64,000 bases of DNA, taken from the NCBI RefSeq assembly GCF_015207375.1, contig NZ_JADEWY010000018.1:1-64000 (forward strand), written 5' to 3'. The notes under the pieces were generated by a model. The model did no database searches. It was given only the letters and a program-made list of their open reading frames with translations, and was not told the DNA's origin. A program made the translations under genes and the position numbers. This DNA comes from Coleofasciculus sp. LEGE 07092 (lineage in GTDB: Bacteria > Cyanobacteriota > Cyanobacteriia > Cyanobacteriales > Coleofasciculaceae). How positions within the stretch are numbered: position 1 is the stretch's first letter; every line of letters begins with the position of its first letter. Positions 1 to 64,000 of the stretch are shown piece after piece.

Positions 1-120
1 GCGGCTTGCAGCCACTTCCTGAGATCTCAAATGGGTTCTATAGAAGCCATTCAAGTGGACTTACATTACAAGGGTAAGGTCTTAGCAGTTTAATGGGTAC
101 TCTATTTACGCCGCGCTGTA

Positions 121-975
121 CTAGTCTAGGAGGAAATGCTCAATAGACAGGGGAATGGGTTGGATTTCCCCTGACTCGTTTTCTCTAGCATTCAAGGAAT
201 CCGAGGCGGAAAATGGCTTTTCTGTTGCCAATGGCTCATTAAGCCCCAACTCACCTAGCTTAGTTAATACTAGCAACGACAGCCCCGTCTGCTGAGCCGC
301 TTCCTGGAGCGTGAGGGAGGTGTTACGAACTTGGACAAGAAAGCTCTCAACCTGGTACACAATAGGGTCATCAGCAGGAGTATACCCCCTAGCGATCGCC
401 ACGTTTAATCCTCTCTCAATATCTAGGATGGAAACTTGACGATTTTTGCTAACAATTAAAACATCAGGATTGAGAGCTGAGTGGGACGAAGCTACATCAG
501 ATGCGGCTATCTTTTCATCCGGCAGAATTTGCACCCCATAATCAATGCCCACACCCTCACCACTGGCTAAAGCGGGAACTAGGTCAAAGGCATAGAGGCG
601 CTCTGTCCCAGAAAGCGATCGCGTTTTCACCCAGAGGTTGGTAATATATGCCTCAGTCGCACCAGGAAATTCCAGTGGCTCGATGCGCCGCAGGAACAGG
701 GTCTGGGATTGATGCGACTCTATCGGGTAGTCGGTTGTGTAGGTGATTTTAGACTGGTCTGCCAACAAGATCGAGCTAATCACCTCATCCGTTTGGGAAA
801 AATCAATAGCCGTTGCTCGACCCGGATAGAGATTAACCTTCAACGATTGAGACACCGCATCAGAGCGAGATACCGTTCGCAGTGCAGGAGTTTGGGCGTG
901 CGCTCCTTGGGGGGGAACCATCACTCCCATTGTCAATAGAGAAAAACTCAAACTAAGAATTAACCGACGCATCAT
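121..975 (-). CDS. VirB9/TraK-like outer-membrane core protein of the conjugation apparatus
   Basis: The 284-residue product starts with a signal peptide (hydrophobic residues 5-20, Ala-rich cleavage region near AHAQ). Residues 45-150 follow the N-terminal VirB9/TraK/TrbG pattern: LYPGRATAIDF, then a strand ending ISSILLAD, then TNLWVKT and a YAFDLV strand. VirB9 proteins form the periplasmic/outer-membrane ring of type IV secretion cores together with VirB10. The gene is last in a minus-strand operon; its ATG overlaps the stop of the VirB10-like gene by 4 bp, so translation is probably coupled. The C-terminal part (about 185-284) is less typical and I cannot assign it. A pilot-protein role is less likely because the neighbours complete a VirB8/B9/B10 set. 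Confidence 0.65.
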   Translation of the reverse strand: MMRRLILSLSFSLLTMGVMVPPQGAHAQTPALRTVSRSDAVSQSLKVNLYPGRATAIDFSQTDEVISSILLADQSKITYTTDYPIESHQSQTLFLRRIEPLEFPGATEAYITNLWVKTRSLSGTERLYAFDLVPALASGEGVGIDYGVQILPDEKIAASDVASSHSALNPDVLIVSKNRQVSILDIERGLNVAIARGYTPADDPIVYQVESFLVQVRNTSLTLQEAAQQTGLSLLVLTKLGELGLNEPLATEKPFSASDSLNARENESGEIQPIPLSIEHFLLD

Positions 976-2879
976 TGGACAAACATAAAAGACTCAACAA
1001 CCACAGAGACAGGCGTTCCTTTTGGCACAATGGCGATATTGGGGCGAGAGAGACGTTCCTGAGTCTGGCTAGATGAACGCTCTTGAAGTCGCTCCGCCAA
1101 GGGCTGAAAGAAGCCCTGCAAGGCGGCGGCTAGCAAGTCAGGGGAGTCTCTGGTCGTTGTGGTCGTCGTCGTCGTTGTGCTGGTGGTGCCGTCTCCCCCG
1201 CTGCTTGTGCCAGATGAAGCACTTGAAACAGTTTCTGGCAGGTTCACTATCTCGCCGATTTTACCGACTGAACTGAGGACAGAAATCAGAATATCTTGCT
1301 TGGCAATATCTGGACCTGGGTCAAAATAACCGGAGGCTATTAACGGTCTGTTATCGGCTCCCCGAATTGAGAGCGCCAGCGGATCAATTTGTTGCTGCAC
1401 AATCTGCCCATCAAGTTCATACACAATCGCTACGACTTGCTGATTGACCAACCGATTGGACGAAACCGATACAATCTCAGTAATTAGAGCTGTCCCCTTT
1501 GGCAGGGCTACTCGACCGTTCACGCTCCGCAGAGGTTCGGTCAACGTAATTACATATTTTTGCGGCAATGGTGTACCACCGGAGTCCCAATACATTGGCA
1601 CAGCTACTTTGCCAGAGGCAGAAGTCCCAATCGCCACTTGTTTATAGGAGTTGGTGGGGCTAGTCACCATTTCAGGGGAAACCTCCCTAGAAGCGATAGC
1701 CGTTCTTTGCACAGTCCGACGATTGAGGATAATGCCCTTTTCTCCTGGACTAGAAAACGGCTGATTGGGGACAGAAGGATTGGGTAAAGCAGATCGGGAG
1801 CCGATAACGACGGTGGGAATACTTCGTGTAGAATCTGACGGGGTTGGGTTGTTGCCTGTAACCTGACGCTCTGAGTTGGGGTATTCAACCGATACAGGAG
1901 CTGAAGACGTTGAACCGACTGCGGAGATTGCCCCATCCGTACCTGCATCCACTGCACCTGCTTCAGAGGATGAGGACACTCGACTTTGCCCTAATGTGGC
2001 TAGCTTTTCCCATCGAGCAAACGGATCAATTTCCTCTTGCTCTGGTTGTGCTTGTGCTTCCGGTGCAGGTGGGGATGGAGGAGATGAAAATACCCGAATA
2101 GAGCTTGGTCTAGTCTCACTCTGGTCGGGGACAGGGGGAGATGATAGCGATGGCGGTGAAGATGGCGGAGTTTGAGGCGGTTTTGGGTCAGGGATGTCAG
2201 AAAACGTTCGCCGGGGTCGAGTCGAGGAGGGCGATACTGTAGGCGGGGGTTGAGATGGCGCAATTTGTTCTTGTTGCTGATCAGAAGGTGATTCGGATTT
2301 TTCAGCCTCGGATGGCTGGGACGGTTCAGGAGTTTCTCTCGTCTGTGTCTCTTGCGCTTGATTATCGCGGATAGATTTTCGTTGCTCATTAAACGCCATC
2401 TGAGCTTTTAATTCACCCGTCTCGTCTTGCTCAAACGTCGTTTCTTCTTCTGTTTTAGGAGAGGACGCTTGTTCAGGTGAAGGCTTGCGGCTGATAAACA
2501 CATTCCACAACAGGATTCCAATCAGCACTATCGCTCCCGTAGCCAGGAGAATAAATCCCATTCGCACGATTCCCTGTTCGGAGAAGGGGCGTTCTGATGG
2601 CTGCTCTTCATCCTGGAGCAGCATATCTTCTTCCTGGAGAAGCTGATCCTCTTCCTCATCGTATCCAGCCAGTTGCTTGCTCAACTCTGGATCTAAGGGT
2701 GGAGTATCAGAGTCTTCATAGTGTTGCGCCTTTGATACCTCATCCAATTCACCTTCACTGTTGTCTATTCCCTGTTCCCTGTTCCCTTCTTCAACACCTT
2801 CACTGTTGCCTATCCCCTCTTCCCTGTTCCCTTCTTCAAACAATTCATCAATATCAGCTAGTTTTTCTCCTGATGCCAT
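972..2879 (-). CDS. VirB10/TraB-like inner-to-outer membrane scaffold
   Basis: The product has 635 residues. Order: acidic cytoplasmic N-terminus with a 15-residue tandem repeat (about 16-45), one membrane span near 105-127, a long Pro/Ser/Glu-rich periplasmic linker (about 130-330), then a C-terminal beta-rich domain (about 415-635) with KVAVPMYWDS, LPKGTALITEIVS and IVPKGTPVSVVVESF strands as in TrbI/VirB10/TraB. A Thr run (TTTTTTTTTT) lies in a loop near residue 565. VirB10 proteins span the envelope and pass the ATPase signal to the outer-membrane pore. The gene sits between VirB8-like and VirB9-like genes and overlaps the latter by 4 bp. Confidence 0.75.
   Translation of the reverse strand: MASGEKLADIDELFEEGNREEGIGNSEGVEEGNREQGIDNSEGELDEVSKAQHYEDSDTPPLDPELSKQLAGYDEEEDQLLQEEDMLLQDEEQPSERPFSEQGIVRMGFILLATGAIVLIGILLWNVFISRKPSPEQASSPKTEEETTFEQDETGELKAQMAFNEQRKSIRDNQAQETQTRETPEPSQPSEAEKSESPSDQQQEQIAPSQPPPTVSPSSTRPRRTFSDIPDPKPPQTPPSSPPSLSSPPVPDQSETRPSSIRVFSSPPSPPAPEAQAQPEQEEIDPFARWEKLATLGQSRVSSSSEAGAVDAGTDGAISAVGSTSSAPVSVEYPNSERQVTGNNPTPSDSTRSIPTVVIGSRSALPNPSVPNQPFSSPGEKGIILNRRTVQRTAIASREVSPEMVTSPTNSYKQVAIGTSASGKVAVPMYWDSGGTPLPQKYVITLTEPLRSVNGRVALPKGTALITEIVSVSSNRLVNQQVVAIVYELDGQIVQQQIDPLALSIRGADNRPLIASGYFDPGPDIAKQDILISVLSSVGKIGEIVNLPETVSSASSGTSSGGDGTTSTTTTTTTTTRDSPDLLAAALQGFFQPLAERLQERSSSQTQERLSRPNIAIVPKGTPVSVVVESFMFVQ
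2757..2846. repeat. Two 45-bp repeats built of TTCCCTG-type heptamers inside the VirB10-like gene
   Basis: The plus strand shows CTGTTCCCTGTTCCCTTCTT and a second copy CTCTTCCCTGTTCCCTTCTT 45 bases on. They encode two 15-residue units, EEGNREEGIGNSEGV and EEGNREQGIDNSEGE. The core heptamers resemble the short tandemly repeated repetitive sequences common between cyanobacterial genes, but here the repeat is translated. Confidence 0.8.
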
Positions 2880-2891
2880 CTACCTTGTCTC

Positions 2892-3623
2892 CTACTCAGG
2901 AATATATTCACTCATTCGGACAATCTCTAAGCCAGCACTCCTCAGCTCGTAGGCTTTTTTCTCAAAAGAATTTGAATCTTCCCCAAACGTGGGTTCTTGA
3001 ATGGGTGTTGCTTTCAATCGGAAGGTACGGTTAAAAGGAATTCTCTCGTCTTTCCCTATCTCCAAATCCACCAATACTCTGGTGGCAACCATATCAACTT
3101 CCCACGTTCCTGGAGCCATTTCCCGTGGCTCGGACAAATAACTAATAATAACCGTCTGTCTTGCCTGTCCTGAAAAAATACCAGGAGGCACTAATTCTGC
3201 CAATTTGGGCAGAGATGCCTTTCCAAATTCTGGCTCCATTAATAGGGTGGCGAAATAAGTACTCAGAGGAACTTTGCCCCGCTCAACCCGAAATCCTGGA
3301 TCAGTCTGGTTAGTTCCCGGAATTTTCTGTTCCCAGTTTAGGGCTAACTGTGTCCATTTTTCCACAAAATTTTTAATCGTCTGTGGATATCTGAAATTAG
3401 CTTTTTCCTCGGAAATATAGATAGTCTTGCCATCTACAAGTTGTGCAAAGGTTGTCCGTCGCTTGGCAACAGCGTTAACCTTGGCGGCTGCATATAAATC
3501 TAGAACTATCGAGATAGCTGTTAATCCAGTCAAAGCCAGAAAGCATACCGCCAGAATATTTCTGGCTTTAGGAAGAATCGGCTTATTAACTTGTTCACGA
3601 ACTTGCTCTTTTATCGATGGCAT
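2892..3623 (-). CDS. VirB8/TraE-like inner-membrane protein
   Basis: The 243-residue product has a short basic cytoplasmic N-terminus, one membrane span (about 23-46, ILAVCFLALTGLTAISIVLD) and a periplasmic domain of about 190 residues. The domain pattern (helix, then strands such as QTVIISYLSEPRE, TWEVDMVATRVLVDLE and FNRTFRLKATPI) fits the NTF2-like fold of VirB8/TraE. These proteins nucleate assembly of the secretion channel at the inner membrane. The stop overlaps no gene, but the ATG touches the stop of the VirB6-like gene at 3623, so the two are probably translated together. Identity to known VirB8 is not obvious by eye; the call rests on topology and operon position. Confidence 0.6.
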   Translation of the reverse strand: MPSIKEQVREQVNKPILPKARNILAVCFLALTGLTAISIVLDLYAAAKVNAVAKRRTTFAQLVDGKTIYISEEKANFRYPQTIKNFVEKWTQLALNWEQKIPGTNQTDPGFRVERGKVPLSTYFATLLMEPEFGKASLPKLAELVPPGIFSGQARQTVIISYLSEPREMAPGTWEVDMVATRVLVDLEIGKDERIPFNRTFRLKATPIQEPTFGEDSNSFEKKAYELRSAGLEIVRMSEYIPE

Positions 3624-4696
3624 CAGATTGAACTCCTAACCACTGTAGTTAACAAATCTGACGTTAAACTCTTGAGAGAGCCAACATTGGCAGAGATAGC
3701 TCGATAAATGGCAATTCCACCCCCTCCAACTAAGGTTAAAGCCAACACAGGGGCGAATAAAGACACAAAGAAACTAAAAGCCAAATCGCTAATGAGTTCA
3801 CCGCCAGAACCCACTATAATAGTGGCAATTAAACCCACTAAAATATTGTAAGACAGTTGCACTCCAAAGAGGCTGATATAACTCGTTGCCCAGCCAATTG
3901 CTGGTCTTCCTTGAATCGGAATTAAGGACGCGCCAAATGCCAGGGGAGAGAGTAACGCCGTTAGGAGCAGAGATGCCTCCAAAATATTGACAAAGCTCCA
4001 CTGAACTGCCCATAAAATTGTCCGAATAATGGGAATAGTTTTATCCCGCAAAAACTGCCCCGGATCTAAGACCAAATCGAGACTTTCTTCCGCCGATAAA
4101 ATTGAAAGGTTAGAGATGAACTCTCTTAAGGCATTTAGCACCCCAGCTTGTTCTTCAGCGTCAGCAACAATTTGCTGAGCAATGGGATACTTTTCCCGGT
4201 AGCAGTCCTGCATCTCAAAACCCACTTTGGTTGTACATTCGTAGTACAAATTTTCAATTTGCTGCCGTGCAGCATTGGTTATCGCGAGTTTATTAATGGC
4301 TTGCTGAAAGGTAGTATCTATTAGCTGGATTTCGAGAACCTCGTTGACCCGGTTGTAGGCATAAGTTCGGGTCAGTAACACCGTGTCGGCTAACAGATTG
4401 CCGTTGGCTCCTAGAAAAAAAGCAATCACAATGGGAGGAACCAGCATTGCTGGCAGTCCACCCCAGTCCTGCCGCTGTACAATTTCTACACCTTGGGTCA
4501 TCGCCAAATAGAGAATTGAAAGGGCAGCAATCAGCAGTCCGAGTTGAATAATTCCAGACCACAATACATTATCTGGGTTAATAACCGACTCCCACACCTG
4601 ATTCCAAGAGTCGGCTGTGTTTTGGGCTAAGTCAACGGAAGCCTTGAGAATTTTTAGTCCCGCTTCCGTTGGATCAGCTTGAGCGAGAAGATACAT
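3623..4696 (-). CDS. VirB6/TrbL-like polytopic channel protein
   Basis: The product has 357 residues with at least five hydrophobic spans: about 50-68 (GIIQLGLLIAALSILYLAM), 81-100, 235-262, 275-300 and 305-345. A polar loop at about 125-205 contains two Cys (YYECTTKV and MQDCYREK), which could form a periplasmic disulfide. VirB6-family proteins are the integral-membrane pore components of type IV secretion. The gene follows the VirB5-like gene with a 14-base gap and abuts the VirB8-like gene. The large extracytoplasmic loop between early and late spans is a common VirB6 trait. Sequence conservation in this family is low, so topology and context carry the call. Confidence 0.6.
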   Translation of the reverse strand: MYLLAQADPTEAGLKILKASVDLAQNTADSWNQVWESVINPDNVLWSGIIQLGLLIAALSILYLAMTQGVEIVQRQDWGGLPAMLVPPIVIAFFLGANGNLLADTVLLTRTYAYNRVNEVLEIQLIDTTFQQAINKLAITNAARQQIENLYYECTTKVGFEMQDCYREKYPIAQQIVADAEEQAGVLNALREFISNLSILSAEESLDLVLDPGQFLRDKTIPIIRTILWAVQWSFVNILEASLLLTALLSPLAFGASLIPIQGRPAIGWATSYISLFGVQLSYNILVGLIATIIVGSGGELISDLAFSFFVSLFAPVLALTLVGGGGIAIYRAISANVGSLKSLTSDLLTTVVRSSI

Positions 4697-4710
4697 CGTT
4701 CCTACTTTCT

Positions 4711-5934
4711 TTAACGTTGAACTAGAGGGCGATTACCAGCAAGCATCGTCATCCCAAGCTGCTGAGATGCCAAATTTCCAGCCGAGACGCTACGACGCCG
4801 TTCGGCTGTGGTGCTGGCGGAGACTTCTTTGGCAATTTGTGCTGTCAGAACATTTTCGTAGGCTCTATCAATTCGCCCTTGATATTCCTCTTCCAGCAAA
4901 GCTTGGTTGGTTTGGGCTAATCTGCCATTTTGGTCAGCCAGTACCGCCAGTTGAATAGATTGAGCAAATTCCTGTTGGGATATCAGTCCCGTCTGGGCTG
5001 AAATATTCTGCATAATTTGCTGAGTAACATCCAACTCTTGGGATTCTTGAGCCAATTGTTGATTGCTTTTAGCTAAAGAGCCACTTTGCTGAGCCGCCTT
5101 GATGCTATTGGCGACAACTGCCGCTGCTTTTTGCGTATTTTCCTGGCTCTTTTCCTGGCGCTCAATTATCTGCTGCTGCGCCTCTTGGCTAATGGCAGAG
5201 CCGTAAGCAATTCCTAGGGTAGCTCGACGTTCAACCTGTTGGTTGTAGTCGTCTCGATTGGCGTAGGAGATGCTTTCGCCTTTGGTTTCCAGGTTTTGGC
5301 TTAGCCGCTGTCCAGGGGTTCCAGACTTATCCTCCATGACTTGTTTTTTAAGATTCTTTAAGTCAGGGATTTGAGCAGCTCCTTTGACACTTTCGATTTT
5401 TTGGGCTTGGAGCGAGGCTCCATCGCCATTCAACGAAGTAGCAACTTGAATGTCTGGCTCGGAATTGATCCAGCCAGTAATGTCTCGGAAAAAGCTCTGA
5501 ATGGAACCTCCGATACCTGATGCTGTATTCGAGTTGCTTCCAACTCCTTTTCCACCGCTATCACCAAGAATATCGTCGAACAATCCACTCAGGTCATCAA
5601 CAATCCCCGTAATGTTATCAATCGCACCCTCAATAGGTTCAATGGCATCATTGACGTTATCATTAACATCACTAATGGTATCTTCGACATCGCTAATGGT
5701 GTTTTCGACAGGCGCTACTGTCTCATTGATGTCAGAATTAATACCATCAATCGCCTCATTGATATCGTTGGTTGCATTGTTGATGTCATCTGTCGCATCA
5801 TTCACGGCATCATTAACCTCGTTATCAACGGATTCAACACCATCATTAGAAGTCGTGGTCTTCTCCTCATCAGCCTCTTGACTTGAGACAGGTTGAGGAG
5901 CAACCAGTCCTATCAATAGGATGATAGGAATCAA
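4711..5934 (-). CDS. Secreted coiled-coil protein, possible VirB5-like pilus component
   Basis: The 407-residue product begins with a signal peptide (IPIILLIGLVAPQPVSSQ). Residues 30-115 are an acidic Asn/Asp/Ile repeat with a period near seven (NDAVNDATDDINNATNDIN and similar), consistent with a long coiled coil. Residues 180-407 are Gln-rich and helical. VirB5 proteins are secreted helical pilus-tip proteins; position between the VirB4-like and VirB6-like genes and the helical secreted character fit, although no motif proves it. The start is a TTG at 5934 preceded by AAGGGG; an excellent AGGAGG lies at about 5975 with no ATG, GTG or TTG at normal distance in this frame, so an upstream non-standard start cannot be excluded. 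Confidence 0.5.
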   Translation of the reverse strand: MIPIILLIGLVAPQPVSSQEADEEKTTTSNDGVESVDNEVNDAVNDATDDINNATNDINEAIDGINSDINETVAPVENTISDVEDTISDVNDNVNDAIEPIEGAIDNITGIVDDLSGLFDDILGDSGGKGVGSNSNTASGIGGSIQSFFRDITGWINSEPDIQVATSLNGDGASLQAQKIESVKGAAQIPDLKNLKKQVMEDKSGTPGQRLSQNLETKGESISYANRDDYNQQVERRATLGIAYGSAISQEAQQQIIERQEKSQENTQKAAAVVANSIKAAQQSGSLAKSNQQLAQESQELDVTQQIMQNISAQTGLISQQEFAQSIQLAVLADQNGRLAQTNQALLEEEYQGRIDRAYENVLTAQIAKEVSASTTAERRRSVSAGNLASQQLGMTMLAGNRPLVQR

Positions 5935-5981
5935 AATTCTTACCCCTTGTTGAAAATTGATAGTATCAACCTCCTTTACCT

Positions 5982-8900
5982 TTAAGCTACATGAGAAAAG
6001 TTTTTATTCCGGCTGTTCTTAAAATCTTGCTGACGACCAAGATGTTTAAACCCACGACCGTCTTTTAAGGCAGGAATGTACGCTTGAGTAAACGCCTGCA
6101 ATCCTTTCAACTGACCAATTAAATCATTAGGATATTGAACCAAAACTCGTTGACGTGCTGCCTTCTCTTCGTTGTGATTAGCAACACACGCTAGGGTCAT
6201 TTCACCGGGATAGTAGCGGGAGCGCCAGAAGCGTCCCCCTGCTTCAATTAACCAAGTTGAATACAAGCCGCTACGCTTGGGGATAAAGGATTCTGTTGCA
6301 TTGGCGCTAATGATGGCAGGGGGATAATTGAGATAGCGTTGGGCGGCGGCTACCCCAGCATTGGTTAGTCGTCCCGATAGTTTATAGGTCATATTTTGCA
6401 TAATTTGAGCGCCAGCACTGGCATCACAAATTGTGTCGTAATCCTGAGTAATTAGGCACAGACTAATGCCATCTTTCCTGCCCGTAGCGCACAATTCCCC
6501 CACCATATTGGCGAATCCTTCCTTATGGAATAGAACGGATAACTCATCCCCAATAAATAAGCTTTTCGGATGAGAGAGCGCATTTCGCATACAAGCAGCA
6601 TGGGCGTTAATTGCCAAGATGTAGGCATCATTTTCGTTGCCGAGTCCGGAGAGGGCAAAGAACTTAATCGCCGGATTAGGACTGAAGGTACTAGGGCGAC
6701 TTACAGCTTTCCCTAATCGAGATGCCAACAGCGCACTAATTTGGCTGTGAATTTGGTTAATTGCAGCTTTATCTAAGTCCTCAAAATTCTTGAGATTTAA
6801 CCGCTCTCTTGAACAGAATCGTAAGAGGTCGCTTAGGGTTGGCATTTGCTGCCACTTATCAGATTTCCATCCCCCAGTAAAGGCTTCATTGTAACGCTTG
6901 ATGATTTCTGGATCTTTGAGAAAAACATCCAGCATCCGAATCAGGATTGAATCCACCCGCTGCTGAAGGTGAGGCGCTTTTATTTTCCCCATCGCGATTG
7001 CCAGTAGCGCCCGTCTCAGTGATTCTTTCCAGGATTCCTTACGCCGTGAGCGCTCTTTTTTATCAAATTTTCTCAGGTCTGGAGGTTCCATTAAATTTGA
7101 GGAACCCGAGGAAATATCGTAGTAGGCTCCGTCGTCTCCCAATAGTTCAATGAAGGTTTTGAAAGTAGATTCGCCACCAGAGGAGATATCCATTCCTACC
7201 ACCGGGATATTGTAAGCCAATGCTTCGATGGCAAATCGACACCCTAAAATCGACTTCCCAGAACCCGATTCCCCGACCAACAATGCCCGACGAGTATCAG
7301 AGTGCATGATATCCACGTACAGAGGCTTACCGCCTCGATGGGAAATGAACTCTATCCCCCGGTTATCGATAGAGCGTGGGATGGTCAGCGGCACAACTCC
7401 ACTGACTGTAGTACTGTCTAGGGTCAGGCGTCGCTCAGATAGGGATTGACTGCTATGCAGGAGCCATTTAAAGGTAATTGGCAGCGTTTGTAGCCAGATT
7501 TCCCAAGCAATATTACGCTCCCGAATTACTTTAGCCGACCCGAAACTGTTCGCCAGAACTGAGCAGGCGTTGTTTAAATCTTCTACATTATTTCGATAGA
7601 CTAGGAACGCTGCCCCTACCTTGAGGGGCTTAGTCCCCTGAAGCAATCTAGCTTGAGCTTCAAAGGATTCCTGCTGCTTGAGTTCCGCACCAACATCTCT
7701 GCCTTGCCCCTTTTTGACGCTCCGCTGTCGTGCGGCTTTAGACTGCTTTGATATCCGGCGTAAGTTATCAATCGCGACAAATTTGTTTCCAGGGGTCAAC
7801 TCAATCCACGCTTCGGTATCTTTGATATAAGAGTTGGACATAATATCCCAAACGAAGCGAAGCTGCTGGCGAATACTGCTCCAGCCAGGAGGGGGTTCAA
7901 ACATCGTTAGTACCCCAACTTCTTTGCCCTTTCCCGTTAGATAAACTCGGTCAGGACTGGAGCGATGTTCTGGGCAGGCTGTCCGCCCTTTTTCTCCCTG
8001 AATTAACAGGCTAGTAATGTGTTTTTCGTTTCTAATTTCTTCCTGCAACTTGAAGCCATTACGGGTTTCCACAAGCCTCAGCACCTGGGGAACGTCTGGC
8101 GCTGGGGTGTCGTTAAATCGCTGCCAGAGCCAATGCCAAATCTCCTCCGTTTGCAAGGGTCTAATTTGCAAGTTCATTTTCGTGCTAAGAAGCACTTCCC
8201 AATGAATCATTCCTGATTCAAAGGCTTTCAGGAGTAATTGTGTATAAAATTGTTCACTGGCTGTCAAATTATTTCCACTGAGCGTTCCCCAAAATGAACT
8301 CCAACGATTGGTAACCCAATCAATCGTTTTTCCCAAAGCATCTCGATTTTGCCCCTGCGCTTTTTCATTCGCTGTCCAGGTACAAAAGAGTATCTGTTCC
8401 CATTCTTGTCGCTGTCCAGCTCGTTTCAATTCCTGAATCCGTTTTTGTTCGTTGCGGATAAGAACTGAAATAGCCGGGAAGCGGCAATTTTGAGCGGCTA
8501 AATCTAACTCACTTTGCCTATCTTGGTCGAGGCTGTGGCAGCCACAATATAAAGTGAGTTTTTCGCCCTTCGGTAGTTCTTTAAATCCAGCTTCCAAGTT
8601 TTGAGCCGCTGCACTCACTTCATGGCTGTAGAGAATATCGTGTAGCCCCTTAACTCGGAAGGCAAAAACAACTTGATACGTTTGACCTTTTCGGAGCAAT
8701 ATTCCCGAAACTTTCCGGTCTTTCTTTTGAATTTCTACCAAACAGCAAATATCCGCTTCATTTTCAAATGGCATGAATTTGTACCTCCCTTTGCCCCTTG
8801 GCTTTGAGATAATAATTGGCTTGAGTTTCGACTTGTTATTGACCTGATGACTACTATCACCAAATAATTCGCGCCGCTTGGAGGCTGTCAAGGGAACGTA

Positions 8901-9194
8901 TAGTCTTCCCGCATTGCACCACTCATGTCCAGGGGGACGACGAAATCGATCAGTAAATAGATGGGGTCGTTTTCCCGTCAATAGCCACCAAGAGACAACT
9001 AGCCAAAATGCAGTCAGAAAGAATGCTGGCATTCCCAAGCTCAAGAAAAAATTGGTCAGCAGGTAGGCAATTAGAGTCAGTGCTATCCAAGGCAGGATTT
9101 GATTGGCAGGAATAAATCCAATACTTGCCTGCTGACCGAGAATTTGATTGACCTTGATGAAATCTCTATCCGGATTGCGTTTTTGCTTGTCCAT
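5982..9194 (-). CDS. VirB4/TraC-type ATPase with N-terminal VirB3-like membrane hairpin
   Basis: The product has 1070 residues. Residues 18-75 contain two hydrophobic spans after IGFIPANQILPW, the size and topology of a VirB3/TraL/PrgI-like protein. The middle resembles the N-terminal half of VirB4. The ATPase domain has Walker A GESGSGKS near residue 645 and Walker B SLFIGDEL near 880, followed by CLITQDYD and QNMTYKLSGRL, as expected for VirB4/TraC. VirB4 powers pilus assembly and substrate transfer at the inner membrane. No separate VirB3 gene was found nearby, so a fusion is a reasonable reading. It is the largest gene of the transfer operon, 19 bases downstream of the VirB2-like gene. 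Confidence 0.85.
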   Translation of the reverse strand: MDKQKRNPDRDFIKVNQILGQQASIGFIPANQILPWIALTLIAYLLTNFFLSLGMPAFFLTAFWLVVSWWLLTGKRPHLFTDRFRRPPGHEWCNAGRLYVPLTASKRRELFGDSSHQVNNKSKLKPIIISKPRGKGRYKFMPFENEADICCLVEIQKKDRKVSGILLRKGQTYQVVFAFRVKGLHDILYSHEVSAAAQNLEAGFKELPKGEKLTLYCGCHSLDQDRQSELDLAAQNCRFPAISVLIRNEQKRIQELKRAGQRQEWEQILFCTWTANEKAQGQNRDALGKTIDWVTNRWSSFWGTLSGNNLTASEQFYTQLLLKAFESGMIHWEVLLSTKMNLQIRPLQTEEIWHWLWQRFNDTPAPDVPQVLRLVETRNGFKLQEEIRNEKHITSLLIQGEKGRTACPEHRSSPDRVYLTGKGKEVGVLTMFEPPPGWSSIRQQLRFVWDIMSNSYIKDTEAWIELTPGNKFVAIDNLRRISKQSKAARQRSVKKGQGRDVGAELKQQESFEAQARLLQGTKPLKVGAAFLVYRNNVEDLNNACSVLANSFGSAKVIRERNIAWEIWLQTLPITFKWLLHSSQSLSERRLTLDSTTVSGVVPLTIPRSIDNRGIEFISHRGGKPLYVDIMHSDTRRALLVGESGSGKSILGCRFAIEALAYNIPVVGMDISSGGESTFKTFIELLGDDGAYYDISSGSSNLMEPPDLRKFDKKERSRRKESWKESLRRALLAIAMGKIKAPHLQQRVDSILIRMLDVFLKDPEIIKRYNEAFTGGWKSDKWQQMPTLSDLLRFCSRERLNLKNFEDLDKAAINQIHSQISALLASRLGKAVSRPSTFSPNPAIKFFALSGLGNENDAYILAINAHAACMRNALSHPKSLFIGDELSVLFHKEGFANMVGELCATGRKDGISLCLITQDYDTICDASAGAQIMQNMTYKLSGRLTNAGVAAAQRYLNYPPAIISANATESFIPKRSGLYSTWLIEAGGRFWRSRYYPGEMTLACVANHNEEKAARQRVLVQYPNDLIGQLKGLQAFTQAYIPALKDGRGFKHLGRQQDFKNSRNKNFSHVA

Positions 9195-9212
9195 TTCTTT
9201 ACACTCATCTAC

Positions 9213-9860
9213 TTAAGTGCCACCCGCGCCAGAGCCATCACCAATAAAGAGGAAAGTGATTACATCTATTGCCAGAACAATGCCAAACGCTAATCCAATT
9301 TGAGTGACAATGGGTCGCCAGTCGTTGCCCTGCTGTGCCTGGTTATAAGCAAATAATGCGGCAGCTCCAACTAGCAACAGAAATACCCCCCGAATAATGT
9401 TGAAAATGAGGGTAATGGTATCTTCTTGGATTCCTTCTCCACCAGCCGCCTCACCTGCTTGTGAGGCAATATCAATCATGAACTGCTCTAAGCCAGATAG
9501 GAATATTGCTCTCGCTGGCGTGTCGAAAATGCCAAAAACAGCGGTTATTGCAATGATGACACTAGCAATATGCCAAAATCGGATTTTGGCTCCTAACCAC
9601 CGCTCAACAATGGGAATGGCTTTGGCTATGTACCACAAGCCCAGCCCAACTACCGCCGCGAGTCCCCCTACGGCTAAAACGACGGGTTCTTTGATGAATA
9701 GGTAAATTGCCACGCCTCCTAGGATAGAAATGAAGGGGAGATCGGCTGATTTTATCTGATATTGATGGCAAAGTTTTTGCCAAAACAATAGGAATTGTCT
9801 TTCTATTGCGTCGCTTTCAGCAGTACGGGTTCGAGGGAGTACTTTTCGGGAGTCACTCAC
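9213..9860 (-). CDS. Membrane protein, possible VirB2-like pilin precursor
   Basis: The 215-residue product starts at GTG 9860, preceded by AGGAGA seven bases away. It has about five hydrophobic spans; the last two (about 150-172 and 183-208) with the intervening short polar loop (NQAQQGNDWRP) look like the two-helix hairpin of VirB2/TraA pilins. The DTPARA sequence near residue 115 could be a processing site releasing a roughly 95-residue pilin. The gene opens the transfer operon, where virB2 is normally found. An alternative is an unrelated membrane protein with no VirB2 role. The pilin reading is inference from topology and order. Confidence 0.45.
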   Translation of the reverse strand: MSDSRKVLPRTRTAESDAIERQFLLFWQKLCHQYQIKSADLPFISILGGVAIYLFIKEPVVLAVGGLAAVVGLGLWYIAKAIPIVERWLGAKIRFWHIASVIIAITAVFGIFDTPARAIFLSGLEQFMIDIASQAGEAAGGEGIQEDTITLIFNIIRGVFLLLVGAAALFAYNQAQQGNDWRPIVTQIGLAFGIVLAIDVITFLFIGDGSGAGGT

Positions 9861-10105
9861 AGCTATTTCTCCTATTTATTAACGTTCAATTTCCGGTTCT
9901 TCCTCAGATTCTGATGCCGATGGAAGTGCCGCAACAGCTTCAGCTTCTGGCAGTGTGCTGCCAGCTTATAATTTTTTTTAAGCTATTTTCTTCTAGCCAA
10001 TCCTGCTCTTTGGGATAGTCTGCGCCTCTACCTGTGGTTATAGTTAGTCTCTCAGGCGGCTGTGCTATTAAGTCAGTATCGCTAAGTTAAAACAAAACAA
10101 AGGGC
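9861..10105. promoter_or_regulatory. Divergent intergenic region with remnants of a small minus-strand reading frame
   Basis: This 245-base gap separates the transfer operon from the ParB-like gene and must hold both promoters. On the minus strand a 48-codon open frame without a standard start (containing DLIAQPPERLTITTGRGADY) runs from about 10094 to about 9947. It crosses a run of eight A (near 9970) and stops. A second frame ending EAEAVAALPSASESEEEPE stops at about 9881. Together they look like a small gene broken by frameshifts. The start codon of the ParB-like gene has only a weak AAGGGC ahead of it. Confidence 0.35.
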
Positions 10106-11371
10106 ATGGGTAGAACACACCAGACTATTCCTGTTCTGATTGAACTTGAAGATCCTAAGCAGCTTTCACCTTCCCCCCTGACCATCAGGAAGTATGATTG
10201 CTCAGTCCAACAACAAGAAGCAATAGAAGCAAGTATCAGAGCCATTGGACAAATTCAGCCCCTTATTTGTCGGGTGATTGGATACTCTGAGCCAAAAAGC
10301 AAGCGTGGTGAAATTATCGAGGTCATCTGTGGTCAGCGGCGGCACAAGGCAGCACTGAATCTTGATTTGAAGCGGATTAAGGCAATTGTCTATGGCTTCG
10401 GAGAGCTAGATGATGCCGATGTTTTAAACATTTCCTTAGCTGACAACTTGCACCATCAATCCCTCAGTCCCCTTGAAGAAGTTGAGGCAATTGTCCGGAT
10501 CATTGCCCTCCGCCTCCAGAAATCGGTACAAGATGCTGCTACCATCATTTCATCAATCCTCAACAACAACAAACTCTCTTTCTCTAACAACGTTGTTAGT
10601 CAGCTTGATGACCCAACTCAGCAAGCTCAATACCTGGCGGTGCGGCAGGTTTTTCTGTCTCACCACCTCAATCCCAAAAGCTTTAATAATCACAAACTGC
10701 CCCTGTTGTCTCTGCCGCCAGACCTCAAACTTCCCCTGGCTCAAGGCAAAATCTCAGCATCCCATGCCTTGCAATTGCGAAGAATCGGTTCTCCTGACAC
10801 CAGGCAGGCGATGCTTTTCAAAGTTTTAGATCAATCGTGGTCAAGCCGCCAACTGAATGAGCAAATTAATCAGCTTGACCCCGCTAATCTCAATAGTCGC
10901 AGCAATCCAAGAACTTATCCTAGTCCTAGAACCAGTAGTCCTAGAACCAGTAGTCCTAGAACCAGTAGTCCTAGAACCAGTAGTCCTAGAACCAGTAGTC
11001 CTAGAACCAGTAGTCCTAGAACCAGTAGTCCTAGAACCAGTAGTTCTAGAACCAGAAAGGCTACTGCTAGTAACGTATTACCAGCAACAACAGCAACTCC
11101 TACCAAGTTGCTCTCAAACGTAGTAGAAGATAAGGGGAACAAGGGTGAGAACGTCAACGCAACCCCATATCACAAAGAAGAAAACGGGCAACAGGCAGGC
11201 AAGAGGGAAGTACTTGCCGATTTTCCTTCAGCTTCTACTGTCAAAATTCAAGATATTGAGTCTCTTTTACTGAAGCTCAAGTCTGTCGAAGTGGAAAACC
11301 ATCCCTTATTGCAGCTCCAGCTACAAGAAATATATAAGCAGCTCTCCACTTTAGTCGAACAGTTATCTTAA
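10106..11371 (+). CDS. ParB-like DNA-binding protein with SPRTS repeat linker
   Basis: The 421-residue product has a ParB/Spo0J N-terminal domain: a CGQRRHKAAL segment near residue 74 replaces the canonical GERRxRA CTP-binding motif, and ADNLHHQSLSPLEE (near 113) matches the ENLxRxDLxPxE box. A helix-turn-helix region follows (about 130-230). Residues 270-316 are eight copies of SPRTS plus one variant, a likely flexible linker, and residues 365-421 form an amphipathic, probably dimerising, tail. ParB proteins load on parS sites as CTP-dependent clamps; the altered motif leaves CTP use uncertain. No parA is adjacent, unlike the parB at 23404-24318. The next gene starts 8 bases downstream. Confidence 0.75.
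   Translation: MGRTHQTIPVLIELEDPKQLSPSPLTIRKYDCSVQQQEAIEASIRAIGQIQPLICRVIGYSEPKSKRGEIIEVICGQRRHKAALNLDLKRIKAIVYGFGELDDADVLNISLADNLHHQSLSPLEEVEAIVRIIALRLQKSVQDAATIISSILNNNKLSFSNNVVSQLDDPTQQAQYLAVRQVFLSHHLNPKSFNNHKLPLLSLPPDLKLPLAQGKISASHALQLRRIGSPDTRQAMLFKVLDQSWSSRQLNEQINQLDPANLNSRSNPRTYPSPRTSSPRTSSPRTSSPRTSSPRTSSPRTSSPRTSSPRTSSSRTRKATASNVLPATTATPTKLLSNVVEDKGNKGENVNATPYHKEENGQQAGKREVLADFPSASTVKIQDIESLLLKLKSVEVENHPLLQLQLQEIYKQLSTLVEQLS
10584..10599. repeat. Palindrome CTAACAACGTTGTTAG, copy 1 (in the ParB-like gene)
   Basis: A perfect 16-bp palindrome lies inside the coding sequence and encodes NNVVS. The same 16 bp plus the following TCAG occurs twice in the relaxase gene. It falls in the helix-turn-helix region of the protein. 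Confidence 0.9.
10922..11055. repeat. Nine tandem copies of a 15-bp unit AGTCCTAGAACCAGT
   Basis: Eight perfect copies (10922-11041) are followed by one imperfect copy (AGTTCTAGAACCAG). The unit is a multiple of three and encodes SPRTS in the ParB-like protein. Perfect identity at DNA level implies recent slippage or continuing homogenisation. Confidence 0.95.
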
Positions 11372-11379
11372 TGTCTTGA

Positions 11380-12072
11380 ATGTCAAATAGCCAGCTCCAC
11401 AAGCAACACCAGGATTTACTTTGGAGACTCAACGAACTCCAAATTCCCTTAATAGCTGCTGAGCAGACACTATCTCTTCTCTGTCAAGACCCAAAACTGG
11501 GAGAATCCGCCGCCGCCTCAATTGTCTCTTTACGCATTAATAATCAAAGATTATTGATGATGATTGATAATTTACTGGAACTATCTCACTATGATAACAG
11601 TACCAAACATTTCCAGTTTCGTTCTCTCAATTTAGCCGAGCTTATCGGGCAGGTCGCTGATGAAATGCTTCCTATTGCTCAAGCTAAGAGCTTACCCTTC
11701 AAGCAGGAACTCTCAAACGTCTATGTTTTTGGCGATCGCACCAATTTGAGACGCGCCATTCGGAATCTGATAGACAATGCCATCAAATTCACTCACTTTG
11801 GGCAGGTCGTAGTAGAGTGCCGCCAAGACTCAGATCAGGCTCTGTTTGTTGTTCGGGATACAGGATGCGGCATCGCTCCTCATAACCACTCTTCTATTTT
11901 TGAGCGCTATCGCCAAGCCCATCATCTCCAGCAAGTTGGTTCAGGGGTAGGATTGTTCCTGGTAAGGCAAATCGTTAATCGCCATGGTGGTTCAATCGGC
12001 GTATCCAGTCAGACAGGCAAGGGCAGTACTTTCACGGTTTTTCTCCCTGCCGTACCTACACCAGACTCCTGA
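11380..12072 (+). CDS. Histidine-kinase-like ATPase with altered H-box
   Basis: The 230-residue soluble product has a short dimerisation-like region (1-95) and a complete HATPase_c domain: N-box NLIDNAIKFT (about 128-137), G1 box DTGCGIA (about 160), F-box-like FERYRQA, G2 box GSGVGL (about 187) and a closing GSTFTVFLP strand. The H-box SHELRTPL of standard kinases is represented by LNELQIPL (about 17-24), with Asn in place of the phospho-acceptor His. ATP binding is therefore likely while canonical autophosphorylation is not. There is no sensor or membrane domain and no receiver partner next to it. It lies 8 bases after the ParB-like gene and is probably cotranscribed. Confidence 0.8.
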   Translation: MSNSQLHKQHQDLLWRLNELQIPLIAAEQTLSLLCQDPKLGESAAASIVSLRINNQRLLMMIDNLLELSHYDNSTKHFQFRSLNLAELIGQVADEMLPIAQAKSLPFKQELSNVYVFGDRTNLRRAIRNLIDNAIKFTHFGQVVVECRQDSDQALFVVRDTGCGIAPHNHSSIFERYRQAHHLQQVGSGVGLFLVRQIVNRHGGSIGVSSQTGKGSTFTVFLPAVPTPDS

Positions 12073-12082
12073 TTTTCTTGGG

Positions 12083-12097
12083 TGTACAAATTGTACA
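12083..12097. promoter_or_regulatory. Inverted repeat TGTACAAATTGTACA, copy A
   Basis: A 15-bp inverted repeat (6-bp arms, 3-bp spacer) lies 11 bases after the kinase stop and 5 bases before the convergent lipoprotein stop. The same site occurs at 41088, 52118 and 60197. Copies A and B share flanking bases (GG before, GTTG after). Confidence 0.85.
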
Positions 12098-12101
12098 GTT
12101 G

Positions 12102-12650
12102 TTAAAGCTGAGGACAAGCACTGCCGCCAACCACCATCGAGCGTCCAGCTTCTTTGGCGGCTTGATCTGCCCTAATTTCAGCTACCTCTTGAGAAGTGGT
12201 ACGCTCGACTCTTTTAATCTTCACCGCTGGTCTGGCAGCACCTTCTTCAAGAGCGATTTTCTCAACTTCATAATAATCGACTTCTCCAGAGTCAACTTGT
12301 GACGGTTGCAAGCATCCCCCTGACTCAATCGCGACCGAGTATTTTTTTGTATCAGGTTTTGTAAAAACATCACCTGTTGACACTAATTCAGCCTTGCTTG
12401 GAGCTTGCCCATTATTAACACCATGCAATACAGCAGTTTGGCTTACACATCCATTGGTGTCAGGTTCGGGTTCAACGATTGCTGGAGAGCAAACCTCCCA
12501 CACAACTTTATAGATGGGCAGTTCGGACGTTTGGTTGCTCTCAGTTGGCTGGCTAAGCCCAACAACATCAGAAGAATTTTCCGCCGTGGTACAACCCACT
12601 AAACTTAGAGTTGCGCTACTTACGAGTGCAAAGGTTATAAGTGGCTTCAT
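12102..12650 (-). CDS. Hypothetical lipoprotein
   Basis: The 182-residue product begins with a lipoprotein signal peptide: basic start, hydrophobic stretch, lipobox LVGC with the acylated Cys at residue 20. The mature part has four more Cys (CSPAIVE, NGCVSQ, GGCLQPS, SACPQL) that could pair in the periplasm. I do not recognise the family. It is monocistronic, convergent with the kinase gene. Several lipoproteins of similar kind lie in the envelope operon at 28.8-32.5 kb, so a role at the donor cell surface is possible but not shown. Confidence 0.7.
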   Translation of the reverse strand: MKPLITFALVSSATLSLVGCTTAENSSDVVGLSQPTESNQTSELPIYKVVWEVCSPAIVEPEPDTNGCVSQTAVLHGVNNGQAPSKAELVSTGDVFTKPDTKKYSVAIESGGCLQPSQVDSGEVDYYEVEKIALEEGAARPAVKIKRVERTTSQEVAEIRADQAAKEAGRSMVVGGSACPQL

Positions 12651-12820
12651 TTCCCTTGATTTTATTTATTTTTCTCAAGCAGACGCGAGGATTTTAACTA
12701 AATGCGTTCAGTTTTTCATCTAACTCTTGTCAGATTCTCAATTAGGACTCCTGTATGAGGCACAGAAGATGAATCATTGATTAGCTAGGGAGGAGAATGC
12801 AGAATTAGGAGTTAAAGGAA

Positions 12821-13234
12821 GTGTCTACTCCCTACGAAAATGGCTATGGTAGCGGCAATGGCTGGGAAACAAATCCTCTTCCTAGTCCCGGTTTAAGTAA
12901 TGGTTACGGCGACGGACTCGAATCCCCTGAAGTCGGTCTCAGTAATGGTTACGGTGACGGACTCGAATCTCCTGAAGTGGGTCTCAGTAATGGCTATGGT
13001 GACGGGCTAACCTATGCAGAAGTCGGAACAACAGGTTATCAGTCTCAAACCAACACGGGCTTTGAACCCGATGGTTATGGCGCTCCCAGCAGTAATGCTC
13101 TAGGAGCTGGAGATACTCCCTATCAAACTGACCTTTACAGCGATGGCTATCAAGAAAATGTCTTTGCTGCCAATCAGTTTGATACTCCCTACGGAGAGAC
13201 TGCCTCTAATCCCGATCCAGAATTAGAACTCTAA
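12821..13234 (+). CDS. Small repeat-rich hypothetical protein
   Basis: The 137-residue product starts at GTG 12821 with AGGAG eight bases upstream. It has three 15-residue repeats LSNGYGDGLESPEVG (residues 25-69, the third ending TYAEVG). The whole chain is rich in Gly, Tyr, Asn and Asp, with almost no Lys or Arg and few hydrophobic residues, so it is probably disordered and acidic. There is no signal peptide. It is unlike any family I know. Regularly spaced Tyr and Gly resemble sticky low-complexity proteins, but that is only a resemblance. Confidence 0.6.
   Translation: MSTPYENGYGSGNGWETNPLPSPGLSNGYGDGLESPEVGLSNGYGDGLESPEVGLSNGYGDGLTYAEVGTTGYQSQTNTGFEPDGYGAPSSNALGAGDTPYQTDLYSDGYQENVFAANQFDTPYGETASNPDPELEL
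12893..13027. repeat. Three 45-bp coding repeats
   Basis: Units of 45 bp encode LSNGYGDGLESPEVG. The first two differ by a few silent changes (GGCGAC/GGTGAC, CCC/CCT) and the third diverges at its end. Confidence 0.85.
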
Positions 13235-13320
13235 CTTGTTAATCTTGCTTACGCATTACTAAAGCATTACAATTTCCCCAATCGCGTATGAGCAAGACAA
13301 TTGCAAGTTAAACACCAGAC

Positions 13321-13623
13321 ATGGAGACCAAAAAATCAAAAACTTACCGCTTTTCCCCTGAGCTAATCGAACGGATTCAACTCCTGGCTGACCATGAAGA
13401 CCTCAACGAAACTGTCATCGTCACTGCTCTAATAGAGGCAGGGCTTGATTGTCTCGAAAAAGAAGCAACCCTCTCTCACTCAAGTTTGCTGACCCGCATC
13501 CGGGGCGACTTTGCTGCCGTTGAGCAACGCTATACTGCTATCAATGAAAAAATTGCTTTCCTTGAGCAAAGAATCGCTTCCCTCTCTGCTGAAATTGAGG
13601 AGCTTAAGAAGAGGAAAAGGTAG
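13321..13623 (+). CDS. Ribbon-helix-helix protein with C-terminal coiled coil
   Basis: The 100-residue product has an N-terminal segment KSKTYRFSPELIERIQLLADHEDLNET followed by VIVTALIEAGLD, the strand-helix-helix pattern of RHH (CopG/Arc) DNA-binding proteins. Residues 58-98 are a heptad coiled coil (AINEKIAFLEQRIASLSAEI). Such proteins act as dimeric repressors, partition adaptors or relaxosome accessories. The gene is isolated and not next to a toxin or a ParA, so its target is unknown. Confidence 0.65.
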   Translation: METKKSKTYRFSPELIERIQLLADHEDLNETVIVTALIEAGLDCLEKEATLSHSSLLTRIRGDFAAVEQRYTAINEKIAFLEQRIASLSAEIEELKKRKR

Positions 13624-13693
13624 CCCACAGTGCGATCGCCTTTTCCCTCTAGCTAGCCTCCGACTCTGAGAAACACTGCCCTTCGCCTTTTGA

Positions 13694-13906
13694 TTAAGTT
13701 TCATCGACGGTCACTCCAATTTCTTGATTGAGTTTTTTTGCCAGCTTTTCAGCCATTTTCATCGTCTTGCAGTACGCGATTATGGTTTAAAATTGTTCGT
13801 TAGCCGGAATCTTGGCATGAAAGAAAACATAGTGTCTATGGCTGTGGTAATAGCCTTGTGGCTCAATTGAAGGAAATGGAATTCTTTTGGTTCTAATCTT
13901 CGTCAT
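13694..13906 (-). pseudogene. Small gene interrupted by an in-frame TAA
   Basis: An ATG at 13906 overlaps the end of the ATPase gene by 14 bases and opens a frame of 39 codons containing FPSIEPQGYYHSHRHYVFFH. It stops at TAA 13789-13787, then continues in the same frame without another stop for 31 codons (ending KKLNQEIGVTVDET) to TAA 13694. Both halves look like protein, so this is probably one 70-residue gene with a nonsense mutation, or a readthrough product. Function unknown; the His/Tyr-rich N-terminal half is distinctive. Confidence 0.45.
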
Positions 13907-16205
13907 GGGTTTGACCGTATTTTTCAGCTAAATACTCGCAATAGGCTACGCCCTCCGAGTACTCTCTTCCTCTCTTTCCCAGCAAGTTCTCAATCGCCCA
14001 TTTTTTTCGCCTATTTCTAATAAAGTTATCCAGTTCCCGCCATAGGGCATTTTCGGCGTAACTGTCCTTTTCCGGGAAACAGTTCCGGGGGTCTAACGAG
14101 GTTACTGAATCGCTGTAATCCTCATCAGCCTTGTTTTCTGGCAGTTCCCCGTCTGGTAACTCAACTCTTACTTTTTCCGAGGGCGCAGAAAGAGTTCCCA
14201 AAGAGTTATCCCCATTTTTAACCGATATTTCGCTCTCAAAAATTGGCTTTTCTACTTCTCCATAAATATAGGAGTTTGGAGCTGGATTTTTAGCAAAATA
14301 AGCCTTAGCTTTAGGAGGGCAGTACAGCCCAAAGAAGCCTTGTAATGGGTCTTTTTCGGCGGCTTCTATCCGAAGCTGATATTGGTCTTTCAGGTCTGAC
14401 ACTTGCCAGTCATACACTCTCGCCTTAAATGCCCAATTAACCGTATCCCCTAAACAGATAAATCCGGCATTCCACAGGTCTAGGGCGTTTAATCCCAGGA
14501 CTGAGGGCATTAAATTCTGTCCACTGACTAACAGTTTCACCTTCTCACTTCTGCCTAAGAGCCAACAAAATCTCAGCAGTTCAGATGCAAATCGTTTGGG
14601 CGAAATATCTTCGGCTATCTCTTCTAAAATTCTCTGCCGTGCTGGGTCTAGCCTCTGAGCAAAGGCTTCTACTGTTCGGGTAAACTTGTCTTGATTCACT
14701 GAGTTCCATTTGCTAGCAATCTGGCTGTATTCATCAAAAAAGAAAATTATTGGCGGATGATCTGGAGGTTCTCTCCCCTGCTCAATAGCTTTCTCGTTAA
14801 TATTCAGTCGGTACTGAATCTCTACCGCTACCTCTAGCAGCCCAAAGATGGCTGTTTTGAAGTTTTTGTACTTGGTTTGTCCCAAACAAGTACTTCCCTT
14901 TGAAGGCTTGGGGTTGGTCACAATCAGCTCGGAAGAGCCTCCTAAGACCTGGTTAAAGACTCCCAGGATATTTCCTATCAAAACCGTCTTGCCGTCGCCT
15001 GTAGCCCCAACCAAGGCTAACTGATGGCATCTTTCTAAGAACTCTACAAAATGAGACAGAGGGGGTTCACTTGCCTTTAATTTTTGCTGAAAAAGTTCCT
15101 CTTTTTGTTTGGCAAGATTTTCTTCCCTCAACTCCTTGGGTGGAACATATCCGTGCTTTTGAGGTATCTCGCACCGGATTACCCCTTCCTTCTCCTCAAT
15201 CACAAAGTAGGGGGTAGGGGTCTTAGTCTGGATGGCACACCATTCTCTCAGTGCATCGGTTTTTAATACCTGATAGTGTTTCGCGTCTCTGAGTTTTAGC
15301 CAGAACGCGAAATGAGTCGCCAAGTCTACGGGTTGACGGTCATCGCAGTCACATTTGATGGTTTCATAACTCTGGGTTTTGACTGAACTATTACCAACCT
15401 TAATCGAATCAGATTTGGCGTGAACTTGATATCGCCACAGGGCAAAGATGTAGTCTTCACAATATATCTCTGCTAGATTTTCCCGACGCTTTGGCAACTT
15501 GGGGGAGTCCGCCTGCAAATACCGCTGTTTCCAAATTTCAGCACTCTTGGTGGCTTTCTCCAATTCCTTGTGAAACTGTTGTGCTGCCCGTTGCTGGGAT
15601 TGTTGAAGTTTGTCTACCGTCTCTCGGATTTGATTGGATGCATCCTCTAAAATTTCTTTCTGTTTCCGCTCCAGGGCTTGATTGGCTTTTTGCTTAGTTA
15701 ACTCAAGCTGCTTTTCTCTGGCATCCAGGAGAGCATTCTGTGCATCTAAGTCAGCTTGGATTTTGGCTTCAAGTGATTGAGCCTCACGGTGAAGTATTTG
15801 TCGCTCACGAGCTAGAGCTTCCCGTTCGTTCTCAATCTCCTTCAGACTGAACTGCTTGATAGAATCTACTTCAACCAAAAGCATCTGTCGCTCACGAGTG
15901 AAAGCGTCTTTGGCTTCTTGGAGAGCTAGAAGCTCCGATTGCTTTTGTAAGTTGAATTGTGCCTCAGCATCCAGTAGCTTTTGTGACTTTGAATGAATTT
16001 CTTCCCATTGCTCCGTAGCCCTCTGCTCCCATTTGCTTTGGATGTTCACACATCGGCTCATAATGCTCTGTGAGGCACTTAAACCCACCAGGAGGATAAT
16101 TAACCTCTGACCGGGAAATCGTGCCTGTATGGATGCCACCGACAGCGCTATACACAATCCGGCTACACTCAATAGGAATTTATTCTTTCTTCTGCTCATA
16201 GACAC
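13893..16205 (-). CDS. Membrane-anchored coiled-coil P-loop ATPase of unknown role
   Basis: The 770-residue product has two hydrophobic spans (about 9-28 and 31-50), a long coiled coil (about 55-230), an intermediate domain with a Cys pair (KCDCDD), and a P-loop ATPase domain. Walker A is GATGDGKT near residue 403, Walker B IIFFFDEYS near 490, and a sensor-like LLVSGQNLMPS follows. This layout resembles membrane-tethered FtsK/HerA-like or VirD4-like motors but lacks their family-specific features that I know. It ends an operon with an HTH protein, a coiled-coil protein and a small membrane protein. A DNA-pumping or DNA-tethering role is inference. Confidence 0.7.
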   Translation of the reverse strand: MSMSRRKNKFLLSVAGLCIALSVASIQARFPGQRLIILLVGLSASQSIMSRCVNIQSKWEQRATEQWEEIHSKSQKLLDAEAQFNLQKQSELLALQEAKDAFTRERQMLLVEVDSIKQFSLKEIENEREALARERQILHREAQSLEAKIQADLDAQNALLDAREKQLELTKQKANQALERKQKEILEDASNQIRETVDKLQQSQQRAAQQFHKELEKATKSAEIWKQRYLQADSPKLPKRRENLAEIYCEDYIFALWRYQVHAKSDSIKVGNSSVKTQSYETIKCDCDDRQPVDLATHFAFWLKLRDAKHYQVLKTDALREWCAIQTKTPTPYFVIEEKEGVIRCEIPQKHGYVPPKELREENLAKQKEELFQQKLKASEPPLSHFVEFLERCHQLALVGATGDGKTVLIGNILGVFNQVLGGSSELIVTNPKPSKGSTCLGQTKYKNFKTAIFGLLEVAVEIQYRLNINEKAIEQGREPPDHPPIIFFFDEYSQIASKWNSVNQDKFTRTVEAFAQRLDPARQRILEEIAEDISPKRFASELLRFCWLLGRSEKVKLLVSGQNLMPSVLGLNALDLWNAGFICLGDTVNWAFKARVYDWQVSDLKDQYQLRIEAAEKDPLQGFFGLYCPPKAKAYFAKNPAPNSYIYGEVEKPIFESEISVKNGDNSLGTLSAPSEKVRVELPDGELPENKADEDYSDSVTSLDPRNCFPEKDSYAENALWRELDNFIRNRRKKWAIENLLGKRGREYSEGVAYCEYLAEKYGQTHDED

Positions 16206-16305
16206 CTCCTCACATTTAAGGGGCTTCGCCTGGGAAAGGTTAAAGGTTAAAGGGCAAAGGATTTTTCTTCCCTTTCCCTTCTAATTCCCCCTTCCCCTTT
16301 ACCCT

Positions 16306-16674
16306 TTACTTGATTTGACCGAGGGCAAATCCCAGCACCAACGAACTCAAAACTGATACCCGATAGGTCAGCTCCAGAAAGTTTGTTTTCTGCAAAATCT
16401 CTGCCCACGTAAATCGGCGTCTGTTGAATAAGTTGCGATGGTTCTCACGAGGAATGATTTCGTTCAACTCGGAAAGAAACCACAATCCCCAATAACCCAC
16501 TGCTACCATTAGACAGGTACAAGCAAATATTCGTCCGAGCGTTGGAGTTGTCCAACTCTGTAGGATGGCTATCTTGATCAGTCGGCTAGCTAGGGAGCTA
16601 GCGAAGAATACACTGGCTGAATGCGCCCAATGATGGTTTACCGTTTCGTCGGTTATCCGTTGGTGAGAGTTCAT
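16306..16674 (-). CDS. Small membrane protein
   Basis: The 122-residue product has three probable membrane spans (about 21-40, 48-68 and 103-119) and a basic loop RENHRNLFNRRRF. Its ATG overlaps the stop of the upstream coiled-coil gene by 4 bp. I do not recognise the family. Between a coiled-coil protein and a membrane ATPase, it may be part of a membrane complex. Confidence 0.6.
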   Translation of the reverse strand: MNSHQRITDETVNHHWAHSASVFFASSLASRLIKIAILQSWTTPTLGRIFACTCLMVAVGYWGLWFLSELNEIIPRENHRNLFNRRRFTWAEILQKTNFLELTYRVSVLSSLVLGFALGQIK

Positions 16675-17213
16675 TTGTTACCTCCCACACTTAGAAGCCT
16701 TTCCAACAGTCCCTTGACTTGAGTCCCTCTGAACTGCCGCTCAGAGATGGGAACTCCACGAGCAGAAGCTATTAGCTCCAAGTTATCGTTGTCGAATTCT
16801 CTGACATCAACCTCAATGCTTATGCCCCGTAATTCCTCGCTCCATTTTTCGAGCATGAGCTGAGTGCGATTCTCGATATAATCAAGCTCATTCTCTGCGT
16901 ATTCGAGCATATTTGAGGCGATATCCCTTTGAACTAATGCTGTGTCAATCTTGAGTTCAGAAATATCCCTTTGGATTTCGGTCTGGTAGTATTCATTGCT
17001 GGCTATCTCAACCCCTATCTCTGCAATGTCGGCTCCAATGCTCTCCGAATGAACTTCTGCCCCTAACCGTCGTAATTCATGGGCATACTTTTCCTCTATT
17101 AGTTCGATTTTCTGGACTTCGTAGTCCGCATAACGAACCCGGCTAGCTGGTTTTTTGGCGACGATGCCTCGTGGTAGGAATTGGCTCTGGGCTGCCAATC
17201 TGTCAGATACCAT
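16671..17213 (-). CDS. Hypothetical coiled-coil protein
   Basis: The 180-residue soluble product is mostly helical with a coiled-coil-like run from about 30 to 140, rich in Glu and Ile (ESIGADIAEIGVEIASNEY, DISELKIDTALVQRDIASN), and a final globular-looking piece. A TAAAATTGCTTTT-type stretch and AAGGAGCAAGG precede the ATG, giving a good ribosome site. The C-terminal ATG overlap with the downstream membrane protein suggests coupling. Family not recognised. Confidence 0.6.
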   Translation of the reverse strand: MVSDRLAAQSQFLPRGIVAKKPASRVRYADYEVQKIELIEEKYAHELRRLGAEVHSESIGADIAEIGVEIASNEYYQTEIQRDISELKIDTALVQRDIASNMLEYAENELDYIENRTQLMLEKWSEELRGISIEVDVREFDNDNLELIASARGVPISERQFRGTQVKGLLERLLSVGGNK

Positions 17214-17470
17214 AATTTCCTTGCTCCTTTGTAAAATTGCTTTTAGCAGAAGCTAGCAGCAAGAAAAACTTACCGCTAGCCCCTGGTACGCAAGAATGGT
17301 TGTTGCTCAATGGGCTTGCTGCTTGTCCAGAATTTCAGAACATTCTCCCCAATGCGTTTTGGGTTGCGGCGTGGAGGGTTGCTCGCTCACTTTCCAGCTA
17401 TGCCACACACTCCACTCTTGCGCCCTGACCATGGCGCTTTCGCATAGTTTGTTCGGGTAAAGTCGCGGCT

Positions 17471-17722
17471 TCAGTTACTCCCAGGCTCTCTGCTTGCTGC
17501 CTGAGTCCTCTGAGTGCTTGTATCATGGTTATTTAAAGCTCCTGATTCTTTTGGATTTGGGGAGTTCTTGGGCGATCGCGTCTCTTGGCGGGGACGGGCG
17601 ATCGCCTCAAGCTCAAGGTCTTGTATCTGCTGTAGTCGCTCTATCCCTTGCTTAGCTAGGTCGTTGCGACCCATAGATAGTGCTGCGGAGATATTACGAA
17701 CCAGCAATTGGTTTTCATTCAT
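17471..17722 (-). CDS. Small hypothetical protein
   Basis: I place the start at ATG 17722 (MNENQLLVRN), because GGAGG lies eight bases upstream; a longer in-frame version reaches 17785 but has no such site. The 83-residue product has a helical N-terminal half (LVRNISAALSMGRNDLAKQG) and a charged disordered tail. It may be an adaptor of the operon. Between this gene and 17213 lie about 250 bases in which I see only a weak 40-codon minus-strand frame with no ribosome site. Confidence 0.5.
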   Translation of the reverse strand: MNENQLLVRNISAALSMGRNDLAKQGIERLQQIQDLELEAIARPRQETRSPKNSPNPKESGALNNHDTSTQRTQAASREPGSN

Positions 17723-17785
17723 CGGGTACGTCCTCCAAATTGCTGTTTTTCTTTTTTCAGAGTAAAAACGGGACGCTAAAGACAA

Positions 17786-18571
17786 TCAGCCCTTTGATGA
17801 GGAGCCACCAGAGCCGTTTCCCCCTTGCTTTGGGACATTGTGCTTGGCTTCGAGTGAGTCCCAGTGAGCTTGATAGATTTGCTTGTAGTCCCGGAAATCC
17901 TCTGTTGAGTGCATTACTGCCATCCGTGCCACCCGACGACGACGAATCTGGCGATTTTGCAAGTCTTTGAGTTCTACCGCCTCAAATTGCTCCTCTAGCT
18001 CAGCCTCGACCTGCTCAACTTCCTCTAGAAGTGCTTTGTCAAGGTTTTCTTGATCCTCAAACTCTGCCTTGGTTTCGTCATAGAGGGAGAGCCAATCAAA
18101 ATCAGGGCGACTCATCGGAGAAGGACTCGAGTTAATCAACCCTCCCCTGAGTGAGGGGGACTGCTCCTCTGGGTCTAGTCCCTCCTCTGGGTCTAGGTCT
18201 ACTTCCTCCAGTGAAGAGGGTTTTGATGCTAGAGCCTCAGCAGGACGAAGCTTAGAGATGTTAGCTTTCCATTCAGAATAGACACCACCAGCATCACGGA
18301 AGTCCTTCAAATCGGCTATCTGCTGCCGCACAAACTCTGTGTGTTTGCCCAGCCGCTTGAACGCTGAATAATCGAACCAGTTCCAAGCTGAGCGCACTTC
18401 TGCCGCCCATTGCCGCACTGTGCGAGTCGAGGCACCGAAGATACTCGCTAGCTCTGGGGTCGTGTACAGGTTTTCGCTAGAGAGAGCGGCAAGGGTGGCA
18501 TTCCCGCCTTTAAGCGGCACTACCTTGTTTGCCGGAAGTTCAAACTCTTGTTTAGCAAAGTTTTCAGCCAT
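17786..18571 (-). CDS. HTH DNA-binding protein, first gene of the 13.7-18.6 kb operon
   Basis: The 261-residue product has a helix-turn-helix at about 36-60 (LYTTPELASIFGASTRTVRQWAAEV), an acidic linker rich in Glu and Pro (about 115-150) and a C-terminal helical segment with an acidic run and a basic RQIRRRRVARM patch. HTH proteins of this general shape occur as plasmid regulators and as DNA adaptors. It is transcribed away from the XRE gene at 18736, and an A/T-rich divergent promoter lies between them. Autoregulation is plausible; the binding site is not known. Confidence 0.65.
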   Translation of the reverse strand: MAENFAKQEFELPANKVVPLKGGNATLAALSSENLYTTPELASIFGASTRTVRQWAAEVRSAWNWFDYSAFKRLGKHTEFVRQQIADLKDFRDAGGVYSEWKANISKLRPAEALASKPSSLEEVDLDPEEGLDPEEQSPSLRGGLINSSPSPMSRPDFDWLSLYDETKAEFEDQENLDKALLEEVEQVEAELEEQFEAVELKDLQNRQIRRRRVARMAVMHSTEDFRDYKQIYQAHWDSLEAKHNVPKQGGNGSGGSSSKG

Positions 18572-18735
18572 TTTTTAGTCTCCTTTTCGGGGTTTGCCGC
18601 TTGATTGCCATTGCTATGCCTTCAGCTTGCCGTGGCATTGCCGTGGCATTGCCATTTCGCTTCTGGTTTGATGCTAAGATTATTTTGTTCAATTGTCAAT
18701 ACAATTGTTTTTTAAAATAAACAAGAGGACGGTTA
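18572..18735. promoter_or_regulatory. Divergent promoter region with symmetrical CAATTG motifs
   Basis: Two CAATTG sites separated by TCAATA (about 18690-18707) form an inverted repeat. On the minus strand TTGACA overlaps it and is followed after 17 bases by TAGCAT, a plausible promoter for the operon to the left. Directly repeated TTGCCGTGGCA units (about 18627-18650) lie between this promoter and the ATG at 18571 and could be regulator sites. Confidence 0.5.
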
Positions 18736-19212
18736 ATGACCCGTGTTAATCTGATTGGAGGTCTAAACAAGTGTCTGGAATTGACTCCTCAAGCTCAAGA
18801 GCGGCTATCCATGCTCTGCCGAAAACTTAGGGGCAGTAAACCTCTACGCAAATTCACCCCGCAGGTAGGTGTGTCTCCTTCGGCTTGGAATGGATGGGAG
18901 AACAAGAAAGGCAATTTGGGAATGGACAATGCTGAAAAGTTGGCTAGCTTTTGTGGCACTGGAGTAGATCAATTGCTGCTTTACCTAAACGGTCAGTACA
19001 GCCTCGAAGAATACCTGCGCTTATCTTTGCCACCCGAAATAGCTCAGCCTTCTTCTAAATCTGCTGAACTCAATACCACAGTTGAGCAGGTTCTGCAGTG
19101 GATGAACGGACTAGAACTACCAGACCTACTACGAATAGTCGCTAAAGGAGCCAAATTAGCAGAGCAGTCATTCTCTTACTCTCAAGACCTAAACAACCAA
19201 AACAAAAAGTGA
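18736..19212 (+). CDS. XRE-type HTH regulator upstream of rep
   Basis: The 158-residue product has a Cro/CI-like helix-turn-helix at about 25-80 (LRKFTPQVGVSPSAWNGWE, then MDNAEKLASFCG) followed by a linker and a helical C-terminal tail (about 115-150). AGAGGA precedes the ATG. Its place just before the leader of the replication gene, reading the same way, suggests control of replication or plasmid copy number, which is inference only. Confidence 0.65.
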   Translation: MTRVNLIGGLNKCLELTPQAQERLSMLCRKLRGSKPLRKFTPQVGVSPSAWNGWENKKGNLGMDNAEKLASFCGTGVDQLLLYLNGQYSLEEYLRLSLPPEIAQPSSKSAELNTTVEQVLQWMNGLELPDLLRIVAKGAKLAEQSFSYSQDLNNQNKK

Positions 19213-19684
19213 TCACACTTGGCAATGCATCCGTTACAAAGATTTACACTGCAAAAAGCGCCGAAATCCGACTTCTCAGCGCCCGAAGCAGTTTATTATC
19301 ATGGTAGAATTCCAACCCGCTTGCGGAGCGAGCATTTACCACACTCAAGGAGGTGGATGGAGATGAGTTAACTTAAAATGGCTCGGTGAGCCAGTTAACA
19401 GAGCCTATAACCCATAGGAGCGGAACCTCTAGGTTTCTGGCTTTCCGTGAAGCAGATAGTTTGGCGACTTGACCCTTCACTTAAAGCAGAACCTATCGGT
19501 GGCTGCTGTCTATTTTCTTACGTCCATCATAACAGGATGTGAGAAAAGGTCGTCAATTCCTTTGCTCGTCTTTAGACGGGTGAATGTAAAGATTTATAAA
19601 TAAAATCCTTCGTCCTTAGCCCAAAGACAGCCACACTCAACGGTTCCGGCTCCTGTTGTCACACCGTCATTCAGGAAGCCAGCC
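19213..19684 (+). other. Structured noncoding region before the replication gene (candidate ncRNA or origin)
   Basis: No convincing gene lies in these 472 bases, but several hairpins do. GTTAAC/GTTAAC arms enclose TGGCTC-GGT-GAGCCA (about 19366-19398); CCTAT-AACCC-ATAGG lies at about 19404-19418; CGGAA/TTCCG encloses AACCTCTAGGTT (about 19421-19447); GTGAAG pairs with CTTCAC (about 19447-19480); CATC-ATAACAG-GATG is near 19526-19540. The density suggests a folded RNA, a leader controlling Rep synthesis, or an origin. AAAGATTTA occurs twice (about 19238 and 19588). An AGGAAG ribosome site precedes the rep ATG. Confidence 0.5.
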
Positions 19685-22600
19685 ATGAAACGCCCCGATT
19701 ACATTTGTTCAGATCACTGGAACGAATGGAGAGAAAGCCAGGTCGATGCCGACATCATCGCCCTCAACGTGCGCTCCAACGTAGACCCCTATTCTTTTCT
19801 GTGCTACGGTTTACCAAAAAGTGAACGCCGCAATGATGGCAGATTGCGAGACAAGTGGATTTACCTGTATGGAAACTTAACTGAAAATTGGGCAGTGCGG
19901 GGAATTGATGTCCTCAATCTGCAATCGGAGAGTGAGTGGGGTTCGATAAAACCCGACCATCCGAGGATTGATACTAGCAAAAACAAGCCCATCAAATACG
20001 AGCATCCCGCCAGAGTTTCCACAGAAATTTTCGCCCTACGAGTCCCCCAGCACATCTGGCAGGAGATAGCTTCTCGGTGCGGTGTACCCCTGCCATCCCC
20101 CATCGAAGCCATTCATTTCTGGCAATGGGTGATTGAAAACAAAGACGTACCCCTGATCCTCACGGAAGGAGCCAAGAAAGGCGGAGCCATCCTCACTGTC
20201 GGCTATGCTTGCCTTGCCCTGCCAGGAATCTTCAACGGCTATCGTCAACAAAAAGATGCATTTGGATTCCCCACAGGCAAAACTCATCTAATCGAACAAC
20301 TGCAAGTCTTTGCCACTCCCGGCAGAAAGATTTACTTTGCCTTCGATAACGATTCTAAGCCGAGTACCCGCGCCTCCGTCAAAACCGCGATCGCTAAAAC
20401 TGCCTGGTTATTCACCCAAAAGGGCTGCCACTGCTATGTTATTGACTGGGAAGGCTACCCAGAGAAAGGGGTAGACGAACTCATCGCCGCTCACGGCGCT
20501 TCCACCTTTCACCATCAGTTTAATGAAGCCAAAAGCCTGCATCGCTGGCAGGCTATTCAATATCGCCAGCTTACCTACCCCATTAGCTTTCATCACGACC
20601 CCACCCAAAAATACCTCAGTAACTTCACCGCGCCCAGCAACGCCAAACTCATCTGCTTAAAAGCTCCAAAAGGCACAGGCAAAACCGAATGGCTGGTTAG
20701 ACAAGTGCTCAATGCCATCTATTCAGGTCAGAAAGTCCTAGTCATCAGCCATCGACGACAATTAGCACGGGCTTTATGTGAGCGCTTCGGCATCGATTAC
20801 CTAGAAGACGTTCGCACCAGCGACACCCAAGGCGTATTCGGCTACGGGCTTTGCGTTGACTCAATGCACGCTCAAAGCTTAGCAAAATTCAAGCCTGAAC
20901 AGTGGGAAAATGCCCTCATTATCATCGACGAATGTGAGCAAGTGTTCTGGCATTTGCTCAACGCCTCCACTGAAGTCAAGCGCCACCGAGTTGAAATCCT
21001 TAAAAACCTCAAAACCCTAGTCACTAACGCTCTATCCCCTGAAACAGAAGGCAAAGTTTTCTTAAGCGATGCCGATTTAAGTGACTACTCCATTGATTAC
21101 GTTATCTCTCTAGCCGGGATAAAAGTGCAGCCCTGGCTGGCGTTGCACACCTGCACCCAAGAATCGGACTGCTATGACTGCTATGTCTTTGGCGGCAACA
21201 ACCCAACGGATTTAGTTAAAGCTCTGTGCAATCATATTGAAGCCGGGGGCAAACCCATGGTCTGCTTATCCTCTCAGAAAGCTAAAAGTAAATGGAGTAC
21301 CCTCGTCCTTGAAGCTCAACTCCAGCAACTGTTCCCCGACAAACGCATCTTAAGGATTGATGCAGAATCCGTCTCAGATCCTCTCCACCCCGCCTACGGG
21401 TCAATCGCCTCTCTCAACGAGATTTTACTCAACTACGACATCGTACTAGCTAGTCCGGCGATTGAGACAGGAGTGAGTATTGATATCCGAGGACATTTTA
21501 CCTCCGTCTGGGGCATTGGTTTGGGAGTTCAGCCCGAAAATTCCTTCCGGCAATTCCTGTCTCGCCTGCGAGAAGCCGTTCCCAGATTTATCTGGCTTGC
21601 CTCCAGGGGCATCGGTAAAATCGGCAATGGTTCGACCTCAGTCAAGTCCCTGCTAGCGTCACAGCATTCCTCTGTTGCCGCCCACCTGCAACTGTTACTC
21701 ACCTGCGAATTACCTGAAGACATCAATACCAATTTCCAACCGATATCCTTAACCACTTGGGCGCGGTTCGCTGCCCGCATCAATCAGGGGATGAATGCCT
21801 ACAAAGAGTCGGTTCTAGAAGGACTCATTGAAGAAGGACATCGGATTATTCCTACAGATTCTGACCAGAACCTTCTGCCTTCTTCTGTCCAGCCGCTTCA
21901 TCAACAAATCAAAGCCACTCGCGACCAACTTTATCAGCAATATTGTCAAGACGTAACCCAAGCCCCTAACCCCGATGATAATGACTACCAGCAATTAGCA
22001 TCTAAGCGTTCCCGAACCCAACAGGAACGTATTGCCTATCATAAAGGTCAGCTTGTCCGTCGCTATGGTCTAGAAGAGTTCTCCCCTTCCCTGGTTGAGT
22101 TTGATGACGATGGCTGGTATGCCAAAATACGCCTGCATTATTTCCTGACTATGGGTAAGCCTTATCTAGAGTCAAGAGATTTAGCCGTTGCCCAGCGATA
22201 CATTCAACAGGGAGAGGGCGCTTTGTGGACTCCCGACTTTGCCTATAGCCAGTGGGGTGCGGCGGTGCGGGTGCTGGAGTTTTTGGGCATATTGGAGCTG
22301 CTTGACCCCACCCTAGAAGTCAGTAGTGTTTCTCCTACTATCGTGGAGCTGGCGCAAAAAGCCCTGCAAATATCCTGGCTGATTGAGTGCATTTTGGGTC
22401 TGAGGATTAGTGAAAAAGATACTCCCATCGCCATTGTTCAAAAGCTGCTGGGGAAGTGTGACTTAAAGCTGGAATATCTAGGACGCTACGGGTCTACCCT
22501 TGAGCGAGTTCGGGTCTATGGGGGAGTCCTGGTGAAGGATAACCGCTTTGATATTTTCCAGCAGTGGAGCCAGCGAGATAGTCTGGCGGCACAGCATCAA

Positions 22601-23278
22601 GCAGCGACGCGAGAGTTTCACTCTGGCGAGGCAGACACCGTTGCCACTACCAAAGCCACAGCTTCACCTGACCCAGAAACCGTGTCCACCCCCCTTAATA
22701 TATATATATATAAAGATAAAGGGGGTATGGACATGAACACTCCTCCAGGCGAAGCCACCCCACACCCCACACCCGGAGCGCCCATTCCTGCCCAGCCTGT
22801 AGAGGTAAGGGGCAACTCCGGGCGCTCCCCAAGTGAAGATTTGGTGTTCTGCCATTTATTTCTGGCTGACTTGCAAACCGGGGCAGAGGCGTTCAGTTCA
22901 GCTCAAGAGGTTCTTGAACGGTTTTGTGAAGCCGAGAGTCGGGGGGAGTTGGTGATAGCGGCACTGCCAAGGGATTACTGGGAGCAAGTTTGTGGGTTGC
23001 TGCCCCAGGTGCTGGAGGTACTGGAGGCAACAGAACATGAGTTGCCGCAAAATGACCCGTCACCTTTTCGTTTAAAGGGTGCTGCAAGGCTTCTGTTGGA
23101 AGCGATTTCTTATGGAGTACAAACGGTTCGGTGCGTTCTCAAGCGTCTGTCTGTTGAGGAACGATGGATTGCCTTGTTTCAGCTAGAGGAGCAATGTGGT
23201 GATGCCTTTGCTCATTTGGAACAGGTAGACCCGCTGTTCTGGGAATGGGTCGGTACTCTTGAGCCTGTGGTAGAGTGA
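19685..23278 (+). CDS. Plasmid replication protein, CyRepA1/DUF3854-like, primase-helicase type
   Basis: The 1197-residue product fits the large cyanobacterial plasmid Rep proteins. Residues about 100-280 have the DUF3854 Toprim-like pattern (LILTEGAKKG at about 158, IYFAFDNDS at about 218). A helicase-like P-loop domain follows: Walker A APKGTGKTEW near 327, Walker B LIIIDECE near 411, and VLASPAIETGVSIDIRG plus FRQFLSRLRE as the last helicase motifs (about 585-640). The C-terminal 350 residues are less conserved, with a low-complexity part near 980-1050. Rep proteins of this family open and prime plasmid replication. Neighbouring parAB on the other side supports this as the replication core. 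Confidence 0.85.
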   Translation: MKRPDYICSDHWNEWRESQVDADIIALNVRSNVDPYSFLCYGLPKSERRNDGRLRDKWIYLYGNLTENWAVRGIDVLNLQSESEWGSIKPDHPRIDTSKNKPIKYEHPARVSTEIFALRVPQHIWQEIASRCGVPLPSPIEAIHFWQWVIENKDVPLILTEGAKKGGAILTVGYACLALPGIFNGYRQQKDAFGFPTGKTHLIEQLQVFATPGRKIYFAFDNDSKPSTRASVKTAIAKTAWLFTQKGCHCYVIDWEGYPEKGVDELIAAHGASTFHHQFNEAKSLHRWQAIQYRQLTYPISFHHDPTQKYLSNFTAPSNAKLICLKAPKGTGKTEWLVRQVLNAIYSGQKVLVISHRRQLARALCERFGIDYLEDVRTSDTQGVFGYGLCVDSMHAQSLAKFKPEQWENALIIIDECEQVFWHLLNASTEVKRHRVEILKNLKTLVTNALSPETEGKVFLSDADLSDYSIDYVISLAGIKVQPWLALHTCTQESDCYDCYVFGGNNPTDLVKALCNHIEAGGKPMVCLSSQKAKSKWSTLVLEAQLQQLFPDKRILRIDAESVSDPLHPAYGSIASLNEILLNYDIVLASPAIETGVSIDIRGHFTSVWGIGLGVQPENSFRQFLSRLREAVPRFIWLASRGIGKIGNGSTSVKSLLASQHSSVAAHLQLLLTCELPEDINTNFQPISLTTWARFAARINQGMNAYKESVLEGLIEEGHRIIPTDSDQNLLPSSVQPLHQQIKATRDQLYQQYCQDVTQAPNPDDNDYQQLASKRSRTQQERIAYHKGQLVRRYGLEEFSPSLVEFDDDGWYAKIRLHYFLTMGKPYLESRDLAVAQRYIQQGEGALWTPDFAYSQWGAAVRVLEFLGILELLDPTLEVSSVSPTIVELAQKALQISWLIECILGLRISEKDTPIAIVQKLLGKCDLKLEYLGRYGSTLERVRVYGGVLVKDNRFDIFQQWSQRDSLAAQHQAATREFHSGEADTVATTKATASPDPETVSTPLNIYIYKDKGGMDMNTPPGEATPHPTPGAPIPAQPVEVRGNSGRSPSEDLVFCHLFLADLQTGAEAFSSAQEVLERFCEAESRGELVIAALPRDYWEQVCGLLPQVLEVLEATEHELPQNDPSPFRLKGAARLLLEAISYGVQTVRCVLKRLSVEERWIALFQLEEQCGDAFAHLEQVDPLFWEWVGTLEPVVE
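22690..22725. repeat. CCCCCTT-(AT)n-AAGGGGG hairpin inside rep
   Basis: A C5-G5 stem flanks a nearly pure (TA) tract of about 16 bases. In frame it encodes LNIYIYKDK between a Thr/Ala-rich and a Pro-rich low-complexity stretch. It could be a DNA-unwinding or extruded-hairpin element, or a slipping microsatellite in a linker. Confidence 0.6.
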
Positions 23279-23403
23279 ATGCAACCAATTTCAGAAAGAA
23301 CAGGATTTGGCATCACTTGTGTTAAGTGTCGTATTTGCACTGCGGTTGCTTCGAGAAAGCTAAGGTTTGTTTGATGACTTGATACAAGGCTCACCCCTCT
23401 TCG

Positions 23404-24318
23404 CTATTCTGCAGCAAGTATCGCTTCCATCTCCTCCAGCAATGCCTCTAGGCGCGATCGCTTTTTGGGATCTTCCCAAAACTTAGCTTTTTGAAGACGA
23501 CGGTATGTTGCATCCATCTGCTTCTTTAAAGGCGGCTGTTCCGGCGCTTTTTGTTCAGCCTTAATGCGCTCTTTTATCTGAGAGAGAGACAAATCTTCTT
23601 GTATAGCTGTCTCCAACAACGCGAGGCGCGATTCGGGGTCTTTCACGCGAGCGATAACCTGGGCTTTGGTGTAAGCAATCTCTCCCTTCCGCAAAGCCTC
23701 CATCACCTCTTGGGGCAGATTGAGCAGTGGCAGCCGATTCTTCACAAAAGATTCCCAGGTCATCAGCCCTAATCCAGTAAAGATGTCTTGGATGACCTGA
23801 GCTTCAGCCTTACCCATAACGTTATGCGTAACTTTTCCTTCCGTCTCATTCTGCATTCGGTGCAGAATCTTAATCGCTGCCGACGTTGACTGTCCCAGTT
23901 TGAGGGCAATGAGCTGTAAAACCCCTTCCGTCTCCTCCACCGGGTTGAGATCTTCCCGGTGGAGGTTTTCAATCAGAGCTAACTGCAAAGCCTCCTCGTC
24001 ACTCAGTTGCCGCACCACGACTGGCACATTAGTCAGTCCCACTTCTAGAGCAGCTCGGTAACGTCGTTCCCCTGCAACCAACTCATACACTCCCTCACTC
24101 AAGCGTCGTACCAACAGTGGCTCTAAGATGCCATGCTCCTTTACTGACTGCACCAACTGCTGCAACTTTTGTGGGTCAAAGTAACGTCGGGGTTGCTGTT
24201 GGGGTAACTTAATCGCCTCTATTGCCACCGATTCCCCAGTTGTTGGAGCGTCTGCAAACAAAGCATCTAGACCAAGACCTTTGATTTGGCGGTAGGGTTG
24301 ACTCACTTTAGACTTCAT
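23404..24318 (-). CDS. parB: ParB partition protein
   Basis: The 304-residue product is a standard ParB: N-terminal IPxxxQPRxxFDP-like box (IKLPQQQPRRYFDP), CTP motif GERRYRA at residues 83-89, ALIENLHREDLNPVEE at about 113-128, central HTH region and a basic helical C-terminus. Its ATG overlaps the parA stop by 4 bp. Between the ENLHRED box and the HTH an insert carries VTHNVMG, whose DNA is the palindrome CATAACGTTATG (23815-23826), at a position matching the NNVVS insert of the other ParB at 10106. ParB spreads from parS and stimulates ParA. Confidence 0.9.
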   Translation of the reverse strand: MKSKVSQPYRQIKGLGLDALFADAPTTGESVAIEAIKLPQQQPRRYFDPQKLQQLVQSVKEHGILEPLLVRRLSEGVYELVAGERRYRAALEVGLTNVPVVVRQLSDEEALQLALIENLHREDLNPVEETEGVLQLIALKLGQSTSAAIKILHRMQNETEGKVTHNVMGKAEAQVIQDIFTGLGLMTWESFVKNRLPLLNLPQEVMEALRKGEIAYTKAQVIARVKDPESRLALLETAIQEDLSLSQIKERIKAEQKAPEQPPLKKQMDATYRRLQKAKFWEDPKKRSRLEALLEEMEAILAAE

Positions 24319-25070
24319 TTCAAACCCTCCATAGCTCCAGCAATTTGCTGCAACGTGGCAAGAGCGGGATGTTTTTTGTTGTAATCTGCTAGGGGGACAT
24401 GAGCCTCAGCCGCATCGGCGAGAGCTGTAGAGCGAGGGATAGGTGGAAAGACTTTGCCAAACTGAGACATTTGCTCGTTGATCGCTTGCAAAGCTCGTAC
24501 ATCCTGGGAGTTGGATTTGGCATACATGGAGGGGACAAAGCCTGCGATTTCTAGCTGACGGTTGGCTCTCGACTTCACCCGTGCCACTGTTGAAAGGAGA
24601 AGTTCGGTGCCGCAGAAGGCTTTGTACTGAGTTTGGATGGGTACCAGGACATGAGTTGCACTCACCAAACTAATGTAACTCAGCAAACCGAGGGAAGGAG
24701 GGCAGTCAATCAGGATAAAGTCATATTGCTCGTGTACGGGCTTGAGGGCGTCCCGGAGACGGATATCCCGCATATCTGCCATTACCAGCTCTAACTCAGC
24801 ACCGCTTAATTTGATATTGGCGGGAACCAAATCCATGCCGTGAATGTTGGGGTGGATGGGTAAGGGGCGATCGGCAATCACGGAATCGTAGATAGTTTCC
24901 GTCAGCTCAGATGGTTCCAATCCCATGAAAAGTGTCAGTGACCCTTGAGGGTCTATGTCTACCAGAAGGACACGGTGCTGGCGCTGTTGTAGGTGGTAGC
25001 CGAGGTTCATCGTCAACGTACTTTTGCCCACGCCCCCCGACTGATTAAATAAGGCAATAATTCGGCTCAC
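24315..25070 (-). CDS. parA: ParA partition ATPase
   Basis: The 251-residue product is a ParA/MinD ATPase: FNQSGGVGKSTLTMNLG at 8-24, DIDPQGSLT switch I (about 38-46) and DFILIDCPPSLG (about 115-126). The deviant Walker A of ParA is normally KGGxGK; here the first, signature Lys is Ser (S11), while K16 is kept. ParA forms ATP-dependent nucleoid gradients that move ParB-bound plasmids. parA-parB is an overlapping two-gene operon convergent with rep. The 114 bases upstream would hold the promoter. Confidence 0.9.
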   Translation of the reverse strand: MSRIIALFNQSGGVGKSTLTMNLGYHLQQRQHRVLLVDIDPQGSLTLFMGLEPSELTETIYDSVIADRPLPIHPNIHGMDLVPANIKLSGAELELVMADMRDIRLRDALKPVHEQYDFILIDCPPSLGLLSYISLVSATHVLVPIQTQYKAFCGTELLLSTVARVKSRANRQLEIAGFVPSMYAKSNSQDVRALQAINEQMSQFGKVFPPIPRSTALADAAEAHVPLADYNKKHPALATLQQIAGAMEGLK

Positions 25071-25184
25071 TCTTGCAACTCCTCTAAAAGCTTGAGTTGT
25101 TCGCTCGTCACAAATTTAGTAAACGTTATCAAAAAATAGGGGAGTGAGTTACACTCTAACAGAAGTTCAGCTATTGTTCGTCAC

Positions 25185-26153
25185 TCAAAGAGTTGGCGGT
25201 TCTTCCCCGATCGCCTCATAAAAAGCACGCTCCGCCGCCGCCGATAGAGCACGTTTGGCATAGCGCTTGAAATTAGCCTCTGACTTGTGACGAGTTAGAG
25301 TTCGAGCGTGCAAGCTGTCGATGCCCTTCAATAACAGCTTTGTAGCATAAGTATGCCTCAAGCGATGCGGCGTCAGGTTCTCAATTCCCGCCAATTGCCC
25401 CAACCCCTTAATCGTGTAATAAATCCCCTGATATCCCAGCCGTTCTCCTTTACCGGGAACTGGACTTTGAGACAAAAATAGCGGACGATGCTTAGCGTAG
25501 CGCTCTCCCAAGTGCCGTCGCTCCTTTAGGTAAGCATTGAGACACTCGCGGGCTTGTCGATTGAGGGGAACAGTGCCGCCGCTATCGTCTTTCCCTTGGC
25601 GAATCGTCAAGCGTATCCCGTCATAGTCTCCCAGATTGAGGGCTGCCACTTCTCCTGCCCGTAACCCATGTAACAACACCGCTACTAGGGCTGTTTCCCG
25701 ATACTGGCGCTCTGGTAGAAGTTGCTCCACAGCGGCGACAAGCGCCTCCACCTCAGACTCCAAGAGGTCAAACGCTGGCGGTGATGGCAATTTGTTCAAC
25801 GCTACAGAGGAGGTGGGATTGGTGGCAAGACTGTCTGGATACGCCGCCAGCAGCCAGCCAAAAAAACTTTTCAGGGCAGAAAGCGCCCGGTTGACTGAGC
25901 TTTCTGCTAACGATTTTTCCAAGTGTTCTTTGTACTGAACAATTTGTCGGGGTGTAATTTGGCTCCAGGGGCGCTCCGTCCACGCCAAAAAGCGTCGCAG
26001 TTCCCGACGGTAAGCTTTTTGGCTGTTGGCAGTTAGCGATCGCGCTTTTAAAAATTCCTCAACCCGCACATACCGCAAATCAATCAGACCAGCACTCTTT
26101 ATCGGTGCTGGCGTTTGAGGGCTAGGGGAAGACGAATCAGGTTGAGCTGGCAT
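25185..26153 (-). CDS. Tyrosine recombinase (XerD-like)
   Basis: The 322-residue product has an N-terminal SAM-like core-binding domain (about 24-110) and a complete catalytic domain: R165 (HGLRAGE), K188, H263-x-x-R266 (HRLRHTYA), H289 and the nucleophile Tyr at 298 (FKRYAKR). The N-terminal 20 residues are Pro/Ser rich. Such enzymes resolve plasmid multimers or integrate elements. Position next to parA, reading the same way, favours dimer resolution for plasmid stability. No attachment site could be recognised. Confidence 0.85.
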   Translation of the reverse strand: MPAQPDSSSPSPQTPAPIKSAGLIDLRYVRVEEFLKARSLTANSQKAYRRELRRFLAWTERPWSQITPRQIVQYKEHLEKSLAESSVNRALSALKSFFGWLLAAYPDSLATNPTSSVALNKLPSPPAFDLLESEVEALVAAVEQLLPERQYRETALVAVLLHGLRAGEVAALNLGDYDGIRLTIRQGKDDSGGTVPLNRQARECLNAYLKERRHLGERYAKHRPLFLSQSPVPGKGERLGYQGIYYTIKGLGQLAGIENLTPHRLRHTYATKLLLKGIDSLHARTLTRHKSEANFKRYAKRALSAAAERAFYEAIGEEPPTL

Positions 26154-26216
26154 TTTTCTCAGGAGCGATCGCGTCCATCGCCGTTTCTATTGTCCCCTAG
26201 AAGCTACCCCCCACCA

Positions 26217-26243
26217 TGTAAAATAAGAGAACATTATCTTACA
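26217..26243. promoter_or_regulatory. Operator-like inverted repeat TGTAAAATAA / TTATCTTACA
   Basis: Two 10-bp arms match at nine positions across a 7-base spacer, about 65 bases before the recombinase start and about 105 bases after the receiver gene stop. The A/T-rich symmetrical form suits a repressor site controlling the recombinase. Confidence 0.5.
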
Positions 26244-26348
26244 AGGAGAGACCTCAACCGCGCTCCCGCCGCGTGACTCTTGTCGGTTTGCACATAAAGT
26301 GAAAACCGTGACACATAACGGCTCTCCCGGACTAATGGTGATTTATGA

Positions 26349-26768
26349 TTAGCTGGCTTGCTGCAAGAAATCACGAGATTGTCGCCGGGGACTGAGGCAG
26401 GCGTAGACCAATTTCAGCAATTTTTCGGTGTCAATTGGACAAGGGAGAAAATATCCCCCGACCCCAAGAGTCCAATTGTGGTCAAGTTCCGTGTTTTGAC
26501 CTACCAGGATAACTCTAGGTGCAGGCTCGAATAAAGCGTTAATTTTTTGGCAAAGTTCATAGCCATCAATACCGGAGAGCTGAATGTCTGCGATGACCAA
26601 GGGGAGAGAGGTTTCCCTTTCCGAAATAAGGTGGAGTACCTCTCGCCCATTCCGGACTACCTGCGTAACCAAACCCTGCTTAAAAAATAGCGTTACGATA
26701 TCTGTAGATTCGCGCTCAATTAATCTTCCCTTGGCAAGCAAAACTACCGATTTTGTTTCTTCTGCCAT
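26349..26768 (-). CDS. Degenerate response-regulator receiver protein
   Basis: The 139-residue product is a single receiver-like domain. LPLVIADIQLSGIDGYELC places an Asp in the usual phospho-acceptor strand (about residue 60). The acidic pair normally near residue 10 is absent (VVLLAKG), the Thr/Ser switch is VGQ, and the invariant Lys-Pro is Cys-Pro (FLPCPID). It may work without phosphorylation or as an inert adaptor. It lies alone between the recombinase and the coupling-protein gene. Confidence 0.7.
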   Translation of the reverse strand: MAEETKSVVLLAKGRLIERESTDIVTLFFKQGLVTQVVRNGREVLHLISERETSLPLVIADIQLSGIDGYELCQKINALFEPAPRVILVGQNTELDHNWTLGVGGYFLPCPIDTEKLLKLVYACLSPRRQSRDFLQQAS

Positions 26769-26931
26769 AGTGATTTTTGTAATCTATCTTCTGTAATATC
26801 TCATCGTCCTAAAGGATTACTGTCTCTCAATCTCTCAAAGGGAAGAATCGTGCTAAGCCCAAGGGCAGAAAGGAAAAAAACCAGATATTCCCTATTCCCT
26901 TTGAACACAGCTCTTTAATGTACATAAACCC

Positions 26932-28770
26932 CTAAATGTAGCGCGAAAACAAATCCTGTTTCTCTTGCGGACTCTTCTGAGAATTCTCCTTACCCTCTGA
27001 AGCTTTCCCTTTGCCTGATTCCTCATCATCCGGTGGCATAGGCAACCATTGTCGTGCTATCTCAATTCGTGCCTCAATGGCAGCTAAAAGTTCCTCCTCA
27101 GTTGGTGTAAATTTGGCTTGCCGTTGCTCCAAAGCAGGGCGCACCTGTTCATCCCACAGCGCCTCGCTCTTGTGCCAGCGCTCAATCTGCTGGTTGGGGA
27201 TAAGAATTTTCAACGGGTAAGGAACCAATGTGCGTGTAAAGCTGCCATAAGCTGGATTGGAGACAATGCAGCGCCCTTGGGGAAGCCCTAATATCTGATC
27301 AATGGTAAATAGGGGTACTTTTTGGCGATGCTCCGACCAGCTTGTAGAACGACTTCCTTTGCTGTGGCTAGTCGATTTAGTTTTATGGGTAACTTCTTTA
27401 TCCCCGTAGCGCTCCGAGTACTGCTTGGCGGTGTCATTCGTACCCGGATTAAACAGAACATGGGTCGAGCAGGCAGAAGCGATCGCCTTACCCATCTTAT
27501 CGCCATACCCCTCATAGAGCTGTTGCAACGACTGAATCCCCAGAATAAAACAGCCGCCATTCGAGCGATATTCGTTGACCCACTGCGGAACGTTAGAAAG
27601 GCGAATCGAGGGCAGCTCATCCAGGCTAACAATTAACCCCTCCTGGCGCTTAAAAGACAAATTCTTCACCACCATCATGTGAATTGCCGCCGCCACCACT
27701 GGACCGACGACGTGGCGGCGTTCATCATCCAACTTAAACACCACCAACGTCTTGCCTTCGATTTTTGGGGGAATACTAGAGGCTCCCATCAGTGAGGGTA
27801 GCAAATCACGTTGAATAAAACTGCTGAATGTGGCGCTGGCGGTTGTGAGGATACCGGAGATTGTCTTCTTTGCGTGTTTGGCACTCAAAAACTGATTGAA
27901 GGAAGTGGCAACCCACTGATTAATCCGACCCGATTGCACCCCATAATCAAGGCGTTCAACCAAATCAGGAAGACGGATAATCCCATAGAGCATCGCTAAA
28001 TCATGATAGTGCGGATCGGGGTAAGATTTAACAAGCTGAATTAAGGCTTTCGAGAGTAATGCTCCGGCTTTCGAGAAAAATGCATCTCCTTTTTCTCCCG
28101 GCTTCTGGGCATTGGCATTAATCACCGAGGCAATTTCCCCAGCCATAGTGCCGTCTTCGGGTCCGGTGAGGTAGTTAAAAATGTTGAATGAATCGCTGTA
28201 CTTCTCCCCCGGCGCAAACACATAGATTTTATAACCGTACCGTGCGGCTTGGGAGCCGTGCAACTGAAGCTGATCGCCCTTTTTATCGTAAAGCAGAATC
28301 GGAAGCCCCTGCTGCATAGCGCTTTCAATCGCTGGATCGATAGTGGAGAAAGACTTACCACTTCCCGGTTGACCAATCACCAGCATGGAGCGTTGCATAT
28401 CGGGAAGCCAAAGGGTTGAGGGTTGACCGAATAGTGCCTGTATTCTGGCGCTCCAATTTTTCAGCTTTCCCCCCAACCAGTAGCGGGGTTCGCCACACCA
28501 CAGGGTAACTTTATTCGTTCTAGCACGGCGCTGCTGAATGGCTTTATTGGTGGCAGCAAGCTTTTCTGACCCCCCGGCGATTCTGCCAGAGGTAATTTTA
28601 GAGGAGGAGCCAGCAAATCTGGAAAGGATGAGCAGAACCAGGAAGACGAAGAGCATCATGTAGCCTTCAGGGTTATTAAATTGCTTGAGAAGTCCAACGG
28701 GATCGATGCCCACTGGAGATGAGTCTTGCTCCTCCTGGGCAGTAGCTAAGATCGGGTTAAATGTCAACAT
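26932..28770 (-). CDS. VirD4/TraG-type coupling protein
   Basis: The 612-residue product has membrane spans at the N-terminus (one near 34-50), Walker A GQPGSGKS near residue 136, Walker B VSLDELPS near 385 and downstream ILGIQSLQQL and CSTHVLFNPG, typical of T4CPs. It hands the relaxase-DNA complex to the secretion channel and uses ATP at the inner membrane. A charged disordered tail (about 580-612) may contact substrates. It is last in a minus-strand operon with envelope proteins (28777-35057), separated from the VirB-like operon by 17 kb. Confidence 0.9.
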   Translation of the reverse strand: MLTFNPILATAQEEQDSSPVGIDPVGLLKQFNNPEGYMMLFVFLVLLILSRFAGSSSKITSGRIAGGSEKLAATNKAIQQRRARTNKVTLWCGEPRYWLGGKLKNWSARIQALFGQPSTLWLPDMQRSMLVIGQPGSGKSFSTIDPAIESAMQQGLPILLYDKKGDQLQLHGSQAARYGYKIYVFAPGEKYSDSFNIFNYLTGPEDGTMAGEIASVINANAQKPGEKGDAFFSKAGALLSKALIQLVKSYPDPHYHDLAMLYGIIRLPDLVERLDYGVQSGRINQWVATSFNQFLSAKHAKKTISGILTTASATFSSFIQRDLLPSLMGASSIPPKIEGKTLVVFKLDDERRHVVGPVVAAAIHMMVVKNLSFKRQEGLIVSLDELPSIRLSNVPQWVNEYRSNGGCFILGIQSLQQLYEGYGDKMGKAIASACSTHVLFNPGTNDTAKQYSERYGDKEVTHKTKSTSHSKGSRSTSWSEHRQKVPLFTIDQILGLPQGRCIVSNPAYGSFTRTLVPYPLKILIPNQQIERWHKSEALWDEQVRPALEQRQAKFTPTEEELLAAIEARIEIARQWLPMPPDDEESGKGKASEGKENSQKSPQEKQDLFSRYI

Positions 28771-28776
28771 GATTAA

Positions 28777-29322
28777 CTAGATTGCTTCAGTACTTGATCG
28801 TTTGACTTGATAGTCTTCGTTGCTGCGGTTAAAACACAGATCGAGGCGTTTGAAATAGCCCTTTATTGCTGGCTGCCAAGTGCGAACACAGGGTAAGGGC
28901 TGCGGCTCGGTTTGTTCCTTAGATAACGGAGTAAATAACTGTCGTTCTGGTGGAACATGGGGGTCTAAATAATGTTCAAAAACGGGCTTGACTAAAGAAT
29001 CTCCCTGCATCCATAGCCCGACATACAAGCATCCCCACGCCCCGCACAAATCAGGGTGGTTGAAATTCACGATCGCTAAACGGTTGTTCTGGCTGCCCTT
29101 GACCTGCCAAACTTTAAGCTGGGAGCGTATTGGCTCAGGGTCGGCTTTTGTATAATCTGAAATGATTTGGGTGACAACCGATTCGGGTAAAGCGTTTTGG
29201 GATTTCCATGCCACAGAAGGAGAAGCCGCACATCCGAATAATCCGATTAGGGAGGTCGTTGCTAAAGCGATCGCCAGCCCTACCCTAAACCAATTGACCA
29301 GTGGCAAAATTTTCTTAATCAT
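28777..29322 (-). CDS. Hypothetical lipoprotein of the coupling-protein operon
   Basis: The 181-residue product has a lipoprotein signal: basic start, hydrophobic stretch and lipobox LFGC (Cys near residue 31). The mature part contains NFNHPDLCGAWGCLYVGLWM and a further Cys pair, suggesting an oxidised periplasmic fold. Its start overlaps the stop of the upstream gene by 8 bp and its stop is 6 bases before the virD4-like ATG, so it belongs to the transfer operon. Family not recognised. Confidence 0.65.
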   Translation of the reverse strand: MIKKILPLVNWFRVGLAIALATTSLIGLFGCAASPSVAWKSQNALPESVVTQIISDYTKADPEPIRSQLKVWQVKGSQNNRLAIVNFNHPDLCGAWGCLYVGLWMQGDSLVKPVFEHYLDPHVPPERQLFTPLSKEQTEPQPLPCVRTWQPAIKGYFKRLDLCFNRSNEDYQVKRSSTEAI

Positions 29323-31093
29323 TGCACTTGTTTTTGTCTACGGCTTCCTCAAAATAAATTTGGCTAACCTTAATGGCTGCATCCTCTAAAGAGTCAGATG
29401 TGTTAATGGCAGTTAAGTATGAAGAGTTCTGAGCGTCGGCTCCAATTCCACCTAAATAGCTGTAGACGAGCTGAAAAAGTAAGCGTTTTTGCTCAAAGGG
29501 ATGACCTGTACTGAGTTCTGTCTTCTGACTGAGTTGTTTGAGAATTGAGCCAACTTGCTCAAATAGTCGCGCATCTTGCTCTAAAGGAGGGAAATGGTCA
29601 AGCAACGCTGACGTATCAACGGAGTGACCAGCATTGACCTTGGCTAACCATTGGGGACTGACAACTTCTGCGGGTAAATTAGAACTATGATGCCCATACT
29701 TACCAAGCCGCCGTCCGCAGTTTCTGTTGGCATCACATCCATACGCCCCAATTGAGTCATAATCAAAGCCAGAGAGTTCAAAAAAAGAAGCGATCGCCTT
29801 GGTCGCGGTGCGAACCTCAATCCCGTTAAATGCCAGAGATAGCTCCGATGTTTCAGAGGGCGAAAGCTCACAGGTTTGACTGGGGGAAGCCCGCTCAATA
29901 TCCGGTGTGATTTCTGCCAAATCTCGCTCCTGGTAACGCGGCTCTCTGCCGATAAAGATGGTAGAATCCTGGCTATAGGTCAGCAACGGAACCGGACCAA
30001 TTTGATAAGGCGTAGCTCCACAGTCATTAACCCAGCGAAAATACAGCGCTGTGTCAACTTGCCCCTCTTCTAAGCGAGTCAAGACAACCTTAAAAGCCTC
30101 TCCAAAAGGATGCCGTCCCGTGGGTTCTTGCCCCCCCTTCAAGCAACCATAGCCCCCCTCAAGCTGCTGAGAGCCGCCACCAACCCAATAATAAAAATTC
30201 CCAGTCTCGTCTTCATCTTCCGCCGGGAGTTTGGACAACTTAATGGACTGACAATTTCCCTCAGAGCAGGGAACATTAAACCCATAAGTCGATGAACCAG
30301 AAAGTGTGTTCTTAATCAGGGTTGTCGGATTCTTATCAACTTCAACAATTTTCATCGCTAAATCCCCTCTTGGCTCAACAGGAATTGGATATTTGCCCAA
30401 GGGTAAGTTGGCTAAGCCAGGAACATCTTTAACCAAAACCTGCTTCCACCCTTCAAACTTTTCGAGGGGAATACCCATTAGATTGGGAATATCTCCAACT
30501 TGATAAGGGGCTAAATTAATCTCATTAAGCTGAACCTTCCGTAAAAGTGGGTGAGTTTGGAGAAGTTGTCCGAGTGTTATTTCCGGCTCAAGTGTATTAG
30601 CCTTGTGCTGCACCAACTCTTGTAATAAAGCGCTAGTATGAATGACTTGTGTCCTCATCCCAGGAACAGTATCAGCCAGCCATCCCAATGTTTGTTGAGC
30701 CGCTAAAGGAAAACTAGATAATCTCGTTTCGCTCAAGTCTTCCTCAAGGTGAGTTTCAATGCTTTCAAGGCTTAATACTTGAACCTCTAGGGCATTAGCC
30801 AAATCTCCTAATGTCAGGAACCAATCAGGAGTTTGACCCTTGCGCCAAGTTCTACCCAAAGCTTCACCAGAACTCTGAATAGGTGGTAAATCCCTCAGAC
30901 CAATTTGATGCCACGCTGGAATTAAAATCGGGTCTTCAGTCGTATCGGTGTTATCTCCCAATATTTCTGTAGGGATAGAGGATTTAGCTATAAATGAACG
31001 TGCATTATCCGGTGGTAATCCTATCACAATAACCAAGCAAATGCTTAATGCAAATAAACTCAACCCTGTTAATTTTTGCCACTTGTACCACAT
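29315..31093 (-). CDS. Secreted conjugation-associated protein, paralog of the N-terminal half of 32502-35057
   Basis: The 592-residue product has an N-terminal hydrophobic signal (about 9-28). Residues 58-420 match the upstream paralog closely: IGLRDLPPIQSSG, GQTPDWFLTLGDL, GGQEPTGRHPFGEAFKVV and DCGATPYQIGPVPLLTYS have direct counterparts. The shared part contains helical Leu-rich repeats and then a Cys-containing beta-rich domain. The C-terminal 170 residues (with CDANRNCGRR) replace the hydrolase domains of the paralog. It is presumably exported and may act at the cell wall near the channel. No catalytic motif is seen. Confidence 0.6.
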   Translation of the reverse strand: MWYKWQKLTGLSLFALSICLVIVIGLPPDNARSFIAKSSIPTEILGDNTDTTEDPILIPAWHQIGLRDLPPIQSSGEALGRTWRKGQTPDWFLTLGDLANALEVQVLSLESIETHLEEDLSETRLSSFPLAAQQTLGWLADTVPGMRTQVIHTSALLQELVQHKANTLEPEITLGQLLQTHPLLRKVQLNEINLAPYQVGDIPNLMGIPLEKFEGWKQVLVKDVPGLANLPLGKYPIPVEPRGDLAMKIVEVDKNPTTLIKNTLSGSSTYGFNVPCSEGNCQSIKLSKLPAEDEDETGNFYYWVGGGSQQLEGGYGCLKGGQEPTGRHPFGEAFKVVLTRLEEGQVDTALYFRWVNDCGATPYQIGPVPLLTYSQDSTIFIGREPRYQERDLAEITPDIERASPSQTCELSPSETSELSLAFNGIEVRTATKAIASFFELSGFDYDSIGAYGCDANRNCGRRLGKYGHHSSNLPAEVVSPQWLAKVNAGHSVDTSALLDHFPPLEQDARLFEQVGSILKQLSQKTELSTGHPFEQKRLLFQLVYSYLGGIGADAQNSSYLTAINTSDSLEDAAIKVSQIYFEEAVDKNKCND

Positions 31094-31160
31094 AGTTATT
31101 AGAGAGAGATGAAAATTTTATTTCTCCTTCTGCCTTCTGCCCTCTGCCCGATTGGTGAGC

Positions 31161-31217
31161 GTTCGACTGCCCTTCGGCAAGCTCAGGAACCGCGCTCACG
31201 CCGAAGTCCTGTCGAAC
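31161..31217. repeat. Cruciform-type repeat in the gap before the 29315-31093 gene
   Basis: GTTCGAC-N5-TTCGGC is mirrored by GCCGAA-N5-GTCGAAC, with a 21-base centre. A competing GTGAGCG/CGCTCAC stem is nested. CTTCTGC-type heptamers flank it (about 31127-31148 and 31221-31232). This looks like a miniature dispersed repeat inserted within the operon, and the RNA hairpin may affect downstream expression. Confidence 0.7.
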
Positions 31218-31235
31218 CACTGCCTTCTGCCTTAA

Positions 31236-31901
31236 TTAGAGATTAGGAACACGCCCATCGGGATTTTCAATTGCTGAATTTGCCATTTGGATCATCTCTT
31301 GTTTGGAGGCTCCCTTAACTCCAACTTCATAGCGATACTCTCCTTCGAGCCAAACCACCTTGGCTTCAGTCAAATAGGCTCCAACAAACCAAGGGAAGAA
31401 ATAGCCTTGGATACCCTGTGCCAATTCGACGGTACTTGGGGGAGAGGGAGCGCGTTGAGAAAATTCCAAGTCAGAACTTTTCCACGCTTCAAGTTCGGCA
31501 TCAAGTGAGGGAGTATTGGCATTTGTTTTAAAGCCTTCAATTGAGGCATACCGACAAGCAACCACATCCCCACAATTGGGGGAAGCGATGACAATTTTGT
31601 ACTGGGCTTTTTCCGAGGTTCCCTGAATAAGTTGTGCCACCAATCCTTCTTTTCCGACTTGCTGATTACTCGGTGGAATATAGCTGGGTAATCGCAGCGG
31701 GACTTCATTGAGTTCAAGTTGAGGGCGGACATAATAAAAGAAATCATGCCAAGGAGCCACAGCTTCTTCAGATAAAGTAATTTTCGTGGCTTCTTCAGCT
31801 TCAGATTTAATCCCTGAATGGTTTTTGTTTTTATCGGCACAACTGCTGAAGACTAAACCTATTGATAAAAGAACCACAAAGAGTAAGGTTGTTAGGTTCA
31901 T
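31236..31901 (-). CDS. Hypothetical lipoprotein
   Basis: The 221-residue product has a lipoprotein signal with lipobox VFSSC (Cys near 22). The mature chain has a Cys-containing segment ASPNCGDVVACRYASIEGF and an EYRYEVGVKG strand. Its ATG overlaps the stop of the next upstream gene by 4 bp. Family not recognised; part of the envelope-protein group preceding virD4. Confidence 0.65.
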   Translation of the reverse strand: MNLTTLLFVVLLSIGLVFSSCADKNKNHSGIKSEAEEATKITLSEEAVAPWHDFFYYVRPQLELNEVPLRLPSYIPPSNQQVGKEGLVAQLIQGTSEKAQYKIVIASPNCGDVVACRYASIEGFKTNANTPSLDAELEAWKSSDLEFSQRAPSPPSTVELAQGIQGYFFPWFVGAYLTEAKVVWLEGEYRYEVGVKGASKQEMIQMANSAIENPDGRVPNL

Positions 31902-32491
31902 TCTTGGTTAACTCCTTCAACTCCAACAACAATAAGGTTGTCAGGAACTTGAATTCCCAACTCTTCTAAAGCTTGCACATATTCTGCGGGTAAGTAAACG
32001 TCAGTAGTTGGGTCGCTGGCATGAGCGATAAAATCGGAACGAAAGGCTTCTAACCCTCCTGCCAATTCAATGGCTTTTTTATAGCGTTGTCTGGCTAAAT
32101 CAAGGGCAACAGCTTCAGGAACGTAGGCACTCAGCGCCTTTAATAAAGACTCCTCTTTCGGAATCAAAAGCTGGCAGGACGTTTCTTTAATCGCCGCAAT
32201 TGTATCCCACCACTGGTTATCTTCTTGTAGTGAAATGAGCTGATAGTTGCCACTCTCACCCCAAAGAAGATACTGACTAACAGAGCGATTTCTCAGACAA
32301 GGGGTTAGCTCATCAGGAAGTTGAGCAATGTCTAGAAAGACCGGTTTGGATTCTGAAACAGGAGTTGGGGATGAGTTGGACGCAACGGTAGTATTATTGT
32401 TTTGATTAAGAGCGAATCCACTGCCGACAACAAGGGCGACAAGGGCAGCGATTAAGAACAAGCCAGTCAGTTTTAACCATTGAGTTTTCAT
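31898..32491 (-). CDS. Hypothetical exported protein
   Basis: I use ATG 32491 (MKTQWLKLTG), with AAGGAG seven bases upstream; a longer frame to 32644 would run into the hydrolase gene by over 140 bases and lacks a site. The 197-residue product has an N-terminal hydrophobic segment (about 8-28), then a Ser/Asn linker and a helical domain (about 55-190) with a Cys pair (LTPCLRN, TSCQLL). It is probably periplasmic or membrane-anchored. Family not recognised. Confidence 0.6.
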   Translation of the reverse strand: MKTQWLKLTGLFLIAALVALVVGSGFALNQNNNTTVASNSSPTPVSESKPVFLDIAQLPDELTPCLRNRSVSQYLLWGESGNYQLISLQEDNQWWDTIAAIKETSCQLLIPKEESLLKALSAYVPEAVALDLARQRYKKAIELAGGLEAFRSDFIAHASDPTTDVYLPAEYVQALEELGIQVPDNLIVVGVEGVNQE

Positions 32492-32501
32492 TTGCTTCTC
32501 C

Positions 32502-35057
32502 TTATAGTGGAAGGTAGGGAGCCGGATTGGTATGTTTCCCGTTTTTGCGAACCATGAAATCAAGGTGGGGACCAGTGCTATAGCCAGAACTGCCCACCCC
32601 AGCGATTTGCTGCCCTTGAGAGACTGCCATCCCCTGACGGACACGAACTGAGCTGGCTGCCAGGTGGTTATACTGGGTCACAAGTCCATTGCTGTGACGA
32701 ATCCAAACTTGATTGCCCCAGCCACCGCCACAAGGATCGAGTCCGGTGCCATCGCTACAGCCTGTGATGACCTTAATGACTTCACCGCCGTCAGCCGCAA
32801 CAACCGCAGTTCCTTTAGGAGGGGCTAAGTCAATGCCCTTGTGGAATTTGCGCGTACCTTTGAGAGGGTGAATTCGCCAACCGTAAGGACTGGTGAGATG
32901 CCCTTGGGTGGGCATCACAAAATTTCCAGTAACCACGCCGTCTCCTGGGGTGAAGTTGCCGCCGTAGGTGGGGGAGCAGCTTGGGAGAGTGGGTGCAAAT
33001 TCTTGGGTAATAGCTTCGGCAGCTTTTTCCGGTTGACGGGTATCAGCATCAGTAGAGTTGGGTTGGCTATCCTGTTTTGCATCAGAGGTAGTTTCAGGCG
33101 GTTCTGTTTGCTTTTCTTGAGTAGTGGTTTCAACCGCTGCAATATCTGTGCCTTTGAGTGCCTGATAGTAGCGTCGGGCATCAGCAGCGATTTGAGATGC
33201 CTTATCCTGGTCGTTGACGATCCACCTGGCACCCACAAAATTGGCAAGACCTGCACTACTATCGATATAGTCACTGAGCGCTCGTCCAGTAAAGACGCCT
33301 GATTTCATGCCCCAGACAGCGATGAGGGCATCGTATTCCGGCGAGGCGGCTAAATCAGGGTTGTTAACAAAATCAACGCCAAAGTGATGGCTGGCTTTGC
33401 GATAGTTATCCTCTCCCGTAAGTTGCACTAGTCCACGCCCGTAATGTTGGCTTCCCGCACCATCGCCGATATTGCGAGTGGATAAGTGGCGAGTTGCCGA
33501 TAGCTCGTGGGTATAGCGTCCAAGTAAGGTTTCAGTTTCAGCCGTGGCTAGGATATAAGCAACCTGAGCTGGATCGGTGACTCCTTCAGCTTTAGCCGCT
33601 GCAATCAGGCGGGGGATTGACTCCGCAGCATACTTGTGCAGGTGGGCGGGAGCTGCCGCGATCGCTCTGTCTACGGCTTTGCCACTGGCAAAAGAGGCGG
33701 GTGCGGAACCACCACCTTTAGCTGAAAACCCGGCTGGACAGGGACTAACTCCCGCTGCTGCTAGAGCGGCTTCAAGTTGAGCATCGAGGCTAGCGGGTGG
33801 ATCACCAAGTTCCCACGGCTCTGAATACCCGCTGGGTTCCCCTCCCGGCTCCATACCGATGAAAATATTATCGTTGACGCTATAGGATAAAAACGGAATC
33901 GGTCCAAGGAAGTAGGGGGTGCAGCCACAGAGGGTGCAAAACCGGAAAAATAAAGCTGTATCCACTTCATCAGTGGTTTCATCCGGCTCCATCACCACCA
34001 CCTTGAAGGCATCCCCAAAGGGAAATCGCCCCGTTGGTTCTTTCCCGCCATTGACAACCTGCAAACAACCGCTACCGCCTTTGACAGCTTGGTATTTTCC
34101 CGAAATCCACTGCTTACCCTCGGATGCTCCTCGTTGCGCTCGTCCGGAGTTCTCTAAGTCATCGAGTTCGATATAAGCACAATCTTGATCAGGATCAGCA
34201 CATTTAACTGGGGCGTCACCCCCAGAAATGGTATTATCCCGACTAGTTTCCGCTGTACCATACACCATGTCAATTCTCATGATGGCTCCCCCTAAGTTCA
34301 GGGAATTGGGGAAGGAATTCAGGGGGACATCACTTAATCCAGGAACTTCTGAGAGCTTGTTTTTTTCCCACCCAGCTAAATCTTGAAGCTGCGCCTTATC
34401 TAAATTGGGAATTTCGCTAATCGAGAAAGAGGATAAGGAATTTCCGAGTTCAATTAGGCGTGAATCGGCTAGCCGCTCCGATTGTGCCAGTGCTTCTCCA
34501 AGGGAGATGTCGGAATCGGCAAAGTTAAAGCCTCGACTCCGCTCGGCTTTAACATCGAGCGGAGTCGAGATGTCAACACCTATTTGAGCAGCTAAAAATG
34601 AGATTGGCTCAATATCCTTGACTGGGAAATCGCTCAAATGAGGAACGGCGTCCTTTAGCTGTTCGAGGGTTGCATTTGTCGCTAGGGAAAACTCACTGAG
34701 GGCGACATTATCAAGATTGAGTTGGGAAATCTGGCTAATTTGTGCAAGGCTGAATTCCTCCGGAGCCAATGAGCGACTTAAGTCTTCCAGGGTTAGGAAT
34801 TGGTCAGGAGTTTGACCTGCAAACCATTGCCGTCCCAGTTGTTTGATTGCCCCAGAACTTTGAATTGGGGGAAAATCGTTAAAGCCAATTTGCTCCCAAT
34901 CGGGGATTCCTGTTTCTGTATTATGAGGGAGTTCAGAATCAGAAGATTGAGCCATTTTTGGCGTAGAGGCAAACAGCAAGACAAATGCTAGCAACACCCC
35001 TATTAGCAAAGGGATGACTTGGAGATTCTGCTTACTTCTACGCCTGTGCCACACCAT
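32502..35057 (-). CDS. Secreted bifunctional peptidoglycan hydrolase: GH19 plus M23 domains
   Basis: The 851-residue product starts with a signal peptide (about 12-35). Residues about 50-430 are paralogous to the 29315-31093 protein. Residues about 500-640 resemble the GH19 chitinase/lysozyme fold: ILATAETETLLGRY with candidate acid Glu, then YGRGLVQLTGEDNYRKAS and the Leu/Gly-rich end. Residues about 720-851 are an M23 endopeptidase: SPYGWRIHP, FHKGIDLA (first Zn ligands His and Asp) and GPHLDFMV, where the usual HxH is His-Leu-Asp. It likely opens the wall for the transfer channel, the role of VirB1 elsewhere. First gene of the operon ending with virD4. Confidence 0.8.
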   Translation of the reverse strand: MVWHRRRSKQNLQVIPLLIGVLLAFVLLFASTPKMAQSSDSELPHNTETGIPDWEQIGFNDFPPIQSSGAIKQLGRQWFAGQTPDQFLTLEDLSRSLAPEEFSLAQISQISQLNLDNVALSEFSLATNATLEQLKDAVPHLSDFPVKDIEPISFLAAQIGVDISTPLDVKAERSRGFNFADSDISLGEALAQSERLADSRLIELGNSLSSFSISEIPNLDKAQLQDLAGWEKNKLSEVPGLSDVPLNSFPNSLNLGGAIMRIDMVYGTAETSRDNTISGGDAPVKCADPDQDCAYIELDDLENSGRAQRGASEGKQWISGKYQAVKGGSGCLQVVNGGKEPTGRFPFGDAFKVVVMEPDETTDEVDTALFFRFCTLCGCTPYFLGPIPFLSYSVNDNIFIGMEPGGEPSGYSEPWELGDPPASLDAQLEAALAAAGVSPCPAGFSAKGGGSAPASFASGKAVDRAIAAAPAHLHKYAAESIPRLIAAAKAEGVTDPAQVAYILATAETETLLGRYTHELSATRHLSTRNIGDGAGSQHYGRGLVQLTGEDNYRKASHHFGVDFVNNPDLAASPEYDALIAVWGMKSGVFTGRALSDYIDSSAGLANFVGARWIVNDQDKASQIAADARRYYQALKGTDIAAVETTTQEKQTEPPETTSDAKQDSQPNSTDADTRQPEKAAEAITQEFAPTLPSCSPTYGGNFTPGDGVVTGNFVMPTQGHLTSPYGWRIHPLKGTRKFHKGIDLAPPKGTAVVAADGGEVIKVITGCSDGTGLDPCGGGWGNQVWIRHSNGLVTQYNHLAASSVRVRQGMAVSQGQQIAGVGSSGYSTGPHLDFMVRKNGKHTNPAPYLPL

Positions 35058-35174
35058 GGGGCTCTCTATTTCTCGACATCTGTGTTCTTAATACAGACGT
35101 TAAGGGAGTGCCAAACAGGAGACTACATCTGGAGATAGACTTAACTTAAACCGAGGGATAGACTTGAGAAGTGC

Positions 35175-35380
35175 GATCGCCCTAGCACTCGACGCACCAC
35201 CAATTCTTGACCTTCATGATGTAGTCGCACCCGTTGCTCAAACACCTCGCCCGTTTCAACCTTTCCTTTGAGAGTGCAGTTCCTCCAAAGCTTCCCAAGA
35301 CATCCCTTGGTGTTGGCGAATCACATGCGTAAGCTTGTCTATTAGCAATTCCAAACAAGAACCCTCGTGTACACATAACC
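35175..35380 (-). pseudogene. Remnant of an IS4-type transposase
   Basis: Three minus-strand frames in series reconstruct one protein: TRGFLFGIANRQAY, then VIRQHQGMSWEALEEL, then TGEVFEQRVRLHHEGQELVV. The order GF..., VIRQH..., TGEVFEQ..., RR matches the central DDE region of IS4-family cyanobacterial transposases. At least two frameshifts separate the pieces and both ends are missing. The 327-base gap holding it (35058-35384) shows no intact gene. No terminal inverted repeats or target duplication were found. Confidence 0.6.
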
Positions 35381-35384
35381 CGCC

Positions 35385-35669
35385 ATGGCTTGCGGTGGCT
35401 TGCATCAAGGATTCTTCTTCGCCTCTGGTTTAATTACGCTTCCGGCTATGTCGTTGATTTACGGGTATGGATTACCGTTAGTCGCTACGGTTTTAATTGA
35501 ATCCTTTATCTTGTGCAAACGAGAGTTGATTCCTTACCGCAAAGCTTTTTTGATAGCAGGTTTATTAAAGCCGAAGCATCCTCGTCTGGCGGCGACGGTG
35601 ATGTCGATGCAGGTGGGTTCCTTTGGAATTATTCCCATGGCTTATTATTTGATGCAGCTTCAAGGGTAG
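35385..35669 (+). CDS. Small membrane protein, possibly a fragment
   Basis: The 94-residue product has three hydrophobic segments (about 8-30, 29-45 and 71-90) and a conserved-looking LCKRELIPYRKAFLIAGL stretch. There is no ribosome site at its ATG, and the transposase remnant lies directly upstream, so it may be the 3' part of a gene cut by the insertion. Family not recognised. Confidence 0.4.
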   Translation: MACGGLHQGFFFASGLITLPAMSLIYGYGLPLVATVLIESFILCKRELIPYRKAFLIAGLLKPKHPRLAATVMSMQVGSFGIIPMAYYLMQLQG

Positions 35670-35923
35670 GTAGGCGTTGGTTTAGGGGGCTAATGTTAGT
35701 TATTTTTGAAACGCAGAGGTAGCGCTGACGCGCCGCTATTGCTAACGCAGAGGGAGAGAGTTAAATGACTGTTGATACAAATAAGCGTTATCAACATTCC
35801 CAGTAATGCCGAAAAAGTCATGGTTATGTTTGTCTCTGGATAATTATTGACCCCCTGGCTACACTAAAGTATAAAAATTCATGATTGCACCAGATAGGGT
35901 ACACCGTCAAATGAGGTAATCTC
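35670..35923. other. Repeat-bearing gap before the kinase gene
   Basis: Two AACGCAGAGG copies (about 35710 and 35744) with CGCTGACGCGCCGC between them resemble small dispersed repeats of cyanobacteria. The remaining A/T-rich part probably holds the kinase promoter. No gene seen. Confidence 0.4.
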
Positions 35924-37285
35924 GTGTTCAATCCCGATCAACGCTTAAACGAACGTTATCAACTGCAACAAAAATTAGGACGCACCGCCGCAGGGCGTCA
36001 AACCTGGTTAGCGACTGATCTACAGTCCAACGAACCAGTTACGGTTAAACTGCTGGCATTTAGTCCAGAGATGGAGTGGGACGAACTTAAACTCTTTGAA
36101 CGGGAAGCACAGGTTTTGCAAGCACTCAATCACCCGCGTATTCCGCGTTATCGGGATTATTTTTCTCTAGATCGAGAGACAGGGTTAAATTTGCCGTGGT
36201 TTGGACTGGTGCAAGACTATATTCCCGGTTTTTCCCTTCAAGAATTAGTAGATAAAAATAAACGCTTTAGCGAGGAACAGGTTCGCGCTATGGCTATTCA
36301 AATTCTCGATATTCTGATTTATTTACACGAACTGAGTCCCCCAGTTCTACACCGAGATATTAAACCCAGTAATTTAATTTTAGGGGAAGATAAGCAGGTT
36401 TATCTGGTTGATTTTGGCGCGGTGCAAGCGCAAGCAGCGGTTACAGGAGTCACGTTTACTGTTGTGGGTACGAGTGGTTATGCGCCCTTAGAACAGTTTT
36501 GGGGACGTGCGGTTGCAGCATCTGATTTATACGCCCTAGGCGCTACCTTAATTCACCTGCTAACGGGTACAGCCCCCGCTGACTTACCGCAAAAAGAAGG
36601 ACGCATTCAGTTTCGCGATCGCGTTAGTCTCGATTCTCACTTGATCCGATGGATTGAGCAGATGACTGAAATAACCTTAGAAAAACGTTTTAGCACGGCT
36701 CAACAAGCACTCGAAACCCTTGAATTTGGATGGACTCAACCTGCTAATCCAGCTTTCCGTCCTGAGATGAGCAGAATGGCTCAACCCTCTGGTAGTCTGA
36801 TTAAACTCCACAAGTATCCAGAACGATTAGAAATCACAATCCCAGCTCCTGGAATCAGAAAATTAACTCAATTTGGTTTATTAGATTTTCTCCTGCTTTT
36901 ATATTTATCTCTGGCTGTACTGATAGGTCTTGTTGCAGGCATTCTATCCTTTTTGTCCACTCACTTAAACTATGCATTGTTATTGTCAGGACTTTTAATC
37001 CTTTTATTGTCTCTCCTTGGCAAGTTTTTAGGCGAACGGACTCTTGTTATCTTTGATCGCCACCACAATTGTTTTGAAATTCAGCGACAGACAGGCTTTT
37101 TGAACTATGGGAAGCAACGGCAAAAACTAACAGATATTTGGAGTGTCTTCTTAAATAATCGGGGAACCGTTTATGAAGTCAGGATTCGTTCCCAAGCTCG
37201 GATTCATAGACTGGGTGGAGCTTTGGGTGAAAATGAAAGTGCTTGGTTGCTCCAAGAAATCCAGGATTGGCTGAGTTTCAACTAA
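35924..37285 (+). CDS. Serine/threonine protein kinase with C-terminal membrane hairpin
   Basis: The 453-residue product starts at GTG 35924. Residues 12-270 are a Hanks-type kinase: Gly loop LGRTAAGRQ, ATP-Lys in VTVKLLAF, catalytic loop HRDIKPSNLI near 143, VDFGAV near 163 and GYAPLEQ of the activation segment. Two membrane spans follow (about 320-345 and 350-367) and a C-terminal domain of about 85 residues that may be PH-like. Kinase-then-membrane order with a terminal soluble domain occurs in other cyanobacterial kinases. Substrate unknown. It lies in what looks like a cargo segment. Confidence 0.85.
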   Translation: MFNPDQRLNERYQLQQKLGRTAAGRQTWLATDLQSNEPVTVKLLAFSPEMEWDELKLFEREAQVLQALNHPRIPRYRDYFSLDRETGLNLPWFGLVQDYIPGFSLQELVDKNKRFSEEQVRAMAIQILDILIYLHELSPPVLHRDIKPSNLILGEDKQVYLVDFGAVQAQAAVTGVTFTVVGTSGYAPLEQFWGRAVAASDLYALGATLIHLLTGTAPADLPQKEGRIQFRDRVSLDSHLIRWIEQMTEITLEKRFSTAQQALETLEFGWTQPANPAFRPEMSRMAQPSGSLIKLHKYPERLEITIPAPGIRKLTQFGLLDFLLLLYLSLAVLIGLVAGILSFLSTHLNYALLLSGLLILLLSLLGKFLGERTLVIFDRHHNCFEIQRQTGFLNYGKQRQKLTDIWSVFLNNRGTVYEVRIRSQARIHRLGGALGENESAWLLQEIQDWLSFN

Positions 37286-37655
37286 TCTAGGCAAAGGACT
37301 TCAGGGCAGTAGGGGCACGACATGTCCATTGGTGTCAACTTAAGGGAATGATGCCCAAATTTGCTGAGAGCGAGCGAGATTGTCTCGATGACCCCAGGAG
37401 ATTTTTCGCTTCAGACCAACAGGCGATTTCACTACTGTAGTACTCTCAGGACTCAGGCTCCTTCCATCTCCTTGAAGTGCGATCGCTCCTTGAATCAGCT
37501 TCCACATTCGTGCAAAGTTCGACGAGTTCAGGGATAGCCGCACTATCTTCTGATACTCCCACTCGATGAAAGGCGATCGCGAAGAGGAGCCTGTAAAATC
37601 TGTTAGTTATAGGGTAGGCATCATTCACCCAATCCCTAGTGTGTCAGAGGTCAAG
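37286..37655. other. Gap with no convincing gene
   Basis: Two HIP1-type GCGATCGC sites (near 37480 and 37574) are present. Two overlapping minus-strand frames (37340-37543 and 37446-37628) are moderately protein-like, but they overlap out of frame and have no ribosome sites, so at most one decayed gene is present. Confidence 0.35.
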
Positions 37656-38270
37656 ATGGTACAGACACCTGTCAGTCGAGAAAACCAAACCCTATTGATC
37701 GAGTTGCCCAAGTCGATTGGGCTATATGTCACCCAGGAACAGTTTGCCGCTTTAGCCGCAGCCAACCGAGACTTGAGACTGGAAAGAACCGCACTTGGAG
37801 AGTTAATTGTGAACCCACCAACAGGTTGGGAAACTGGGAAACGCAATTGGAGTATTTCGGGAGAATTGTATTTGTGGTGGCGTAATGCGGGCGAACCCGG
37901 TGAAGCCTTTGACTCCTCAACTGGCTTCATTTTACCCAATGGTGCGATTCGCTCTCCCGATGCCTCTTGGGTAAGTCAAGAACGATGGGATGCACTGACT
38001 CCGGAACAAAAAGGAACGTTTGCGAATATCTGCCCGGATTTTGTGGTTGAATTACGCTCTAGCTCAGATACCCTCAAGTCTGTGCAAGATAAAATGAAGG
38101 AGTATATTGACAATGGCGCTCTCCTGGGCTGGTTACTTGATCCGCAGCATCGGCGGGTAGAAATTTATCGACCGAATCTTGATGTGGACGTGTTGGAGAA
38201 TCCGGCTGAGTTGTCTGGTGAAGCAATGTTACCGGGTTTTGTGTTGAATTTGCGTCGGGTGTGGGCTTGA
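37656..38270 (+). CDS. Uma2-family (DUF820) PD-(D/E)XK nuclease-like protein
   Basis: I start at ATG 37656 (MVQTPVSREN) with AGAGG six bases upstream. The 204-residue product has the Uma2 pattern: GFILPNGAIRSPDASWV with the first Asp, CPDFVVELRSSSDTL with the catalytic Glu in a strand, KMKEYIDNGALLGWLLDP and RRVEIYRP. Uma2 proteins are numerous in cyanobacteria, often in variable regions; a nuclease is predicted from the fold, but cellular roles are mostly unknown. Confidence 0.85.
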   Translation: MVQTPVSRENQTLLIELPKSIGLYVTQEQFAALAAANRDLRLERTALGELIVNPPTGWETGKRNWSISGELYLWWRNAGEPGEAFDSSTGFILPNGAIRSPDASWVSQERWDALTPEQKGTFANICPDFVVELRSSSDTLKSVQDKMKEYIDNGALLGWLLDPQHRRVEIYRPNLDVDVLENPAELSGEAMLPGFVLNLRRVWA

Positions 38271-38291
38271 AAATTGACCGTCTTTCCTAAT

Positions 38292-39866
38292 TTAGCCGAA
38301 AAGCTCTTGGGGTGAATCAGCAAATTTTGAGGTATCTTTCCCCGTAGCTGGACGTGCAAAGGTGGCTTGATTGCGAATTTCCCAAATTTGTGCCTCGTCT
38401 CGGATCATCGCTGGGGTAAACAATTTACGCTGATAGAGTAAATCTTTCGGTTCAATGTGCAGTTGTTTGGGAGCTTGACCCGTCCGTTGTTTATGACAGT
38501 GGAAAATTCGCTCAGCCGTCTGCCGAACCGCGTTTCCAATCTCAGCAGGAGTTGTTAAATTGTATTCGCGCAGAAGAGTTCGCCAAGTGTCTTCGCTCCA
38601 GGGAGAAGCATCCTCGTGAAACTGCAACGGAAAGTATTTACGCAGGTGAATGTTGAAGATATCATATCGCGCTCCCTTATGGGGCAGATCCACAAAGAAA
38701 ATGCGTTCCTCAAAGCGGCGAATTAATTCTGGTGGCAGGAAATGCAAACGGTTGACTGTTGCCACCATAAACACAGGGGCAGTCCGTTCCTGCATCCAGG
38801 TTAACAAGCGTCCACTCAACCTTCTCGCTACCCCACCATTAGCGTTAGAATCCCAACCAGAAAACCCCTTGTCAAAGTCGTCCCAATAGAGGACACAAGG
38901 CGAAATAGACTCGGTAATTTCCAGAAGATTACGAAGGGCAGAGTCTGGGGAATCAGCAAATAGCAACGCTCCCCAATCCGCAGCGATGAGGGGAATGCCC
39001 ATTCTCTTAGCAGAAAGTTTAGCGGAAAGGCTTTTCCCTGTTCCTGGAGGTCCCCATAGCAAGATACCCTTGGGAAATTCGAGATTAAGCTGTTGCGCCT
39101 TTGGGTCAAGCAGGGAAACGACCTTTTGCAGTTCAAGGTCAAGCAAATCTAGACCGCCTGTGACTTCAACATCGGGTTGACCTAAATACTCTAAACCTTG
39201 TCCTCTGAGTTTATTAATCTTATGCTGCAAGACTTCCTGGGCTAACTGAGAAAGCGTATCTGCAAAGGCTAACGAGCGCTGCAAGATTAAATCAATCTCC
39301 CCGCTAGAAAGTCCCCGACAAGCATTGAGTAGGTTCTTTTGAGCGTCTTCCGATTGCGCTTCCCCAAGCTGTTTGTTCTCTTGACAGAACGTGAGAATTT
39401 GCTGCCAAATCTCTTGAGTCGTTGGTAGGGGTACTCGTAGGAGCGGGATAAGGGATTGCAGTTCGAGGGGAAGTTGAATGTAGTCCTCTTCCCAGAAAAT
39501 GAAGAATTGCTGCTTATCGGGGAGCCAGCTAAGAGTATCGAAGATGTTTTTAAGCTGAAAGCATCTCTGTTGTTGAGGGTAAATATCCCGGAGAAAGCCT
39601 TCGATGACAATAATGCCTTCAATCTCTGCCGATACCGAAGGGAATTCTAAGTCGGTAAGCTCCCCCCTTAAGGCATCTCCTTCTCGCTGAAGTTGCCGCA
39701 GGGTTGGCGAACCGGGATTGCCAAAATAAACGGGGAGATTCATCAGCTCTCCCCAACAGTGAAACTGCTCAAAAATTTTTTGACGATTGCCAGAGTGGGA
39801 TTCCAAGGCTGTAATTTTAGTTCCGGCTTTAGCCAAAGGAAGCCAGTCGTGAAAATGTCGCATCAT
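38292..39866 (-). CDS. AAA+ ATPase, Ycf46-like
   Basis: The 524-residue product has an N-terminal domain like Ycf46 (about 1-235) and an AAA+ module: GPPGTGKS near residue 272, Walker-B-like CVLYWDDFDKGF where the usual Asp-Glu is Asp-Asp, ATVNRLHFLPPELIRRFEERIFF for the sensor and Arg-finger region. In cyanobacteria Ycf46 has been linked to carbon-uptake regulation; this copy is divergent. The Glu-to-Asp change may weaken hydrolysis. It is convergent with the Uma2 gene, with 21 bases between stops. Confidence 0.75.
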   Translation of the reverse strand: MMRHFHDWLPLAKAGTKITALESHSGNRQKIFEQFHCWGELMNLPVYFGNPGSPTLRQLQREGDALRGELTDLEFPSVSAEIEGIIVIEGFLRDIYPQQQRCFQLKNIFDTLSWLPDKQQFFIFWEEDYIQLPLELQSLIPLLRVPLPTTQEIWQQILTFCQENKQLGEAQSEDAQKNLLNACRGLSSGEIDLILQRSLAFADTLSQLAQEVLQHKINKLRGQGLEYLGQPDVEVTGGLDLLDLELQKVVSLLDPKAQQLNLEFPKGILLWGPPGTGKSLSAKLSAKRMGIPLIAADWGALLFADSPDSALRNLLEITESISPCVLYWDDFDKGFSGWDSNANGGVARRLSGRLLTWMQERTAPVFMVATVNRLHFLPPELIRRFEERIFFVDLPHKGARYDIFNIHLRKYFPLQFHEDASPWSEDTWRTLLREYNLTTPAEIGNAVRQTAERIFHCHKQRTGQAPKQLHIEPKDLLYQRKLFTPAMIRDEAQIWEIRNQATFARPATGKDTSKFADSPQELFG

Positions 39867-39973
39867 TCCTGCCTATCTCTAATTGCATCTGGAAAATATT
39901 CTAAACAGCGACATCTTCTTCCTACCTCTCATGAAGGGTCTATTTGCCAGGGGGAACTTCCCGACCCAATTAA

Positions 39974-40681
39974 TTAGTTGACCAATCCTAAACGTAAAGC
40001 TCGAATAGCGGCTTGAGTTCTATCATTACAAGCCAATTTATCTAGGATGTTGCGAACGTGTGTCTTGACCGTCCCTACCGTTACATAGAGGCTTGCAGCA
40101 ATTTGAGAGTTGTTCTTTCCTTCCACAATAAGCTGCAAAACTTCCATCTCTCGCTCTGTAAGCGGAGTGGACTCAAGGATTTGGTGATAGTCTGGCTCCC
40201 CTTCAATTATGACCTGATTGATGAGCTGCTTGCCCTTCCCGTTATTTAAGAGATTGGCTCGATTGAGGATGAGCTGAGCAATGCGAGGATCGATCCAGAT
40301 CTCTCCGTCAATGACGACTTTGATGGCTTGGACAAGCCAATCCAAACCGATAGAGGTTTGTTTGGTACAGTAGCCGCTTCCGCCAGCGGCAAAGGCTGAA
40401 AATATACTGTCTTCTGCTTCACTAGATGTGAGGAAGATAACTTTTTTGTCAGGCACGAACTCCAGATACTGTCGGGTTAAATCTATCCCGTTCTTATCGG
40501 GCAAAACAATGTCAATCAGTGCCACATCAGGTTTATAAGCTAAAAGTAAATTTAACCCTGATGTGGCATCAGGAGCTGACCCAACTAAGTCGATTTCTGG
40601 ATAGGCGGCTAAGGAGAGTTCGAGACTCTGCCTCATCAGCTCGTGATCTTCGACAAGGGCAGTTGTGATTCGTTTTTCCAT
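39974..40681 (-). CDS. NarL/LuxR-family response regulator
   Basis: I use ATG 40681 (MEKRITTALVEDHEL); a longer frame to 40759 would enter the small membrane gene. The 235-residue product has a complete receiver domain (acidic VEDHE, phospho-Asp in VALIDIVLPDKNG, FLTSS, Lys in YCTKQ) and a C-terminal LuxR HTH (LTEREMEVLQLIVEGKNNSQIA, TVKTHVRNILDKL). It is probably phosphorylation-dependent. No kinase is adjacent. It begins right after the stop of a small membrane protein gene, suggesting an operon. Confidence 0.85.
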   Translation of the reverse strand: MEKRITTALVEDHELMRQSLELSLAAYPEIDLVGSAPDATSGLNLLLAYKPDVALIDIVLPDKNGIDLTRQYLEFVPDKKVIFLTSSEAEDSIFSAFAAGGSGYCTKQTSIGLDWLVQAIKVVIDGEIWIDPRIAQLILNRANLLNNGKGKQLINQVIIEGEPDYHQILESTPLTEREMEVLQLIVEGKNNSQIAASLYVTVGTVKTHVRNILDKLACNDRTQAAIRALRLGLVN

Positions 40682-40683
40682 TT

Positions 40684-40908
40684 TTACAAGGGAATAACCA
40701 TCAAGATGACCAGTCCAATGAGAGCCGTTGTCAAAGCTCCCAAAGGATTGGTGTTCCACTTACATAGAGGGCAAATTAGAAGGGAAACACCCAGCAGAGT
40801 TACAGCACTCTTGGGAACGCTTCTGAACAATAAGACGCCAAGACTGCTACAAGAAATCATCAAAAACCATTGGCAAACTTTGATGATTAACGGAAGTTTG
40901 CGAACCAT
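40684..40908 (-). CDS. Small membrane protein preceding the response regulator
   Basis: The 74-residue product has two to three hydrophobic segments (WFLMISCSSLGVLLF, AVTLLGVSLLIC, ALTTALIGLVILMVIPL) and a short CKWNTN loop. Its TAA lies two bases from the regulator ATG. Size and coupling suggest a membrane partner of the regulator, but no known family is recognised. Confidence 0.45.
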   Translation of the reverse strand: MVRKLPLIIKVCQWFLMISCSSLGVLLFRSVPKSAVTLLGVSLLICPLCKWNTNPLGALTTALIGLVILMVIPL

Positions 40909-41087
40909 GATGTAATTTATTATATAGTGTTAACATCCAGAGAGTGCCTGCTCTAACCTCCTAAAAAAGATTAAGAATAGTGAACAAGAAAAGGGCTAAG
41001 GTTGGAGATGGCTGATTGGCTCAAAAAAGGGTTAAATATTATACAAAAAGCTGCGGAAAATTCTACAGCTAGAAAAAATAGACGAGG

Positions 41088-41102
41088 TGTACAAATTGTA
41101 CA
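41088..41102. promoter_or_regulatory. Inverted repeat TGTACAAATTGTACA, copy B
   Basis: Identical to copy A at 12083, including GG before and GTTG after. It lies 8 bases beyond the stop of the relaxase gene, not at an obvious promoter. Confidence 0.85.
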
Positions 41103-41110
41103 GTTGGCGG

Positions 41111-42334
41111 CTATTCAACAGAGAGTTCTTGATGAGGAGTACGTTTAAACGGCTTTGAGTTTCGACGCCGACGGATCTGTTGGTTACGGCGTTCTACGGC
41201 GGAGTTAACGACTTTCCGGGTTAGGGCTAATCGCGTCGGATAATTAGAGTGCTTTTGAATATCTGGAGATTGAGCCACTATAATAGCCGTATCCTCGGAT
41301 TCATATCCATCCTCTAACAGCATCTGAGCGATCGCGCGATCGCGTTCTAGAAAAGATAGCGACTGCTGCTCATCAGTGAGCGATTGGCGATAATATTGAT
41401 ACTGTCGGGCGAGCTGCTCTTTCTCCTGCTCCTGACTAACAACGTTGTTAGTGACATTTGGAGACTGAGCCGCCTTATCGGGTTCATCAGTTAGCGATGA
41501 TTGATGCCCTTCTCCTGCCTGACTAACAACGTTGTTAGTCAAATTTTGCTGAAGCTGCTTATCCATTGCAGTTTGCGTATAGCGTTTGCCCAATTGGTAG
41601 CCGCCAAACCAAACGCCATCCTTTTCTAGCTTCCAGCCGTGCGGTGTGGGCTGCGCGAAGATACCTTCATGATGTAAGATTTCATCCAATTGATTGAAGT
41701 TGGTTGCCTCCGATGAGGCTATATCAAGAGCATCTTGGATTTGGCGGCGGACAGTGGGCTGAGGTGGTTGTTTGCGATCGCCTTTTTCAAACTCCCACTG
41801 CTCTTTTTCTTGGCGGTGAACTTGATACGGTGTGTCCCGGCGACGGTCAACCTGCCAGGATGAAGCAGTAGGAGTTAGATTGTAATCACGTTCCAGCTTG
41901 CGAATCGCCTCTTGTAGCCTGTACTTTGAGAAATCGGTATTCGCTCGGTTTCCCTCATCGTCGATGAGGTTGCCAACGATGTGAACGTGAGGGCGAGGTT
42001 TGCCAGAGGGGAATTCTTCATCAGTATGCAGCACGGCAACTGCTTGGTTCGCGCCCCATCCCATTTCCTCTAACAGGTCGAGGGTGAGGTCTTCCCAATC
42101 TTCTATTTTTAACTCATCCTCAGATGATGGAGATAGCGATAGGTGAAAGCAGGGCTTACTAGTACGGTAGTTGAGCGCTGCTGTGGAACGCATAGTCGCG
42201 GCGATCGCTTTGTAGTCAGGTTGGGAGTCCCATGAAACAGAAACGTTGTTGTGAATAAGCTCTGCTCCCCGTCTTCTCAACACGTACCGCAGAGTGTCAC
42301 CAAAGGACTGGGTTTGGTTGAGATTCCCAATCAT
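41111..42334 (-). CDS. MobA/VirD2-family relaxase
   Basis: The 407-residue product begins MIGNLNQTQSFGDTLRYVL, with a candidate nicking Tyr at about 17. The metal-binding HUH motif is HTDEEFPSGKPRPHVHIVGN (about 103-122). The C-terminal 180 residues are helical and Gln-rich and contain two NNVVSQ inserts. Relaxases nick oriT, stay attached to the 5' end and pilot the strand through VirD4. Its ATG overlaps the MobC-like stop by 4 bp. The presence of VirD4-like and VirB-like sets in the window indicates a self-transmissible plasmid. Confidence 0.85.
   Translation of the reverse strand: MIGNLNQTQSFGDTLRYVLRRRGAELIHNNVSVSWDSQPDYKAIAATMRSTAALNYRTSKPCFHLSLSPSSEDELKIEDWEDLTLDLLEEMGWGANQAVAVLHTDEEFPSGKPRPHVHIVGNLIDDEGNRANTDFSKYRLQEAIRKLERDYNLTPTASSWQVDRRRDTPYQVHRQEKEQWEFEKGDRKQPPQPTVRRQIQDALDIASSEATNFNQLDEILHHEGIFAQPTPHGWKLEKDGVWFGGYQLGKRYTQTAMDKQLQQNLTNNVVSQAGEGHQSSLTDEPDKAAQSPNVTNNVVSQEQEKEQLARQYQYYRQSLTDEQQSLSFLERDRAIAQMLLEDGYESEDTAIIVAQSPDIQKHSNYPTRLALTRKVVNSAVERRNQQIRRRRNSKPFKRTPHQELSVE
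41436..41451. repeat. Palindrome CTAACAACGTTGTTAG, copy 2 (in the relaxase gene)
   Basis: The perfect 16-mer extends to 18 bp of symmetry. On the coding strand it is followed by TCAG as in copy 1. It encodes NNVVSQ. Confidence 0.9.
41521..41540. repeat. Palindrome GACTAACAACGTTGTTAGTC, copy 3 (in the relaxase gene)
   Basis: A perfect 20-bp palindrome 85 bases from copy 2 encodes TNNVVSQ. A short motif QSLTDE or SSLTDE follows each of the two inserts in the protein, suggesting duplication of the segment. Confidence 0.9.
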
Positions 42335-42642
42335 CGAGCATTCACCTGCCTAGAAAACGTCTCGATCTGACGAATAAGTTTGAAAGCCGCTTCCTTTAAC
42401 TTCTCATCAGGGCAGCTTCTATTGAGCCGTCTGAGCAAAACCGAGGCGAGTCCAGTAAGCTGGCGAACTTGCCGCTTGATGTTAGCATTACCCCCGTCAA
42501 CTTTGGGAAGGCTCCGCCTCAACCCACAGCGCCGTAAATATTCAGATAAAGTTAGGGAGACTGCCTGAGCTTTACGTTGCAGTGCTTCTTTTTCTTGCAC
42601 AGAGAGTCTAAGATTAAGCTGGGATGTGCGTTCTCCTCTCAT
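42331..42642 (-). CDS. MobC-like relaxosome accessory protein
   Basis: The 103-residue product has an N-terminal ribbon-helix-helix signature (SQLNLRLSVQEKEALQRKAQAVSLTLSEYLRRCGL) and a C-terminal helical part (about 55-100) typical of MobC/MobL-like accessory proteins. These bind near oriT and help the relaxase open the DNA. The ATGA overlap with the relaxase gene supports joint expression. The phased repeats just upstream are a natural binding site. Confidence 0.75.
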   Translation of the reverse strand: MRGERTSQLNLRLSVQEKEALQRKAQAVSLTLSEYLRRCGLRRSLPKVDGGNANIKRQVRQLTGLASVLLRRLNRSCPDEKLKEAAFKLIRQIETFSRQVNAR

Positions 42643-43068
42643 GCTTTTTTTCTAATGCGCTTAACTTCCTCCACAGGTTATCAATTGAAGCGCGATCGCT
42701 CCATCTGAATACAGGCAGAATTTTGTATAGACATCGTGACTGCTTGAGGAGTAAGGTGAGGAGTTCTGCCTGTATTTGTGACTGAACAAACCGTGATGGG
42801 AGCGTGATTAAATTGTGGTTAACCGTGATTAAAACGTGGTTTTTCGGGTTCATTTTTGAGTCATTTATTAGAAAAATTAACCGGATTTAGGGAAACGTTT
42901 CACAATTTTTCACGATTAACCCCCCTAGAATCACGTTTAATCACACTCTACTCTATCTCCGGTATGAGGATGCCTAGCTACTAGAGAAAGAGGAAAAGCT
43001 CAGGACGAGTTATTTATTCTTTGATTTAGATGAAACTCGATGAAACGTCGCTTTTCAATTCAAGCTGA
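42643..43068. other. Candidate oriT/operator gap with helically phased GTGATTAA repeats
   Basis: This divergent gap lies between mobC and the adaptor-like gene. Motifs of the form YGTGRTTAA start at 42792, 42803, 42814, 42824 and 42835, i.e. every 10-11 bp. Inverse copies AATCACG and TTAATCACA end at 42935 and 42945, again 10 bp apart. The arrangement looks like a site for a cooperatively binding dimer (MobC-like RHH protein) and the usual position of oriT. A nick site could not be identified. Two GATGAAAC copies lie near 43030-43045. Confidence 0.6.
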
Positions 43069-43440
43069 ATGTCAAAGAACAAATGGTTAACCGTCAAACT
43101 AAGAGCTGACCCAGATAGTCCCTTGGGGAAGGTTATAGCAAAAGTACAAGCACAACCCTTGGGAAGCGAAAACACAGTAGTTGAGCTGCTATTTATGCAT
43201 TTTTCGGCTGAGGCATTGGATTTGCGAGACGAGCAGCAGCGTCATGTAGCCGTCCGCTATACGGAGAGATGCCTTGCCGATGCAATAGCATCCAAACGCT
43301 TGTTAGGAATTGACCCCAACCCTTATCCAATAATGATGTCTCACTCACAGCACAATGGGTCAAATTCATCACCGCCCCAGGAGCAAGAGGAGAAAGAAGG
43401 TTTCTTACTCAATCACTCTTCAGAATCAATGTTTGGATGA
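43069..43440 (+). CDS. Small protein coupled to the ParM-like gene, possible DNA adaptor
   Basis: The 123-residue product starts WLTVKLRADPDSPLGKVIAKV, a strand followed by helices compatible with an RHH-type or ParR-like adaptor, and ends with a disordered Ser/Glu tail. No clear ribosome site precedes its ATG. Its stop overlaps a possible ATG of the next gene (ATGA at 43437). By position it could link DNA to the actin-like protein, as ParR or StbA-type proteins do; this is inference. Confidence 0.5.
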   Translation: MSKNKWLTVKLRADPDSPLGKVIAKVQAQPLGSENTVVELLFMHFSAEALDLRDEQQRHVAVRYTERCLADAIASKRLLGIDPNPYPIMMSHSQHNGSNSSPPQEQEEKEGFLLNHSSESMFG

Positions 43441-43454
43441 AACAGGAGGTTAAC

Positions 43455-44642
43455 GTGGCTTCTAAAGCCGATCTAATGCTCACAGCCGACCCAGGTTCTA
43501 GCGCTTCCAAGTTTATTTACAACGTTCAAAAAAAAGAAACTCCCATTGCCTTGGCGATGTCGCCAGAAGTAGCCGTAGGAGTATCTGTATCGAGTATCAA
43601 AGCTCTCCAAAAACTCTCGATGGGGAGTACCTCACCTATCAATGACGCTTGGCTACAGATTCCTCCTGATTCAAAAAAAGCAACCGTCGTCGGCTATCTG
43701 GCTCAAGCCGAGTACCAAGGGAATGCGCGATTGGATCTGCTCAAGTACGAAGTTATCGTGCCGAAGTTCCTAGCAGCAATCGGCGCAATCGCCCAACAGC
43801 ACGATTTGGGAAATAAGTTCTCTGTCGCGATCGCTTGCTTACTTCCCTTCGGCGAGTATCCGAATAAAGATGAGCTGAAAACCCAACTCTCTAAGTCACT
43901 AGCAGATTTTGCTTTCCAAGGGTCTAGACTGTCAGTTGAGTTGGCTGATTTTGTCTGCTACCCGGAAGGAGGTGGGCTAGCCATTTATCAGCGTCAGCAA
44001 CTCGGTGACGAAGCTTTTAATAAAGCTACCATTCCGGTTGTTATGTTAGGGCATCGCAACAGCTCACTGCTGCTGTTTGAGAAAGGGAAGCTGAGTCTGC
44101 AACAGTCAACAACGACTGAAAACGGTTTTATCAACCTAGTCAAGCAGTTCTGTACGCTCACCAGTGGTCAGAGTCCATCCAATCGGTTAGTGGAGGCGAT
44201 TTACCAGGCGGGTGAGTCTCCACAGATTGATGATATCAAGCATCTGATTCGCTCTCAAGATGAAGACAATATCCAACAAGAAGCCGAATTACTTAAATCT
44301 GTCATTAAAACAGCTAGAGAGGATTACTGGCGTTCAATCAAAAATTGGTTAGATGAGGTGATGCCTTCCCGGTACTCCGAAGTATTTTTAGTCGGTGGAG
44401 TTGCCCAATATCTTAGGCAGGAGTTGACCGACTACTTCGGAGAAAAAGCACGATATTCCGACCGGATAATGGCTCAAATCCAAGAGGTCTTTCCCCAGCT
44501 CGAGCAGAGCCTCACATCTCGCTTTCTGGATGTGTTCGCTCTCTACTGCGACGTGGATGAATTTGAACCTCCCAAGCCCAAGGGAGAAAGGGAGCAACAA
44601 GCCCGTCAGGAAAAAATTAGGCAGGAATTTGCTATCAGATAG
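43455..44642 (+). CDS. ParM/StbA-like actin-family protein
   Basis: I choose GTG 43455, five bases after AGGAGG (43444-43449), over ATG 43437. The 395-residue product has phosphate-1 motif DPGSSASKF (residues 12-20), a hinge/adenosine motif FLVGGVAQYL (about 335-345) and overall actin-fold spacing. The phosphate-2 motif, normally DIGxxTTD, is VVMLGHRNSS (about 195-204) and lacks the Asp. Plasmid actins push or position plasmid copies as ATP-driven filaments. It is followed by a ParA-like ATPase, so the plasmid carries both filament and ParA-type systems in one operon. Confidence 0.75.
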   Translation: MASKADLMLTADPGSSASKFIYNVQKKETPIALAMSPEVAVGVSVSSIKALQKLSMGSTSPINDAWLQIPPDSKKATVVGYLAQAEYQGNARLDLLKYEVIVPKFLAAIGAIAQQHDLGNKFSVAIACLLPFGEYPNKDELKTQLSKSLADFAFQGSRLSVELADFVCYPEGGGLAIYQRQQLGDEAFNKATIPVVMLGHRNSSLLLFEKGKLSLQQSTTTENGFINLVKQFCTLTSGQSPSNRLVEAIYQAGESPQIDDIKHLIRSQDEDNIQQEAELLKSVIKTAREDYWRSIKNWLDEVMPSRYSEVFLVGGVAQYLRQELTDYFGEKARYSDRIMAQIQEVFPQLEQSLTSRFLDVFALYCDVDEFEPPKPKGEREQQARQEKIRQEFAIR

Positions 44643-44690
44643 CCCATCATCAGACGCATCAAAAAACGCATTTTCAATGGAGGTATTTAC

Positions 44691-45479
44691 ATGGGAACGA
44701 TTCATCTGTGCGATTCAGAAAAAGGTGGTGCTGGGAAGTCTCTTTGGTGTCGCGTACTGTGCCAATACTTTATTGATGAGGGCAAAGAGTTTAAACTTGT
44801 CGAATGCGATCGCTCGAACGCTGACGTAATTGCCCACTACAACGATATTGACGCGGAGTTTGCCGTTTTCTCGGAAGACAGACGCCGATATGCTGAAGGC
44901 GATACCCTCTTCAATGCTGCCACTTCTAAAGATGTAATCGTTAATTTGCCTGCTCAAGTGCGAATCCCATTTGATAACTGGCTTGAACAAGGCGATATCC
45001 TTTCAATCGCTTTGGATGTCGATATCCAGTTTGTCAAGTGGTTTCTGGTAACGGGGGGAGTAGACAGCATCGAGCTATTTAAGGATTCATTCAGGAAGTG
45101 GGGGAAGCAAATCCCCCATGTCATGGTCAAGAATTTATACATGGCAAACTCAGATGAATGGCAGGGGATTTTAGAAGACGATCAGGAGTTGAGAGAGATT
45201 CACTCCAAAATTCCTTCAGTCTTATTCCCCCGCTTTCCTTTCGGGGAACGAAACAAAGTTGATAGATTAAGGATGCGCTTTGATGAAGCCCTTTCCTCCG
45301 CAGAATTTCCCTTAATTTCCCAATCGCGAATCAAGCGATTTCTTAACGGTTGCTATGGGGAAATAGAAAAGTCAAAAATCTTTAAAGAGGATAAGAAAGG
45401 AACATCGGCATCGGCTTCTTCTTCCCCGTCCCAGAAAAACGAAAAAGAGCAGGAACCCGAAGAAGTCACCGCCGGATAG
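44691..45479 (+). CDS. ParA/StbB-like P-loop ATPase
   Basis: The 262-residue product has a deviant Walker A EKGGAGKS (about 10-17) with the signature Lys, and a LVECDRSNAD switch region (about 36-45). The rest is less ParA-like, which fits the StbB/VirC1-type ATPases that sit next to mobilisation genes and link plasmid segregation to conjugation. AATGGAGG lies ten bases before the ATG. Its C-terminal 35 residues are Ser/Glu/Lys-rich and disordered. Partner probably the upstream actin-like protein or the downstream membrane protein. Confidence 0.7.
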   Translation: MGTIHLCDSEKGGAGKSLWCRVLCQYFIDEGKEFKLVECDRSNADVIAHYNDIDAEFAVFSEDRRRYAEGDTLFNAATSKDVIVNLPAQVRIPFDNWLEQGDILSIALDVDIQFVKWFLVTGGVDSIELFKDSFRKWGKQIPHVMVKNLYMANSDEWQGILEDDQELREIHSKIPSVLFPRFPFGERNKVDRLRMRFDEALSSAEFPLISQSRIKRFLNGCYGEIEKSKIFKEDKKGTSASASSSPSQKNEKEQEPEEVTAG

Positions 45480-45563
45480 GGGGAAATCGGATGAGATGGG
45501 AGATGGGTTATCAGGAGCTTAGCTCCCATTCATTTTTTTAAGGAGATATTAAAGGAAGTAGCA

Positions 45564-46103
45564 ATGAGCCGTGAAAAGGGGACTCTGTTGGAGAGTGCGC
45601 TTGAAGGTCTTGACCTATCAACAAAATCCAAAATCCATCAAATGGCGAGAGAGTATCAACTCTCAAACGATGACCCACTCTTTGTCGTTTTAGCGGCAAC
45701 CGGACGGCTAGAAGTATTGGTTGAGCAAGCTCCGGCGACGTGGGACAAGCATTTTCAGGAGTATGTGGATAAGCTTGATGAGTGGTATTCTTCTCACTCC
45801 GAAATACTCAAGCAATGGGAAAATGAAAGCCAAGAGCGTATCAAGGCTAAGATAGCTGAAGCTGTATCGGATTTAATAAAACTCGCTCAACAGAAAGAGC
45901 AACAAAAGCAGGGGAAAATATTGATTTCTAAATCCAATTTGGGAACGCTTATCGGGGTGTCTAGCGTTTTTGGGGCGCTTATTGTGTTTTTCTTAGTCCG
46001 CCTCTTTCCGGTTCAAGACTCTTTGAAAAATCTCAACGGGAGACTCAACAATACAGATATCCGACTCGAACGGATCGAGAAACATCTAGGGATATCAAAG
46101 TGA
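45564..46103 (+). CDS. Membrane-anchored helical protein (DUF6753-like)
   Basis: The 179-residue product has an N-terminal globular region (KIHQMAREYQLSNDDPLFVVLAATGRLEVLVEQAP), a central coiled coil (about 60-115), one membrane span (about 130-150) and a short coiled C-terminal tail. From memory this looks like the DUF6753 proteins of cyanobacterial plasmids; I cannot verify it. AAGGAAGTAGC precedes the ATG. It may anchor the ATPases to the membrane near the transfer channel. Confidence 0.55.
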   Translation: MSREKGTLLESALEGLDLSTKSKIHQMAREYQLSNDDPLFVVLAATGRLEVLVEQAPATWDKHFQEYVDKLDEWYSSHSEILKQWENESQERIKAKIAEAVSDLIKLAQQKEQQKQGKILISKSNLGTLIGVSSVFGALIVFFLVRLFPVQDSLKNLNGRLNNTDIRLERIEKHLGISK

Positions 46104-46132
46104 GGCATTTTCTGTTTGTACGGGTAATTGAG

Positions 46133-46198
46133 TTGTTCATGGTTCATAGTCCATGGTTCATGGCAATCAACAATGAACAATGAGCTATGAACAATTGG
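46133..46198. repeat. Inverted array of TTCATGG-type heptamers
   Basis: TTCATGG/TTCATAG/CCATGG units read one way, then AACAATGAACAATGA and CTATGAAC read the other way, so the region can fold back on itself. It is a typical cyanobacterial short-repeat element, placed between two plasmid operons. No gene lies in 46104-46340. Confidence 0.65.
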
Positions 46199-46340
46199 CA
46201 AAAATTATAGGGATTAATAAGTGAGTGAAATTAATCTAACCCATCTTCCTAATGGTCATGCGAACATCTAACTCTGGATGTAGCCGCTTGAGTTAAGCCT
46301 TCCTAAACTTAACGGTTAGCTAGTCAAGTTAGAGGAAATA

Positions 46341-47048
46341 GTGACGATGGTAACTAACTTACTCAAAGATGCCCGACGAGCTGCGGCACAGCTAAGAAGC
46401 AAAATTGGTGATGAGAATATCGATATAACCGTTGCTCAACTCAAGGACAAAATTTCGGCTTTAAGTGTGTTCATGGATGAGACGGTTGCCATCCAACTGT
46501 ACCGATATAACGGCAAGCCCTACGGCGGAACATTCCGAATTTATCTAGCTGATGGGGAGCCGAAATTGTATGATGCAGCATTGAATCCCGTCTCGGAAAA
46601 GGTTGACTTTATCTCTTGGACAATAGAGGGATTTAATGGAACGGCAAAAGTGGCTGTGGGAGGAGAAGAGTTTATCGTTAAGCTGCCGATAAATACAGAT
46701 TCACCGCTGAAAGAATCTTCGGGGGAAGGATTACCGGATCGAGATTTACTGGAGGCGGTTCCTCAACCGGGAGCAACAGCGTTCTCTAGCCTAAAGATGA
46801 AAACGAATTATACGCTCGTTGAACGTAATGGGGGAACTTGCCAAATTGAGGACAAAGAAGGCAACACGCTTAAAGTTTATGAAGCCGCCGCTTTAGCGGA
46901 GCTAGTTGAGGAGAATGGTGGCGATGAGACTCTGCCGTTGGAATTTGAAATTTATGATTGGGACTTGGTGGAAATCGACGGTACGCAACGGAAGATTCCC
47001 CAAGTTAAGGCGCTCCGTGATGCCGATTTCTCAGATTTATTGGCTTAG
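46341..47048 (+). CDS. Hypothetical protein upstream of topoisomerase
   Basis: The 235-residue product starts at GTG 46341 (AGAGGA five bases upstream) or ATG 46347. It has a helical start (about 5-45), then beta-rich segments (IQLYRYNGKPYGGTFRIYLADG, YTLVERNGGTCQIEDKEGNTLKVYEA) and an acidic end. No known domain is recognised. It lies 18 bases before topA and is probably cotranscribed, hinting at a DNA-metabolism role without proof. Confidence 0.55.
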   Translation: MTMVTNLLKDARRAAAQLRSKIGDENIDITVAQLKDKISALSVFMDETVAIQLYRYNGKPYGGTFRIYLADGEPKLYDAALNPVSEKVDFISWTIEGFNGTAKVAVGGEEFIVKLPINTDSPLKESSGEGLPDRDLLEAVPQPGATAFSSLKMKTNYTLVERNGGTCQIEDKEGNTLKVYEAAALAELVEENGGDETLPLEFEIYDWDLVEIDGTQRKIPQVKALRDADFSDLLA

Positions 47049-47066
47049 AAAAAGCAGGTGAGTTTT

Positions 47067-49145
47067 ATGCAACCCCTACTCGTCATTTTAGAAAGCCCAG
47101 GAAAACGGGGTAAGGTTGGCAAAATTCTAGGCGACCCCTATAAAGTTGTTGCTTCGGTTGGTCATGTGCGAGAGCTTGCTGAAAAAGGCGCTGACTCTTT
47201 GGGCTTTAAGCTCAAGCGCAACCCAATCAGAGTGGAATGTGATTATGTCAACCGCCCTGGAGCTGCTAAAATTCTTAAATCCCTACAAGCCGAGATTGAC
47301 CAAGCTCAGGCAGTCTACATTGCGACTGACCCAGACCGGGAGGGAGAATGTATTGCTTGGCATCTGATAGATAGCCTGGAGTGGAAGTCGCCCCCTATTC
47401 GGGTGAGTTTCAGCGAGATAACAGACAAAGCCGTCAAAGAAGCGATCGCAAATCCTCGACCTCTAGACGAAAGCTTAGTGGCAGCGGCACGAGCGCGAGA
47501 CTGCTTGGATAAGCTGGTGGGGTACAAGCTCTCTCCCCTGCTGTGGGAGATGAACAATGGAGCCAAATCAGCCGGGAGATGCCAGAGCGCGGCTTTGCGT
47601 CTACTGTGCCGCAAAGAGGCTCAGATCGAGCGGTTTGTTCCTAAGCCATTTTGGAAAATCTTGGTTCGCTATCCACCGGGGCTTACTGCTACTTACATTG
47701 ACGATAACGGCAATAGCCGAATGGAGTCTCAACAACGAGCCTCTTCCCTAGCGCAAAAAGCCAAGAACACAACCCATAGGATTGAACACCGATCTAAACG
47801 GCAGGTGGACTCATCGCCGCCCCCGGCATTCAAAACCTCAACCCTCCAGCAAGAAGCTGGGAAGCGTCTGGGTCTTTCCAGTTCTAAAGTGATGCGCTTA
47901 GCCCAAACCCTGTATGAGGAAGGCTACATCACCTACCATCGCTCCGACTCCGTGGTAGTATCACCAGAATTTGCTCAAGCCGCTAGGAATTGGCTGATTG
48001 CTAATGACCCAGACAACCTACCGGAAACGGCAACTCAACACCGAGATCAAGCTGGAGTGCAAGCTGGACACGAGGCAATCCGCCCGACTGACATCAGCGT
48101 TCGGGAAATTCAAGAGGGAAACGAGCTAAATGCGCTTTACCAACTCATCTGGAAACGGGCAATTGCCTCTCAATGCGCTCGGAGCATTATCGAGCAAACC
48201 GAGTTGGTGACAGTGGCTAAGGATTTGCGGTTTGAGGCGACGGGCAAGCGCATTCTCTTTCCTGGCTACGGTAAATACTGGGATAATCTAGGAACAGATA
48301 AGCTCCTTCCCGACCTGGAAGAAGGGCAGACGCTGACGCCCTCCTTACTCTCCACTCCCAAAGGGAAAACACGACCGCCCAATCGCTTCAGCGAACCGCA
48401 GTTAGTACAGGTTTTAGAAAAAGAAGGCGTGGGGCGACCTAGTACCTTTGCTAATATCATCTCCACCCTTTTAGATCGAGGCTATGTCAGAAAGTCCAGA
48501 GGGACGTTAATTCCCACTCGATTGGGGAAGGAGGTCGATAGATTTTTGCAGCGGGTGGTTCCCAAACTCATTGAGCCGGGATTCACCAAGCAAATGGAAG
48601 ATAGCCTTGATGCGATCGCTCACGGCACGCTCTCCTGGCAAGAGTACCTGGTTTCCTGGCACGATAACGAGTTCTTACCCACCTTGAAAAAGGGAGAAAA
48701 AATTATTGAGCAGGAATATGCCCTGCCAGAGGATGAGGAAACTGAACTCAAATGCCATTACTGCGGTCAGTCTGGGTTGATTAAGCGCTACAGCAACTCT
48801 CTGAAGCTGGAAGCCGACCATTACCTCGTTTGCAATGAGTGTGACTCTCCCCACTTTTGGAATAGTGAGATTGATGATTACCAACTCCCTTACAAACTGC
48901 GGCGCTCTTTACAGGTAAGCGAAGAAAATCTCACCGACTATCAATGTCCCGTCTGCAATGCATCATTGGAACGGCACCACTATACCAAGCAGGGGCAACA
49001 AAAGACCATGCTCCGCTGTTCGCAACTTACCAAATCTAAATGCCGAGATGTCGCCTACTTTAAGACCAAAGACGAGGATTGGTGGTCACCCAAATTTGGA
49101 GTGCTTGCCTCAGAAGGCGAACCCGACTTTAGTAATTTACTTTGA
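47067..49145 (+). CDS. topA: Type IA DNA topoisomerase I
   Basis: The 692-residue product (ATG 47067, AGGTGA nearby) has a Toprim domain (VILESPGKRGKV, ATDPDREGECIAWH), the SAGRCQSAALRLLCRKE helix and the active-site Tyr290 in YITYHRSDS (usually ITYMRTDS). The C-terminus has Cys pairs CHYCG/CNEC and CPVC/CSQLTKSKC as zinc ribbons. It relaxes negative supercoils through a 5'-phosphotyrosine link. Plasmid-borne topoisomerases aid replication or strand processing after transfer. The ribbon count is less than in the chromosomal E. coli enzyme and the Met-to-His change near the Tyr is notable. Confidence 0.9.
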   Translation: MQPLLVILESPGKRGKVGKILGDPYKVVASVGHVRELAEKGADSLGFKLKRNPIRVECDYVNRPGAAKILKSLQAEIDQAQAVYIATDPDREGECIAWHLIDSLEWKSPPIRVSFSEITDKAVKEAIANPRPLDESLVAAARARDCLDKLVGYKLSPLLWEMNNGAKSAGRCQSAALRLLCRKEAQIERFVPKPFWKILVRYPPGLTATYIDDNGNSRMESQQRASSLAQKAKNTTHRIEHRSKRQVDSSPPPAFKTSTLQQEAGKRLGLSSSKVMRLAQTLYEEGYITYHRSDSVVVSPEFAQAARNWLIANDPDNLPETATQHRDQAGVQAGHEAIRPTDISVREIQEGNELNALYQLIWKRAIASQCARSIIEQTELVTVAKDLRFEATGKRILFPGYGKYWDNLGTDKLLPDLEEGQTLTPSLLSTPKGKTRPPNRFSEPQLVQVLEKEGVGRPSTFANIISTLLDRGYVRKSRGTLIPTRLGKEVDRFLQRVVPKLIEPGFTKQMEDSLDAIAHGTLSWQEYLVSWHDNEFLPTLKKGEKIIEQEYALPEDEETELKCHYCGQSGLIKRYSNSLKLEADHYLVCNECDSPHFWNSEIDDYQLPYKLRRSLQVSEENLTDYQCPVCNASLERHHYTKQGQQKTMLRCSQLTKSKCRDVAYFKTKDEDWWSPKFGVLASEGEPDFSNLL

Positions 49146-49185
49146 ATCAAATCCGAACGTTGGAGTTGTTTAACAGAGAAGAATT

Positions 49186-50139
49186 ATGGATAAAGGACAA
49201 ACATCTCAAGCCATGCAAGATGCTGGTGTAGATGAAAGTCTTGCCAAATTAGCGGCAGATATTCTAGACAAGAAACAGCAGGGTAAAGAGCTTTCGGACA
49301 AACAGGAGAAGGCTCTCTATGCCGCTCAAAAGCAGGCGGGAGACGACCTAGATATTAACTCCCTGGTACAGGGGGAACCCCAGGCAGTTGAAGATAAGAA
49401 TGTTGACAAACGACAAGCGTCTCAAGCCATGCAAGACGCTGGCGTAGATGAAAGCCTTGCCAAATTAGCGGCAGATATTCTAGACAAGAAACAGCAGGGT
49501 AAAGAGCTTTCGGACAAACAGGAGAAGGCTCTCTATGCTGCTCAAAAGCAGGCGGGAGACGACCTAGATATTAACTCCCTGGTACAGGGGGAATCCCAGG
49601 AGCCGGAAAGAGACGAAGACGAGCAAGCCTTCATTGAAGGGCAGACAAAAATCTATGAAAAAGCGGGTCTGGAGGCAGAAAAATCCCAAGAAGCTGCAAC
49701 ATTGATGAATAAACAGTTTGGACAACAGCCGTTGAGTTCAGAAGAAAAAAGCCTTGTGAATGAGGCTGAAGCGACGGTACACGAGTCCATTGCCAATAAG
49801 ATAGCTGAACGAAAAGAAATTGCTTCAGTAATGGTAAGCAATGCTCAAGATTTCCTTAAATTTGCCAAACAGGAAGGAATAGCTCAACAGTCGGGCAGTA
49901 GCACCACCGTTGAGGGGAATAATTATGATTTGACTCAAATTGACGATCGCCTTGCTATTCATAATAAAGAAACTGGAGCGGAAGTTATTGCTGATAGCGA
50001 TGAAATTATTAAAGCCGAAGGCGTAACTCAGGAAGATTTAGAAAATTGGCAAAAGGTGGGGGAAATTGCTCAAAAGCAGCAACAGTCTAAAGCCGCGTCT
50101 GTAGAACGAGAGAAGGAAGAAGAAGAGATGGAGTTGTAA
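49186..50139 (+). CDS. Acidic tandem-repeat protein with a C-terminal beta module
   Basis: The 317-residue product contains two nearly identical 58-residue units (7-64 and 79-136; QAMQDAGVDESLAKLAADIL and so on), then a helical region and a small module around 240-280 (VEGNNYDLTQIDDRLAIHNKE). The latter resembles modules in the proteins at 51642-52085 and 59131-60186. The repeats are amphipathic and charged. Function unknown. It lies 40 bases after topA in what may be a single operon. Confidence 0.6.
   Translation: MDKGQTSQAMQDAGVDESLAKLAADILDKKQQGKELSDKQEKALYAAQKQAGDDLDINSLVQGEPQAVEDKNVDKRQASQAMQDAGVDESLAKLAADILDKKQQGKELSDKQEKALYAAQKQAGDDLDINSLVQGESQEPERDEDEQAFIEGQTKIYEKAGLEAEKSQEAATLMNKQFGQQPLSSEEKSLVNEAEATVHESIANKIAERKEIASVMVSNAQDFLKFAKQEGIAQQSGSSTTVEGNNYDLTQIDDRLAIHNKETGAEVIADSDEIIKAEGVTQEDLENWQKVGEIAQKQQQSKAASVEREKEEEEMEL
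49204..49593. repeat. Two near-identical 174-bp coding repeats, 216-bp period
   Basis: Units 49204-49377 and 49420-49593 differ at only a few positions (for example GATGCTGGTGTA/GACGCTGGCGTA), all silent. This is a recent duplication within the gene. Confidence 0.9.
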
Positions 50140-50153
50140 CCCTTATTGCTACT

Positions 50154-51194
50154 ATGCCGCTACAAATCCCAAATCTGATCCTGGATAGATCAAAGCTTTT
50201 CAGTGATCAGCGAAAAACCTATGCCAACCTAACCCGTCATCTGGCAAAGAAGTCGCTACCCACGACGACATTTCACTTGCTAACGGCATTAAGCGCTATC
50301 ATCAGCACCTTTGCCCTTCTCGCCAATAGCAGCGCTTCTCTAATTGGAGCGATGATCATTGCTCCCCTGATGGGACCCATTATCGGCTTCGCTTTCGGTG
50401 TCACGACTAATGATTTGAAGCTGATGCATCGTGCGGCTGCTACTCTGGTCGTTGGTAGCATTAGTGTTATTGTATGTTCAATGCTAATTGCCTCTGGATT
50501 GGGGATAACGATTCCTAGCTCAGAGATTCTAAGCCGCACTAATCCTACTTTGATCGATTTGGGGATTGCGATCGCGGCGGGTATTGCTGGAGCAGTAGCC
50601 CACGCTCGAAAGAGTATTGACCCAGCCTTAGCGGGTGTGGCGATCGCGGTAGCCTTGGTTCCTCCCCTGTCAGTGGTGGGAATTGGCTTGGCTAGTCCGA
50701 TTTCAAATTCCGAAATCGCCTTGGGAGCGGGTTTGCTGTATCTGACCAACCTATCGGGGATGATTTTTGCAGCGGGAATAGTATTCCTGTTTCAAGGGTA
50801 CAGTAGTTGGGAAAGAGCGAGAAATGGGTTCGCTGTTTTGACCGCTGTGGTGTTGGTTGTGTGCATTCCTTTATTTTTCTCGCTGACCACCTTAATTATC
50901 CAGAAAAATTTACAGCACAAAGCCGAAGGATTAATCAACTCTTCAAAATTCTTTAAGAACACTCCTATCGAGCAAGTTGAGGTTTTTCCCAAAAAGAAAG
51001 AAGTTCTTGTCAACCTACGAATCTTAAGTCTGGAAGATGACCCTATTGAAGCTGAAGAGCTTTCCCAGATTCAGCAGCTCTTAGCTAGAGAAATTGAAAA
51101 GCCTGTCACACTTAATGTACGGCTAATTCCCATTCAGGATTATCAGCTCAGGGCAATTAAACAAACGAAGAAATCTCCCGATAAGCTAAATTAA
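50154..51194 (+). CDS. DUF389-family membrane protein
   Basis: The 346-residue product has six or so membrane spans (about 40-245) containing the family signatures SSASLIGAMIIAPLMGPIIG and ARKSIDPALAGVAIAVALVPPLSVVG. The C-terminal part (about 250-346) is a soluble domain. DUF389 proteins are conserved but of unknown function. It follows the tandem-repeat gene by 14 bases and its 3' end overlaps a convergent gene by 38 bp, which is unusual spacing. Confidence 0.85.
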   Translation: MPLQIPNLILDRSKLFSDQRKTYANLTRHLAKKSLPTTTFHLLTALSAIISTFALLANSSASLIGAMIIAPLMGPIIGFAFGVTTNDLKLMHRAAATLVVGSISVIVCSMLIASGLGITIPSSEILSRTNPTLIDLGIAIAAGIAGAVAHARKSIDPALAGVAIAVALVPPLSVVGIGLASPISNSEIALGAGLLYLTNLSGMIFAAGIVFLFQGYSSWERARNGFAVLTAVVLVVCIPLFFSLTTLIIQKNLQHKAEGLINSSKFFKNTPIEQVEVFPKKKEVLVNLRILSLEDDPIEAEELSQIQQLLAREIEKPVTLNVRLIPIQDYQLRAIKQTKKSPDKLN

Positions 51195-51645
51195 TAGCTT
51201 CAAGCCAATGACTAAGCTGACTTTTTTTGACAATTTGTTGCGCTAAAGAAGCGGCATCGGCGACTAGGGAAGGAAGGGGAAATTCAAAAATCAATGACTC
51301 TTCTAGGAGTTCGATTAATCCCCAATTCGCTAGGGTTAGCCCTTCGGCTAAAGCGGTTGTCAGAGAAATATCTCGCTGTGTCGAGTGGTAGTAGAGGAGT
51401 TGCTCCAAGGGCAATTCCTCCAATATTTTGGCAGGAAGAGAGGATGAAATCATGTTGATAGCCTGCTGGATATCCATGTGTGAAATCATGGCTTTAATCC
51501 GCAAGCCCAAGCATCCTAGATATTCATCAGCATCCTCGATGGGAGATTGGTTTGTTGGCAATTCAATGGCGGTTATAGTTTGGATAACCCTTTCTGAACC
51601 GCGAACAATCTGAGCGGAGGAAGGAATCCAATAGGAATTAATCAT
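51157..51645 (-). CDS. Hypothetical protein, free-standing paralog of the overlapping frame at 55656-56135
   Basis: I start at ATG 51645 (MINSYWIPSSAQ), which overlaps the upstream stop in ATGA and has GAGAGGATA upstream; the longer frame to 51675 has none. The 162-residue product is helical. It shares with the 55656-56135 product, in the same order: YWIP/YWMP, TAIELP/TAVEVP, EYLGCLGLRI/EYLQLLGLRV, NWGLIEL/HLGLFWT, FEFPLPSL/VRFPVPVL and HWLEAIN/EWLGAMR. Length is almost the same (162 versus 159). Function unknown. It is translationally coupled to the module protein upstream. Confidence 0.7.
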   Translation of the reverse strand: MINSYWIPSSAQIVRGSERVIQTITAIELPTNQSPIEDADEYLGCLGLRIKAMISHMDIQQAINMISSSLPAKILEELPLEQLLYYHSTQRDISLTTALAEGLTLANWGLIELLEESLIFEFPLPSLVADAASLAQQIVKKSQLSHWLEAINLAYREISSFV

Positions 51646-52085
51646 AGTTCTATATCCTCTCTTTGTTGTGGGCATTCTTCAGGTTCGACCTCCCTATTTT
51701 GTTTGAGATGAGGAGCTAAATTTTCCTCCAGTTGCTCAACATAGTCTTCAGAGAGGTCAGACCCTTGGTCTTTCCACGTTCCATCCTTGTCCTGAATGGC
51801 ATTGAGAGTTTCCGCGCCCTTAACCAACAATCTGTTCCCTTCTAGGGTAGCGATGTTGTTAACCCCCTCTAATTGGTTTGTCCCGGCTTGCTTCATGGCT
51901 TCAACTAGAAGAGGAGCGGCTTTCTCAACTCGCTCTTGCTGAGCAATATTTTCCTGTTGCTCTTGTGAGGAATGAACGTCTTCAAAGTGCTGAAGGGCTT
52001 GCCCTAATTGGGCGACTTTAGTATTAGTAGTTTCCTGAGCAAATGTCTTGCTACGCTCGGATAAGGAAGCAATTAAACCTGGCAT
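51642..52085 (-). CDS. Small helical protein with plasmid beta module
   Basis: The 147-residue product has an N-terminal coiled-coil region (about 5-55) and a C-terminal module (about 60-135): EKAAPLLVEAMKQAG, LEGNRLLVKGAETLNAIQDKDGTWK and SEDYVEQLEENLAPHL. The same order (helix, GxxY/GNR strand, D-x-L strand, WxDxGS, helix) is seen twice in the 59131-60186 protein and once in 49186-50139. No known function. Inverted-repeat copy C lies about 32 bases upstream of its ATG. Confidence 0.6.
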   Translation of the reverse strand: MPGLIASLSERSKTFAQETTNTKVAQLGQALQHFEDVHSSQEQQENIAQQERVEKAAPLLVEAMKQAGTNQLEGVNNIATLEGNRLLVKGAETLNAIQDKDGTWKDQGSDLSEDYVEQLEENLAPHLKQNREVEPEECPQQREDIEL

Positions 52086-52116
52086 ATAATGACCTTGTGT
52101 TCATCAAAGCAATTAA

Positions 52117-52133
52117 CTGTACATTTTGTACAG
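52117..52133. promoter_or_regulatory. Inverted repeat CTGTACA-TTT-TGTACAG, copy C
   Basis: Seven-bp perfect arms with a 3-base spacer. It lies between the XRE gene stop (52217) and the ATG of the module protein (52085), the only copy in an apparent promoter position. Confidence 0.85.
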
Positions 52134-52216
52134 CTTTCAATAGCTCTTTCAAAAGGATACCAAAAAAAATAATAGGCAGGCATATAGCAATCCTGACGGA
52201 GGGTAGGCGTTTGGCT

Positions 52217-52444
52217 TTAGTCTGACTCTTTCTCTAAAGAAAGCAAATCTGAGATGTCGATGTTAAAGAAAAGGCAGATTTTCGCTAACATTCGGTCGTC
52301 AAGCTTAGGAAGATAATCGCTTTGTTTCCACCGGGAAACGGTGTTGTAGCTGACTTTTAGAGTCTTGGCTAGTTCACCATTCGACACATTTTTTTCGGCT
52401 TGCCAGCGCCTAAAGTGCCATCTTATTCGCGGCTCTTTCTCCAT
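52217..52444 (-). CDS. Small XRE-family repressor
   Basis: The 75-residue product is almost only a Cro/CI helix-turn-helix: NGELAKTLKVSYNTVSRWKQS with KLDDRMLAKICLFFNIDISDLLS behind it. It is divergent from the gene at 52648; a palindrome GTGAATATTCAC lies between them. It is the nearest regulator to inverted-repeat copy C. Autoregulation is likely but unproven. Confidence 0.8.
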   Translation of the reverse strand: MEKEPRIRWHFRRWQAEKNVSNGELAKTLKVSYNTVSRWKQSDYLPKLDDRMLAKICLFFNIDISDLLSLEKESD

Positions 52445-52516
52445 ACAGGCGTCCTTGCACTCATAGTCCGATTCTTAGTCTGACACGTTTTGTGGTGTCT
52501 TTTCGGGGAAATTGGG

Positions 52517-52550
52517 TTAATATTCATCACTCAATGGTGAATATTCACTA
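52517..52550. promoter_or_regulatory. Palindromic operator candidate in the 52.5 kb divergent region
   Basis: GTGAATATTCAC (52537-52548) is a perfect 12-bp palindrome, and TTAATATTCATCAC just left of it forms an inverted repeat with GTGAATATT. It overlaps the probable promoter of the XRE gene. A stem AGGCA-CTGGAA/TTCCAA-TGCCT follows at about 52587-52616. Confidence 0.6.
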
Positions 52551-52647
52551 TTAGATAGGGTATGATGGGAGAGAGAAAGGAAAAAGGCACTGGAAAAGGA
52601 AAGTTCCAATGCCTCTGCTGTAGTTATATTCATCAGGAATTGTAGCA

Positions 52648-52893
52648 ATGAACGCCATTACCATTACTTCTGACCAGATCCGAGCTGCTGCTGAGCAGAT
52701 TTGCCACAGCGATGCACCCCTTCATCCTGTGGAAGATGTTGCAGTGGTTTTCAGGAAGTGGCTAGAGCGGCAAATCGGTAGTTTTCTAGAAGATCCAGAT
52801 TTTTCGACGCAACACCTTGATCGAAAGTTTTTCGCTGATGCTTTGTCTGATAGTGGCAAAGCCGCTTGTTTAGATTCAGATTTAGTTGCTTAA
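52648..52893 (+). CDS. Small hypothetical protein
   Basis: The 81-residue product is helical and acidic (ITSDQIRAAAEQICHSD, VVFRKWLERQIGSFLEDPDF). The start follows a weak AGGAATTG. It is divergent from the XRE repressor and so may be its target. No family recognised. Confidence 0.5.
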   Translation: MNAITITSDQIRAAAEQICHSDAPLHPVEDVAVVFRKWLERQIGSFLEDPDFSTQHLDRKFFADALSDSGKAACLDSDLVA

Positions 52894-53006
52894 AAGCTGG
52901 CATCAAGTCACGTTCTAACCCATTCAACAAGCTCCTGCCTTTAGGCATGGAGCTGGTGGTTGTTTTTGAATTGATTGGCTACAACTATTCTAGGGAAGCA
53001 AGGGAC

Positions 53007-54500
53007 ATGAGTGAAAGTGTAGAACCGAACCTTGTCGAATCAGAAGTTCCAGCTCAGGGTATTAATGTTACTCCGATGACGGAGGCTGAAGCTCGCGAAT
53101 ATACGGAAAGGATTCGTCAACGTTTCTACGATAATCGTGCCGATCTATTGGAAATGGATCGTCGTAGAGGTTGGGAGGCTTTGGGATACGGAAGTTGGAG
53201 TGAATGGGCAATTAGTGAATACCAAGACGATTATAAAGAGCGGTATTTGTTTCGACTAAAAGCGGCAGCATCTGTTGAAGAAAATCTCCGAACTTCTCAA
53301 GATGAAAGTATTCTAAGACTAGCTCGGAGACTGCCGATTTCCCAAGCGAGCGAATTGGCAAAATTGCCAACTCAAGATAAACAAACTGAAGCGTTGAAAC
53401 GAGCTGAAGAGATTGCTAAAAAGCAGGGAAAAGCCCGAACAGCCCAGCTTCTCAAACAGGTCATTAAGCAGATTAAGGAGAATGAAGAGGAAACAACTGA
53501 GATTCCCGGTGCTTGGCGGCTATCAGCCAAAGAGTTTTCAATTCAACTCTCTGATACCGGGGAATCTGTCAACGTTGTTTATGAGCCGGGGAATGATATC
53601 CAGGATTTGTACCATCATTTTGAACTTCAGGGGAATATCTCTCCGACAGGATTCACTTCCCATTACGTTTTCTACGGCGAAGCACACAAACACGTTTCTC
53701 CACAGGCGTATGCCCAGATTCTGGCGGATAAACTATATCGCCAGTTTCAAAAACAAACTAGGACGACGGGTTCAGCAGAATCGGAATTTCAAACATCTGT
53801 TGATATACCCCTACTAGGTAAACGAGTTGTGGTTATTTGCCCTTCAGGATATGTCGAAATGCCTTCGGCTCCTGAAGGGAGTCGGGGGACAGTGCAATCA
53901 TTTAATCGCCAGAAAAATCGGTACAAAGTGCGGCTTGATAGCCCGCCTGCACCCGGTAAGCGGCGAGATGTAAGTCTCCCACCAGAGCGATTGCAAGAGT
54001 TAATTATTCCAGCCGACTTAAGTCAAATTAAAAGTGAGCGCGATTTTGAAACTTATCTTCAAGAAGTCGGAGAAGAAGTGATAGCGAGAGAGTTTTCTGA
54101 ATCTGAGGCATCTGTTCGGGTTCAGCTCAAGAAATTTGTTGCCAATATCTATGAGTTAGTTCAACCTCACTTGGGCAGCCAAGGTGTCGAACAATTGCAA
54201 CAGGATGATCAGGAATACGAACAAAATTCCTACTCCCCTCCTGCCACCTATTTGTGGGAATGCAAGAATCCTGATGATGTGGCTGAGTATCTCGAATACA
54301 GCACTCCAGCAGAAGTTTTTACAGATTTGCAACGACTTCAGCAGATGCAGTTGGAGCAGTTAGAACAGTTGCAGCAAGAACGTGATGCTCTACGCGCCCT
54401 AAAAGAAAATTTGGAGAAGCAGCTAGAAAAGCAACAACAACAGCGCTCCTCCTCTAGCCGAAAGCCGTCTAGCCGCAAACAACGAAGCCAACCTAAGTAA
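53007..54500 (+). CDS. HTH/coiled-coil protein with low-complexity tail
   Basis: I start at ATG 53007 (MSESVEPNLV), as the longer frame to 52866 overlaps the preceding gene. The 497-residue product has an N-terminal helical domain (RQRFYDNRADLLEMDRRRGWEALGYGSWSEWA, about 30-70), an RRLPISQASELAKL HTH-like segment, a central beta-rich part (about 270-330, GKRVVVICPSGY, GTVQSFNRQKNRYKV) and a Gln/Leu coiled coil with a Ser/Arg/Lys tail (about 435-497). The start resembles KorB/ParB-like HTH proteins of plasmids. DNA binding is likely; role unknown. A strong terminator follows. Confidence 0.65.
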   Translation: MSESVEPNLVESEVPAQGINVTPMTEAEAREYTERIRQRFYDNRADLLEMDRRRGWEALGYGSWSEWAISEYQDDYKERYLFRLKAAASVEENLRTSQDESILRLARRLPISQASELAKLPTQDKQTEALKRAEEIAKKQGKARTAQLLKQVIKQIKENEEETTEIPGAWRLSAKEFSIQLSDTGESVNVVYEPGNDIQDLYHHFELQGNISPTGFTSHYVFYGEAHKHVSPQAYAQILADKLYRQFQKQTRTTGSAESEFQTSVDIPLLGKRVVVICPSGYVEMPSAPEGSRGTVQSFNRQKNRYKVRLDSPPAPGKRRDVSLPPERLQELIIPADLSQIKSERDFETYLQEVGEEVIAREFSESEASVRVQLKKFVANIYELVQPHLGSQGVEQLQQDDQEYEQNSYSPPATYLWECKNPDDVAEYLEYSTPAEVFTDLQRLQQMQLEQLEQLQQERDALRALKENLEKQLEKQQQQRSSSSRKPSSRKQRSQPK

Positions 54501-54541
54501 AGCTCTACCCACAGTGAGAGGTATGAATGAGCCAAAAGAAG

Positions 54542-54569
54542 AGGCGGCACCTAGTCGCCTTTTTTTTTA
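54542..54569 (+). terminator. Rho-independent terminator
   Basis: Stem AGGCG/CGCCT with a 9-base loop is followed by a run of eight or nine T. It ends the 52.6-54.5 kb transcript about 40 bases after the stop. Confidence 0.8.
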
Positions 54570-54664
54570 TTTGAGAGGCATAAGGACAGATGGTTAACGG
54601 GGAATAGGGAATTCCCCAACAGCTTATCTGGGTTAAGAGTTCCCTGTTTTGGTAATACAGCATT

Positions 54665-57600
54665 ATGGGAGTAACTGACAGACAACGACATCACCTTCGT
54701 ACCTCACTGACGAATCATTTTCTCTCTGGTCAGGGATTCGACTCCATCAGTGCTGCCCGGACGTGGGCATCCCAGGAACTAGGACAAGAAACGGAGTTTG
54801 CACCAGGGAGTGCAAATGCTAAAGCACTTGAAGAAACGATTGAAGAGAGCCTGGTTCAGGCAGGTCGCAGGCTGATTGAGGCTGGAGACGACCCAAAGAC
54901 AACCTATCGAAACCTTGTGGATTTGTATCAGCGTCAGCCCAAGCTGGCAACGAAAAGCAGTGGTAGTGTAGCCCGACAAGCGTATTCAACGCCGTTGCCA
55001 GTGGCTTACTTGGCATCAACGATGGCAGGAATTGACCTACAGGGTACTGTTTACGAACCCGCAGCGGGGAATGGGGCGCTATTGATGGGTGCTAACCCCA
55101 TGAAGGTGACGACGAATGAAATTGACCCTGACCGCGCCAGGGCATTGCAAGACCAAGGGTTTAATCCAACAATCCAGGATGCCACAACCTATAAGCCAGA
55201 GCAAAAGCACGATTTTTTAATAGCTAATCCGCCTTTTGGCAGCGTCCGCGATGAGGATAACCCTAAGCCGAATGCTAAAAAGCAGTGGCAGTTTGGCAAA
55301 TTGAAAACTAGCCAGATTGACCACGCTATCTGCCTCAATTCTCTAGAGGCGCTCAAAGACGACGGGAAAGCTGTGTTGATTATTGGCGGCTTAATGGGAG
55401 ATGACCCAGTACAGCGCAGCGATCGCTATAATAGCCTCTCCAATCGCGGATTTTTCAAGCAGCTTTACGATAACTGGAGAGTCACCGACCATTTTACGGT
55501 TAGTGGTGAGTTGTACTCCCGCCAGGGGGCAGGCTTTCCCATTGATATGATTCGCCTCGACGGGCGGGGCAAAAGCCCTCGCCCCTATCCGGCTGCTGAT
55601 GTGCCGCCAATCTATCACAGCTTTGAAGAGTTAGAACAAGAGGTTTTATCGCGTTATGTATCTAGAGAACCCGAATTATTGGATGCCAACCGAAGAGCAG
55701 AGAAAGAAGGAAATGCCGATGCTGTACTTCTGGACGGCAGTAGAGGTTCCCGCTTCGATGAAGTCCATTCCCACGATGAGCGAGTATTTGCAACTGCTGG
55801 GGTTGAGAGTGGCGTGGTTGATTCGCCAAGAACCCCCTTCAGACGCACAGCTCCTGATTCGAGAGGAGATGCCCCTAGGGATGCGGGATGGGATTCTGGA
55901 CGTACTACGGATGCCTCCCAATCCCAACCCCGATTCTTTAGCTCAAGCTTGGGCGAGGGCGTTGGTAGTAGACAATCCGGCAATTCGCAATCATCTGGGG
56001 CTTTTTTGGACGGTGAGATTCCCGGTGCCAGTGCTGAAGGAACCAGAGCAGATAGACGAAGCCAGGGAATTAATACAAGGAATGGCACTAGCCGAGTGGT
56101 TGGGAGCGATGAGGGCAACACCAATCGAGTTCTAAAGGAGGAGAAAATGATGGACAACAAAAATAGTCGGGATTTGCAAGTTCCTTATCAGCCTTTAAGT
56201 CAGGGAAAGCCCCTTAATTCTTTAGTTCCCAAAAATATGTCTGTGGGGATTAGAAATTCTCTGGAGCGCGTGGAAGAGCGACAGGGCAACATTGATGATT
56301 ATGTCGCCTCCGAAATGCAATGGTCTCTTGATGAATTGTATAACAAATTAAGTGCTGAACAAATAGATGCTTTGGCGTTAGCTCTAGATAATAATGAGCA
56401 GGATGCCGAAACTATCCTAGGGGATATGACGGGGATTGGTAAGGGTCGTGTGGTGGCTAGCATGATTCGCAAAGCTAAGCTAGATGGGATGAACCCCATA
56501 TTCGTGACAGAAAATCCCAATCTCTACCGGGATATGCTCAGAGATTTAGCCGATATTGGGGAAGACATTAACCCTTACTATACGGATTCTCAACTCAATC
56601 TGGATACCCTTGAGGGGGGCAAAATTAACTATTCAGCCAAGCAACACAAAGCGGCAGAAGAAACTATATTAAGCACGGGAAGTTTAGGGGATTTTGACAG
56701 CATTTTTACTACCTATTCCCAGATGCAAACCGTTAGAGGGCAAGAACCGGATAGGCGGCAAATTTTACGCAAGTTTGCTCCGGAAGGAATGCTGATTATG
56801 GATGAATCCCATAACGCTGGGGGCAGTGGTGGGGATTTGTATACCCGTTCGGGAATTCCCAATCGAGCTGGCTTTACTCGTGAGCTGAAGCAATCAGCCG
56901 CTCGGACATTTTCGTCCAGCGCTACTTACGCTAAGCGACCGGAGGTGATGGATCTTTATAACCGCACTGACATGAAGAAAGCGGTAGAAGATATTGATAG
57001 CTTGGTGGGAATTATCCAAAATGGTGGCGTTCCCATGCAGCAGGCGCTAGCTTCTCAGTTGAGCGAAGCGGGGCAATACATTCGTCGCGAACGCTCTTAT
57101 GAGGGAGTTGATTTTGATCATACCATTTTCCCGACTGACCGGGAAATGACTGATAGTGAAGCGCAAGTGATGCAAGCCATCATGCAGTTTGACCGTGCAA
57201 AAAATGAGAAAGTTTCGCAGATTGACGAGGAACTTAAAAAAGAGGCAAAGCAAATCCAAGGGGATAGTGCTGTTGGTCAGGTGGGAGCTGAAAGTATAAA
57301 TTTTACCTCGTTGATGCATAATTATTTGGATGCATCAAATCTGGCTAAAAAAACGCAAGGTGCTATCGATTTGGCGAAAGAGTCTTTAGAAAGAGGAGAA
57401 AAGCCAATTCTCACGGTTAGCAATACAATGGGCAGTTTCTTAAGCCAATACGCTGATGAGAATGGGCTACAACCGGGTGAGCGCATTAACGCTGATTTTG
57501 GGGATATGCTCAAGCGATATTTGGAGCGTAGCCGGGATGTTATTACCAAAGATGCATTTGGGGAAAGCAATCGCCGTCGTCTGACTGATGAAGAGTTGGG

Positions 57601-59212
57601 GGAAGCCGGGATACAAGCGTACTCTGAAGCTATCGATCTAATAGAAAAGTCTGATTTCAGTAAGGTTCCTATTAGTCCGATTGACAATATTCGCTTTCAA
57701 CTAAAAGAAGCTGGGTTTAAAACCGGAGAGATTACCGGACGTGACGAGCGGGTGCGTTATGAGCGTGATGAGCAAGGTAATTTAGTAGGTTTTTATGATT
57801 TGCGTCCGGCTTCTGAGAGTTCAAGAGCAGGGAAAGCTCAAGCCGTTGACCAGTTCAACAATGGGGACTCGGATGTGTTAGTCCTTAATCGTTCGGGAGC
57901 CACAGGCATTTCACTGCATTCAAATCAACGATTCAAAGACCAACGCCGTCGCCACATGATTGTGGTACAGCCAGAACGGGATGTCAACCAGGCGGTGCAG
58001 ATGTTTGGTCGGGTTCATCGCACCGGACAGGTCAATGCTCCTCACATCACCATTGGTGCTGGGGATAATCCCAGTGAGAAACGGACGATGGCGATTTTGA
58101 TGGGAAAGCTGGCGTCGCTCAATGCCAATACCACTGCCAGTCGCTCTGGGCAAATTGATTTTGAGAAAGCTACGGATTTTCTCAACGAAGTAGGCGATCG
58201 CGTGGTTCATGAGCTGGTAAGTAATGACCCGGAGCTGGAAGATAAATTGGATTATCCGCTCAAACCTGAGAGTGAGATGGAAGGAACCGCACGGCGGGTA
58301 ACCGGACGCATGGCAATGCTTACCTTGGATGAGCAAGAAGCCTTGATGGAGCGGATTGAGTCTGAATACAAAGATACGTTATCGAGGGAAATTGCCATGG
58401 GCAATAATCCCTTGGAGGCAGAAACTCTGGATTTGGATGCTAAAACGGTTGCATCCATAGAAGTGCAACCCCCCGATCCTGATTCCACCAGTCCGTTTAC
58501 AGGAGCGGTGATTTTCGACGTGATGGACGTGAAAAACAACCGTCAGCCGCTAACGACAATGGAAGCGATGAATGTCGTGCGGTCTGAGTTAGGGTTGGAG
58601 TCGGTGTCTGAACCCGAAGATTTTGACCGAGAAGATGTTGCGGTGGCGGGACAGGAGAATAGCTCTTTGTTAATGGAGCAAATTGATTCGGAGGCTTGTG
58701 ACTGGAAACAGCAGCGCCAAGGCTTATTTAAGACCCAGAATGCCAAGGAAAAGTTTGAAGATAAAATTAATCAGCAAGCCCAGACAGTTAAATGGATTTT
58801 GGAAACACTTCCAGTCGGGCAGACTGTTAAGTTAAAAGCGCCAAATAATTCGGTCTATTATGGTCTGGTAGCAGGGCATCGTTGTGAATCGGCTTCTGGA
58901 GAGAATCCGGTTTCGCCTTCATCGTGGAAGACGGAATTTCTCTTAGCGGATTCAGCCAGACAGATTTCAATTCCCCATTCAAAAATTGGGAATCGCTCTG
59001 GGCAATATGCTGTAGAAGTTCAACAGCAGGATGATTTTGAGGGCAAGGATATTTATTCGCTGTTTGATGAGCGCTCTGGTAGTGGTCGTGAGCTACGGGG
59101 GATGTTCCGGGGGAATCTAGTACGGGCGGGTTGTATGCTACTGGGGAAGATACAGCGCTGGCACGGGAGATGCTGGGGCAAGAGTTACCTGATTTGGAAG
59201 CTCTTTCCTTAG
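54665..59212 (+). CDS. DNA adenine methyltransferase fused in frame to a strawberry-notch-like helicase
   Basis: The open frame encodes 1515 residues. Residues 100-330 are an N6-adenine methyltransferase: EPAAGNG (131-137) binds SAM and NPPF (188-191) is catalytic. Residues 331-490 are a low-complexity linker rich in Ser, Gly, Arg and Asp. From about 495 a helicase of the strawberry-notch/SNF2 type follows: GDMTGIGKGR (about 588), MDESHNAGG (about 711), SGATGISLHSN and MFGRVHRTGQ (about 1090-1125). Such fusions occur in phage and plasmid proteins like P1 DarB, where protection of entering DNA is the known role. The linker is overlapped by another frame, and a strong internal start exists at 56147. 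Confidence 0.8.
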   Translation: MGVTDRQRHHLRTSLTNHFLSGQGFDSISAARTWASQELGQETEFAPGSANAKALEETIEESLVQAGRRLIEAGDDPKTTYRNLVDLYQRQPKLATKSSGSVARQAYSTPLPVAYLASTMAGIDLQGTVYEPAAGNGALLMGANPMKVTTNEIDPDRARALQDQGFNPTIQDATTYKPEQKHDFLIANPPFGSVRDEDNPKPNAKKQWQFGKLKTSQIDHAICLNSLEALKDDGKAVLIIGGLMGDDPVQRSDRYNSLSNRGFFKQLYDNWRVTDHFTVSGELYSRQGAGFPIDMIRLDGRGKSPRPYPAADVPPIYHSFEELEQEVLSRYVSREPELLDANRRAEKEGNADAVLLDGSRGSRFDEVHSHDERVFATAGVESGVVDSPRTPFRRTAPDSRGDAPRDAGWDSGRTTDASQSQPRFFSSSLGEGVGSRQSGNSQSSGAFLDGEIPGASAEGTRADRRSQGINTRNGTSRVVGSDEGNTNRVLKEEKMMDNKNSRDLQVPYQPLSQGKPLNSLVPKNMSVGIRNSLERVEERQGNIDDYVASEMQWSLDELYNKLSAEQIDALALALDNNEQDAETILGDMTGIGKGRVVASMIRKAKLDGMNPIFVTENPNLYRDMLRDLADIGEDINPYYTDSQLNLDTLEGGKINYSAKQHKAAEETILSTGSLGDFDSIFTTYSQMQTVRGQEPDRRQILRKFAPEGMLIMDESHNAGGSGGDLYTRSGIPNRAGFTRELKQSAARTFSSSATYAKRPEVMDLYNRTDMKKAVEDIDSLVGIIQNGGVPMQQALASQLSEAGQYIRRERSYEGVDFDHTIFPTDREMTDSEAQVMQAIMQFDRAKNEKVSQIDEELKKEAKQIQGDSAVGQVGAESINFTSLMHNYLDASNLAKKTQGAIDLAKESLERGEKPILTVSNTMGSFLSQYADENGLQPGERINADFGDMLKRYLERSRDVITKDAFGESNRRRLTDEELGEAGIQAYSEAIDLIEKSDFSKVPISPIDNIRFQLKEAGFKTGEITGRDERVRYERDEQGNLVGFYDLRPASESSRAGKAQAVDQFNNGDSDVLVLNRSGATGISLHSNQRFKDQRRRHMIVVQPERDVNQAVQMFGRVHRTGQVNAPHITIGAGDNPSEKRTMAILMGKLASLNANTTASRSGQIDFEKATDFLNEVGDRVVHELVSNDPELEDKLDYPLKPESEMEGTARRVTGRMAMLTLDEQEALMERIESEYKDTLSREIAMGNNPLEAETLDLDAKTVASIEVQPPDPDSTSPFTGAVIFDVMDVKNNRQPLTTMEAMNVVRSELGLESVSEPEDFDREDVAVAGQENSSLLMEQIDSEACDWKQQRQGLFKTQNAKEKFEDKINQQAQTVKWILETLPVGQTVKLKAPNNSVYYGLVAGHRCESASGENPVSPSSWKTEFLLADSARQISIPHSKIGNRSGQYAVEVQQQDDFEGKDIYSLFDERSGSGRELRGMFRGNLVRAGCMLLGKIQRWHGRCWGKSYLIWKLFP
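55656..56135 (+). CDS. Overlapping gene in the methyltransferase-helicase linker, paralog of 51157-51645
   Basis: The 159-residue frame is offset by one base from the 54665-59212 frame. Its product is a well-formed helical protein: NYWMPTEEQ, TAVEVP, SEYLQLLGLRVAWLI, REEMPLGMRDGILDVLRM, NHLGLFWTVRFPVPVL, ELIQGMALAEWLGAMR. It matches the free-standing 51157-51645 protein in order, spacing and length, while the other frame is low complexity here. The TAA at 56133-56135 runs straight into AAAGGAGGAG for the helicase. AAGAGG lies 12 bases before the ATG, a weak site; reinitiation from the methyltransferase could help. Function unknown. Confidence 0.7.
   Translation: MYLENPNYWMPTEEQRKKEMPMLYFWTAVEVPASMKSIPTMSEYLQLLGLRVAWLIRQEPPSDAQLLIREEMPLGMRDGILDVLRMPPNPNPDSLAQAWARALVVDNPAIRNHLGLFWTVRFPVPVLKEPEQIDEARELIQGMALAEWLGAMRATPIEF
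56134..56149 (+). promoter_or_regulatory. Strong internal ribosome binding site and in-frame ATG for the helicase
   Basis: AAAGGAGGAG is followed after about five bases by ATGATG (56147), in frame with the helicase. Translation here would give a helicase of 1021 residues (MMDNKNSRDLQ). The site overlaps the stop of the 55656-56135 gene, the arrangement of three consecutive coupled genes. Confidence 0.75.
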
Positions 59213-60186
59213 ACTCGTTACAGCAGGCACAGCAACAGCTTGCTGAAGTTTCCACTACAGTTCAATCGGAGGAGCTAGGAGAGGCAGAACGTCAAGGGAC
59301 ACAGACATCTGCAAAAGAATCGGAATCCATTAGCGATAGGGTAGCGCAAGTTAAAAAAGCGAATGAGCAATTCCCACAGGAACAACAACAACCCGAACCT
59401 TCTTTACCTACTGCTGATGTTGATACCGAGGAAATTGAAGCAGTTGAGGAAGGTGAGGCAGAAGGTAAAGGACTCCGTGACAACCCCGACGACTTCCAAC
59501 AGGAGAAGAAGCCTAAGCCTGAGTTAACTCAACCCGCCGATTGGCAAGAGCGGCAGCAGGAACGTGTAGAAGCTATTGCACCTGTTGTCTACCGACATCT
59601 TAAAGACCTGGTTGGTGGCGATCGCTACTGTGGTTCTCATCATACGGCAAGTTTGGATAAAGATGAGGAGGGGCAGCGTCTGATTGTGACAGAGAATCAA
59701 TCCTCCCAAAAGATTCTGGAGGCGCGGCAAAAGAGTGATGGTTCGTGGCACGATATCGATAGTAACTTGGATGACAACAACGTTCAGCATTTTAGGCAGA
59801 TAGCCGCCTCGCAAGAGGAACTCCTGTCAAAAAAAGGTGCGATTGAGGATAAAGTTGAGCAGCAGAATCGGGTTGATAAGATGGCTCCCACTATCGTCAA
59901 ACACCTGAGCTTGGTGAATCGGCTCTCTGTCAAGGGGAACTCTTACAGTTCTAAATTAGACCCAGAAAAATCAGAGTTAACCCTATCTGAAAACGCCACA
60001 GAAAAGCCGATTTTAAAGGCAAGATTTATCCAGGATAGGTGGCGAGATAATGGCAGTGAAATTGATGAGAAAACTCTAGAGTTTTTTGAGAACTCTGTAA
60101 AGCCCAAGGTTGAGAAAGCGTTGGCGCAGCGCTCTCAACGGGAACGCCTTGAACGGCAAGAAAAAGAGGCACAGTATAGTCTGTAG
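59131..60186 (+). CDS. Acidic protein with two copies of the plasmid beta module
   Basis: The frame opens at about 59092 and its first usable start is TTG 59131 (LYATGEDTALAREML), overlapping the helicase end by 82 bases. The 351-residue product has an N-terminal helix, an acidic disordered part (about 45-130), and two modules: about 145-225 (VEAIAPVVYRHLK, DKDEEGQRLIVTEN, GSWHDIDSNLDD) and about 245-330 (VDKMAPTIVKHLS, VKGNSYSSKL, DRWRDNGSEID). The start is uncertain; a frameshift from the helicase or later ATG (REML) is possible. Role unknown. Confidence 0.6.
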   Translation: MYATGEDTALAREMLGQELPDLEALSLDSLQQAQQQLAEVSTTVQSEELGEAERQGTQTSAKESESISDRVAQVKKANEQFPQEQQQPEPSLPTADVDTEEIEAVEEGEAEGKGLRDNPDDFQQEKKPKPELTQPADWQERQQERVEAIAPVVYRHLKDLVGGDRYCGSHHTASLDKDEEGQRLIVTENQSSQKILEARQKSDGSWHDIDSNLDDNNVQHFRQIAASQEELLSKKGAIEDKVEQQNRVDKMAPTIVKHLSLVNRLSVKGNSYSSKLDPEKSELTLSENATEKPILKARFIQDRWRDNGSEIDEKTLEFFENSVKPKVEKALAQRSQRERLERQEKEAQYSL

Positions 60187-60196
60187 ACGTAGCCGA

Positions 60197-60211
60197 TGTA
60201 CAATTTGTACA
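60197..60211. promoter_or_regulatory. Inverted repeat TGTACAATTTGTACA, copy D
   Basis: Reverse complement is the copy A/B sequence. It lies 11 bases beyond the stop of the 59131-60186 gene and about 70 bases before the convergent HD gene stop. Confidence 0.85.
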
Positions 60212-60279
60212 GGGTGGTGGTGGTTCTCATCTCCTGATGGCGGAATGGGTTAGTTAGTCCGCCAACGCTGAGGGTTTAT

Positions 60280-60864
60280 TTAACGGGTAACATCCAGTCG
60301 AGAAAGGAGTCTTGCCAATTCAAGGGTAAAAAAATTAGAACCCTGTGGCTGATAAATCTCCAGAAAACTCCGATAGAACCAAAGCGTTTCCTCCTTACCT
60401 CCTTTAAATTTTTGCCAAACGCTTTCGCCAACTCGCTCCCAATCGGCGACAATTGAACGAACATTGTGGAGTTTGTCAGCCAAGGAAACGCGCCGAACCT
60501 CTGGTGGAGCGAGACGCAGTTTTTCTAAATACTTGAGCTTGCGTTCTTTCCACCGGAGGTGAGGCAGAGTTTTATCCTCAGTACATCCATCGACAATACA
60601 GACGACTCTTTCCCCAAAACGTTGGCGAATTTCTGCACGAGTTGTTTCACCCCCCTGGTCTTCAATGGCATCATGGAGTAAAGCGGCGATCGCTTCATCT
60701 TCATCCCCGCCATCTTCTAAGACTAAAGCGGCGACACTTAGCAGGTGAGAGATATAGGGGACATTACTGCCTTTTCTGACTTGATGGTTATGCAGTCGAG
60801 TGGCATACACTAGAGCGGCTTCAAAACGAGTGGATAATTGTGGAGTTTCGGTAAAGGTTGCCAT
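60280..60864 (-). CDS. HD-domain hydrolase, MESH1/RelA-SpoT-hydrolase-like
   Basis: The 194-residue product has the small-alarmone-hydrolase layout: LHNHQVRKGSNVPYISH (H25 and H40), ALLHDAIED (H64-D65, E68, D69) and LADKLHNVRS in the C-terminal half. There is no synthetase domain. Such proteins remove the 3'-diphosphate from ppGpp or related nucleotides with Mn. Similar HD proteins occur in cyanobacterial defence regions. It could act on cyclic or linear nucleotide signals, but a ppGpp-type substrate is the conservative reading. Confidence 0.8.
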   Translation of the reverse strand: MATFTETPQLSTRFEAALVYATRLHNHQVRKGSNVPYISHLLSVAALVLEDGGDEDEAIAALLHDAIEDQGGETTRAEIRQRFGERVVCIVDGCTEDKTLPHLRWKERKLKYLEKLRLAPPEVRRVSLADKLHNVRSIVADWERVGESVWQKFKGGKEETLWFYRSFLEIYQPQGSNFFTLELARLLSRLDVTR

Positions 60865-60875
60865 TGTGTTTTAAA

Positions 60876-60903
60876 GGGAATGGGGAATGGGGAATGGGGA
60901 ATA
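60876..60903. repeat. GGGAATG heptamer repeat
   Basis: Three perfect copies and one GGGAATA copy in tandem just upstream of the HD gene. Typical cyanobacterial short tandem heptamer. Confidence 0.9.
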
Positions 60904-60938
60904 GAAGAATTTGCGTTCTCATTGAAGAGTGCGAAAAT

Positions 60939-62342
60939 TCAAAGGGTTTTATAGAGTTTCCAAGTGTCGGAAATATCCTGTCTCATGCGCTGTCGCAACT
61001 CATCAGGAAAAATGACTTCTACATTGGGTCCCCAAGCGCGGAGTCGCATAATTACATTATTGTCTTGATGGCGATAGCGAAGGGTGTAATAAGCGGCATC
61101 GGGATAGGCATGAATGTGGGCTAAGAGTTGTCGGGTATTGGGTAACTCTAATTGCTCAATTAATGTCCGAGCTTCTTGGAAGCTATCCAGTTTTTCAAAA
61201 GTCGGATGACGGAAGGAGTTGTTGATGTAGCGTTGGGCAAAATTTGCTTCAAACCGCAGCAGAATTAAATTGAATTGTTCATAGAAATCAAAGCCATACG
61301 CGGCGTCTAATTCCTGTTGAATATAAGCGGACTTGTATTGTTCAGGATGGTTGATAATGTCGGATGTAGAGAAAGGGAGATGGGGAGTATTCCAAGACAG
61401 TTTTTTGTGTTTAGTTATCCGTTCTAAACGGTAGTTATACCATCCCAATGGCGGTTGGTTTGCCCTTCGCTGCGGTCTTTGACCAAAGGCGCACAGGTAG
61501 TAAGCCCTCTGATAATAATATAGGCAAACTGGATAAATCGTGTAATTTTTAGTTTGATTTAAGTAAGCACTGTGATAGGCAATTTGCAGCGGTGGAGTCG
61601 GAGTCTCTTTCCAAATTTCTTTGAGGCGATCTGCTAAATCCGCTGAGGTTTCCCGCAAGTCTTCATTGACTACATAGTCATGATGAATGAATAAGCGTTG
61701 TTCGCCATTGATTTTTGTGAATAACAGTTGGGCAATAGTCGATACCTCATTGGTAAAGAATTCTAAGGTTTCCTCAACTTGAAAATTAGGGGTGGTCGTG
61801 AAGAATTCAGAGATAGCATCCTTTGACCGTTTGCGGAATTTGTGAGTTGGTTTTTTGGCTGTGGCTTTGGAATTGATGGATTGTCGCTCTAGGAACTGAG
61901 TTTTGAGCTGAGACAACTGAGTCAGTTGATTGCGTAAGGTACGGTCAGTAACGGAAAAAATGGAGGTTGAAAAGAGTTCGTCAATATCATTTTGCTCTAA
62001 TTTATATCGAGATTTTAATGTACCAATAAACTGATTGACGAAGGGTTCTGCATATTCAGAAAATAGCCAATCCGAGAAAGAACGAGTTTGATAGGTATCA
62101 ACTTTTTCCTTGAACTTCTTTAACCAATCCGCACAGTTAAATAGTTCAGTTTCAAATTCGATAAAGAACTCACTATCACAGTCATACAACGATCTGACGA
62201 TTACCCACCGCCTCGCGCCACTGGCTAAAAGCATGAGGCAGTTCGATTTGGCTTGCTCGGATGGATGATTAGAAACTTGCAACAGTTCTGGCACAAGTGT
62301 TTCTAAACGGTGTAGGGTGGGAAAAAATTCTTCAGCAGACAT
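60939..62342 (-). CDS. WYL-domain protein resembling CRISPR-associated TIGR03985 family
   Basis: The 467-residue product has a helical N-terminal half (about 1-150), a region like winged or helical regulators, and a WYL-like part at about 245-330: VCLYYYQRAYYLCAFG, GWYNYRLERI. A C-terminal domain (about 355-467) follows. From memory this matches cyanobacterial TIGR03985 proteins linked to type III CRISPR loci. WYL proteins bind nucleic acids or ligands and regulate CRISPR and defence operons. The tandem-Csx3 protein next to it, divergently transcribed, supports a CRISPR setting. Confidence 0.65.
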   Translation of the reverse strand: MSAEEFFPTLHRLETLVPELLQVSNHPSEQAKSNCLMLLASGARRWVIVRSLYDCDSEFFIEFETELFNCADWLKKFKEKVDTYQTRSFSDWLFSEYAEPFVNQFIGTLKSRYKLEQNDIDELFSTSIFSVTDRTLRNQLTQLSQLKTQFLERQSINSKATAKKPTHKFRKRSKDAISEFFTTTPNFQVEETLEFFTNEVSTIAQLLFTKINGEQRLFIHHDYVVNEDLRETSADLADRLKEIWKETPTPPLQIAYHSAYLNQTKNYTIYPVCLYYYQRAYYLCAFGQRPQRRANQPPLGWYNYRLERITKHKKLSWNTPHLPFSTSDIINHPEQYKSAYIQQELDAAYGFDFYEQFNLILLRFEANFAQRYINNSFRHPTFEKLDSFQEARTLIEQLELPNTRQLLAHIHAYPDAAYYTLRYRHQDNNVIMRLRAWGPNVEVIFPDELRQRMRQDISDTWKLYKTL

Positions 62343-62688
62343 GGATTGATTGGGTGTAGCTACCAGCTCTTGATTATCCTAGTTGTTGGTAAGCCCCTTT
62401 TCCAATAGGTTTTAGGTCGAATGGCACGCTCCTTAAGGAGTTTGTCGTAAGCGCTATCTTCGCTTCTGGCACTAAAGTGCCGACTACGAACCTATGTTAA
62501 GGCAGGTTTGTTGGGTTTCGACTTCGCTCAACCCAACCTACAATTTTTCTTAACCGAGCAGTATTGCCTACCACCTCACAAACGGTTGGAAATCCCCCTT
62601 TCTTACTGCCTGCCATAGTGGAGTCAACTCTACACCGAATGTCAATATGTCAGGCTTAGTAGTCACACCAATCAAGAGAGGATGCCGA
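62343..62688. other. Divergent gap with two dispersed-repeat hairpins
   Basis: GGCACT-AA-AGTGCC (62468-62481) and GTTGGGTT/AACCCAAC with a 12-base loop (62510-62537), followed by CAATTTTTCTT, look like common cyanobacterial REP-type hairpins; the second could end transcription on the plus strand. No gene is visible apart from the leader of the Csx3 gene. Confidence 0.6.
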
Positions 62689-63981
62689 ATGACGACTTAT
62701 TCAATGGAAGTTGAAGGCGATACCCTGAGAGTGGATTTTGCCAAAACCGCTGAAGGGGAGCCGATTCCGGCGGATGGCGATGGGGTGGTGCGAGATGTAC
62801 ACACTCAGGTGAGGCAAATGATTGCTTCTGGAGAACTCACAGGGGGAACTCTGCTCAAGATTGATGGGCGGATTTCAGTCGGGGCTAGTTATACGCTCTC
62901 TCATGAGGTGGTACATCTGTATCGAGCCGTTGCGGTTGCGGATACACGGTTGGGGGCGTATGTGGTGGTTAGCAGTACGACACAGGAGTATCCCTTGGGT
63001 AGCCGCATTGATTTTCAGAGCGGGGATGTGACTGAGGTGAAGAGTTCGGCTGAGTTATCTGTACCTTCATTTTTGATCCGTTGGGAAGGGGATGTCTTGA
63101 GAGTACAGATTAATCATGCGGTGCAAGTAGACGGCGATCAAATTGTTCGCGATGCCAAAGCGCAGTTACAGCAGTTAATGAATTCGGGGCAGTTGCCAGG
63201 GGGGAAACTCCTCAAAATCAATGGGCGTTCAACGGTGTTAGCGTCTTTTGTCCTAGCACTGGAACTGGCTCACTACTACAGTGCGATTGCGGTATTTGAT
63301 CCGAAAATTGGCGATCGCGGGTTAGACCGCTATATTGTCACCATTAGTCATACTCCAGAATACCAGGTGGGGGACACGATTGATATGGAGCGTGACCCTT
63401 GCCAGACGGTGAAAGTGGTGCTGTGTGGTCCTCCGAATACGGGAAAAACGGTGTTTCGGGATGGGTTGAAAGAGGCAATTCTGGAACGAGACGATGCTCC
63501 CCAGGACTTTTACAGCATTTCCGGTTGCCCAGATGGAGATGGTTGCTGGTTTTCAGAAACAGCACAGAAGTATCCGGAGTTCGCTCGACAGTTAAAAGCA
63601 GAGTATAAGCGTCAGTTTACACCGGAATTCGCCGTTGCCAAAGCGCGAGATATTCGGGTGAATAAGAACTCGTTGTTACTGTTTGATGTGGGGGGCAAGA
63701 TGAGTCCAGAGAATGAGTTAATTATGGCTCAGGCAACCCATGCTGTGATTTTAGCGAAGTCGGAATTAGACGTGATTGAGTGGCAAGGGTTTTGTCAAAA
63801 ACTTAACTTACCTGTGATTGCTATTATCTATAGCGATATTGATGCTACAACCGATGAGATTCAAAGGGAATCCCCTCAGTTGATTGGCACGGTTCACCAA
63901 CTGATCCGGGGTGAATTGGTGAAAAATCGTCCTGTGATTCAAGCGTTGGCGAAGCAGTTAGTTGAGTTAGTGAATAGGTAA
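62689..63981 (+). CDS. Tandem Csx3 (Crn3 ring-nuclease-like) protein with C-terminal P-loop domain
   Basis: I start at ATG 62689 (MTTYSMEV) with GAGAGGA upstream; a longer frame reaches 62647. The 430-residue product has two Csx3-like domains, about 1-110 (LKIDGRISVGASY, VADTRLGAYVVVSSTTQEYPLG) and 125-235 (LKINGRSTVLASF, FDPKIG, RYIVTISHTPEYQVGD). A P-loop domain follows with GPPNTGKT near 250 and LLLFDVGGKM near 345. Csx3 proteins cleave cyclic tetra-adenylate made by type III CRISPR complexes, switching the response off; fusions to AAA-type domains are known. It implies a type III system beyond the right edge. Confidence 0.75.
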   Translation: MTTYSMEVEGDTLRVDFAKTAEGEPIPADGDGVVRDVHTQVRQMIASGELTGGTLLKIDGRISVGASYTLSHEVVHLYRAVAVADTRLGAYVVVSSTTQEYPLGSRIDFQSGDVTEVKSSAELSVPSFLIRWEGDVLRVQINHAVQVDGDQIVRDAKAQLQQLMNSGQLPGGKLLKINGRSTVLASFVLALELAHYYSAIAVFDPKIGDRGLDRYIVTISHTPEYQVGDTIDMERDPCQTVKVVLCGPPNTGKTVFRDGLKEAILERDDAPQDFYSISGCPDGDGCWFSETAQKYPEFARQLKAEYKRQFTPEFAVAKARDIRVNKNSLLLFDVGGKMSPENELIMAQATHAVILAKSELDVIEWQGFCQKLNLPVIAIIYSDIDATTDEIQRESPQLIGTVHQLIRGELVKNRPVIQALAKQLVELVNR

Positions 63982-64000
63982 TAGGTGGTAGTAGTCTCGT

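Follow-up and report, generated by a model that had tools for sequence, protein, structure and literature searches.

A run of short, helically phased repeats in Coleofasciculus sp. LEGE 07092 raises the question of whether it forms a transfer origin or the centromere of a plasmid segregation system. The repeats lie beside genes of both kinds, and a first-pass annotation had placed them at the putative transfer origin. We analyzed them in a window of 64,000 nucleotides, meaning the whole stretch of DNA under study (positions 1 to 64,000 of contig NZ_JADEWY010000018.1), to which all coordinates refer unless another contig is named.

The five YGTGRTKRR-type motifs previously listed at 42792, 42803, 42814, 42824, and 42835 were all borne out at these starts; the core of the fifth (CGTGGTTTT) fits the pattern, but its last two bases do not. 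The direct array consists of five 11-bp units at 42790–42843 on the plus strand (ACCGTGATGGG, AGCGTGATTAA, ATTGTGGTTAA, ACCGTGATTAA, and AACGTGGTTTT), spaced by 11, 11, 10, and 11 bp (mean pitch about 10.75 bp) and with the cores CGTGAT, CGTGAT, TGTGGT, CGTGAT, and CGTGGT, in that order. With spacing limited to 10–11 bp, a chain search gave the array a score of 16.0; none of 1000 dinucleotide-preserving shuffles exceeded 13.0, and the control periods of 6–9 and 12–17 bp gave chain scores of at most 9.6. A weight matrix built from the five direct units was then used to scan 127,980 positions of the window. On the opposite strand it scored four units of an inverted array (42896–42947, minus strand), namely 42906–42916 (rank 162), 42916–42926 (rank 216), 42927–42937 (rank 21), and 42937–42947 (rank 3), with spacings of 10, 11, and 10 bp, to which a weak fifth unit at 42896–42906 can be added. 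Taken together, the inverted units scored higher than each of 2000 shuffles; a search for a second direct array at this site found none. The two inverse copies annotated earlier at 42928–42945 are present, but their number was understated, as further in-phase units start at 42916, 42906, and, weakly, 42896. Instead of five plus two copies, the feature comprises two arrays of about five units each, arranged as mirror images on either side of a core of about 52 bp (42844–42895, unstranded). By its position, and by analogy with R1 parC, the core may hold the promoter of the operon; a sigma-70 consensus scan of the core found none.

The gene matches on both sides confirmed the setting of the array, in the gap that separates mobC-relaxase from a divergently oriented segregation operon. 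The minus strand encodes a MobA/VirD2-type relaxase of 407 amino acids (41111–42334; PF03432, E 3e-24) and a NikA/MobC-like relaxosome protein of 103 amino acids (42331–42642; PF21983, E 8e-13). The plus-strand operon encodes a ParR-like adaptor of 123 amino acids (43069–43440), a ParM/StbA-family actin-like ATPase of 401 amino acids (43437–44642), a TraL/MobD/StbB-like ParA-type ATPase of 262 amino acids with the motif KGGAGKS (44691–45479; TraL-like, E 3e-11), and a DUF6753 protein (45564–46103; E 3e-20), the gene of which is the last conserved one of the operon in relatives. The assignment of ParM is based on tblastn, profile, and Pfam matches: tblastn found matches in 117 plasmid records, the best of which are annotated as ParM/StbA, among PDB structures the family profile matched CorM (E 2e-20), Cbc-ParM, and Alp12, and in Pfam family members match ALP_N. 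The operon contains an actin-like ParM gene, as type II (ParMRC) partition loci do, and it has repeats upstream, as expected of a type II centromere and in a pattern common to its relatives. In most characterized type II systems, the centromere repeats measure 10–20 bp. At the same time, an ATPase of the StbB/TraL/MobD type encoded in an operon divergent from MOB genes is the arrangement of R388 stb, and TraL/MobD is related to StbB (PMC3098194). Two further ParM paralogues were seen in the same genome, at G000:C39:34376-35329 (L003) and G000:C68:4063-5013 (L002); L003 has its own array of a different sequence (TTTCCCT), while none was found at L002.

Whether the repeats belong with the partition genes or with the mobilization genes was assessed in relatives. 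We fetched 44 genome loci with a homologous parM, in addition to annotated plasmids, and 43 of the loci had enough upstream sequence for the array test, in which an array was called when at least four units with 10–11-bp spacing lay within 450 bp upstream of parM. The order relaxase-mobC, gap, parM-parR-traL-DUF6753 is conserved among the relatives, with all four operon genes present in 33 of the 44 loci. By this test, 28 of 43 relatives have a phased array upstream of parM (p <= 0.005 by shuffling), and the other 15 lack a clear one. The score of the upstream segment was higher than that of every other 450-bp segment of the same locus in 33 of the 43. These loci, mostly from Nostocales, include close relatives of one another and therefore do not amount to 43 independent tests. 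According to a second scan, most of the 28 array loci have two arrays flanking a core of 50–65 bp, with, for example, 4+8, 5+6, or 8+8 units (typically 3–5 and 8), a layout like that published for R1 parC. That two flanking arrays accompany parM in these relatives was, like the repeats, the ParM homology, and the conserved gene module, observed directly. The repeat sequences are lineage-specific (GTGGCGT, TGGATCT, GTGACCA, TTGGGAT, and TCCAAAA), and such differences between lineages are as expected for ParR specificity.

The main alternative is that the array is an accessory part of oriT, to which the MobC/NikA-like protein would bind, building the relaxosome and repressing the mobC-relaxase operon. 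The array is about 150 bp away from mobC, and NikA-like proteins bind DNA through a ribbon-helix-helix fold. Against this, arrays in the relatives track parM, being present with a MOBP relaxase, with a MOBF relaxase, or without any relaxase within 5 kb; in L005, with three genes intervening between mobC and parM, the array is found at parM. Among the closest relaxase relatives, L024, L032, and L033 have clear arrays in one orientation beside parM, and 10-bp repeats were seen by eye in a fourth (L097). Moreover, five out of seven relaxase loci without parM showed no clear array, one showed a weak three-unit run (p 0.02), and one a strong array. The difference between 28 of 43 parM loci and one of seven parM-less loci gave a p value of 0.03 in Fisher's exact test, which ignores the relatedness of the loci.

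The single strong exception, plasmid p1 of Planktothrix pseudagardhii (L085; NZ_LR882968.1), is the best argument for a MobC-bound site. Among the plasmid matches, its relaxase is the one with the best E-value (37% identity). Mirror-image phased arrays lie about 150 bp from mobC, one with four direct TTTGAG units spaced by 11 bp and the other with inverted CTCAA units at intervals of 21 bp; this is the only mirror-image pair noticed besides that of the window. No parM was detected on the record. The DNA after this array contains a fragment resembling an integrase N-terminus (weak, E 0.046), so it is possible that the par operon has been lost there. Taken with the distribution in the other relatives, binding by MobC as the role of the array is unlikely. 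In related plasmids L087–L090, which have no parM, an HTH-like gene was seen beside mobC-relaxase at the corresponding place, followed in L089 and L090 by a mobD-like or similarly placed gene and then a DUF6753 gene; these loci resemble an stb-like operon without the actin and without clear arrays.

The same comparison points to where the transfer origin itself may be. In MOBP relatives, a conserved nic-like motif, [AG]GCTTGCT, is found outside the arrays, in the stretch that separates them from mobC, and it would be the better nic candidate. In the window, a partial match (TGCTTG) is found at about 42740, again outside the arrays, and it is enclosed by a perfect 13-bp inverted repeat (AATACAGGCAGAA / TTCTGCCTGTATT). 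This region between mobC and the array (42708–42776, unstranded) is our candidate oriT, although nic was not located. Since the arrays track parM, most parM-less loci lack an array, and the nic-like motif is outside, oriT is probably adjacent to the array and not identical with it. The first-pass annotation was therefore nearly right about the location, but a transfer origin as the function of the array is unsupported, since arrays travel with parM and not with relaxase type. Its other suggestion, a cooperatively bound and autoregulated operator of the segregation operon, fits well, as parC sites are exactly such operators.

Operons of type II partition loci also encode a small DNA-binding adaptor of the ribbon-helix-helix type, ParR. 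In relatives, the product of the gene following parM begins with a strand, continues with helices and a low-complexity linker, and has a C-terminal motif of the D/E-M-F type. In the window there is no gene between parM and traL, and 43069 instead precedes parM. The sequence evidence for its product is weak: with a profile of the relatives' ParR, it gave an HMM E-value of 0.03, the best of the 295 ORFs of the window and above 200 shuffles, and hhalign, run with two different alignments, gave E-values of 8e-5 (61% probability) and 1e-3 (20% probability). The order of its elements is the same as in the relatives' ParR, with an extended N-terminal strand, three helices, an acidic linker, and a C-terminal SMFG. 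AlphaFold monomer models, of modest confidence, gave both 43069 and the Leptolyngbyaceae homologue L080 an extended segment followed by three helices. Foldseek and VIA-align searches of the PDB retrieved no ParR and no ribbon-helix-helix protein for either 43069 or a relative's ParR. No relatives of 43069 were found outside the window's own genome (tblastn against PLSDB; 388 genomes), and its identity therefore rests on its position, the weak profile match, and the predicted secondary structure. On these grounds, we regard 43069 as a putative ParR with moderate confidence.

A StbA-like identity of 43069 was not supported. As the test set, we used the StbA-position HTH proteins of related plasmids without parM in place of R388 StbA itself, and the score of 43069 was within the shuffles. 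This bears on a second alternative, in which the array would be a site like the R388 stbDRs, serving mainly to balance stability against conjugation with a StbA-like binder and the TraL/StbB ATPase as its partner. The position beside the MOB genes is the same and the operon has an stbB-type gene; the stbDRs are two groups of five 9-bp repeats separated by 2-bp spacers (PMC3098194), and the related parM-less cyanobacterial plasmids have an HTH gene before mobD and DUF6753 at this place. However, in addition to 43069 being unlike those HTH proteins, an actin-like ParM is present here and absent from stb systems, and the HTH-gene loci L087, L088, and L090 have no array, L089 having only a weak three-unit run. 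We consider an stbDR-like site very unlikely.

The contig as a whole also has genes for a coupling protein, for proteins with a weak likeness to TrbI and TraC, and for a type I ParA/ParB pair at 23404–25070. Because of these and the ParMRC operon, the contig is probably a conjugative plasmid with two partition systems; an overlap between its ends that would mark a circular plasmid was looked for and not found. A further ParB-like protein was seen on the same contig at 10106–11371, and a protein with a Cas_csx3 domain at 62647–63981, near the contig end. A second phased array, with about six 11-bp units around TTGCC(GTGGCA), was observed at 18594–18655 between the divergent ORFs 17786–18571 (minus strand) and 18736 (plus strand), near a DUF3854/helicase gene at 19685; it could represent replication iterons or another operator. 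The separate ParAB system would leave room for a third alternative, that the array by 43069 is a transcriptional operator of its operon with no role in segregation, its phasing reflecting cooperative repression. The array surrounds a likely promoter, and parC sites double as operators. Nevertheless, two multi-unit arrays (5+5 here) exceed the needs of a simple operator and match the layout of parC next to ParM, which makes a purely regulatory site highly improbable.

Among known systems, R1 parC consists of two sets of five 11-bp repeats, and that of pB171 of 10-bp repeats (PMC9426499, PMC4949242). Like R1 parMRC, the locus has two sets of five one-turn repeats around a core, upstream of an operon for an actin-like ParM and a small adaptor. 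Unlike in R1, where same-orientation arrays flank the promoter, the second set is inverted here, the ParR-like gene comes before parM, genes for a TraL/StbB-type ATPase and DUF6753 are added, and the relaxase genes adjoin. R388 stbABC/stbDRs and RP4 traKLM resemble the locus in being divergent from the MOB genes beside oriT and in having repeats in front of three or four operon genes, one of them for a ParA-type ATPase (StbB/TraL/MobD). The locus differs from them in that its putative repeat-binding gene is unlike StbA and that it encodes an actin-like ParM. Another likeness is to other cyanobacterial ParM-ParR plasmid modules ("ParM/StbA family protein"), which have a homologous ParM (about 33–45% identity), the same neighbors, and double phased arrays; there, in contrast, parM precedes parR and both arrays usually run in one direction. 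The cyanobacterial actin-like proteins FcmBC and CorM belong to the same wider actin family. FcmBC is distant, however, with the FcmB model giving 34 bits against a cut-off of 300, and fcmBC is chromosomal and controls cell shape. FcmB originated from plasmid partitioning systems (PMC12645912).

We conclude that the array is most likely the parC-type centromere of an actin-driven plasmid segregation system, predicted to be bound by ParR, to act as an autoregulated operator, and to lie beside oriT. Dimers of 43069 would bind cooperatively, one unit per helical turn, on both arrays and wrap the DNA into a segrosome. The complex would repress its own promoter in the core, and the C-terminal peptide of 43069 may capture filaments of ParM (43437), which would move sister plasmids apart. 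Points against a parC site are the weak link between 43069 and ParR, Planktothrix p1, the inverted second array, the 15 of 43 relatives without a clear array, and the extra ParA/ParB pair.

As the site adjoins oriT and the operon carries a TraL/StbB-type ATPase, segregation and conjugative transfer are probably coordinated here; the placement of ParMRC and TraL/StbB next to oriT suggests such a coupling. ParM and ParR of R1 also stimulate the R1 relaxase (PMC4949242), and in R388 the balance between stability and transfer is set by StbA, bound to the repeats, and by the ATPase StbB (PMC3098194). A more speculative idea, which we find doubtful but worth stating, is that of a combined partition-transfer site: across cyanobacterial conjugative plasmids, ParMR would have replaced StbA in an stb-type operon next to oriT, with ParM filaments and the TraL/StbB ATPase choosing between inheritance and transfer. 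If so, ParR would be loaded onto the mirror-image parC as two opposing arcs, and ParMRC, with a separate ParAB pair also present on the contig, would be free to serve in positioning linked to transfer.

A type II centromere is of a known kind, and no description of parC-type arrays in cyanobacterial plasmids was found in a search of open-access literature. What appears to be undescribed is the conserved cyanobacterial module and, in the present locus, the inverted second array and the parR-first order. This widely conserved module, comprising relaxase-mobC, oriT, a double parC array, parM-parR, TraL/StbB, and DUF6753, brings segregation and conjugation machinery together on one site in a phylum whose plasmid maintenance has been little studied. 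The work on R1 and R388 suggests cross-talk between segregation and conjugation, which the module makes testable, and the lineage-specific repeats offer a way to predict which of the many plasmids sharing a cyanobacterial cell are compatible.

Follow-up and report, generated by a model that had tools for sequence, protein, structure and literature searches.

A gene nested out of frame between the methyltransferase and strawberry-notch helicase modules of mobile elements, and its free-standing relatives

Antirestriction-type proteins form a class that has been known since DarB of bacteriophage P1. DarB, which shields P1 DNA from type I restriction, is the archetype of the methylase-helicase dyads, or polyvalent proteins (Iyer et al. 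2017, PMC5512222), and a small P1 protein, Ulx, is described as aiding its localization (PMC9024508). Another P1 gene, iddB, is described as 'internal to ddrB' (PMC10695390), and for phages that encode giant DarB-like proteins the JC1 paper, in its available sections, reports that the P1 helper proteins have no homologues (PMC9144972). A hidden out-of-frame gene within a phage DNA methylase is found in the ShiLan insertion, which specifies an HNH endonuclease (Arsenault et al. 2025, PMC11855218).

Here we describe a gene, termed B, that lies out of frame inside a gene of mobile elements for a methyltransferase and a strawberry-notch translocase, together with a free-standing paralogue, A, on the same contig. 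The terms 'overlap' and 'alternative reading frame' are absent from the accessible text of PMC5512222, and no paper on the nested gene was found in the literature searched, which lay mostly outside subscription journals. On balance we favor the view that B is a genuine gene that acts as a dedicated partner of the enzyme pair in whose gene it resides.

The nested gene and its free-standing paralogue

The window is the whole stretch of DNA that was analyzed, 64,000 nucleotides of contig NZ_JADEWY010000018.1 from Coleofasciculus sp. LEGE 07092. It is part of a cyanobacterial contig carrying conjugation genes (for a TrbI-like protein and a TrwB/TraD coupling protein), and the conjugative element also holds a protein kinase-like gene at 35924-37285 (Pkinase, E=1.9e-30). 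The host gene of B (54665-59212, plus strand) encodes 1515 residues in which domain matches identify an N6-adenine methyltransferase (N6_Mtase, residues 178-240) and a strawberry-notch helicase (AAA_34, 560-828; Helicase_C_4, 1021-1186), all in one open reading frame (ORF). Its C-terminal extension is broken (59131-60186), with a change of frame downstream of residue ~1499; the relative L015 matches over residues 1-1499 in frame 2 and over residues 1760-1972 in frame 1 (59539-60183), and the host gene of the window ends early.

B (55656-56135, plus strand, 159 aa) occupies the +1 frame of this gene and is identified as a nested gene by its nested relatives, selection tests and a predicted fold; a Shine-Dalgarno-like AAGAGG (55638-55643, plus strand) lies 12 nt 5′ of its ATG. 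Across B the host frame (55655-56134) is read as a low-complexity linker of ~160 residues rich in G, S, R and D. Directly after the B stop, AAGGAGGAG and a host-frame ATG (56135-56149, plus strand) mark a possible separate start for the helicase. A host-frame ATG occurs at most about 60 nt after the B stop in 66 of 131 copies, with a Shine-Dalgarno motif in 29 of those 66; a separate helicase product from such a start is possible, though it would not be general.

The free-standing copy, A (51157-51645, minus strand), consists of 162 codons and a stop, with a Shine-Dalgarno-like AGAGAGGA 5′ of its ATG (51655-51662, minus strand); translation from another ATG in the same frame, at 51675, would yield 172 aa instead. 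Homology, a profile match and the predicted fold identify it as a paralogue of B. The frame that would correspond to the host frame contains nine stops, the plus strand across the gene is riddled with stops, and no long gene overlaps A except for ~40 bases in common with the opposing gene 50154-51194. A gene of 147 aa (51642-52085, minus strand) lies directly upstream and overlaps the start of A by four bases (ATGA), and the two genes probably form an operon. The 147-aa product has no significant match in Pfam, NCBIfam or PHROGs. A 317-aa protein encoded at 49186-50139, which carries two near-identical tandem units of ~70 residues each near its N-terminus, has an acidic C-terminus that by eye is similar to that of the 147-aa product.

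The first-pass annotation of this DNA had proposed from shared motifs that the two proteins are a related pair, and this is confirmed. Both frames are present with the lengths of 162 and 159 residues, and the motifs are real. The pair has a Smith-Waterman score of 106, a value that none of 5000 shuffles reaches (mean 29.9, maximum 61; z=15.5), and BLASTP aligns them with 38/151 identities (E=6e-9), which rules out chance similarity. The two are reciprocal best matches among the 84 stop-to-stop frames of at least 100 aa in the window, and A is recovered at E=2.5e-12 by a profile built from eight nested relatives only. AlphaFold2 models show the same order of elements in both, with B as a compact, mostly helical domain (pLDDT 92.9, pTM 0.89; A, pLDDT 91.3, pTM 0.86). 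The models, which predict one common fold, are only partly independent, as each input alignment held the other's sequence.

Among 63 relatives of B the conserved positions are W9, P11, R51, P123, L145 and W148. That the family had not been recognized is borne out by the library searches, in which none of the 63 matches Pfam, NCBIfam, PHROGs or PADLOC and A and B themselves have no meaningful match in the first three. Comparison with known folds gave nothing convincing (best Foldseek E against the PDB, 3.2; best VIA-align Z, 3.4; best BFVD E, 1.5), nor did comparison with the sequences of solved structures.

Distribution of B and selection on the overlap

Used alone as a query, B matched 8 of 97 genomes including its own (E<=0.01), some of these by chance; its own genome holds a second nested copy that is 75% identical. 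A founding profile was built from eight nested sequences, taken from the genome matches (the window's own copy among them) and Chroococcidiopsis plasmid pB; in each of them B is read in the same frame within the same host gene. Of 388 cyanobacterial genomes, 42 gave a match to this profile and 57 a match to the AAA_34 model. Following up the profile search for further copies that had been suggested at the outset, neighborhoods were retrieved, and 72 nested cyanobacterial copies were defined in them, 47 at first and 25 in loci missed by the first profile. No retrieved cyanobacterial host of the plasmid type lacked B when its linker was intact. The cyanobacterial hosts of this type without B are three loci cut by a contig edge (L101, L102 and L137) and one that lacks the methylase side (L117), and B is likewise absent from eight canonical strawberry-notch loci (L125-L132).

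A wider search with an alignment of the host helicase found 364 loci in genomes and 340 viral loci in IMG/VR, and 80 of each were examined. An iterated profile detected B in relative frame 1 in 121 of these 160 loci (E<1e-3), one of which (L147) duplicates the indel copy L078, and relative frame 1 is the frame of all recognized nested copies. Besides many viral contigs, the 121 include loci labeled Desulfovibrio, Falsiroseomonas, Paracoccus, Sediminimonas, Rhodospirillales and Desulfobacteraceae; these host taxa are tentative, as several labels come from metagenome bins. The description of the pair as a plasmid family therefore holds only in part, in that the family does occur on plasmids and is also nested in viral contigs and in several bacterial groups, and free-standing on chromosome-like contigs.

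Thirty-eight loci of the wider sample showed no B match at E<1e-3, seven of them without the methylase side. Among the other 31, diverged loci that bear a linker, 29 have a +1 ORF of at least 90 aa, and seven also have a third-frame ORF of that length; selection signals were mixed in ten pairs from diverged loci, and the 29 ORFs were left out of the B count. In records of isolated phages, tblastn with B and with a viral B gave no match among 50,697 records, and the helicase part as query gave three matches. One of these, Bacteroides phage BS-TP4, has a 121-aa +1 ORF in its linker, over which its annotation table lists no separate CDS. No +1 ORF or B was seen in Acinetobacter phage MD-2021a (one of two records examined), which, like two Bacteroidales loci, is a deep relative of the host that lacks B. 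The linker +1 ORFs of Vibrio (L216/L217), Prevotella (L218) and phage BS-TP4 (L300) measure 121-139 aa, some with a W.P motif, and are possibly distant forms of B.

Several individual loci deserve mention. L078 (the second copy in G400:C1), like L147, carries B and the helicase part in one frame (a 1993-aa ORF) and has lost the usual C-terminal end of B, a natural indel close to the end of B. In L133 (G174:C63) B is open and matches at about 1e-51, although the host gene is split into several ORFs. Four candidates were rejected as copies: L009, a nuclease-like ORF in another context and without the motifs; L010 and L011, with in-frame stops and opposed long ORFs; and L014, with a match of only 28 residues. 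On plasmid pAQ6 of Picosynechococcus PCC 7002 (L302), an unannotated copy lies at 8953-9504 of the locus, corresponding to about 100513-101013 on the minus strand of the plasmid record, inside SYNPCC7002_RS15125, with a GAGGA motif before its ATG. No separate CDS at B appears in the annotation tables of Chroococcidiopsis pB, PCC 7002 pAQ6 and NIES-970 plasmid 3, with the reservation that the plasmid annotation table is known to be incomplete.

The claim that the overlapping frame is a real gene is supported by four kinds of evidence. In a host-fixed randomization, the host protein was kept and its synonymous codons were redrawn (200 resampled and 200 permuted controls, the tested cluster being left out of the profile). 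The real B exceeded all 400 controls in 23 of 23 cyanobacterial clusters, where it scored 44-141 bits compared with 2-26 for the best of 200 resampled and 7-41 for the best of 200 permuted sequences, and likewise in 24 of 24 phage and other clusters. Substitutions provide the second signal. Pooled over 29 pairs, differences per host codon position 1/2/3 are 0.161/0.110/0.443 in the flanks and 0.301/0.157/0.133 in the overlap, and the window compared with its nearest nested relative gives 0.223/0.154/0.550 and 0.531/0.212/0.144, respectively. The freely changing position in the overlap is thus host position 1, which is position 3 of B, so that the overlap DNA changes in the manner of a B gene; a few of the closest pairs, considered singly, show this shift weakly or not at all. 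The third signal lies at the starts of B, which are ATG in 123 of 130 copies and are preceded by a four-base Shine-Dalgarno motif in 111 of 130 and a five-base motif in 90 of 130. The corresponding control frequencies are 7.6% and 1.0% at 18574 ATGs, and 12.2% and 2.2% when the same picking rule is applied to random +1 windows. These results show that B is under purifying selection independent of the host protein. The confidently predicted compact fold of B is the fourth line of evidence.

The host frame was examined in 165 nested copies (131 of them non-identical), made up of 46 cyanobacterial copies and 119 from the wider set, with some contigs in both; the 25 later-found cyanobacterial copies are not included as such. 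It contains no stop in any of the 165, compared with 1-18 stops in each of the eight free-standing copies, and the third frame is never open across the nested copies (mean 12.6 stops). When B was held fixed and its codons were redrawn in the 23 cyanobacterial clusters, 20 clusters had no trial among 200 with an open host frame, and the remaining three had 1, 7 and 8 such trials; openness is thus selected. The permuted form of this control is weaker, with the host frame open in 106 and 45 of 200 trials in two clusters and in 0-17 elsewhere. The linker sequence exceeds all 200 resampled controls in six of the 23 clusters and all 400 in two, and hence is not wholly unconstrained, but apart from staying open it is shown to be scarcely conserved. 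We strongly infer that B is the gene under constraint where the two overlap, and that the host linker is an out-of-frame reading of B that covalently joins methylase and translocase. The term 'overprinted', which the first-pass annotation had applied to B, is therefore probably the reverse of the actual relationship, since substitutions in the overlap follow the codons of B and the linker is barely conserved beyond its openness.

Free-standing copies and the order of events

Eight free-standing copies were found: A; L062; L065, L067 and L088; and L094, L095 and L100. In L094, L095 and L100, B is a separate gene directly upstream of a host gene with the helicase module first, and in L095 and L100 a methylase match follows the helicase. 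The helicase tree places this group inside the nested cyanobacterial clade, as sister to the nested loci L020/L021/L207/L209 (support 0.999), and the B tree places it likewise (0.918). The B tree also groups L065/L067/L088 with the nested loci L061/L063 (0.92), joins A to the nested lineage of the window itself (0.79; 0.46 for its nearest neighbor), and places L062 only weakly. From these partly weakly supported trees, the free copies seem to descend from nested ones through about four escapes. The first-pass annotation had taken the occurrence of the protein in two contexts as independent support for the overlapping frame; A is probably an escaped nested copy and not independent evidence of a separate origin (support for its exact position, 0.46-0.79).

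The neighbors of L062, L065, L067 and L088 look chromosomal by eye (ATP synthase, ferritin-like and glycosyltransferase genes). In two genomes (L065 and L067) the free B adjoins ATP synthase genes and one for a ferritin-like protein, an apparent chromosomal domestication. Three of these four loci are carried by genomes G106, G165 and G286, in which AAA_34 has no match at E<=1e-6.

Role of B and comparison with known systems

We propose with moderate confidence, as the simplest account, that an internal start on the host mRNA would serve for the translation of B and that the product would act as a dedicated small partner of the methylase-translocase pair. The partner role is suggested by the presence of B in all intact linkers of the sampled cyanobacterial clade, by B distances that follow those of both modules (Mantel correlations over 85 loci: B and methylase, 0.46; B and helicase, 0.53; methylase and helicase, 0.60), and by its persistence beside the permuted helicase. 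B might dock between the modules, assemble or restrain them, or load the enzyme pair on DNA or into a virion or conjugation channel, so that incoming DNA would be modified ahead of restriction. A and the other free copies would then be escaped genes that kept the function of B without the overlap. Somewhat short of an even chance is given to the fuller picture of a widespread three-part DNA-modifying machine of mobile elements. In that picture the third subunit lies concealed within the coding sequence of the two enzymes, and their fusion exists because its reading frame passes out of frame through the third gene. The fusion would have taken place across a gene that stayed whole and functional, plasmids and phages of several bacterial groups would have retained the layout, and the free cyanobacterial copies would be escaped subunits. 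Some deep host relatives lack B, and the window's own host gene is interrupted near its C-terminal extension, both of which count against the preferred reading. At least three genomes (G106, G165 and G286) have a free-standing B without an AAA_34 match, which speaks against partnership and indicates that B may act without the enzyme pair.

Those same genomes lend substance to a different reading, that B is a cargo gene with a job of its own, for example as an anti-host or counter-defense factor, and does not bind the enzymes. The position of A in its own small minus-strand cluster and the usually acidic character of B (median net charge -10, n=119) would also fit. We regard this as unlikely, given that nearly all host genes of the clade with an intact linker keep B, that B co-varies with both modules, and that it still adjoins the helicase after the modules are permuted. 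A better case, yet one we still judge rather improbable, can be made for B having been overprinted within an older host linker, with the host frame first and a regulatory function for B. Basal relatives (L301; L212 and L214) carry the enzyme pair but no B, and the free-standing copies are derived, as this order of events would have it. The overlap itself points the other way, with a host frame little constrained beyond openness and a confidently predicted compact fold for B, and the root of the helicase tree lies on a very long branch (3.37), a weak footing for deciding whether B or the fusion came first.

Two further explanations carry far less weight. B could be a selfish insertion, a ShiLan-like out-of-frame homing endonuclease in a methylase gene, and the layout is indeed alike, in that a phage methylase gene keeps its own frame open through a gene lying out of frame, in the described parts of that system (PMC11855218). 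This is highly improbable for B, whose 63 members include no match to HNH or any other nuclease family, whose conserved residues are W, P, R, L and W instead of catalytic His or Asn, and which is near-universal rather than patchy, with distances that follow the host. Finally, the B frame could be a by-product of amino-acid conservation in the host and no gene at all. Genes rich in G+C often contain overlapping open frames, and in several G+C-rich phage loci the +1 frame was open by chance in up to 152 of 200 trials. The similarity to B was never reproduced by host-fixed randomization (47 of 47 clusters), which rejects host conservation as its source, and this explanation would also have to account for the codon-position shift and the Shine-Dalgarno statistics, so that its probability is negligible. 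The preferred interpretation remains that of a genuine gene whose product is probably a partner of the enzymes.

Long overlaps between bacterial genes on one strand seldom win acceptance, since the cases are usually young or known from one strain. The overlap described here is old, as its frame and site are shared by cyanobacterial plasmids, viral contigs and several other bacterial groups, and it rests on independent signals together with natural controls in the form of eight un-nested copies with stops in the host-type frame. B adds to the antirestriction-type proteins a family without a match in the libraries searched, and it suggests that methylase-helicase enzymes work with a so far unsought partner, an ancient protein that annotations appear to have missed. 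The locus also provides a test bed for the fusion of two proteins through a third gene, and pAQ6 of PCC 7002 offers a laboratory model in which B is testable.

Among described systems, the host gene of B is of the dyad kind, an adenine methylase fused to a SWI2/SNF2-type ATPase and found in phages and on plasmids, as far as the dyads are covered in the accessible text (PMC5512222). P1 DarB matches SNF2-rel_dom and not AAA_34 at E<=0.01, whereas the host of B has AAA_34, and the three +1 ORFs of DarB (85, 177 and 128 aa) were discarded as nested copies, none being B-like by eye. Ulx, in the portions of its description at hand, is similar to B in size, and its gene adjoins the darB methylase-helicase gene; unlike B, it is a separate neighbor and is not nested (PMC9024508). 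No similarity was seen between B and the single Ulx sequence compared (hhalign probability 0.3%), and the analogy is one of role only. iddB shares with B the character of an internal gene and belongs to a phage antirestriction operon, but its host is ddrB and not the methylase-helicase gene (PMC10695390). ShiLan, in the parts of the report consulted, is like B a whole gene lying out of frame in a methylase gene whose own frame stays open throughout, as it does around B in 165 of 165 nested copies (PMC11855218). The two differ in that none of the 63 members of the B family matches HNH or another known nuclease, and in that ShiLan is patchy whereas B is near-universal in its host gene and co-evolves with it. 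In contrast to ShiLan as described there, B lies between two enzyme modules and is found on plasmids, in phages and as a free-standing gene.

Follow-up and report, generated by a model that had tools for sequence, protein, structure and literature searches.

In the embedded class of phage spanins, Rz/Rz1, an entire gene is nested out of frame within its partner gene, and the two spanins act together. An embedded spanin arrangement has been described for phage JC1 (PMC9144972), and overprinted orphan genes of E. coli, where a protein gene overlaps another in a different frame, are reported as single, recent and lineage-restricted cases (PMC4683798, PMC5810103). The DNA methylase-helicase dyad of polyvalent proteins, with P1 DarB as its archetype, has been described by Iyer et al. 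2017 (PMC5512222), and the gene examined here resembles it in joining an N6-adenine methyltransferase to a downstream SF2/Strawberry-notch ATPase within a single polypeptide, as found on conjugative and phage elements. Within the linker of this dyad lies a second gene, termed X, which like Rz1 is nested in its entirety out of frame but differs from the spanins in being longer, in being predicted to form a soluble, folded domain, in lying over a disordered interdomain linker and in having an enzyme dyad as its host. X is comparable to the overprinted E. coli genes in its overlap with another reading frame, but unlike them it occurs on viral contigs and in several bacterial phyla, with its members sharing 17-35% identity. 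No nested gene in polyvalent dyads was found in the main text of PMC5512222, and no description of X was found in the openly accessible literature. In P1, no ORF, DarB included, was matched by the dyad profile and there was likewise no match to X.

The window, the whole stretch of 64,000 nucleotides that was analysed, corresponds to contig C244 in a cyanobacterial assembly of 6.7 Mb, and the coordinates of its features are collected in Table 1. The dyad methyltransferase is recognized by Pfam (N6_Mtase at residues 178-240, 2.6e-05) and has its NPPF motif at residues 188-191 (55226-55237), and the helicase is recognized in the same polypeptide (AAA_34 at 560-828, 7e-22; Helicase_C_4 at 1021-1186, 7.7e-25); the linker comprises residues ~326-505. 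The dyad has a type IV coupling protein, a MobA/VirD2 relaxase, a weak TrbI match and a topoisomerase as neighbours, which marks this as a conjugative element. A 444-aa protein with a Csx3-like stretch is also encoded on this conjugative plasmid (62647-63981, + strand). A second complete dyad of 1972 aa, with its own nested X, is present in the same genome (C156:4220-10138). The window dyad is without ~140 residues that are found in the C156 copy, and its remainder runs on in another frame (59115-59212 / 59131-60186). This deletion and frameshift near 59131 may be real or may be an assembly error, and suggests that the window copy may be decaying or less active than its relatives; X is intact.

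Table 1. Features of the dyad locus in the window.
Feature	Position	Strand	Basis or remark
Host gene, N6-adenine methyltransferase / Strawberry-notch SF2 helicase dyad, 1515 aa	54665-59212	+	Pfam and alignment
Dyad part, methyltransferase	~54665-55639	+	
Dyad part, linker	~55640-56179	+	
Dyad part, helicase	~56180-58570	+	
Frame-0 Ser/Gly/Arg/Asp linker of the dyad	55640-56179	+	Kept open and Cys-free by selection
Displaced C-terminal part of the dyad	59131-60186	+	Comparison with C156 copy
Nested gene X, 159 aa, ATG to TAA, predicted compact helical protein	55656-56135	+	+1 frame relative to dyad
In-frame TAG shutting the X frame upstream	55632-55634	+	
AAGAGG, weak Shine-Dalgarno-like stretch	55638-55643	+	12 nt before X start
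AAAGGAGGAG, strong Shine-Dalgarno	56134-56143	+	Overlaps X stop codon; followed by ATG 56147 in helicase frame
Stand-alone distant X paralogue, 172 aa, 26% identity	51157-51675	-	Outside any dyad, 4 kb from X

The position of X, its length and its one-base shift against the dyad are exactly as a preliminary description of this DNA had claimed. Owing to the upstream TAG, the X frame is open only from 55635, over the linker alone. Most relatives carry AAGGAG 4-7 nt before the X ATG, and the site in the window is weaker. The compact helical protein proposed for this frame is borne out by a structure prediction that gives a confident, mostly helical fold (pLDDT 92.9, pTM 0.89), for which five rows from annotated records were left out of the alignment. 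Six columns of X are near-invariant: W9, P11, V29, R51, P123 and W148. When 64 members were scanned against Pfam, NCBIfam and PHROGs, no family match rose above threshold (isolated E values of ~0.003-0.008 only), and a comparison of X with PDB sequences gave nothing significant. A structural search of the model against PDB and BFVD gave a best Foldseek E above 2, the sole structural row being CENP-N with Z 2.8 over 65 residues. X is best described as a predicted compact helical domain with no known relative detected in these searches.

The X copy at the same place in the second dyad of the genome is 75% identical, and that of a Chroococcidiopsis plasmid 31%. A further X lies on plasmid pAQ6 of the laboratory cyanobacterium Picosynechococcus sp. 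PCC 7002, at about NC_010480.1 101013-100510 on the minus strand. The stand-alone paralogue in the window is overlapped by its neighbour at 51642-52085 (- strand). All of the cyanobacterial dyads examined first possess a +1 ORF in the corresponding position, 150-260 codons long, and a scan for dyads yielded 75 genome and 80 viral loci. Among 158 loci having both domains, frame 0 is open throughout in 154 and a long +1 ORF is present in nearly all, the +2 frame usually being short; in 144 the +1 ORF has a start codon near the methyltransferase end, across cyanobacteria, Desulfovibrio, other bacteria and viral contigs. This start is ATG in 138/144 loci, most of them with a Shine-Dalgarno motif. 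An iterated profile search joined 122/148 ORFs into one X family, and profile comparison linked the viral X group to cyanobacterial X (E 3.6e-11) and, weakly, short nested ORFs of ~95 aa to the family (probability 84.6%). In a blind profile search of 293 genomes, every X found was nested between methyltransferase and helicase save for the stand-alone copy of the window. Related proteins are many, and no relative was found in which X is broken while the linker is kept. Rather than a one-off of a single plasmid, X is the rule in one large dyad clade, on plasmids and phage-like contigs. The expectation that annotation misses the gene held as well, Gloeobacter morelensis alone among the relatives having X annotated (WP_230844304.1), with the host gene truncated in exchange and the helicase begun after X.

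On the helicase tree, dyads from Pseudomonas, Xanthomonas, Bordetella, Vogesella and an Acinetobacter phage form a supported clade without X, whereas X is widespread in the remainder, where several rows scored as lacking it are partial contigs or do hold X-like ORFs. The tree is rooted for drawing only, so that both a gain of X in the remainder and a loss in the other clade are possible. On viral contigs the dyad forms part of proteins 3.7-3.9 thousand residues long, an arrangement also known from phage polyvalent proteins (PMC5512222); one of the proteins also has an LPD38 domain and another lies beside a match to a DNA-ejection protein. Several loci depart from the common layout. In a Leptolyngbya locus (L052), X lies in the helicase frame, apparently after a frame change, representing a natural X-helicase fusion or a sequencing error. 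In Leptolyngbya boryana and a relative (L015 and L090), the usual order is reversed, with the helicase match upstream of the methyltransferase match in one very long gene. In the Persicobacter plasmid pPP10 (L187, 2881-7757), the methyltransferase and the Strawberry-notch helicase are encoded by two neighbouring genes that overlap by 4 bp, and X was not seen.

The out-of-frame protein was suggested to be the conserved one of the two, and this is so along the full length of its overlap with the linker. Between the C156 and window copies, X is 75% identical and the linker 41.5%, with mismatches of 0.21/0.14/0.53 at the three codon positions of X. Across 521 pairs, mean identity is 67% for X and 51% for the linker that these bases encode in frame 0, X being higher in 521/521 and having its third positions most variable in 508/521, a protein-like pattern. 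Non-redundant pairs exhibit 61% against 44%, with X higher in 156/156, and because pairs are not independent a disjoint set was made, in which 41/41 pairs likewise show higher conservation for X. The start site is similarly constrained. The nested ATG imposes NAT-GNN on frame 0 and is retained even though the residue encoded there differs among the 105 loci (N 38, D 29, Y 20, H 13). Lys-Glu just upstream of the X start is written AAG-GAG in 45/54 loci, compared with 10/115 at other sites of these genes (Fisher p 3e-22), and lies 4 or 7 nt before the X ATG; this amounts to a ribosome-binding site embedded in the methyltransferase coding sequence. When the linker codons were shuffled, the +1 frame stayed open in <=0.1% of trials. 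These sequence patterns indicate that X is a genuine, ancient nested gene under protein-level selection.

The linker had been considered a possible mere by-product of overprinting, a reading that was not upheld: its sequence is poorly conserved, yet it is open in 154/158 loci, and against an expectation derived from the X proteins and host codon usage at 105 non-redundant loci it has 0 frame-0 stops where 765 are expected and 2 Cys where 322 are expected. At the same loci, Trp (14 vs 74 expected, ratio 0.19) and Tyr (66 vs 293, ratio 0.23) are depleted, and Gly, Glu and Asp are above expectation. In the window, a synonymous shuffle that keeps X and its codon usage gives a mean of 5.0 frame-0 stops against 0 observed (P<=0.001). 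T occupies 9% of X third positions and 24% in the flanks. Linker identity is only slightly higher than that imposed by X alone (0.60 vs 0.56), which, together with the lack of stops and the few Cys, shows that selection on the linker acts on composition and openness rather than on sequence. The dyads as a whole contain little Cys (0.10% at the 105 non-redundant loci vs 0.95% in other window ORFs), a pattern that the linker fits and that is perhaps tied to translocation between cells. Its composition thus marks the linker as a flexible, open, Cys-free, aromatic-poor tether that is under its own selection, and with X conserved in the other frame, both frames are selected.

That no second protein exists, the +1 frame being open by composition or the DNA being constrained by RNA structure or another cause, is extremely improbable. 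A chance-open +1 frame has a P of up to 0.3 at single loci in GC-rich relatives, and an antisense ORF is also open in the window (55654-56160); the latter, however, is not conserved, being just 79 codons long in the C156 copy, and a composition artefact is ruled out by the shuffles and codon positions. The codon-position pattern of X, its better conservation in all disjoint pairs, profile homology at 20-35% identity, the synonymous codon bias at its start site and the confident predicted fold all argue for a protein. It is very unlikely that the linker is untranslated and that methyltransferase, X and helicase are three genes with frame 0 open by accident. In the window, the ATG at 56147 follows AAAGGAGGAG in the helicase frame and is a possible internal start giving a helicase-only product of this copy, unconserved in relatives; the annotation that begins the helicase after X in Gloeobacter and the adjacent, separate enzyme genes in Persicobacter also favour separate genes. 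The depletion of stops and Cys in the linker and the fusion of frame 0 in 154/158 loci, phage proteins of 3.7-3.9 thousand codons among them, speak against this. A separate helicase start is likewise not supported as a general rule, the downstream ATG of many Nodosilinea relatives falling outside the helicase frame.

X could also be produced fused to the C terminus of the methyltransferase through programmed +1 frameshifting, with AAGGAG as a frameshift stimulator as in prfB, given that the X frame opens few codons from the methyltransferase end and that a Shine-Dalgarno-like stretch lies just upstream. Against this, the start codon is conserved despite the varying frame-0 residue that it overlaps, and the 4 or 7 nt between GAG and ATG are a usual distance for initiation. 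Frame 0 also lacks a stop at this point, and one X gene stands alone outside a dyad; frameshifting is accordingly considered unlikely. The main rival is a real if less favoured possibility: X may be an effector in its own right, for anti-defence or another task, that is housed in the linker to save space or to be co-inherited and does not act on the dyad. Dyads belong to early-transfer conflict proteins (PMC5512222), a stand-alone paralogue is present in the window, and no homology between X and the dyad was detected, all of which would fit such an effector. The near-absence of X away from the dyad suggests dependence instead, although linkage alone could yield the same pattern.

As a whole, the locus is probably best explained by X being a nested, out-of-frame and internally initiated gene for a dedicated partner of the dyad. 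Going by sequence, X is almost certainly a translated and selected protein, whereas its role as a partner of the dyad, suggested by co-occurrence, is evenly balanced. The partner role is proposed on the grounds that X hardly ever occurs apart from the dyad, whether on conjugative plasmids or in polyvalent proteins of phages; neither a motif nor a fold match hints at an activity. Ribosomes on the long mRNA would in addition start at the internal X ATG and so produce X as a protein of its own, of 10-25 kDa, beside the dyad. X would then bind the dyad and hold the methyltransferase or the translocase in check or, alternatively, keep the dyad competent for delivery with the transferred DNA. More tentatively, and with slightly less than even confidence, X may be the founder of an ancient family with a new fold that is near-exclusively overprinted in plasmid and phage dyads, and that, translated from the same mRNA, regulates the dyad or acts as its chaperone while DNA is transferred.

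As a rule, long nested genes of bacteria are isolated cases, young and disputed, whereas the X family has been kept nested across cyanobacteria, several other groups of bacteria and viral contigs, with measurable selection in both frames that extends to a Shine-Dalgarno sequence within host codons. The X loci therefore offer a clean, many-times-replicated system for testing the upkeep of dual coding, and they mark a disordered linker as a natural site for overprinting. X also represents a component of DarB-like DNA-transfer proteins that had gone unannotated. If the proposed partnership is true, one stretch of DNA would encode a structured regulator together with the flexible tether found in that regulator's own target.
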